Shown here in pieces: positions 1 through 32,730 of a stretch of DNA of 32,730 bases (its first letter is position 1; each line of letters starts with the position of its first letter). The stretch comes from Spirochaetes bacterium RBG_13_51_14. GTDB taxonomy: Bacteria; Spirochaetota; UBA4802; UBA5550. Under the pieces are notes generated by a model. That model saw only the letters and a list, made by a program, of their open reading frames with translations. It was not told the DNA's origin and searched no databases. A program made the translations under genes and the position numbers. Location: the NCBI GenBank assembly GCA_001829455.1, contig MIBH01000074.1, positions 1 to 32,730 on the forward strand, read 5' to 3'.

Positions 1-543
1 GACTTCAAAAGAGGCATCGGTGATGATGCCGCGAACAACTGCCAGATATTCCTTGTTCACGGAGCCTTCCTCGAACTGGCGCACGAGGTTCCGGTGGGCC
101 TCGTCGGATTTGGCCACCGCGATGACGCCGCTTGTCTCACGGTCCAGACGGTGCACCAGTTTCACCGGCCCCAGGAACCCTCCGTCACGCATGCGGCAAC
201 GGAGCAGATATATAAAGGTGTTTTTGATGAAATTACCGTCCGCGTGGGAAGGAAGATTTCCCGGCTTGCATGCCACGAGAAACGCGTCTTCCTCGTGAAT
301 GATCATGATGTTCGTGTCCACCGGCGGCTCGCGGAGGACCGCCGTATATGATACCGTGTCGTTTTTATTGAGCTCATAGTCCGGGCCCGAAACAGCTCCG
401 TTAACGGAGACCGCTCCTTTGAAAATATTGTCAAGCCATTGATCCCGGCCGTGATATTTGAAGCGCGAGCACAGAAAGTCGATAAGCCGCATACCGGCGA
501 AGTTTGAGGTAATTCGGGATCTGAGGGTGGTTGTTTCCGACAT
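1..543 (-). CDS. RluA-family pseudouridine synthase (C-terminal part lies outside the window)
   Basis: Minus-strand translation from ATG at 543: MSETTTLRSRIPNFAGMRLIDFLCSRFKYHGRDQWLDN...VKLVHRLDRETSGVIAVAKSDEAHRNLVRQFEEGSVNKEYLAVVRG. It has the HRLDRETSG catalytic motif of RluA-type synthases and runs off the left edge, so it is absent from the ORF track. Confidence 0.9.
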   Translation of the reverse strand, partial: MSETTTLRSRITSNFAGMRLIDFLCSRFKYHGRDQWLDNIFKGAVSVNGAVSGPDYELNKNDTVSYTAVLREPPVDTNIMIIHEEDAFLVACKPGNLPSHADGNFIKNTFIYLLRCRMRDGGFLGPVKLVHRLDRETSGVIAVAKSDEAHRNLVRQFEEGSVNKEYLAVVRGIITDASFEV

Positions 544-826
544 AGGTGACCCTGTACGGGCGGCGCGTTTTCATATATATGCTGCATGGTCGTTGCTGGC
601 GTTATTATTACAACTACAATTCATGTAAACCTATGCGGGGTAATGAAAAATTACATTACCCGGTTTTCATAACCCACGGTTCTGGCATCGTGAGGCGATG
701 CGTGTATCAGCGTTTCGAATTATTAATATCCAAAAAACGCTTGTCATACTATCCCGATTCACCTACATAATCCATACTCGGCGCTGCTGTCCGGCGCCAT
801 CACATTACCTACTGCGAGGAGGCGCT

Positions 827-1225
827 ATGAAAATAATTCCGGTAAAATTGCTCAGACTCTCACTGGGGTTTTTCTTTCTCATTTTAGGCGTCATCGGCGT
901 GATTCCCCGGCTTCAGGAAAGCATTTTCACGCTGAATGATAACCTCGGACTTGAAATCATATTCGGCGTTGTGGAGCTGGTGTGCGGTCTCGTTCTCGTT
1001 GCCGGTCTGTTCACCTTTATCAGAAAGAAGGCTATTTCAATTGCAAGCCTCGTCGTTCTCGTTTTCTGGACGGTGAGGATTATACTTTCCAAGTTCGTCT
1101 GGGGCCTGTCCATCGGCAACAGCGGCGTTATTTTTCATCCGGTTTTCTCAACCTGGCTGCTCGTCCTCAGCGCGGAACTGATCATTGCGGCCGCGCTCTT
1201 CATCATGTACCGGGCTTACGAGTGA
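827..1225 (+). CDS. small integral membrane protein, function unknown
   Basis: ATG at 827 after a GAGGAGG Shine-Dalgarno; about four hydrophobic segments (LSLGFFFLILGVIGVI, IIFGVVELVCGLVLVAGLF, SLVVLVFWTVRIIL, TWLLVLSAELIIAAALFIM). Confidence 0.7.
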   Translation: MKIIPVKLLRLSLGFFFLILGVIGVIPRLQESIFTLNDNLGLEIIFGVVELVCGLVLVAGLFTFIRKKAISIASLVVLVFWTVRIILSKFVWGLSIGNSGVIFHPVFSTWLLVLSAELIIAAALFIMYRAYE

Positions 1226-1543
1226 TCTTTCTTATCATTATTATTTTTTTAATTGGCATACTATCCGGGGAAGATAATTATGCGTTTCGTATATAGTAGT
1301 GATATAATAGAGGAAGTGCATCAATATTTTGCAGATTGACAGCCTTCAGGTACCTATCAGGTATGAACATGTCGGTATTCGCTGGCTTTAACGCATCTTC
1401 ATTCAGGCGTATTGATCGCACCATAGGTGGTTTATTTTATCAATAATTTTATGTGATCTCATAACACATAACGCTATCGGCCAATGATTTTTGTTGCCGG
1501 CAGGCCTATTGCCGAACACAGCTAAAACAGGGAGAGAAATAAT

Positions 1544-2396
1544 AGTGCAGGATATTGAACTATTAGTAGCCACATCCAATCATGTTCTGCTGGTCAGAAA
1601 TGACGGCTCTCAAAAAATTATGCATGAGGGGTTGGGCACCTATGCCGGCATAACATGGTCCGATAAGCATATCTATATTGCGTATCGGGACGAGGGCGGC
1701 AAATGCGTCCCTTCCGACAAAGAGGGAATACTCGTGCTTGATAAGAAGTGGAATGAAGTACGGCGATATGCGAAACCGGATTATGATTTCAATGACCTTC
1801 ATCAGATTTATTATCACGATAGCCGTCTGTTCGTGGCGAATACCGCCATGGATAAGATAGATCTCATAAATACCGAGAGCCACACAATGGAAAAAGAACT
1901 TCCCTGTCCTCTGGGAGAAAAGAAAACCCATCACCTGAACAGCGTCTTTTTTGGCGAAGGTCATTATTGGATCTGCATGCATAATAGAGGTGAGAGCGAC
2001 GTGATAAAGCTCAGACCGGGCTCGTTTGAAGAAGTGGACCGCATCAGAATCGGCAATCAGATTCATAACGCCTATGTCGAGAACGGCAGACTGTACACGC
2101 TCAGCTCCCTCAACTCCTCAGTCCTGAGCACTGACATTCATAAACATAAGAGAGTGAAACGGGTAAAAAAACTCAATACATCAATGTGGCTCCGCGGCCT
2201 CGCCAGGACGGAATCCAATTGGATTATTGGAATGACAACCTTTGAGGCCGAACGGTCAAAGAGGGTCGGTGCGCCGTCATATATTATTATATTTAACGAT
2301 TCATTTCGAAAAAAGAAGATAGTGGATACCACTGTGTCAGGCCTGATATACGACTTGAGAGCGACCGCGGGAGATAGGGCTCATAATTCGTTATAG
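1544..2396 (+). CDS. hypothetical protein, beta-propeller-like repeats
   Basis: ORF 1491..2396; likely GTG start near 1544 after AGGGAGAG. Repeating strand-like blocks (GITWSDKHIYIAYRDE, QIYYHDSRLFVANTAMDKIDLIN, SVFFGEGHYWICMHNRGESDVIKL, NAYVENGRLYTLSSLNSSVLSTD). Confidence 0.55.
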
Positions 2397-2399
2397 CAT

Positions 2400-2599
2400 G
2401 GCATTGACCTGCCGCTCGCCATATCCGTCGGGGCGACGTTTATCACCATGAGAATCGGCCAGGTAATGATAGAAGGAATGCCGGGTAGCTCGGCGGTGGG
2501 CATCTATTCGGCCGCCGTGCGTCTTGCCGAGTATCCGCCGTCCTTTTAAACTTGATCCTCATACCGCGTTTCGGAATCGTGGGAGCGGCGCTAGTTAAG
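2400..2599 (+). pseudogene. remnant of a polysaccharide flippase (Wzx/MATE-like)
   Basis: Frame from 2400: GIDLPLAISVGATFITMRIGQVMIEGMPGSSAVGIYSAAVRLAEYPPSF*; then frame from 2549: NLILIPRFGIVGAALVKI. Both blocks resemble polysaccharide-biosynthesis flippase motifs (xMRIDQxMLxxMxGxxxVGIYSAAVRLSE and NLxLIPxxGIxGAA) but sit in different frames with the intervening region missing. Confidence 0.6.
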
Positions 2600-4594
2600 A
2601 TTCATCACCGCCAGGAATCCGTCATGGATGGCCCGGTCGATCTGCGCCGGCTTTACCGAGTCTCCGATGACCGTGTGGGGTATGCCGGTCTTCTCCAGGT
2701 CGTCGGCGATCATTCGCACCGAACGGGAGCCCACGGCGTTCACGACGGTATCGAACTGGAGAGATTCGGTAGCGCCGTTTCGCGTGAAGGTGACCAGACC
2801 TTTCTTCACTGACTGCACGGTAGCGCCGGGAATGACGGACACGCCGTAGCGGTCGATATTTCCCAGGAGCACCCATCGGGTTGATTTACCCACGTCCTTC
2901 CCCACTTTGGGAAGCATCTCAAATATAGTGACCCTTTTATTGCCCCTGGTGCAGAGCTCGCGCAGCCGCTCAACGCTCTCCGCCTCGTACATGAAGAGAA
3001 AGTGGAGCGCCTCGGGCGTGAGGGTCCCCTTGGCGGCGAGAAATTCAGCGGTTTCGAGCCCGACGGCGCCGCCGCCGATGACGGCGATGTTGATGCCGAG
3101 CCGGGGATCGTCTTTCAGCACGCGCCATGCGGAAACAACCGACGGGTCATCGATGCCGTCAATGGGCGGCATCAGTGGCTCGGCGCCTTCGGCGACGATC
3201 ACGTGGTCGGGCTTCCGTTTCTTGATGTATTCTATATCCACTTCGTGCTCGAGCGAGACATCGATATCGTACGTGTCCAGCATGGCATCATAGTAATGGA
3301 TGAGCTCCCAGAGCTCCTGCTTGTGGGGCGGCGCGCCGGCGATCCAGAGCTGGCCGCCGATCCGGTCCGACTTTTCGTGAAGCTCCACCCGGTGGCCGGC
3401 TTCGGCCGCTCTGATCGCCGCCTCCATGCCGGCCGGGCCAGCGCCAACGACCATGATCCTCTTCGGCGATTTGACCTTTTTGATAATCCGCTCGGCTTCA
3501 TAGCCGGCCCGCGGATTGGCAAGGCAGTAGACCGGCTTTCCGCTGAAGAGCTGGTCAGTGCAGCCCTGGGAGCAGGCCACGCAGGGTCTGATCTTGTCCG
3601 TGTTCCCTTCATGCGCCTTCTGCGGCCAGAAAGGATCGGCGATCAGGACACGGCCCAGGTTGACCATGTCGCAGATCCCGTCTTTGATGAGCTGTTCAGC
3701 GGTAAAGGGATCGCTGATGCGGTTTGATGCGATGACCGGCACTGACACCGCCCGCTTGATGTTCAGGGCCAGGTAGGAATAGACGGCGCGCGGCAGTTCC
3801 ATCGGCAGCTGGGGAACCCGCGACTCGTGCCAGCCGCCGGTGACGTTAATCAGGTTCACTCCTGCTTTTTCGTACACCTGCGCGATGTCCGGCGTTTCAG
3901 CATCCGTATTGCTTCCTTGAACGAAGTCGTTCCCGGCCATTCTGATCGACACGGGATAATCGGGGCCAAGCCGCTGGCGCATCATCTCGATGATCTCCCG
4001 CGGGAAGCGGGTGCGGTTCTCGAAGCTGCCGCCGTACTCGTCGGTCCGGTGGTTTTTCAGGGGCGATAAAAACTGGGTGATGAGGTATCCGGCCGAGGCG
4101 ATGATCTCCACGCCGTCAAAGCCTGCTTCCCGAACGCGCAGGGCAGCGTTCACGAATTTCTCCTGTACTTCCTTGATATCATCAATGGTCATTTCCCGTG
4201 GCATCATTTTTATGTAATTGGAATACACGGGTGACGGCGCTATGGGGTCAGGTCCGCCCAGCATCTTGGAATACGAATAGGCGCCGGCGTGAAAGAGCTG
4301 CACCCATGCGCGTGCTCCATTCTGCTTGATGATCGACGCGAGCGCGGCGAAATCCGGTATGGCATCGTCCGTGCCGAGCTGGAGAGCAACCGGTCCGCTT
4401 CCCTCCATATCGAAACCGACGGGACCGACGGTGACGATGCCGGCGCCTCCCTGAGCTCGCTCGGCGAAGTAATTGAGGTACCGGTCGTTCAGTTTCCCGT
4501 CGTATGAGAACAGAAGCCCCAGGGCCGGGTACGCTATTCTATTTTTCACCACGGTTTTGTTGATCGTGATGGGGCTGAAAAGGCTTTCAAACAT
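2591..4594 (-). CDS. NADH:flavin oxidoreductase / FAD-dependent enoate (2,4-dienoyl-CoA) reductase family protein
   Basis: From ATG at 4594: MFESLFSPITINKTVVKNRIAYPALG (OYE N-terminus), FVNAALRVREAGFDGVEI, FENRTRFPREIIEMMR, Fe-S motif CVACSQGCTDQLFSGKPVYCLANP, and two Rossmann motifs (MVVGAGPAGMEAAIRAAEAGH; IAVIGGGAVGLETAEFLA). Confidence 0.92.
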   Translation of the reverse strand: MFESLFSPITINKTVVKNRIAYPALGLLFSYDGKLNDRYLNYFAERAQGGAGIVTVGPVGFDMEGSGPVALQLGTDDAIPDFAALASIIKQNGARAWVQLFHAGAYSYSKMLGGPDPIAPSPVYSNYIKMMPREMTIDDIKEVQEKFVNAALRVREAGFDGVEIIASAGYLITQFLSPLKNHRTDEYGGSFENRTRFPREIIEMMRQRLGPDYPVSIRMAGNDFVQGSNTDAETPDIAQVYEKAGVNLINVTGGWHESRVPQLPMELPRAVYSYLALNIKRAVSVPVIASNRISDPFTAEQLIKDGICDMVNLGRVLIADPFWPQKAHEGNTDKIRPCVACSQGCTDQLFSGKPVYCLANPRAGYEAERIIKKVKSPKRIMVVGAGPAGMEAAIRAAEAGHRVELHEKSDRIGGQLWIAGAPPHKQELWELIHYYDAMLDTYDIDVSLEHEVDIEYIKKRKPDHVIVAEGAEPLMPPIDGIDDPSVVSAWRVLKDDPRLGINIAVIGGGAVGLETAEFLAAKGTLTPEALHFLFMYEAESVERLRELCTRGNKRVTIFEMLPKVGKDVGKSTRWVLLGNIDRYGVSVIPGATVQSVKKGLVTFTRNGATESLQFDTVVNAVGSRSVRMIADDLEKTGIPHTVIGDSVKPAQIDRAIHDGFLAVMNLN

Positions 4595-4620
4595 AGGTCC
4601 TCCCTTATGAGTGGAATTTT

Positions 4621-5229
4621 TCATGCTGTTCCCCGGCGTTCGCCCTGGATGCCGCGTCCGATGGTATCGGCCATGAATGATCTGAAGTCGGCGTCGCTTA
4701 TCTTCAGATAGTCGAACACTCCCAGCTTTTTGAGCTGAAGCATCCCTTCGGTCACGGCCGCCAGCAGGATTGCCAGCATCCGCGGATTTATATCGCGAAA
4801 GGCCCCTTCGCGGATTCCCATGCGGATTGTGTCCTCCATGAGATCGGTCATCTCGCACATTTTACGGGCGATTTCAATGTCATGGCCATGCTCGTCAGGA
4901 TGATAGTGGGCCTTGTACTCCATCAGAATGTTGTAGTGGTCCCGGTTCTCGTAAAAAAAATTGATGTACGAGTCAAAGGACGATATGAGTTTCTGGCCCG
5001 GGGTCTGCCGGCTCTGGATGCCTCTCTTGAAATTATCTATGAGCGTGTCAATGGCTTCGAAACAGATGGTGCGGTAAATCTCCTTTTTATCCTTGAAATG
5101 AAAGTAGATGGCGCCGGTGGTGAGCTTCGCCCGGGCGGCAATGGCGCGGATGGAGATGCCGTTGTACCCGTACCGGGGCAGAAGCTGCCGGGCCGTCTTT
5201 AATATTCTGTCGCGATTGTTTTTTCTCAT
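4621..5229 (-). CDS. TetR/AcrR-family transcriptional regulator
   Basis: N-terminal TetR HTH: NRDRILKTARQLLPRYGYNGISIRAIAARAKLTTGAIYFHFKDKKEIYRTI; alternative upstream start at 5244. Confidence 0.92.
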   Translation of the reverse strand: MRKNNRDRILKTARQLLPRYGYNGISIRAIAARAKLTTGAIYFHFKDKKEIYRTICFEAIDTLIDNFKRGIQSRQTPGQKLISSFDSYINFFYENRDHYNILMEYKAHYHPDEHGHDIEIARKMCEMTDLMEDTIRMGIREGAFRDINPRMLAILLAAVTEGMLQLKKLGVFDYLKISDADFRSFMADTIGRGIQGERRGTA

Positions 5230-5293
5230 ACTGACTGCTGTCACCGTATATAAACGTATGCGCAGCGGTTATCCCGCGCGTCGTCTGAGCGGA

Positions 5294-6019
5294 TCAATCC
5301 GGAATCATGATCGTGAGCGGCTCGATGGATGCGGATGGATCAAGCGTGTCCATTATCTCAATAATGTCGCGGTACATGCGCTTCTTCATCTCGCCGAGGA
5401 TGCCCCGCTTTTTCTGGAACGTCTTCGCAAACGAGACGGCTTCCGTCATCAGCTCCTCCCTGCTGGCGCAGGCCTTCCGGATGATGTGGTGCTGTTCCAG
5501 CTCCGGGGCGATGTACCGGTTGCCTGTGAACTGCATTTCCACGAATTTGTAATACGGTATCGCCTTTTTTACGAAGGCGTTCATGCCGTTGAAGAAGGGG
5601 ATCCCGACGTTCACTTCCGGAAAACAGAAGAAGCCGCGGTCGGAGCGCATGAACCGGAAGTCGCAGGCGCAGGCGATGATCGCGCCGTTGCCGTAGGCAT
5701 GGCCATTGATCGCCGCGATCGTCGGCATCGGTGCGAGCATCAGCTTCTTGAACACCTCGTTCATGCCGTACAGGAAGTCCTTTATCTGCTGGAGCTCCTT
5801 GTTCTGGAGGCGGGCGGCGGTCCACTGAACGTCAACTCCCTGCGAGAAGTTTTTCTCATCGCTTGAGGTGAGAATCAATGCCTGCGCAGAAACATCGGCC
5901 GTAATTTCGTCCAGGGCTTTATTCATAGCAGTGGCGAATTCGAGGTTCTGCCTGTTTTCGCCGTTGCTCATGGTGATAATCGCGACACGTTCGTCTTTTG
6001 TCCAGGATAGGATTGACAT
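5294..6019 (-). CDS. enoyl-CoA hydratase/isomerase family protein
   Basis: Crotonase fold motifs: NLEFATAMNKALDEI, LILTSSDEKNFSQGVDVQW, PMPTIAAINGHAYGNGAIIACACDFRFM. Confidence 0.88.
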   Translation of the reverse strand: MSILSWTKDERVAIITMSNGENRQNLEFATAMNKALDEITADVSAQALILTSSDEKNFSQGVDVQWTAARLQNKELQQIKDFLYGMNEVFKKLMLAPMPTIAAINGHAYGNGAIIACACDFRFMRSDRGFFCFPEVNVGIPFFNGMNAFVKKAIPYYKFVEMQFTGNRYIAPELEQHHIIRKACASREELMTEAVSFAKTFQKKRGILGEMKKRMYRDIIEIMDTLDPSASIEPLTIMIPD

Positions 6020-6089
6020 TGCGCCCTCCTTCCGAATATCATTACCGGCTGAATTTCGCGCGACTGATACGGCACCGCATCACGTGGTC

Positions 6090-6110
6090 AAACATAACAA
6101 TGTTATGTTT
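6090..6110. promoter_or_regulatory. perfect inverted repeat, candidate TetR operator
   Basis: AAACATAAC-AAT-GTTATGTTT, 9-bp arms with a 3-bp spacer, ~70 bp upstream of the enoyl-CoA hydratase start that heads the ECH-TetR-OYE operon. Confidence 0.6.
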
Positions 6111-6412
6111 TGCGGTCAAGCAAAAATGGGCTTTTTGTGAACACGAGGCGGGCCTGCGAGCATGGAAATGATACTGATCAAACCGTGGTTGTTTCTCCCG
6201 GGATACCGCGGAGGGTTATACAGTGGACCGGCATCCCGATTTATTTAAAATGTCCGGTTTCCCGGAGGAAGGGCGCCAGAATTTTTTAAAATAATTAACT
6301 TGATTAATTTCTTAAAATTGGCACTATGGGGCATGATCGGGGACGGCAACCTCGCCCTCGTTTTTATGGCCGCTGTGAAGGATATGATAAAACTTCTGAA
6401 AATAAAATAATC

Positions 6413-7885
6413 ATGAGAAGATCTGTCCACAACCTGCTCACCAACACTTATATCGCCAACAAGCTGAAGCCGGCTGATGGCAAAAGGGCCAAGCTTATCG
6501 AAATATTCGACCAGTTGACGCAACTGTCGTATGAAAAGGGGACGAGGAAAAGCGATACCGCCATGAGGGAAAAAGTGGAGAATGTCGTCCACGAGGCGAC
6601 CGCGTATTACAAGACGATCAGGATATTCAGCTCCGGAAAGGGGGGCGATATGGAGGCCTTCCGCGACATTCTGTTCTTTTTCGATGAGCGGTACCTCCAG
6701 AACTTCAGGCTGAGGGAATGTCTCGATCTCCTCAGGAATGAGATCGAGCGGCAGAAGAAAATTGAAGACGATAGCAACGTCGAACATCCTCCTGAAAGAA
6801 ATGCCCGCAAAGTAAATATCCACTTAAAGGAATTTGAGCAGGACCTTCAGGAATGGGAAAAGCTCCTTCTGAATCAGGCTGAACCCCTGCTGCGCAAGTT
6901 TCTGAGCGATGTCAATGATATCGTACTGTTTTACCGGCTCAATGACAAGATAGGCCGGCTCATAACCAGCGATGATGTATTTGCCCGGAGCGGCCCGCAT
7001 TACCGGGAATTCAAGAGCATTATCGCCTATTATACCGAGTTTCACCTCAAATTAATGCGGACGCCCTTATCACCGGAGGATCTGCGGGAATTGATCAATC
7101 AGACACTCCAGCAGATGGGATTTCGGCATGCCATCTTAAAGCTCCGCAACGTCAATCAGGACATATTCAACGAGATGATATACGAGATCATCAATGAGGG
7201 AAATCTCGGCGACACGGCAAAAAAATTCACCGACCGCTCCAGGGGCGCCCTCGATGCGATCATGACCGTTGAAAGGAAAGACGACGGCGGCGAGTTCAGC
7301 ACTAAAGACCTTATGAAGCTGTTTGAGAATTTGTGTGACATTGAAAACATGAAGGAGCGCTATAAGCCGGAACCAGGCATTGTATTCGCGGGGCTCGCGA
7401 AAATCGAACGCGAACGATACCCGTTTCATATTCCCGGGACATTCGATATTTCGCTGAAGTTTGTTTCGGAGTACATGAGGAATTCGCTGATTTTCGTAGT
7501 CGACTGGCTGTTGAAGGAATTGCAGAAATCGCCGCATTACTCAAAGCCCCTGCGCCCCCTGCTCGACTGCGTTCCGGTCATCAGGGGATTCGTTAAAAAC
7601 TATAAACTGGCCATGGATATCGCGGCAGATAAAAGCAACCAGGCTGTTGTCAGGTCGAAGGAGCGGCACTTTATACCAAAAAAAATCGCCGATGGGCTGG
7701 CCCAGTCAATCAGAGACAATTGCTCCCAGCTAAAACAAGCCCTGGTCGACTCTTCATACAATGTCGCCAACAGCACCATCGATCGGTCCGGAGTGCTGAC
7801 TAAAAAGATCACCGTGATAAGGGATTCCTGCACTGATTCACATATGAGAATCAGCAAGGGACTCTCGGAGATTGAAAGAATATAG
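6413..7885 (+). CDS. conserved-looking hypothetical cytosolic protein (~490 aa)
   Basis: Long ORF from ATG 6413 (MRRSVHNLLTNTYIANKLKPADGKRAKLIEIFDQLTQLSYEKGTRKS...); charged, helical composition; no motif recognised. Confidence 0.7.
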   Translation: MRRSVHNLLTNTYIANKLKPADGKRAKLIEIFDQLTQLSYEKGTRKSDTAMREKVENVVHEATAYYKTIRIFSSGKGGDMEAFRDILFFFDERYLQNFRLRECLDLLRNEIERQKKIEDDSNVEHPPERNARKVNIHLKEFEQDLQEWEKLLLNQAEPLLRKFLSDVNDIVLFYRLNDKIGRLITSDDVFARSGPHYREFKSIIAYYTEFHLKLMRTPLSPEDLRELINQTLQQMGFRHAILKLRNVNQDIFNEMIYEIINEGNLGDTAKKFTDRSRGALDAIMTVERKDDGGEFSTKDLMKLFENLCDIENMKERYKPEPGIVFAGLAKIERERYPFHIPGTFDISLKFVSEYMRNSLIFVVDWLLKELQKSPHYSKPLRPLLDCVPVIRGFVKNYKLAMDIAADKSNQAVVRSKERHFIPKKIADGLAQSIRDNCSQLKQALVDSSYNVANSTIDRSGVLTKKITVIRDSCTDSHMRISKGLSEIERI

Positions 7886-7889
7886 CGGG

Positions 7890-8588
7890 TCAGATTCCGC
7901 GCAGTTCGCACCGGTCGGCGAAGGTGAGGACGAATTCCCTGATCGCGAGGATTTTTTCCACCGGATACGGCTCGATTGATTCCCACGACCGATCCAGGAG
8001 CCGTGCGTCGCGGTGGAACTGCTGCAGGCAATAGCTCCTCACGCGGCCGATCCGATCCCGGATCCCGGCGAAATCATCCAGCGTGACATATCCCGGAATA
8101 GAGGTGGTGCGCACCTCGTAATCTATACCGCCTGTCCTGAGAATATCGATGCTCTCGACGATACGGCTGAAATCAACATCGGTGCCCGTGACCAGGCGGT
8201 ATTTTTCGGGGGAGGTTTTGATATCGATGGCGGCATAATCCAGAAGCCGTTTGCCGATGAGCCGTGAGATGACCTCGGGATGCAGGCCGTTCGAATCGAG
8301 CTTGATGGACATCCCCAGCTCTTTTATCTTTTCAAAGAAAGAATCGATATTGAGCGAGAGGGTCGGCTCGCCGCCGGAAATTGTCACGGCGTCGATGACT
8401 TTTTTTCTTTTTCTGATGAGATCTATGGCTTCCTCGTTGCTCGCAAGCTCCAGGACCTTCCAGTTATCGGCAAGGTCCGGGTTATGACAGAACCGGCATC
8501 GCAGGTTGCATCCACCGCTGAACAGTACGGTGCAGATTTTTCCCGGGAAATCGATAAGTGATGTTTTATAGATTCCCCTGATATTCAT
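7890..8588 (-). CDS. nrdG: anaerobic ribonucleoside-triphosphate reductase activating protein (radical SAM)
   Basis: MNIRGIYKTSLIDFPGKICTVLFSGGCNLRCRFCHNPDLA (CxxxCxxC radical-SAM motif) with TISGGEPTL; located downstream of nrdD. Confidence 0.88.
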   Translation of the reverse strand: MNIRGIYKTSLIDFPGKICTVLFSGGCNLRCRFCHNPDLADNWKVLELASNEEAIDLIRKRKKVIDAVTISGGEPTLSLNIDSFFEKIKELGMSIKLDSNGLHPEVISRLIGKRLLDYAAIDIKTSPEKYRLVTGTDVDFSRIVESIDILRTGGIDYEVRTTSIPGYVTLDDFAGIRDRIGRVRSYCLQQFHRDARLLDRSWESIEPYPVEKILAIREFVLTFADRCELRGI

Positions 8589-8730
8589 AAGCGGGTGCTT
8601 TTTCCAGCCGGTAAACTTTTCTTTCCCTAAATTCTTCCTGTTTTCCTTTGTTCCACTGGTTTATTGGTCTGAAATAACCGACGACACGCGAATACACTTC
8701 AACCGGGACTTTGCATACCTTTTTACTCAT
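8566..8730 (-). CDS. small NrdD-like protein carrying the glycyl-radical motif (detached NrdD C-terminal domain)
   Basis: MSKKVCKVPVEVYSRVVGYFRPINQWNKGKQEEFRERKVYRLEKAPAYEYQGNL; RVVGY glycyl-radical motif (Gly codon 8677-8679); GGGAGAT Shine-Dalgarno before ATG 8730; its 3' end overlaps the nrdG start. Confidence 0.85.
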   Translation of the reverse strand: MSKKVCKVPVEVYSRVVGYFRPINQWNKGKQEEFRERKVYRLEKAPAYEYQGNL

Positions 8731-8839
8731 GGATAATCTCCCTTTTTGGATATTGTATTTTACACTCCTCATAACATGAGAGGGGACATTTATTCGGGAA
8801 TCAGAATTATGTCGGATTCCCCTGATATATTAATCGGCA

Positions 8840-10873
8840 TTATGCGCCGTCGACTTCAATGCCGTGCTGTATCAACTCATCCTGCGAATGATCATAGGGG
8901 CAGAACTTGTGAGCGCCCGGGATGTACCCGTGGACCGGGCACACGCTGAAGGTGGGCGTCACGGTAAAATAGGGCAACGCGTAGTTCTCGGCGATCTTCC
9001 TGACCAGCAGCTTTACCGAATTGATGTCATGGATCTTCTCGCCGAGGAAGAGGTGGACAACCGTCCCGCCGGTAAACTTGGTCTGAAGATCGTCCTGGTG
9101 GTCGAGAACGTCGAACAGGTCATCGGTATGTCCCACGGGCAGGTGAACCGAGTTGGTGTAGTAGGGCTCCCTGCTCCCCGATGTTTTAATGTCTGGGAAC
9201 AGCTTCCGGTCGTGGAGGGCGAAACGGTAGCTCACCCCTTCGGCCGGGGTCGCCTCCAGGTTGAAGAGATTCCCGGTCTCCTCCTGAAAACGCATGATCC
9301 GGTCACGCATGAAGTCGAGGACTTTGATGGCGAACTCCTTTCCTTCGATTGAAGCGATGTCTGTGTTGAGCAGATTGAGGCATGTTTCGTTCATGCCGAT
9401 GAGGCCGATGGTGGAAAAGTGGTTGATCCAGTACTTCTGATTGCGCTCGTATATGCCGGATAGATAATGTTTCGTGTATGGATACAGGTCATTTTCCGTG
9501 AAATTCTCCAGGGCCTTCCTTTTGATCTCCAGAGAGTTTTTCGCCAGTACCATGAGCCGTTCAAGCTGTCCGAAAAATTCGTCGTTGCTTTTCGACAGGT
9601 ACGCGATGCGGGGCAGGTTGATGGTCACGACGCCGATGCTGCCGGTCAGCGGGTTCGCGCCGAATAATCCGCCGCCCCGTTTCCGGAGCTCCCGGTTGTC
9701 CAGCCTCAAACGGCAGCACATGGAGCGCGCGTCTTCAGGGTCCATGTCGGAGTTGATAAAGTTCGCGAAGTAGGGAATGCCGTATTTCGAGGTCATTTCC
9801 CACATGGGGTCGAGCTTGCTGTTCCCCCAGTCGAAGGCGTTCGTGATATTGTACGTGGGGATGGGAAAGGTGAAAATCCGGTTGCGGGCGTCTCCCTCCG
9901 ACATGCACTCGGCAAAGGCGATGTTGAACATGTCCATTTCCGCATGAAACTCGCCGTAGGTTTTATTTTGAACGACGCCGCCGATAATAACGTGATCGCC
10001 GGCAATGGTGCGGGGCACCGTGAGGTCAAGGGTCACGTTCGTAAAAGGTGTCTGAAAACCGACCCGCGTCGGTATGTTCATGTTAAAGATGAATTCCTGG
10101 AGACACTGTTTTACATCATCATAGGTAAGCTTGTCGTACCAGATGAAGGGCGCAAGATAGGTATCGAAATTGGCGAAGGCCTGAGCGCCGGCGGATTCGC
10201 CCTGAAGGGTGTAGAAGAAATTCACCACGTGCCCCAGGGCGCTCCGGAAATGCTTCGCCGGCCTGCTCTCCACTTTCCCCGCAACGCCGCCGAATCCCTG
10301 CAATAGAAGATCATACAGGTCCCAGCCGACGCAATAGGCTGAAAGAAGACCCAGATCATGAATGTGAAAGTCGCAGTTCACGTGCGCGTTCCGTATTTCA
10401 GGAGGGTAGATCCGCTCCAGCCAATACTTTGCGGTTATGGCGGTCGCGATATGGTTGTTGAGACCCTGCAGGGAGTAGCTCATGTTGCTGTTCTCGTTCA
10501 CCCGCCAGTCGGACCGGTCCAGGTAGCTTTCGATGAGCTCCAGCCCCTCGGTAAGCAGACTTTTCCCCTCCCGGATTTTGCGGTGCTGTTCGCGGTAGAT
10601 GATATAGGCCTTGGCCACCTTTGCGTGGCCCCGCTCGATGAGCATTTTCTCAACGAGGTCCTGAACGTTTTCAACAGTCGGTATCCGACCGTCCTTGTAA
10701 ATTATATCAAGGATGCCAATGATGGAATTGGAGATTTCCCGCGCGGTGATCCGGTCGCTTCCGCCCACGGCCTGGACGGCGTTGTATATGGCGTCTGTTA
10801 TCTTTTCTGCGTCAAAAGGTACGATTCTCCCATCTCGTTTTCTGATGAAATTGGTGTGGGTACCGTCAGCCAT
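8840..10873 (-). CDS. nrdD: anaerobic ribonucleoside-triphosphate reductase, catalytic part lacking the C-terminal glycyl-radical motif
   Basis: N-terminal ATP-cone (FIRKRDGRIVPFDAEKITDAIYNAVQAVGG); RNR-III core (NVNCDFHIHDLGLLSAYCVGWDLYDLL, PTRVGFQTPFTNVTLDL, GSIGVVTINLPRIAYLS); ends ...FSVCPVHGYIPGAHKFCPYDHSQDELIQHGIEVDGA* with no RVxGY in this ORF. Confidence 0.93.
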   Translation of the reverse strand: MADGTHTNFIRKRDGRIVPFDAEKITDAIYNAVQAVGGSDRITAREISNSIIGILDIIYKDGRIPTVENVQDLVEKMLIERGHAKVAKAYIIYREQHRKIREGKSLLTEGLELIESYLDRSDWRVNENSNMSYSLQGLNNHIATAITAKYWLERIYPPEIRNAHVNCDFHIHDLGLLSAYCVGWDLYDLLLQGFGGVAGKVESRPAKHFRSALGHVVNFFYTLQGESAGAQAFANFDTYLAPFIWYDKLTYDDVKQCLQEFIFNMNIPTRVGFQTPFTNVTLDLTVPRTIAGDHVIIGGVVQNKTYGEFHAEMDMFNIAFAECMSEGDARNRIFTFPIPTYNITNAFDWGNSKLDPMWEMTSKYGIPYFANFINSDMDPEDARSMCCRLRLDNRELRKRGGGLFGANPLTGSIGVVTINLPRIAYLSKSNDEFFGQLERLMVLAKNSLEIKRKALENFTENDLYPYTKHYLSGIYERNQKYWINHFSTIGLIGMNETCLNLLNTDIASIEGKEFAIKVLDFMRDRIMRFQEETGNLFNLEATPAEGVSYRFALHDRKLFPDIKTSGSREPYYTNSVHLPVGHTDDLFDVLDHQDDLQTKFTGGTVVHLFLGEKIHDINSVKLLVRKIAENYALPYFTVTPTFSVCPVHGYIPGAHKFCPYDHSQDELIQHGIEVDGA

Positions 10874-11135
10874 GTGAAATCTCCGGGAATAAGAGAGGTG
10901 AATTTTGTATATGCAAAATTAAGTAATGTATAAAAAAAAAGAATTATTTACCGCGCCAGGAAGTGTAAATGCGAATTATAACAATAGAATTGTAGCGAAA
11001 TAGCCATTAATTCCTTTTTATTGCTGCCCGCCGCTTGTATGGCCAGTGGCTGAATTGAATTACTTATGATTTTCGCCCCATGTCTATTGATCGATAATTA
11101 TCACGTCTACGTATATATCCCATTAGAATTAAAAG

Positions 11136-11375
11136 TCAATTAAAAATATTATGTCGCCTAATTTTTTTTAAAAAATTCCACCGTGTAGGGCTTTTTTCAT
11201 TTATAAATGATAAATTGATGCGCTTACTATTCGTCTCGAGGCCACCCCCGATGGTGAAATTCCAGTGCTTCCGGGGAAGTCTGATCAGGGACAAGGCGGA
11301 AAAGAGTGAGGACATGGATATATCGGCGTAAGTAAGACCTCCGCCGATGGTCGTATAGCCGCCGAATTTATTCAT
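11136..11375 (-). pseudogene. possible short remnant of an outer-membrane-like protein
   Basis: MNKFGGYTTIGGGLTYADISMSSLFSALSLIRLPRKHWNFTIGGGLETNSKRINL: alternating beta-like, Gly-rich pattern, no clean start or signal peptide, loosely similar to the C-terminal half of the protein at 17885..18865. Confidence 0.25.
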
Positions 11376-11475
11376 GTACCAGGGAAAACATAATTATATT
11401 TGACATACTTGGTTAATCTCATTAGTATACAATATTGATAATGGATTTGTCGAATATCTAAATACAAATTTAAAT

Positions 11476-11569
11476 CCCCCCCCGCCGCTTGCGGCGGCGG
11501 GGGGTCGGGCAGGTATTTGATATGCCGACGGCATAATCCGCTCCCCGCCACCGCAGGTGGCGGGGAGCG
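11476..11569. repeat. cluster of three GC-rich palindromes/hairpins
   Basis: CCCCCCCCGCCGC-TT-GCGGCGGCGGGGGG (imperfect); TATGCCG-A-CGGCATA (11521-11535); CGCTCCCCGCCACC-GCA-GGTGGCGGGGAGCG (11539-11569, perfect 14-bp stem). Confidence 0.85.
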
Positions 11570-11624
11570 AAAACTTATTATTTTCGTGCAGCAACAAGTC
11601 CCATGATAATGGAGTTTGTCAATC

Positions 11625-11906
11625 ATGCCGGAACTGATACATGTTAAAGGGAAAAACGTTGGCAGAGTGATCCTTTACGCCCTCAGCACCTGCGTCTGGT
11701 GCAAAAAGGCCAGAAATCTTCTTGATGAACTGAAGATCGAGTACTTTTATACCTATGTGGACCTTCTGGACAGCGAGGAAAACACTCGGGTAAAAAACGA
11801 GATACGCAAGTGGAATTCCCATTGTTCGTTTCCGACTATAGTAAAAGATGACGGCTCATGCATAGTCGGCTTTGATGAAGAAAAGATTCGCGGGCTGAAA
11901 AAATGA
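11625..11906 (+). CDS. glutaredoxin-family protein
   Basis: [33 protein letters not shown]...[24 protein letters not shown]: CxxC active site, FPT cis-Pro motif, VGF. Confidence 0.88.
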
Positions 11907-12433
11907 ATCCTCATTCCGATATCACCGCCGGGGCGATTAACGGACTCTATCGAAAACTCTTCACCGAAGCGGAAAAATCCGGGTATCACCTTAATCCTGA
12001 TGAAGATTTTACGAAAGTCCTTGTCAGGAGCCTGCTGATTAATGAAAACAGGTACGGGTACTGGGCATGCCCGTGCAGGCTCGCCGCTGGGGCCAAGGCA
12101 GACGATCTTGATATTATCTGCCCCTGTGACTACCGGGACGCCGACATCGATGAATATGACGCCTGTTACTGCGCTCTCTACGTATCGCGGAGGATACTCA
12201 ACGGCGAGAAGCAGGTCAAACCGATTCCGGAGCGCCGCCCGCCCGAGGAGGTACGGATGATGAAAAAAGACACTCCCGGTCCGAATCAATCAATCTCAGG
12301 ATTGAGCCAGCCGGTCTGGCGCTGCAAGGTGTGCGGTTACCTGTGCGCCCGGGACGGCCCTCCCGAGGTCTGCCCCATCTGCAGGGCGGAGAAGGAGCGG
12401 TTTGAACTGTTCATTGGGAAGAGCACGGCCTGA
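11903..12433 (+). CDS. ferredoxin:thioredoxin reductase catalytic-subunit-like protein fused to a C-terminal rubredoxin-like domain
   Basis: FTR motifs [11 protein letters not shown]...[26 protein letters not shown] (CPC, CPC, CYC); C-terminal [32 protein letters not shown] (CxxC...CxxC). ATGA overlap with the upstream Grx gene. Confidence 0.88.
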
Positions 12434-12616
12434 GGACCGTGTCCGCGTGAAATTTTCGAGCACCGTCATGACCGATATCAAGTAATTCAAGATTTTTCCC
12501 GATACATAATTGAAAGTCCCATGTGTATTTGTGTATGAAAATAGCCGCATCACGACGCCTCCCGGAGGCGGAGGGGCGGCACATTATATAAATATAGTTA
12601 ATCGGGAGTTATTGAT

Positions 12617-13138
12617 ATGAAGAACGTAATTACCTGTTTATCGCTTTTTCTCTGCATGATATTCATAACCGCAACCAGGGGGAATACTCAATTAACGCCC
12701 GCAGCCATTGATGCCGTTAAGCTCACGATCACTGATATACCGGAAGGCTATATGTACGGCACGGTTCCCGAACCGTATAAAAAGACTCTGAAGGAGAACC
12801 CCTGGATGATGGATAAGGCGGCCATCAAGCGTCTCGCGGATAAGATTTATCCGGGCGGTGATTTCAAAAAGATAGCGGATATTCACGTAACCATCATTGC
12901 GAATAAGGATACGCCGTTCGGCGATGATATCGTCTGTTATCTGATACTGTATAACAGTGCCAGGGACGCTCAGAATGAAATGAAAAAAGTAACCGAATTC
13001 GCCTATTACAACAGTGATCGGGCCTTGCTGCTCACGAAAGACAATCTGGCGGTTTTTTTATTTGTCGATGACATGAATAATTTCCACTTCATTCAGGATC
13101 TTGCAAAAACCATCGAGGAGAGATTAAAGAATCTGTAA
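12617..13138 (+). CDS. hypothetical secreted protein
   Basis: MKNVITCLSLFLCMIFITATRGNTQ signal-peptide-like N-terminus; no recognised motif. Confidence 0.6.
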   Translation: MKNVITCLSLFLCMIFITATRGNTQLTPAAIDAVKLTITDIPEGYMYGTVPEPYKKTLKENPWMMDKAAIKRLADKIYPGGDFKKIADIHVTIIANKDTPFGDDIVCYLILYNSARDAQNEMKKVTEFAYYNSDRALLLTKDNLAVFLFVDDMNNFHFIQDLAKTIEERLKNL

Positions 13139-13164
13139 TAAACGAGAAATTGACGACAACGACC

Positions 13165-13210
13165 GAAGGCGACAATGCGCATTGCCGCCTTCAGCGTCTT
13201 GCCTTTTTTA
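13165..13210 (+). terminator. rho-independent terminator-like hairpin
   Basis: GAAGGCG-a-CAATGCGCATTG-c-CGCCTTC followed by agcgtcttgccTTTTTTA. Confidence 0.65.
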
Positions 13211-13438
13211 TTATTTCCTCTTGACGATTCTTAAATTTTTTTTTATTTTATTGGTATCCTGTTCGTTTCTCTTTCCTATTGCTTTTTAATCCTTGCATTA
13301 TTTTTTATGGTGTTATGGGATTGATGGAATTCAGCCGTCAATCAAGTTATATGGAGGGGATGATTGCATTTCCTCACATGAGAAGACCCGCCATCCCCGG
13401 TAGAGGTCGAACTTAAATTCCCCTATTGGCATGGGAAT

Positions 13439-13463
13439 GCCCCCTGAGGGGGTCAGGGGGGTC
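13439..13463. repeat. G/C-run palindromic element
   Basis: gCCCCCTGAGGGGGtcaGGGGGGtc upstream of clpB; similar in style to the elements at 17780 and 23360. Confidence 0.45.
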
Positions 13464-13489
13464 GAGAATATTTCGGGAGAGTTACGCTC

Positions 13490-16072
13490 ATGAGAATGGA
13501 TAAACTGACATTGAAAGCGCAAGAGGCGGTCAACAGGGCGCAGAATATCGCGACCGATTTGAGCCACTACGAGATACAGCCGGAGCACCTCCTCCTGGCG
13601 CTCATCGATCAGGAGGGCGGCATATTCGCCTCAATCGCCCAAAAAATCGGCGCTTCCCTGCATGACCTGAGAAATGAGGCTGATGCGGCTGTCAAGTCCC
13701 TGCCCCGGCAGACGGGCGCCGGGCCCGGCGGGGTCGCGCTCTCATCCGCCCTGCGGGACGTGCTGAACGAGGCGTGGAACGAGGCCGTTGCCCTCAAGGA
13801 TGATTACCTGAGCACGGAACACATGATTCTTGCCATGGCTTCCAAGGGAAGCGGCAGGGCGCGGAAAATCATGAACGAGCACGGGTTCATACGCGACAAC
13901 ATCCTCAAGGTCCTCAAAGACATCCGGGGATCGAAGCGCGCCGATGACGAAAACGCAGAGGATAAATACAACGCACTGGACCGCTTTAGTCGTGATCTCA
14001 CCAAATTGGCGCGCATGAACAAGCTCGACCCGGTTATCGGCAGGGACGAGGAGATACGACGGGTGATGCAGGTGCTCACGCGCCGGACCAAGAACAATCC
14101 CGTGCTCATCGGAGAGCCGGGTGTGGGCAAGACGGCCATCGTAGAGGGACTGGCGCGGCGCATCGTGGAGGGCGACGTGCCGGAGAACCTTAAAAACAAG
14201 CGCCTGGTGGCCCTGGATATGGGGGCCCTGATAGCCGGCGCCAAGTACCGCGGTGAGTTCGAGGAGCGGCTCAAGGCCGTGATAAACGAAGTGGAGGAAT
14301 CGGCCGGCGACGTAATGCTCTTCATTGATGAGCTGCACACCCTCATCGGCACCGGCGCCGCCGAGGGCGCGATCGACGCGTCGAACATGCTGAAGCCGGC
14401 CCTGGCCCGCGGCGACCTCCGCTGCATCGGCGCCACCACGCTCAATGAGTACCAGAAGTACATCGAGAAGGACAAGGCCCTGGAGCGGCGGTTCCAGCCG
14501 GTTCTCACCACGGAACCATCGGTTGAGGATACGATAGCGATCCTGCGGGGCCTGAAGGAGAAGTACGAGGTGCACCACGGCGTGCGGATATCGGACTCCG
14601 CCTGCGTGGCCGCGGCGGTACTGTCGGCCCGGTACATCACCGCCCGCTTCCTGCCGGACAAGGCCATCGATCTGGTGGACGAGGCGGCGTCGCGCATCAA
14701 AATGGAGATTGACTCGATGCCGATCGAGATCGATGAGATTGAACGCAAGGTGCGCCAGCTCATGATCGAGACCGAGGCCCTCAAAAAAGAAAAGGACGCC
14801 GCTTCCAAGGACCGGCTTGAAAAGATCAAGGAACAACTGGCGAACCTGAACGAAAAAAAGAACGGCCTGGTGGCCCAGTGGAAGAATGAGAAGGGAATCA
14901 TCTCCGAGATACGGAAAATCAAGGAACAGATCGAACAGCTCCGCAGGGAAGAACAGCGCGCCGAGCGAGAAGGGAACCTGAACCTGGTTGCCGAGATCAG
15001 ATACGGTAAGATTGCCGAGCTTGAAAAGAAGCTCTCCGCCGCCAATGATAAGCTGAAATCAATACAGGGGGATAAGACCCTCCTCAAAGAGGAGGTGACC
15101 GAGCAGGAGATCGCGGCCGTGGTGTCCCGCTGGACCGGCATCCCGGTGTCTCGGATGCTGGAAGGGGAAAAGGAGAAATTGATCAAGATGGAATCAATCC
15201 TCGAGAAGCGGGTCGTGGGTCAACACGAAGCCATCACCGCCATATCGAGCGCGGTACGGCGTTCGCGCTCCGGCATACAGGATCCGGACCAACCCATCGG
15301 CTCCTTTGTATTCCTGGGTCCCACCGGCGTGGGCAAGACCGAGACGGCAAAGGCCGTGGCCCAGTTCATGTTCAACGACGAGAAGGCCATCATCCGCATC
15401 GACATGTCCGAATACATGGAGAAGCACTCGATATCAAGGCTCATCGGCGCGCCCCCGGGATACGTCGGATACGATGAGGGCGGCCAGCTCACCGAGGCGG
15501 TGCGGCGGCGTCCCTACGCGGTCATCCTGTTCGACGAAATCGAGAAGGCGCACCATGACGTATTCAACATATTCCTGCAGATCCTCGACGAGGGGCGGCT
15601 TACCGACTCCAAGGGGCGGGTCGTCGACTTCAAGAACACCCTCATCATCATGACGTCGAACATCGGCACATCGTACATCAGCGACTCGTCGATACCCTAT
15701 GAGAAGCGGCGCGGCGGCGTGGAAGAGGAGCTGAAATCGTACTTCAGGCCGGAATTCCTGAACCGTATCGACGAGGTGATTATTTTCAACCCCCTGTCTC
15801 GTGAGAACATTGCGGAGATCGTCAAGCTTCAGCTTACGGAGGTGGCCTTACGGCTCAAGGAGCGGGGCATTTCCTTGGAGCTTTCGAAGAAGGCGCTCGA
15901 GTTTCTCGTCCATGAAGGCTTTGATCCGCAGTTCGGAGCGCGTCCCCTGAAGCGCGCCATCCAGAAGCATCTGCTGAATCCACTGTCGGTACGGCTTATC
16001 TCCGGCGAATCGCTGGCTGAGCAGAAGATCAGAGTGGATTCCGACGGGAAAAAAATAATATTCGGCAAATAA
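13490..16072 (+). CDS. clpB: ATP-dependent chaperone ClpB
   Basis: [40 protein letters not shown]1 [27 protein letters not shown]; coiled-coil M domain; NBD2 [59 protein letters not shown]. Confidence 0.98.
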
Positions 16073-16385
16073 CACGACTCAAGTCCGATATCGTTCTCCC
16101 TGCGATAGTGATTACCGGCTGTTGTGACAGCAGGGCGATGGCCGCCATGCTTTATTCCTTAGATTGTGCCCCCAAACCATAGCCATGTTGTTGTGGGACA
16201 TCGGCTATCGAACGCAAGGCTTCCGGATTTCAATAACCTATCCGAGTTGACATATTTCCCGCGCGATGATTTTTTGGATACGATGTTCAGCGGAATGCCA
16301 TGCTTCGGTACATGTGGGCGATATCCATCAGCCGGCTCGGAATCCGCACTTCATACGGGAAACATATCAAGTCAGGAGACGTGTT

Positions 16386-17585
16386 ATGTCAAATAAGGAA
16401 GTTGTCATTTTATCCGGGTGCAGGACCCCGATCGGAAGCTTCGGCCAATCGCTTAAAGCCGTCAAGGCGTTCCAGCTTGCGGCGCTTGTCATGCAGGAGG
16501 CGATGAAGCGGGCCGGCGTGACCGGGGATATGCTTGATGACGTCATTATGGGAGACTGTATACAGACCAGCGAGGAAGCGAACACGGCGCGAACCGCGGC
16601 GCTGAAGGCCGGCATCCCCGTCGAGGTGCCGGCGACCACCATTCAGCGGCAGTGCGCTTCCGGCATGCAGGCCGCCATTTTCGCTTCGCAGCAGATCATC
16701 GCGGGCGATTCCGAGATCGTGCTCGCCGGCGGGTGCGAGGCGATGAGCAACGCGCCGTATATTCTCAAAAATGCGCGGTGGGGATACCGGCTTCAGCACG
16801 GCGAAATGACCGACTCCATGTGGGAGCTCCTCTATTCCGGCAGCCATCTCCTCGGCGAGGCCTTTATCATGGGGCAGACCGCGGAAAACCTGGCGGAGAA
16901 GTACGGCATATCCCGGGAGGACCAGGACCAGGTGGCCTTTGAGAGCCATCACAAGGCAATCAGCGCCATAGACGCGGGCAGGTTCAAGGACGAGATCGTG
17001 CCGGTCCCGGTGCCGCAGCGAAAGGGCGAGCCGAAAATGTTCACCACGGATGAGCATCCCCGGCGCGATGTGAGCCGGGAGAGCCTGGCGTCGCTCAGGC
17101 CGGTCTTCAAAAAGACCGGCACCGTAACGGCGGGTAACAGCTCCGGTTTGAATGACGGCGCCGCAGCCATGGTCATCACCTCCATGGAGCGTGCGAACAA
17201 GCTTGGCAGGAAACCGATTGCGCGCATCGCAGCCAACGCCCTGACCGGGTGCGAGCCTCACCTGATGGGCTACGGACCGGTGCCGGCCGTTCAGAAGCTG
17301 TTAAAGAAGACCGGCAAGAGCCTGGATGACATCGGTCTTATCGAGTGCAACGAGGCCTTTGCCGCACAGTATATTGCCTGCGAACGCGGACTCGGCTTGG
17401 ACCGCTCGATAGTGAACGTGAACGGGTCCGGTATCGCCCTGGGCCACCCAGTCGGATGCACGGGAGCGCGTCTCATGATTACCCTCATAAACGAGATGAA
17501 GCGTCGGAACGTTCAGTGGGGGATTGCGACACTCTGCGTCGGCGGCGGTATGGGCGGGGCGGTGCTCATTGAAAATTTGAAGTAA
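16386..17585 (+). CDS. acetyl-CoA C-acetyltransferase (thiolase)
   Basis: MSNKEVVILSGCRTPIGSFGQSL; QRQCASGMQA active-site Cys region; GLNDGAAAMVI; NEAFAAQ; NVNGSGIALGHPVGCTGAR; TLCVGGGMGGA. Confidence 0.97.
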   Translation: MSNKEVVILSGCRTPIGSFGQSLKAVKAFQLAALVMQEAMKRAGVTGDMLDDVIMGDCIQTSEEANTARTAALKAGIPVEVPATTIQRQCASGMQAAIFASQQIIAGDSEIVLAGGCEAMSNAPYILKNARWGYRLQHGEMTDSMWELLYSGSHLLGEAFIMGQTAENLAEKYGISREDQDQVAFESHHKAISAIDAGRFKDEIVPVPVPQRKGEPKMFTTDEHPRRDVSRESLASLRPVFKKTGTVTAGNSSGLNDGAAAMVITSMERANKLGRKPIARIAANALTGCEPHLMGYGPVPAVQKLLKKTGKSLDDIGLIECNEAFAAQYIACERGLGLDRSIVNVNGSGIALGHPVGCTGARLMITLINEMKRRNVQWGIATLCVGGGMGGAVLIENLK

Positions 17586-17687
17586 CCCGCGGGACACGTA
17601 TAAAATCCTGAAAAAATAAAAAAATTGAACTTTATTTTTGATGGTAAGTACATTATATGTTAGATTTGTTGCTAGATTGAAATAATA

Positions 17688-17730
17688 CTACCATTACCCC
17701 CGCCGCCTGCGGCGGCGGTGGCAATGGTAG
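17688..17730. repeat. GC-rich imperfect palindrome
   Basis: CTACCATT-ACCCCCGCCGCCTGCGGCGGCGGTGGC-AATGGTAG; core CCCCCGCCGCxTGCGGCGGCGG is shared with 11479. Confidence 0.8.
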
Positions 17731-17762
17731 GAGTTACAGACGATTATTGCCAAATTACCAGT

Positions 17763-17824
17763 GGTTGTCTAGTAAGTACCTTTTCCCCTCCCTCGATGGG
17801 TGGGGACAGGGGAGGGTGATTCTA
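17763..17824. repeat. dispersed MITE-like repeat, copy 1
   Basis: GTTGTCTAGTAAG...CCCCTCCCTCGATGGGTGGGGACAGGGGAGGGTGATTCT; matches the copy at 23296-23400. Confidence 0.65.
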
Positions 17825-17884
17825 ACATCAGATTTGCAACATGTCTGATATATTCGTGATTAAACATACTATATGGAGGACACG

Positions 17885-18865
17885 ATGAAAAAAATTATCA
17901 TCATAGTATTCACGGCGCTGCTTCTCGCAGGATTCGGCATCCGTGACGCGAGAGCATGGTTCTTAATAGGAAGCACCGATCCCGCGGCCCTGACCTTCCT
18001 GTACAATAACTACCTGAAATATCAATACCAGCCGAAGCTGGCGCAGGGTATGGCCAATGCGAGCGTGTACTCGGCGCACGTGGCGACCCAGCGCGGGTAC
18101 CAGGGATATGACAAGTTCGCTATCACGGTGGGAACCATGGCCGCGGCGCAGGTGCCTGCGACCAGCACCGATCTTTCTTACTATAAGAAACTCCATGAAA
18201 GGCTGATGAAGGAGGGGGATCTTAACATCGGTGTGGCCTGGAACGCATGGTCGCTGAATATCGGGGTGAAACTTCCGGCCGACCTTTACCTATCAGGAAA
18301 GTTCGGATATCTGAAGTATAAATATGAAGAATACGATTTTGACGGCATCAACGCCGGCGGCATGATCAACTATCAGGTGGTGAGGCCGAAGGCGCCGCCG
18401 GTAAAGTTCGTTTTATGGCGCGGCATTTCCCTCGGCACCGGTTTCATCTGGCAGCGGAATATAACCGCCATCCATCATGAGGCCGATCCAATATCTTCGG
18501 GCGGTTACACCATCAAACCGGTCCTGGACATAACCGCACGGACCGAGTCCTATGTTATTCCGCTGGAGATATCGACCGCGGTGCGTCTCTTCTGGGTGCT
18601 CAACATTCATGCTGGGGGCGGGATCGATTTCGCCGCTGGAACGTCCAATCTTCGATACTCAGCAAAGGGAACCTTGGCCGGTCCCGGCGGCCTGGAATTA
18701 TTTTCGCTCTACGGCAGACAGGGCGGCAAGGGCTCAAAACATTTCATGCCGAAGATATTCTGCGGTCCCGGTCTGAATCTGGGCCCGGTTATAATCGATA
18801 TTCCCTTCACCTACTACTTCATGGGCGGTTTCAACCTCGGCGCTACGTTCGGCGTTGTGTGGTAA
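17885..18865 (+). CDS. probable outer-membrane beta-barrel protein (possibly Lsa36-like)
   Basis: Signal peptide MKKIIIIVFTALLLAGFGIRDARAW; alternating beta strands, e.g. GVAWNAWSLNIGVKLPADLYLSGKFGYLKYKYEEYDFDGINAGGMINYQ; C-terminus GGFNLGATFGVVW. The family name is a tentative recollection. Confidence 0.6.
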   Translation: MKKIIIIVFTALLLAGFGIRDARAWFLIGSTDPAALTFLYNNYLKYQYQPKLAQGMANASVYSAHVATQRGYQGYDKFAITVGTMAAAQVPATSTDLSYYKKLHERLMKEGDLNIGVAWNAWSLNIGVKLPADLYLSGKFGYLKYKYEEYDFDGINAGGMINYQVVRPKAPPVKFVLWRGISLGTGFIWQRNITAIHHEADPISSGGYTIKPVLDITARTESYVIPLEISTAVRLFWVLNIHAGGGIDFAAGTSNLRYSAKGTLAGPGGLELFSLYGRQGGKGSKHFMPKIFCGPGLNLGPVIIDIPFTYYFMGGFNLGATFGVVW

Positions 18866-18872
18866 GGATTCA

Positions 18873-18910
18873 GAAGGCAGGGCCTGCCGGCCCTGCCTTC
18901 TTATTTATAC
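18873..18910 (+). terminator. rho-independent terminator-like hairpin
   Basis: GAAGGCAGGGCC-TGCC-GGCCCTGCCTTC (12-bp perfect stem) followed by TTATTTAT. Confidence 0.85.
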
Positions 18911-19007
18911 GGCTGCTAATTACACGAATAAAAATTGCTTGCGTATCAGCGTCATGGAGCTATAATTATCATCTCGTCGTAATCATAATAACAATAAGGA
19001 GCGCGGT

Positions 19008-20426
19008 ATGGTAAAAAAGATTATCAAGATTCTGGGCGGTCTGCTTGCAGTCGTTATACTGATTGTCATAGCCGCAAGCGTCGCCATTATTTTCTTTGTA
19101 AATAAAGGGCTCGTTGAGGACCAGATGAAGAAGGCTCTCAACCGGCACGTGCAGATCCAGGATATCAGCGTGAGCATTTTCTCGATCATATCGGGAATCG
19201 AGGTGAAGAAGGTCACCATCTCGAATTTCAAGACCGAGAAACAGCTGGAGGCCCTGAAGGGAAAACCGGTCGCCGCGAACGATGTTTTTGTGAGGATGGA
19301 ATCGCTCAGGTTGAAACTGAAGTTCCTGCCCCTGCTGAAGAAGAGGTTCGAGCTGAGAGAGCTTGTACTCTACACTCCGATGATAAATGTTGCGAAGAAC
19401 AAGAAGGGCTATTTCAACTTTGACGACCTTACCAGGCCGAAGAAAAAGACAGCTGAGGAGCAGGCCGAGGAGCCCGCAAAATCCCTTACGGCCGACGACA
19501 TTCCCGTTGCTGTCAGCGTCGGAGAGGTGGGAATCAAAAACGGCACGATTAATTACTATGACGGAAAATTTGATCAGAGATTCCAGGTATACAAGCTGAC
19601 GGCGGTGGTGTACAGCATCGCCATAGACCCCAAGAACCTTGAAAATAAGGATAACGCCAAAGTTAAGATATTCATGGGGGTGAGGACCGTTGGCCCGATC
19701 AAAACGGGAAGCGTCGAATCATTTGACATAACTTTCGATATTACCGGAAATGTAAAACCTTTTGATATCAAAACGCGGAAGCTCGATCCCGAAGTATCGG
19801 TCCACGCCGGCTCGCCCGAGGGGATGATCACCGGGCTGCAGATCTTTAATTCAATTGCCGCCAACAATATCCTTTCCAAGTACATCGGCGACGCTCTCTC
19901 CTTCCTGAAAGGGAAGCAGTCATGGAAGGGATCGAAGCTGGCATACGTGGATCTCTGGTACAAGGCGGGCCGGGCCACGCTGTCCAACGGTAACCTCAAA
20001 TTGCAGGAGTGCCGGCTCCTGTTTGACGGCGTCTATAGCACGATCTCCAGGGACATGGACGTCAACCTCGAGCTGGAACTGCTCAAGAGCCGCAACAACG
20101 CGATCAAAGTCGGCATCCGGAGGCAGATTGAATCCGGCTTGAAGCGCCTTGGGGCGAAGAAATATGTCGATGCCGACAAGATAGCGGAAACCGCCATGAA
20201 GCCGCTCCTGAACAAGAACGGAATGATTTACATGAAGTTTAAAGTCGCCGGCCCGACAAGCAAACCTGATGTGCAGCTGACGTTTCCGCAGCTTGGATCA
20301 CTTGATGACATCATCAAGCAGGTTGCCGGAGATGTCCTCATTGAAGGGGGAAAGGAAGCCATTAAGAAGGGAGTCGAAGAAGGCGGGAAAGAATTGATTA
20401 AAAGGCTACCAAAGCTCCTTAAATGA
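19008..20426 (+). CDS. AsmA-like / DUF748-type protein, N-terminal membrane anchor
   Basis: MVKKIIKILGGLLAVVILIVIAASVAIIFFVNKGLVEDQMKKALNRHVQIQDISVSIFSIISGIEVKKVTISN; repetitive beta-rich remainder, typical of AsmA-family proteins. Confidence 0.65.
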   Translation: MVKKIIKILGGLLAVVILIVIAASVAIIFFVNKGLVEDQMKKALNRHVQIQDISVSIFSIISGIEVKKVTISNFKTEKQLEALKGKPVAANDVFVRMESLRLKLKFLPLLKKRFELRELVLYTPMINVAKNKKGYFNFDDLTRPKKKTAEEQAEEPAKSLTADDIPVAVSVGEVGIKNGTINYYDGKFDQRFQVYKLTAVVYSIAIDPKNLENKDNAKVKIFMGVRTVGPIKTGSVESFDITFDITGNVKPFDIKTRKLDPEVSVHAGSPEGMITGLQIFNSIAANNILSKYIGDALSFLKGKQSWKGSKLAYVDLWYKAGRATLSNGNLKLQECRLLFDGVYSTISRDMDVNLELELLKSRNNAIKVGIRRQIESGLKRLGAKKYVDADKIAETAMKPLLNKNGMIYMKFKVAGPTSKPDVQLTFPQLGSLDDIIKQVAGDVLIEGGKEAIKKGVEEGGKELIKRLPKLLK

Positions 20427-20454
20427 AAAGCATGGCATGCCAGTTTGTATTGCG

Positions 20455-20490
20455 CGGCGGGGTCGGTTTTGCCCCGCCGTTTTCGTCTTG
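20455..20490 (+). terminator. rho-independent terminator
   Basis: CGGCGGGG-tcggttttg-CCCCGCCG-TTTTCGTCTT. Confidence 0.85.
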
Positions 20491-20516
20491 ACTATTATTA
20501 TGATCAGGAGAAGTCG

Positions 20517-21491
20517 ATGGATACAATTATCGTTTTCAACCAGGAGGAGGAGCGTTTTACCGGAACGATAAAGGCCATGCTGGAAAGCAGGGTATCCTCA
20601 GAGGATATTGTTACATTAACGAATCAAGAGAACGCCCTCCATGACCTGGCCGCCGCCATATCCAGATACCCTTCCATACTGGGCCAACAGCACCTGAGCG
20701 GCGCCTCCCGGTCGGTGGAAACGCTTGTGGAAGAACTCTGTCAAAAAGACGCCATTGACATCAAGCTGCATATACCGACAAAGGCCATACTGGGCCAGGG
20801 ATTTGCAATCGCCAAAATCAATTTTTTTCTCATGTTGAAATACCTCTGCTCCAATTATAGAGATCTCATCCACAACGCGCATGATATTAATGAGATTATA
20901 GCGAATAATATATTTGCCGTGATGGCGGAAGAGGTCTTTTTCACGCTGATCGCCGACCACGCGGTTTCCCGCCATATCAGGATTAATGCGTCATACCTGC
21001 TGGCGAACCTGTGGGAACGGCGCATAGATTTCGGCATCAGTGAATTTCCGCCGATCATTACCGGCATCTGGGCTGCGCGGACGATTCTTAAGCCGGCTTT
21101 CGGGACGATGTTGGGCATCTCGGAGCTCATGGTCCTTTCAGAGAATGCGGGACCGGCCTGGACTGAATTCCTCCAACGCGAAGAGCTGGATCAGAATGAG
21201 CTGGATTCGATCAGGGAGTTTCTTCTGGGCATCAGTTTTGAGGAGATTGAGCATCTGTCGGCGGAGAAGGAACGGCGTGGAGTCCCATCGCTCAGCAGAG
21301 AAGAGATGTACGATCTGCTGGGTGACGATACGGCGTATCCTGAATACCGGGCCGATGACCCCCGGGAGCTGTACCGGTCCTTCAGACATCGGAAAAAGAA
21401 CGCCATCTTCAGGGCGCGTGCCGGCTCTCGCGGCCCCACAAAGACCATAGAAGAATATCTGATGTGTTATCTCCTTTCGCGTGCGGAATAG
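20517..21491 (+). CDS. hypothetical protein
   Basis: ATG 20517 after AGGAG (MDTIIVFNQEEERFTGTIKAMLESRVSSEDIVTLTNQENALHDLAAAI...); no motif recognised. Confidence 0.65.
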   Translation: MDTIIVFNQEEERFTGTIKAMLESRVSSEDIVTLTNQENALHDLAAAISRYPSILGQQHLSGASRSVETLVEELCQKDAIDIKLHIPTKAILGQGFAIAKINFFLMLKYLCSNYRDLIHNAHDINEIIANNIFAVMAEEVFFTLIADHAVSRHIRINASYLLANLWERRIDFGISEFPPIITGIWAARTILKPAFGTMLGISELMVLSENAGPAWTEFLQREELDQNELDSIREFLLGISFEEIEHLSAEKERRGVPSLSREEMYDLLGDDTAYPEYRADDPRELYRSFRHRKKNAIFRARAGSRGPTKTIEEYLMCYLLSRAE

Positions 21492-21492
21492 A

Positions 21493-21876
21493 TCATCTCA
21501 TGAAATGGCCGGCAACCATAAGGATGCCGGACGTGACTCTGATTCCGGCTTCAACATATATAATCTTTCTGATTTCACCGTCCTTCATTTCATTACCGAT
21601 GGACCTGAACATGTCCCGGAATTTTTCCGGATACATGAGCACAAAGGGCCCCATGAGCACCATGATGAGGCCCATTATAAAGATAATCACGGAAAGACGA
21701 CCGCGATAGATAGTGAGCGGGAACCCGGCTGCGATGAGCAGGATGCCGTGCAGGAAAAATAATTTCTTCGAGGTCCAGGCCGTCCATAATCTAAAGGCCG
21801 CCAGCGGCGCGCAAAGCTCCGCACAGCCCAGGAGTATCAGAAAAATTCCCAGTGACATGACATACAGGCTGATCAT
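21493..21876 (-). CDS. small membrane protein
   Basis: MISLYVMSLGIFLILLGCAELCAPLAAFRLW...KLFFLHGILLIAAGFPLTIY...IIFIMGLIMVLMGPFVLMYPEKF; 4-bp overlap with the upstream hydrolase. Confidence 0.65.
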   Translation of the reverse strand: MISLYVMSLGIFLILLGCAELCAPLAAFRLWTAWTSKKLFFLHGILLIAAGFPLTIYRGRLSVIIFIMGLIMVLMGPFVLMYPEKFRDMFRSIGNEMKDGEIRKIIYVEAGIRVTSGILMVAGHFMR

Positions 21877-22667
21877 GGCCTGCCCGCCGTGTTTCGTCCG
21901 CCGATTGCGGGGCGGCCTCCGGCAAGCCATAGCCGGATTGCGTCCTTCATGAGCGCGATGTCAGAGTCGCGCGTGAGGTTGTGGTCACCGTCGGGGATGA
22001 TCATTTTTGCGAGGCGCGGCGAGAGATTTTTTTCGAGCAGGGACACATTGGATATGTCCACGGCCGCGTCCATGCTGCCGTGAATCGCCAGGACCGGCAC
22101 CCTGATTTTTTTTACGGCGTCCTGCATGTCGATTCTGTAGAGTTCGCGGAAAAAGGAATTATTGATCAGAACGCCGTCAATTACGGACATGCCGCGCTCC
22201 GGCAGGGACCCCGCGTCGTCGATGCCGAAGCCGTATTTGAGCAGCATGCGGAGATCAACGGGCGTGGCAATCAGGATCAGGGATGCGACGCTCGGATCTC
22301 CCTGTGACGCGTAGAGGAGCGTGGCCGCCGCGCCCATACTGGAGCCCATCAGATGTATTTTATTCATGCCGCGGCCTCTGAAGAAAGAAACCGCGGCGGC
22401 AAGGTCCTCGACTTCTTGAAGAAGCGATATATCGGAAATAGTGCCTCCGGATTCGCCGGCACATGAGAAATCAAAGCTCATAAGGGCATGTCCCGTCGCA
22501 GTGATATCATACGCGAGCTTGGTTATTTTATAGCCGTCCTTGTTGGAAAACAGGCCATGGCTGTATATGACGCCGGCAGCACCGCCAGTGCCGGTACGGT
22601 ACATCCTACCGGCGAGGCGCTGGTTCAAATTGTTGTAGAAGCTGATATCTTCTGCGATCATCATCAA
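21873..22667 (-). CDS. alpha/beta hydrolase
   Basis: GVIYSHGLFSNKDGYKITKLAYDI, FDFSCAGESGG, nucleophile elbow GSSMGAAA, PVLAIHGSMDAAVD, IIPDGDHNLTRDSD. Confidence 0.9.
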   Translation of the reverse strand: MMMIAEDISFYNNLNQRLAGRMYRTGTGGAAGVIYSHGLFSNKDGYKITKLAYDITATGHALMSFDFSCAGESGGTISDISLLQEVEDLAAAVSFFRGRGMNKIHLMGSSMGAAATLLYASQGDPSVASLILIATPVDLRMLLKYGFGIDDAGSLPERGMSVIDGVLINNSFFRELYRIDMQDAVKKIRVPVLAIHGSMDAAVDISNVSLLEKNLSPRLAKMIIPDGDHNLTRDSDIALMKDAIRLWLAGGRPAIGGRNTAGRP

Positions 22668-23185
22668 ATTTTTGTCAGCTTTATGAGAGGCTCGAAATAT
22701 CCTTCCGAGTTATTACCGTCGATGATGATGGCGAGAGGCCGGAGGCGAAGAGTCTCTTTTCTGTTTTTTGTGGTTTTATATCCCCCGAACAGGAAATAGG
22801 ATGACTTTGCCTTTACGAATCCTCTGTTTATGCCGCCGGCGCGATGCTGCTCTTTCATCTCATAGATATTGATTTTCAGCTTGTTATCTTCGATGGTATA
22901 CACTCCTTTGAAAATCAATGTTTCCATATTCAGATACAGGACTATCAGGGCGCGGTAATTTGAATAAAAGCTGAAGTTATATCCGTAGTTTCCGGAATAC
23001 TTAAGGGTCCAGGTGCCGATAACGCTCTTGAAGGTAAGCGGGCTTTCAGCGCCGTCCGTTTCAGCCGCATGGACTGAGTTCAGGGCGAGGGGAATACCGT
23101 CCCGCCACGGAACATCTCCAGGAACAACTGAAGAGGTCGTTATAACCATGAGGAGAGGGAGCATGAGGACCGATACTCTGATCAT
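22664..23185 (-). CDS. hypothetical secreted protein
   Basis: MIRVSVLMLPLLMVITTSSVVPGD...; VIGTWTLKYSGNYGYNFSFYSNYRALIVLYLNMETLIFKGVYTIEDNKLKINIYE, beta-rich, lipocalin-like pattern; 4-bp overlap with the hydrolase. Confidence 0.6.
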   Translation of the reverse strand: MIRVSVLMLPLLMVITTSSVVPGDVPWRDGIPLALNSVHAAETDGAESPLTFKSVIGTWTLKYSGNYGYNFSFYSNYRALIVLYLNMETLIFKGVYTIEDNKLKINIYEMKEQHRAGGINRGFVKAKSSYFLFGGYKTTKNRKETLRLRPLAIIIDGNNSEGYFEPLIKLTKI

Positions 23186-23295
23186 GGGGTGATTATAAAT
23201 ATCGGAGCTGAATATTGTAAAGAAAATTTCCTGGCCAGCTTGCAAGGATAAATAAACTTTGCTGCAAAATTACTCATAACTATTCATTTTTACGG

Positions 23296-23400
23296 GGCTG
23301 TCTAATAAGAGTGCGTCCCAAGTTTTAGGACGCACTCCGAGTCAGTTAGGATGCGGTCTCCCCCTCCCTTGATGGGAGGGGATTGGGGAGGGTGATTCTT
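23296..23400. repeat. dispersed MITE-like repeat, copy 2 (with internal hairpin)
   Basis: GGCTGTCTAATAAG, GAGTGCGTCC-caagtttta-GGACGCACTC (23309-23337, perfect 10-bp stem), CCCCTCCCTTGATGGGAGGGGATTGGGGAGGGTGATTCT. Confidence 0.75.
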
Positions 23401-23422
23401 CAAAGAAATTATAACAATCATA

Positions 23423-23451
23423 TTGACGTGTTGTGTGCCTTTGTATATATT
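23423..23451 (+). promoter_or_regulatory. sigma70-type promoter of ssrA
   Basis: TTGACG - 17 bp - TATATT, placing transcription start at about 23461. Confidence 0.75.
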
Positions 23452-23460
23452 GACTATGGA

Positions 23461-23813
23461 GGGGACGATTTTGGTTTCGACTGTAATAGCGGTTTTACAG
23501 CTGCATGCCGAGTGCGCTGGCAACTCGTTAAACATGGCAGGCCTAACCTAAGTGCAAACGATAATTTTGCATTGGCAGCTTAATTAACTGCCACGTCTTC
23601 AGATTGCCTGCTCCTCTGGGGCGGCTGAAGGCGTCATAAACAGAGGATAGTCTAATTTCCCCGCTCCGGGAATGAGGACGAAACAATAGGGAGCTCGAAT
23701 GTTCATAACGGTGCCTGACCCCGGTGGGACATTTTAAATGAAATGATCAGGATACGCATGGAGAGGCTGTACGGCTGGATTGCAGGACGCGGGTTCGACT
23801 CCCGCCGTCTCCA
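23461..23813 (+). ncRNA. ssrA: transfer-messenger RNA (tmRNA)
   Basis: 5' GGGGACGATTTTGGTTTCGACTG and 3' GGACGCGGGTTCGACTCCCGCCGTCTCCA, with acceptor pairing GGGGACG/CGTCTCC. Tag ORF 23554-23583 GCAAACGATAATTTTGCATTGGCAGCTTAA = ANDNFALAA*. CCA is not encoded. Confidence 0.97.
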
Positions 23814-23822
23814 CAGGAAACA

Positions 23823-24452
23823 TCACTTCTCTTTGATATACTTCAGTTTGAACATCAGTTCCAGGAGCCGATTGTTTATTTCATCCAGAAGGTTGTTCTT
23901 CATTTTATCTGCATCATATTCATTGGTGTTGTAGTCATCGTACTGGTGGTCCAAATACGCTACCTGAAGGCCGGCGTTGACAATTATTATCATGGAGTTG
24001 AAATCGGTATACTGCATCTCGGCAGAGAGGGACGGGTTGACTTCATAAATAATAAGGCTGTCTAGGCCGTTTTCTTCAAATAATTTTTTGAGCGCCTCCT
24101 GGTTGCTGCTCAGATACTGGGTTATAATACCTATGGATTTATAGTACAGAAAATCTTCATCCTCTGAAAACTGTAGAAAACGGTCGAACTCTGATTTCGA
24201 AGCGGACAGGTTCCGATCGTCTGTTTGTATAATTTTCAGGCTGTTAATTCTCTTGTACGCGTCCAGCCAGTGCGACAGGCTCGTGGCGTACTGCTTAACC
24301 GTGATAGAGCTGCTGTGAGGAATCCGGAACAGAATTCCGCTATTTTTGAACTTTAACAGGGTTGATCTGTTGTTTACTTCACGTTTGACGTGGTATTTTG
24401 AGCAGGAAACGAGTATCAGCAATGTCAGTGCTATAGCGCCATATTTATTCAT
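23823..24452 (-). CDS. hypothetical lipoprotein
   Basis: MNKYGAIALTLLILVSCSKYHVKRE: lipobox LVSC; no recognised domain. Confidence 0.65.
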   Translation of the reverse strand: MNKYGAIALTLLILVSCSKYHVKREVNNRSTLLKFKNSGILFRIPHSSSITVKQYATSLSHWLDAYKRINSLKIIQTDDRNLSASKSEFDRFLQFSEDEDFLYYKSIGIITQYLSSNQEALKKLFEENGLDSLIIYEVNPSLSAEMQYTDFNSMIIIVNAGLQVAYLDHQYDDYNTNEYDADKMKNNLLDEINNRLLELMFKLKYIKEK

Positions 24453-24522
24453 TTTGCAGTACCTCGATAACAGGGATCAGTAGCCGCTCGGAGCGCTGCT
24501 CGCAGGATTGAGGAGCGCACAA

Positions 24523-25344
24523 TCATGAAAACGATTGCAACACTTTTCTTCCCAGGTCGGTGACCGTAATTCGAACGGGGGCGTAAGCCGGCTCATCGGA
24601 ATATCGTATCATGCCGAAATGATTCAGCCACATAAAAAAGTAAAAGTCAAGAAATGAGATTTTAAATAAATTGTTCGGCGAGGCGAAGCCGGTCATTTCG
24701 AAGAATTCATTCGCGAGGCTGTCCAGACGGATTGTTCCCCAATGCCTGAGAAGCAGGTCTTTCAATATATTCTTGCCGTGATTCAGTTCTTTCGCCGATT
24801 CAGTGTCGGACGGAAAGATGTATTCCCATCGGGCTTGGTTCCAGAATGCGCTGAAGATCAGGAAATACATGGCTTTTTCCGGGATGTCAGGTTCGTAGAT
24901 AATGGCACAGGACCCCGAACGTTTCACAATTCCGGCCACTTTCAGGAGGTGAACACACTGTTTGACATATATGATGAGAAGTTCGGGATCGTCAATTTCT
25001 GCAGATAGGCCGGATTCAGGTGCTTTTTCCATGCAGTAGCGGTAAAAGTTTTTCTTAAAATGCCCGGTCTTTGTTACGGAGAATCTGTTATTTGATACCG
25101 CTCCAATCAGAAACATGGCCAAGCGTACTGCGAAACATCTATTAATATCAACATCCGGCAGGTTTTTTTCTGAATTGTTCAGATAGCTGTAGTAACGGGT
25201 TACCGATTCAAGAGAGGTTATACTCGCCGGATGATTGCAGGGAACCTTATTGTTTCGAAGAGATTTGTTGCTGTTTCTGGAATGAATGGTTGAATCCCCA
25301 CCATGAAGCGGTTCAATCAGTTTGTTCTTTTGTTTGATTGTCAT
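24523..25344 (-). CDS. hypothetical protein
   Basis: 273-aa ORF with no overlapping competitor of similar quality; C-terminal stretch (FDFYFFMWLNHFGMIRYS...VRITVTDLGRKVLQSF) is winged-helix-like. Confidence 0.55.
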   Translation of the reverse strand: MTIKQKNKLIEPLHGGDSTIHSRNSNKSLRNNKVPCNHPASITSLESVTRYYSYLNNSEKNLPDVDINRCFAVRLAMFLIGAVSNNRFSVTKTGHFKKNFYRYCMEKAPESGLSAEIDDPELLIIYVKQCVHLLKVAGIVKRSGSCAIIYEPDIPEKAMYFLIFSAFWNQARWEYIFPSDTESAKELNHGKNILKDLLLRHWGTIRLDSLANEFFEMTGFASPNNLFKISFLDFYFFMWLNHFGMIRYSDEPAYAPVRITVTDLGRKVLQSFS

Positions 25345-25841
25345 TGTTATAATTTCTATATGTGTCGTGATCTATCAAAGACCTGGAAGTAAATTGGTAC
25401 TATTAATTGTGCCAACTTCTAATTTAAATCTAAATTATAACACTTCCTCATTAAAAAATCAATGATTGAACTCTTTCGGCAAAATCAGAATTAATTGGTG
25501 AGTAAAATATCATTTGTATCTTATGAACATTTAAATTAAAATTAATTTAAAGTCAAGATAATTCTATTTTTTTTAAAAAAAATTCTCTAAATATTTCTTC
25601 GAGGAGATTCTGTATCATGATTAATTCTCGAAACTGAAGTAGTATAAAAAAATTAATATTTTCCGCCCCGGGCGGCGCGGCGGCATTACAGAGGATTATA
25701 TTGCACATTTTTCCTTTTTAGTAATTAATTACGGATTATTATGCACATTCAAATGAAAGAAATAATGCCTAATAAATATTTCCAGCCGATATTTGGCATC
25801 AATCATGTGTGATTAACACCCGAAGAGAATGATTATTGGCA

Positions 25842-26537
25842 TCAAACGATAAAACGCGAGGCCGTGGCGTGGCTGATGTTTCCCTGAGCGGTAAGGGCGA
25901 GTCCGGGACTGGCTTCAATTACTGCTCTGACCCTTGAGGTTAACTCGGGAATGTGCGTTTGTTGACCCGAATCGTATCCGGCAGTGGTTGTTTGCAGCAC
26001 ATCAGTGATTTTTTCTTCGGATGCCTTAAAAGCTTTGAGTTTATCGTTCAGGCTACGGCTTACCGCCTCAATTCTGCCGGTCTGGGCAAAATCGCCATTC
26101 TGGAGATTGCGGGTTATGTCGCGGAGCGATTTTATTTCACGGCTAATATCGGGCATTTCTACGATTTTTACTGACCGCATTGCAAATGGTTGAACAGGAT
26201 TGGGGACCGGTTCGCCATAATCGCCTAGGGCGGACCGTATATCGGAAAGTGTTTCAGTCAGCGCCTGTGTATTAATTCTGCCCGAGAATATTGCGTCCGA
26301 TGCGATGCTTTTCAAACGCAAGGAGATGGACATGGCCCGTTGGATGACGTTCTGGGACATCTGTGCAATGCTCAACGCGTCGCTCAAGGACCGATCGATA
26401 CTGAGGCGGTTATTGATCGATTTCGTGGAGATACGGGCGGTCTCCCTACCATGTCCGAGTGCTGCGAAATTGGCCGCATCACGGACGGTCGGAGGTTTGA
26501 AAGGAGAAATACTTCTGAAATCCGTTTTGATCAGCAT
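25842..26537 (-). CDS. hypothetical protein with flagellin-like helical regions
   Basis: SIDRSLSDALSIAQMSQNVIQRAMSISLRLKSIASDAIFSGRINTQALTETLSDIRSALGDY and C-terminal SRVRAVIEASPGLALTAQGNISHATASRFI; GGAGGGAATT Shine-Dalgarno before ATG. Confidence 0.5.
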   Translation of the reverse strand: MLIKTDFRSISPFKPPTVRDAANFAALGHGRETARISTKSINNRLSIDRSLSDALSIAQMSQNVIQRAMSISLRLKSIASDAIFSGRINTQALTETLSDIRSALGDYGEPVPNPVQPFAMRSVKIVEMPDISREIKSLRDITRNLQNGDFAQTGRIEAVSRSLNDKLKAFKASEEKITDVLQTTTAGYDSGQQTHIPELTSRVRAVIEASPGLALTAQGNISHATASRFIV

Positions 26538-26686
26538 GACAATTCCCTCCCTGGGTCTGCCGGCGGATGGGAGACAACGAACCTCCCCTTTAAAGGTATC
26601 ATTAAATCAGTGATTTGTCAAATTCTATTTTATATGATTCAGCCGCGGATGACATAAATTCGATATGGATCATGATGAATAATTTT

Positions 26687-27051
26687 TCACGAGGGTCCGT
26701 CAATTGCGGCCAGTTCATCACATAATCTTTTCGTCTCATCCCGATTCAGAATGATCTTCACCGTACCGCCGCCCGGGTGCGCAAAGGTGATGGCGCAGCC
26801 ATTTTCGTTCCGTATCACGTCGAATTTTTTATCTTCCGGCATCCTCACGGACGGGGAAAGCCAGTCATCGGCGTTGAATTCCGCGATCTGAATGAGCACG
26901 CCTAAGGCATGTTTCGGGTGTATGAACAGCTCCTTATAGTGTCGTCTTTGCTATACGAGCCGGGTACCGCGCCAAGAAGCTCTGAAAAAAATCGGTAAGC
27001 TTTTTCATAGTCCTTTACGGCTATTGCGATGTGGTCAATCCGCGATATCAT
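26687..27051 (-). pseudogene. VOC-family (methylmalonyl-CoA epimerase-like) gene remnant, frameshifted and internally deleted
   Basis: From 27051: MISRIDHIAIAVKDYEKAYRFFSELLGAVPGSYSKDD; a frame change near 26940 then gives YKELFIHPKHALGVLIQIAEFNADDW... The VOC N-terminal and C-terminal signatures are ~40 aa apart instead of roughly 100+. Confidence 0.65.
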
Positions 27052-27181
27052 GGCCAGGCTCCTGTGCTTCGCATCGGTGTTGCATATCAGCTTTATGAAT
27101 TATGTTATGTCTCAAGTCAATTATTATAGTTCGCCGGCGACATTATTAACTGACGGTTTTCGGAATCAAAGCTCACAAAAG

Positions 27182-27240
27182 CCTGCATTCAGCACCAATT
27201 TCTAATAAATCGGTGCTGAATGCAGGTACATCCTGTACCG
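27182..27240. repeat. long perfect hairpin plus adjacent small hairpin
   Basis: CCTGCATTCAGCACC-aatttctaataaatc-GGTGCTGAATGCAGG (15-bp arms), then GGTACA-tcc-TGTACC. Confidence 0.85.
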
Positions 27241-27378
27241 AATAGAATGCATCCCTTGCTTTGTGATGTGCTCTATTATATGCAACAAGTCTGATGACAT
27301 TTTTTAAAGTATACTCAATAAAATACTTGAATAAATAACTGACTCAATAAATACCAATTGCCAGGAAAGAGGTAACGT

Positions 27379-27573
27379 GTGAGGATCTTGGTATTATTGG
27401 TGGCCATTGTTTTATCTGGAGCCGCGCCTGGCTGCAAGGATAAGCCGGATGAGAACCGGGTCGATCTTAAGCAGATTGATGTTGATAATTCCAACGATTA
27501 CCGGTATATTTTCCGGGATACCATTCAGGAACAGGAAGAGCGGATAAATAAATATAAAAAGAAGGAATTCTGA
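27379..27573 (+). CDS. small putative lipoprotein (GTG start)
   Basis: VRILVLLVAIVLSGAAPGCKDKPDENRVDLKQIDV...; AAGAGG Shine-Dalgarno; hydrophobic leader ending in Cys; upstream of the HtrA gene, same strand. Confidence 0.55.
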   Translation: MRILVLLVAIVLSGAAPGCKDKPDENRVDLKQIDVDNSNDYRYIFRDTIQEQEERINKYKKKEF

Positions 27574-27657
27574 TACGCCTTCAAGAAACTGCGGACCACT
27601 CAGAACTGTCCGCGACTGCGTCGTAAGGCTGAGAGCAGGTACCATAAGGAGCGAGTG

Positions 27658-28794
27658 ATGAAAAGAAAGATAGCATTTGTTGTCCTTTTTGCTGTTTTGA
27701 CCATGGCATTTGTGCTGAATCAGTTTTCGTGCTTTAAATGCGATGATACATCACTCTTCGGCGATATCGGCCAGTCGCCGCTCAGGAAGGAAGCTGAATC
27801 CGCACAGGCGGTGGAAATTCAGGATACCTTCCGAAAGATCTTCAACCTGTACAAAGACCGGGTCGTTTTCATCACCACGGAGCAGGTGGTGCGCGTTCAG
27901 CCCCATCCCTTCTTTGATGACCCCTTTCTGAGGGAATTCTTCGGAAGCGGCCCGGGTCCGCGCACGGAACGGCGCAGGGGGCTTGGCTCCGGATTCATCC
28001 TATCCGAGGACGGGTATATCTGCACGAATCATCACGTGGTGGCCGGGGTTGATACGGTCACGGTCGGCATCAATGAAAAGAATTATAAGGCGACGATTAT
28101 CGGCTCCGACGAACGGACGGACATCGCCCTGCTGAAGATCGACAACAACCAGAAGCTCAAACCGGTCTTCCTGGGCGATTCGGACAGGGTCAATGTAGGC
28201 GACTGGGCTGTCGCAATCGGCAATCCATTCGGCCTGGACCGAACGTTCACGGTCGGTGTGGTGAGCGCCATCGGGAGGCGGGACGTTGATTTCATGGGTG
28301 GATCGCATATCCAGACCGATGCTTCCATCAACCCCGGCAATTCCGGCGGACCCCTTATCAACATTTACGGCGAAGTCATCGGCATCAACCGTATGATCTA
28401 TTCACAAACCGGCGGTTATATGGGAATCGGCTTCGCCATACCGATGAACACCGCGCGCTCCATCCTGGAGCAGCTCAAAACGCACAAGAAGATTAAACGG
28501 GGCTTCATCGGCGTGAGCATCGCCCAGATCACGGAGGACTACGCCCGGGAGCTGGGACTCACAACCAACGAGGGCGCGTTCATCGGAGAGGTGATACAGG
28601 GCGGTCCCGCCGAACGCGGCGGCGTGCGGGTTGGTGACGTTATCATGAAAATTAATGACCGGAGCATCAAGACCTACCTAGACCTCCTGAAGATCGTGGG
28701 TGAAACCCCCGTGGGTCAGACGCTGAAGCTCACCGTATGGCGGCAGCGGAAGCTGGTGAACCTGTTCGTGAGGGTCGGCGAGCGGCCCGAATGA
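27658..28794 (+). CDS. HtrA/DegP-type serine protease with PDZ domain
   Basis: GLGSGFILSEDGYICTNHHVVAGVDTVTV; D-IALLKID; QTDASINPGNSGGPLIN; PDZ: GPAERGGVRVGDVIMKINDRSIKTYLDLLKIVGETPVGQTLKLTVWR. Confidence 0.95.
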   Translation: MKRKIAFVVLFAVLTMAFVLNQFSCFKCDDTSLFGDIGQSPLRKEAESAQAVEIQDTFRKIFNLYKDRVVFITTEQVVRVQPHPFFDDPFLREFFGSGPGPRTERRRGLGSGFILSEDGYICTNHHVVAGVDTVTVGINEKNYKATIIGSDERTDIALLKIDNNQKLKPVFLGDSDRVNVGDWAVAIGNPFGLDRTFTVGVVSAIGRRDVDFMGGSHIQTDASINPGNSGGPLINIYGEVIGINRMIYSQTGGYMGIGFAIPMNTARSILEQLKTHKKIKRGFIGVSIAQITEDYARELGLTTNEGAFIGEVIQGGPAERGGVRVGDVIMKINDRSIKTYLDLLKIVGETPVGQTLKLTVWRQRKLVNLFVRVGERPE

Positions 28795-28807
28795 TGCGGA
28801 ATAATAT

Positions 28808-29194
28808 TCATCGCAGCCCCCTCTTTTCCAAATCGTCCTCTTCAAATCCGAAATAATGCCCCAACTCATGGAGGAGGGTGACGCGTATTTCTGCCTTCAG
28901 CTCCGCCAGGGTTTCGCTTGATTCAATGAGCGGCTCGCGGAACAGGATTATCCGGTCGGCAACCGCTTCCATATTGTCAACATGGCGTTCCACCAGCGAT
29001 ACGCCTTCATACAGACCCACGAGTTCCTCGTCTCCGTCGGTGAGATCGCGCTGGAGATGCGTGGGCCGATCAGCGACGACCACCGTTACCTGCTCCGCCC
29101 TGGCGCGCAGCTCGGCCGGCATGGAGTTCAACACCCCGGCGGTTACGTCGCGTACGAGCCGCTCAAATCTATTTCGTGTGACACGCATCCGCAC
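28808..29194 (-). CDS. metallopeptidase-like (zincin) protein
   Basis: RVTLLHELGHYFGFEEDDLEKRGL: HExxH motif; short size; FERLVRDVTAGV N-terminus typical of the small zincin family. Confidence 0.8.
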   Translation of the reverse strand: MRMRVTRNRFERLVRDVTAGVLNSMPAELRARAEQVTVVVADRPTHLQRDLTDGDEELVGLYEGVSLVERHVDNMEAVADRIILFREPLIESSETLAELKAEIRVTLLHELGHYFGFEEDDLEKRGLR

Positions 29195-29244
29195 TACCAG
29201 ACTCCTGCCTCATACCGTTCCAAATCAATATCCAGGTTCACGCC

Positions 29245-29694
29245 TCAATCCTCGCGGGCCTCATCCCACAGGCGATACTGGCGCGGCAGGAGCCTGTTGA
29301 TAACGCGGTTCAGGTCCAGCAGTTCTTCCGGCCGCGCATAGCAGACATACGTTTGTTTTTCCTCCCTATTAATCCGGACAAAGTATCGTGAGCAGGTATC
29401 ACCATGAATTTTCTCGTTGACATACTGTTTCGCCAGGCGCTGCAGTGGAAACAGGGTAAAATATTTATCGAGCTTCTTTATTTCTTTCAGCGTAAGGGCG
29501 CGACGCTCGACGATTCGGTCCGGGTCGCCGTTTGCGGAATGCCGCGTAACCGATATGCTTTCTGTGTCCAGGGAGTACGTCCAGAGGGCGCGGGCAGTCC
29601 CGGCGTAAATGGTAATGATCACCGAGAAGCTTGTTTCCGGCATGTAACCTACAGCGCGGAAGAGGAGCGGGATGACGATCAGGATATGCCGCAT
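29245..29694 (-). CDS. hypothetical protein
   Basis: 149-aa ORF with hydrophobic N-terminus (MRHILIVIPLLFRAVGYM) in the same orientation as its neighbours. Confidence 0.5.
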   Translation of the reverse strand: MRHILIVIPLLFRAVGYMPETSFSVIITIYAGTARALWTYSLDTESISVTRHSANGDPDRIVERRALTLKEIKKLDKYFTLFPLQRLAKQYVNEKIHGDTCSRYFVRINREEKQTYVCYARPEELLDLNRVINRLLPRQYRLWDEARED

Positions 29695-29743
29695 GTGTGG
29701 TTCCTCCCGCGCATGACGGCGTCGGTATAATCCGCCGAATTAT

Positions 29744-30589
29744 TCAAAAGATGGTTACCGTCTTGAGCTCGGTCTCGGGGTAAATCTGGCCGTGGGCCGG
29801 CGGCATTGCATTGTAGGCCCAGGTGACGTCCACCGTCGCGAGTTTCACCCCGCGGAATCTCCCAACGCCGTTATATATGCCCCTCACCAGAATGTCTTCC
29901 ATCTTCATGGTCATGGCAAAAACTGCCACAACGGTTCCCTTTGGTATCGCCGCGAACTCCTCTTCATACACGGAAACGGCAAAGGCGAGCCTTCCGCTGT
30001 CAGCCGCCCGGCACTGGATCACCGGAATGAGAACCGGCAAACCGTCCGTATCAATATACGATAGAAATTTCAGCGAGTCAATCCGGTCCAGGATGGAAAG
30101 GGCGAATGGCTTCAGCACCGCGCTGATATTTCTCCGGGCGCCTCCACGGGCAAATTTTGTTTTCAGCGCGGCCAGTCCGATTGACGCCAGGGGCAGACTT
30201 TGCCGCACGGATATTTTCATGAGGTCGAAATAGTGAACGGTATTGATGCCGAAGTAGGTGTTGTAGCGGAACATGGGCTTGTTGTTCATACGCTCGTATT
30301 CCGGCCCCTCTTTTTGCTGATGGGTCCACCGGGCCGTACCGCGCCACAGGTGCCGGTCAAGGGTCATGATCAGGAAGCCGATATTGCTGTTCGTCTTCAT
30401 GTATTCTTTGCTCAGACCCTTCGAAAACTCTCCCATGATCATCTGCGTCGGGGCCAGTGCCTGCAGGGACGTGAGAAGGGTGACATGGGGCTGTCCTTCG
30501 GGATTGACGGTTGCAACCAGCGCTACTTTTTCCGTAGGCTCCAGCGACTTGATATCATCCTGGCTGAACCGGTTTTTATACGCTATCAT
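29744..30589 (-). CDS. pyridoxamine 5'-phosphate oxidase-like (FMN-binding split-barrel) protein
   Basis: FSQDDIKSLEPTEKVALVATVNPEGQPHVTLLTSLQALAPTQMIMGEFSKGLSKEYMKTNSNIGFLIMT: PNPOx-like N-terminal pattern. Confidence 0.75.
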   Translation of the reverse strand: MIAYKNRFSQDDIKSLEPTEKVALVATVNPEGQPHVTLLTSLQALAPTQMIMGEFSKGLSKEYMKTNSNIGFLIMTLDRHLWRGTARWTHQQKEGPEYERMNNKPMFRYNTYFGINTVHYFDLMKISVRQSLPLASIGLAALKTKFARGGARRNISAVLKPFALSILDRIDSLKFLSYIDTDGLPVLIPVIQCRAADSGRLAFAVSVYEEEFAAIPKGTVVAVFAMTMKMEDILVRGIYNGVGRFRGVKLATVDVTWAYNAMPPAHGQIYPETELKTVTIF

Positions 30590-30685
30590 AATTCCTCCCA
30601 ATGATACGCGGTCTGTATCGTACGCATCAACAATATGTTGAGTCCGAATATCTTGTCATCATTGTAGTAATAGATGAAATTACCA

Positions 30686-31708
30686 TCAGCATGGCGGCGT
30701 CCGCTTCTTGTCACGTCGTGATTGGCCGGCGCCGACCGCAGCGTCCTGAATTCCGGCCGTGCCGGTGCAGAATACGATATCCTGATCAACGCCGGATGAT
30801 TTCGCCGCAGCGGTCAGTTCATCGAGGGTCTGGCGGCTCATGAGCCTGCTCCCGCCGAAGATCCATTCTTTCCCGAGCCGGCGGTACTTATCCCGGCAGA
30901 GATTGTTGAATGCGCACAGTTCCCACCGGGTCGCCACGCCGTCAAGGTTTCCGGCGATCCATAGTCCGATGCCCGTGATATTGTCCGCCCGGTCCGTGGC
31001 ACCCGGAATAATGGGCGTGCGAATCCACATCTCTCTCGGCAGGACGTGTTCGCGGATATACTCCGCCACCCGGGTCAGGTTTTCCAGTATCAGCTCGTTG
31101 CCGGCGCCGGTGAATTTCCGGTGCTTGAGCGGGTCGATCTCCTTGATGTCATACAGCACCAGGTCGGCGTACGGAAGGATCATCTCCAGCGATTTCCACG
31201 GGCAGTGCCCGCTCGTGTCCAGGGCCGTATGGATGCCGCGCCGGTTCAATTCCCTGAAAAATTCCGCCACAACGGGCGCCTGCAGGGCCGCCTCGCCGCC
31301 GGATGCGGTAACCCCGCCCGATGCGCCGAAATAGGGAGCGTCCCTGATGACCTCGTCCACCAGCTTATCGACGCTCCACACTTTCCCCAGAACTTCCAGG
31401 GCGGTGGAGGGGCATTCGCCGGCGCACATGCCGCAGCCGTCGCAGGTATCACGATTGATGACGATCCCTGATTCTGAAAAGGTCAACGCCCCCCGGGGAC
31501 AGGATTCCAGGCATGTTCTGCAGCCGATGCACCTCGATTCGATCCACTGGAGTTCGGGCTTTTTTTCCAGGCTCTCCGGGTTATGACACCAGGAGCATCG
31601 GAGGCCGCACCCCTTGAAGAACACCGTGGTCCGGAGTCCCGGACCGTCCTCGGTGGACATCCGCTGAATTTCGAGAATGGTACCTGTGTGGATTTTATCC
31701 GCGATCAT
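30686..31708 (-). CDS. glycyl radical enzyme activating enzyme (PflA-like, with two ferredoxin-type clusters)
   Basis: ILEIQRMSTEDGPGLRTTVFFKGCGLRCSWCHNPES (CxxxCxxC); CIGCRTCLESCP and CDGCGMCAGECP insert; GVTASGGEAALQ. Confidence 0.93.
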   Translation of the reverse strand: MIADKIHTGTILEIQRMSTEDGPGLRTTVFFKGCGLRCSWCHNPESLEKKPELQWIESRCIGCRTCLESCPRGALTFSESGIVINRDTCDGCGMCAGECPSTALEVLGKVWSVDKLVDEVIRDAPYFGASGGVTASGGEAALQAPVVAEFFRELNRRGIHTALDTSGHCPWKSLEMILPYADLVLYDIKEIDPLKHRKFTGAGNELILENLTRVAEYIREHVLPREMWIRTPIIPGATDRADNITGIGLWIAGNLDGVATRWELCAFNNLCRDKYRRLGKEWIFGGSRLMSRQTLDELTAAAKSSGVDQDIVFCTGTAGIQDAAVGAGQSRRDKKRTPPC

Positions 31709-31750
31709 AATGACCCCGTGCTCAGCAATGAATCCTCTGTTTCATGGACC

Positions 31751-32730
31751 TCATATCCGGGTGTGGCTCATGCGCGCGATCACCTCATCCTGCAGCTCCT
31801 TGCCCACGGAAACGAAATACGCGTTGTAGCCGGTGATCCGCACCAGGAGGTGGCGGTAGTCCTGGGGATGCTTCTGGGCGTCGCGGAGCACGTCCGGGTC
31901 GAGGATGTTTATCTGCAGAGCCGTACCGCCGTTTTCCGCGTATCCCCTGAGGAAAGACTTGAATTTTTCCCTGTGCTCGGGGTCTTTGACGATTGAAGGG
32001 TTGAACGTAATCGTATGGGACGCGCCGTTGGGAAGAAGGTTGACGTACTTCCCCCAGTCGCCGGCGCCGGGCGACTTGCCGCCCAGGGCAGTGCCCACGG
32101 AATTGGCGTTGGCGGTGGGTCCGTTGATGTCAGCGCCGTTGCTGGGACAGATGGCATTGGAGAGAAATTTACCCTTCGGCCTGCCGTCCGGACTCGCTGC
32201 CATGATGAAGCCGTCGCCTGCCCAGTAGTTCCATGAGAGCATGCCGGGCCGGAACCGTCGGTTCGTTGATTTCGTAGTCTGTTTCCAGGTCTCGTCGGTC
32301 CAGAGCTTCATCACTGACAGGGCCATCGCGTCCGCATCGTCGGCGTTGCGCCCGTACTTGGGCGCGCGGTTCTTTGCCAGCGCCTGGAGAACTTCGTGTC
32401 CCTCCCAGTTATCTTTCAGCGCCTGAATGAGTTCCGCCATGGTGCACTTCTTCTCATCGAAGACAAGGTACTTGACCGCCAGCAGGGAGTCCACGGTCGT
32501 CGCGAAGGTCACGGCCTCCAGGGTGGTGAGGCTGATCTCGGCGCCCCCCTGGGTTATATCGAGACCCGTTTCAGCGCAGCCCTTCACCATGCAGGAGAGG
32601 TATGGAGTACGGAAGAATTTCGCCCGCGCAGACTCGGACGTCTCGTACACCGCGGCGCATTTTTCTATGATGTACTCCGTCTGCTTCCGGTAGGCGTTCC
32701 AGAACCGGTTCCAGGATGTGAATTTCGCTG
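31751..32730 (-). CDS. glycyl radical enzyme (pyruvate formate-lyase-like), N-terminal part outside the window
   Basis: Open frame to the right edge (...KFTSWNRFWNAYRKQTEYIIEKCAAVYETSESARAKFF...). KGCAETGLDITQGGAEIS; C-terminal glycyl-radical motif LLVRITGYNAYFVSVGKELQDEVIARMSH (Gly codon 31829-31831). Confidence 0.93.
   Translation of the reverse strand, partial: AKFTSWNRFWNAYRKQTEYIIEKCAAVYETSESARAKFFRTPYLSCMVKGCAETGLDITQGGAEISLTTLEAVTFATTVDSLLAVKYLVFDEKKCTMAELIQALKDNWEGHEVLQALAKNRAPKYGRNADDADAMALSVMKLWTDETWKQTTKSTNRRFRPGMLSWNYWAGDGFIMAASPDGRPKGKFLSNAICPSNGADINGPTANANSVGTALGGKSPGAGDWGKYVNLLPNGASHTITFNPSIVKDPEHREKFKSFLRGYAENGGTALQINILDPDVLRDAQKHPQDYRHLLVRITGYNAYFVSVGKELQDEVIARMSHTRI

Follow-up and report, generated by a model that had tools for sequence, protein, structure and literature searches.

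The class III ribonucleotide reductase (RNR) of Spirochaetes bacterium RBG_13_51_14 is very probably a split enzyme, in which the NrdD chain ends short of its glycyl-radical site and a small, separately encoded subunit supplies that site; the radical subunit would be a detachable, sometimes virus-borne module. The comparisons described below establish how the genes are arranged, that this arrangement is conserved, and that the zinc ligands of the two chains complement one another.

The Split nrdD Locus

In the 32,730-nt stretch of DNA analyzed here (the window), nrdD occupies positions 8840..10873 of the minus strand and encodes a 677-aa large subunit (ATG start, TAA stop) that comprises an ATP-cone, a catalytic barrel with an MCCR motif, and a zinc knuckle (C645-H648-C658-H662), as assigned from Pfam/NCBIfam profiles, alignment and structure. 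Pfam places the ATP-cone at residues 10–98 and covers positions 1–532 of the 562 in the NRDD profile (PF13597, E = 4e-177), and NCBIfam gives NF006126 with 1027 bits. The C-terminus reads ...CPVHGYIPGAHKFCPYDHSQDELIQHGIEVDGA and ends after the zinc knuckle; the RVxGY motif, and with it any glycyl site, is absent from the large ORF by profile and sequence scan, as the preliminary description of this DNA had stated. After a gap of 109 nt (8731..8839, minus strand), and in a different reading frame, follows an ORF of 54 aa (8566..8730, minus strand; MSKKVCKVPVEVYSRVVGYFRPINQWNKGKQEEFRERKVYRLEKAPAYEYQGNL), in which Gly18 of RVVGY is encoded at 8679–8677. This small ORF matches positions 526–562 of NRDD, including RVVGY, far beyond chance (E = 4e-10), and a Pfam search found no second family in it at E ≤ 1. 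The NRDD profile is thus tiled by two ORFs (1–532 and 526–562), which therefore represent one NrdD jointly.

The small ORF has a Shine-Dalgarno sequence of its own (AGGGAGA, 8737..8743, minus strand; core GGGAG, 8742–8738) located 6–7 nt ahead of its ATG; another in-frame ATG upstream, at 8772, would give 68 aa and has no Shine-Dalgarno sequence. It overlaps by 23 nt the start of nrdG (7890..8588, minus strand), which encodes a radical SAM activase of the NrdG2 type (232 aa; TIGR02495, E = 4e-56). The independence of the small ORF, its likeness to the NrdD C-terminus and its overlap with nrdG had all been proposed earlier and are borne out. Among the features of class III RNRs, the dedicated radical SAM activase NrdG is thus present, beside the small ORF; the glycyl motif is found on a separate ORF and not within the same polypeptide. 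The gap contains a GGGAATC...GATTCCC hairpin that is not significant on shuffling (z = −0.87), and an RNA element between the two ORFs was rejected as a candidate, the window hairpin being non-significant and such hairpins mostly absent in other families. Genus relatives have strong GC-rich hairpins in the same gap.

Divergent from nrdD lies a gene for a glutaredoxin-like protein (11616..11906, plus strand; PF00462, E = 2e-10), a plausible candidate for the reductant of an NrdDh-type enzyme. The adjoining gene encodes a ferredoxin-thioredoxin reductase catalytic chain with a rubredoxin domain (11903..12433, plus strand; PF02943, E = 2e-21; PF21349), a candidate redoxin reductase and likewise a plausible NrdD reductant.

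The host assembly is a draft of MAG-like character (3.56 Mb, 84 contigs, about 90% complete). A profile search of this roughly 90% complete assembly gave no further NRDD match, so that the second full-length NrdD against which the preliminary description had cautioned is not found there. The genome encodes one class II NrdJ, and class III is for that reason not the cell's sole RNR. The earlier characterization of the two-polypeptide arrangement as obligatory accordingly stands for the enzyme, whose large chain has no glycyl site, and falls for the cell. The gene of the host NrdJ (L239 611–4084, G000:C52) contains an intein that bears a LAGLIDADG domain.

Class III Features of the Large Chain

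In an alignment of NrdDs, C181, C386, and C387 of the large chain are invariant, and its catalytic and zinc residues are identical in split and fused NrdDs. The SCCR/MCCR motif that marks the NrdDh subclass is present upstream of the hydrophobic tip of the finger loop (RSMCCRLRLDNRELRKRGGGLFGANPLTGSIGVV; assigned by motif comparison with PMC4493059); the MCCR variant has been reported for NrdDh4 (PMC4493059). An AlphaFold2 model of the large chain alone, built on a 37-sequence alignment, has a pLDDT of 84, and Foldseek gives class III RNRs for all of its best PDB matches. By its NRDD core, invariant cysteines and predicted fold, the window NrdD belongs to class III. Its C-terminal zinc knuckle (C645, H648, and C658, together with H662) would bind metal, to judge from homologs.

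Recurrence of the Split Architecture

The arrangement is found in 40 genomes of the uncultured Spirochaetota order to which the host belongs (window included), each with a separate small ORF after nrdD. The gaps between the two range from 0 to 405 nt in the order, all three relative frames occur, and a stop codon separates the two pieces in every translated locus. Over all split loci, frames 0, 1, and 2 account for 24, 27, and 15 cases, and a motif scan found the order nrdD-small ORF-nrdG, first noted in the window, in 58 of 70. A Shine-Dalgarno sequence precedes 39 of 44 small ORFs, compared with 10% of random ATGs. The pN/pS of the small ORF within the genus is 0.12, and synonymous sites are close to saturated; by this measure, the small ORF is under strong purifying selection. 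Among 80 genomes of the phylum at least 90% complete, 37 of the 41 NrdDs of the window's type in the match table are split and four are continuous.

Many of the genomes in the survey are MAGs, and isolates are also represented: in Thermodesulfobacterium hveragerdense, T. thermophilum, and Thermodesulfatator autotrophicus, a split NrdD is the only NrdD found. Plasmids of Paracoccus denitrificans and P. ferrooxidans carry split pairs, the 60-aa small gene of the latter being annotated as "hypothetical protein." Further pairs occur in WOR-3, TA06, Muiribacteriota, Margulisbacteria, relatives of Desulfuromonadales, one Chloroflexi MAG, and two Diapherotrites archaea. Large in-frame insertions, probably inteins, interrupt the NrdD core of T. 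thermophilum and of a virus contig (L093, L207).

In a tree of 70 core sequences, from which the zinc and glycyl columns were excluded, there are eight changes between the split and fused states, at least five of them forced by well-supported branches, with splitting and re-fusion indistinguishable. The window's order forms a single clade with 100% support, every member of which is split. In a Patescibacteria locus (L114), a full-length NrdD is followed downstream by an extra short glycyl ORF (4007–4430), which suggests that duplication came first and loss of the original glycyl site later; this locus is a possible duplication intermediate. Across these genomes the split recurs, with variants that are fused or borne by viruses, and is no local oddity.

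Complementary Zinc Ligands on the Two Chains

Ordinary NrdDs of the window's type end in CPxHG...CPxC-x4-EVYSRVVGY, with the last knuckle cysteine five residues before the E. The fourth zinc ligand was therefore scored in each split pair as CxxxH or CxxC on the large chain versus Cys at this −5 position on the small. In 59 linked pairs the large chain carries the ligand (CxxxH in 50, CxxC in 9) and position −5 of the small chain is not Cys. Eight pairs have neither CxxC nor CxxxH on the large chain, and Cys stands at −5 on all eight small chains; two of these large chains contain CxxH, itself a conceivable ligand. The unlinked pairs of genomes G054 and G105 show the same combination, no large-chain ligand and a small-chain Cys at −5. 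Pairs that lack the fourth ligand on the large chain are scattered over several separate positions in the tree, and in none of the scored pairs is it missing altogether. The window pair alone combines a His ligand on the large chain with a Cys on the small chain, and lies outside this either/or pattern; its Cys6 was considered as a shared zinc ligand and rejected, being absent in genus relatives.

The simplest account is that both chains jointly build one zinc site, binding of zinc being judged by homology. The complementary ligands are evidence for physical assembly of the two chains and, with the unlinked small genes of complete genomes, support the two-polypeptide enzyme that was originally suggested.

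These observations bear on the proposal of a large ORF that encodes a decayed or regulatory NrdD, a small ORF that is a mere spare part, and a cell reliant on class II NrdJ. We regard this as very improbable. An NrdJ is indeed encoded in the genome, and orphan small copies occur in many genomes; however, complementary ligands would not persist in a decaying enzyme, split and fused forms share the same catalytic and zinc residues in the large chain, the order nrdD-small ORF-nrdG is kept at 58 of 70 loci (motif scan), and three isolates have a split NrdD as their sole class III enzyme.

Unlinked Pairs and Redoxin Fusions

In two single-contig genomes (G103 and G111), distances of ~527 kb and ~95 kb separate the glycyl gene from the core gene, and the assemblies of G054 and G105 place it on a different contig from nrdD, so that the chains would have to meet in trans if the enzyme is functional. 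The small subunit of G046, G051, and G118 joins a predicted helix and the glycyl loop to a thioredoxin/glutaredoxin domain (by profile or sequence match), and several more genomes appear by eye to encode such a fusion. In this group, both chains end at the break in charged, heptad-like segments (read by eye), consistent with a coiled-coil contact between the chain ends.

Fusion of the ORFs into one chain by recoding, whether through a programmed frameshift, stop readthrough or ribosomal bypass, is slightly less probable again than a decayed NrdD. The spread of frames (24/27/15), the long gaps (as much as 369 nt), the ribosome sites of the small ORF itself, the unlinked copies, and the redoxin-fused copies behind their own start all speak against it, even though the two ORFs of the window stand side by side on one strand and only one stop codon separates the in-frame ORFs of some pairs. 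A sequencing or assembly error that broke one full-length nrdD by a frameshift or false stop, the concern raised in the preliminary description and one to which a draft source in 84 contigs at about 90% completeness lends itself, is almost certainly not the explanation, since the same break recurs in dozens of genomes (40 of the order, plus other phyla, isolates included), gap lengths and frames vary, the small ORF has an extra start codon and Shine-Dalgarno sequence, and complete genomes place the glycyl piece 95–527 kb away.

Proposed Mechanism

In the split enzyme, the 677-aa NrdD would form the barrel, bear the catalytic cysteines and allosteric sites and stop at the zinc knuckle, and the separately translated 54-aa subunit would provide the glycyl-radical loop. 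NrdG is expected to act on Gly18 of the small subunit by hydrogen abstraction. That subunit would dock in the barrel at the position of the C-terminal loop in ordinary NrdDs and hand the radical to a large-chain cysteine. Shared zinc ligands, or paired, heptad-spaced helices (recognized by eye) at the new ends, may hold the junction together in related genomes. Radical formation, docking and turnover are described here by analogy with the family. Exchange of an oxygen-cleaved small subunit is a plausible benefit. Encoded by a small gene of its own, the radical subunit could be duplicated, relocated, fused to a redoxin or carried by a virus.

Orphan and Viral Glycyl Genes

About 14 genomes of the order contain extra glycyl ORFs distant from nrdD, several of them amid phage-type genes (Mu Gam-like, integrase, ParB-like, amidase, and repressor). 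Some orphan ORFs occupy chromosomal places common to related genomes (L057/L061; L059/L062; L067/L069/L071), next to leuS/thiC-like genes, a dehydrogenase gene and birA/transporter-like genes. One orphan lies near a recombinase and a reverse transcriptase gene (L068 3643–4668); the virus ANMV-1 also encodes a reverse transcriptase. Four Lentisphaerae-related contigs (L113, L115, L131, and L152) have stand-alone, Cys-bearing glycyl ORFs, and no NrdD core was recognized in the flanks examined.

In IMG/VR, 297 stretches encode relatives. A whole-record search of 40 records, which may be fragments, found the glycyl piece alone in 37 and an NrdD core as well in three. The −5 Cys is present in 26 of 60 viral glycyl pieces and absent in 34, so both zinc types are represented among them. 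ANMV-1 has been described as encoding an oxygen-sensitive RNR (PMC4372165); its "nrdD" (KP703175.1, L236 3680–4114) is a 144-aa orphan glycyl protein, and a whole-record profile search found no NrdD core anywhere else in the 38-kb record. The annotation is hereby corrected from RNR to glycyl piece only. Judged by these genes and by the split loci, the glycyl piece of class III RNR is a part that has repeatedly been turned into a separate, movable gene.

Rescue of oxygen-cleaved enzyme by orphan and viral copies, in the manner of GrcA/YfiD, is plausible. We give roughly even chances to a broader reading, in which the glycyl subunit is an exchangeable cartridge, replaced after oxygen damage in cells with split NrdD, and in which viruses carry this ~50-residue piece alone to re-arm or boost host NrdD during infection. 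If this cartridge reading is true, the solitary glycyl genes of viruses, prophage-like regions and conserved chromosomal loci would be the first known spare parts of any glycyl radical enzyme besides pyruvate formate-lyase (PFL). A detached radical subunit suggests a very cheap viral means to influence host dNTP supply and a route of repair after oxygen damage, a question that has also been raised for other glycyl radical enzymes (PMC8683613).

Comparison with Known Systems

In the structurally characterized NrdDs compared, one chain holds both the radical glycine and the active site. A detached radical subunit would allow the radical-bearing part to be produced, activated by NrdG, labeled, mutated and swapped separately, and bears directly on how the glycyl domain swings out toward NrdG and back into the barrel. 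A search of the open literature found no NrdD described as having its glycyl subunit encoded separately; because the search covered open papers, a split NrdD with a detached glycyl subunit is likely, rather than certainly, new.

Canonical class III NrdD/NrdG and the NrdDh enzymes of Thermotoga maritima and Neisseria bacilliformis (PMC4493059) share with the window enzyme the fold, the SCCR/MCCR motif, the zinc knuckle and NrdG; many NrdDh members have an ATP-cone, as in the window, and a redoxin reductant is likely common to both (PMC4493059). However, the glycyl loop of NrdDh is the C-terminus of the protein (PMC4493059), whereas in the window it is a separate polypeptide. The split class II RNR of Pseudomonas aeruginosa, NrdJa/NrdJb, is also an RNR of two polypeptides, but it belongs to another class and has no glycyl radical (PMC4520616). 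Phage nrdD genes may likewise be interrupted, as in phiAS4, but their breaks are due to introns, inteins or unexplained fragmentation and do not yield a conserved, separately started glycyl subunit (PMC3653736). A further parallel is with YfiD/GrcA and phage T4 Y06I, spare parts of PFL that are likewise small, stand-alone glycyl domains for a large glycyl radical enzyme, with viral versions; according to the authors who describe them, these two are the only validated spare parts and others may exist (PMC8683613). YfiD/GrcA carries a PFL-type glycyl radical domain, whereas the window small ORF matches NrdD (PF13597 alone, at E ≤ 1). Unlike YfiD/GrcA, the small subunit of the window appears to be constitutive, since its large partner lacks a glycyl site.
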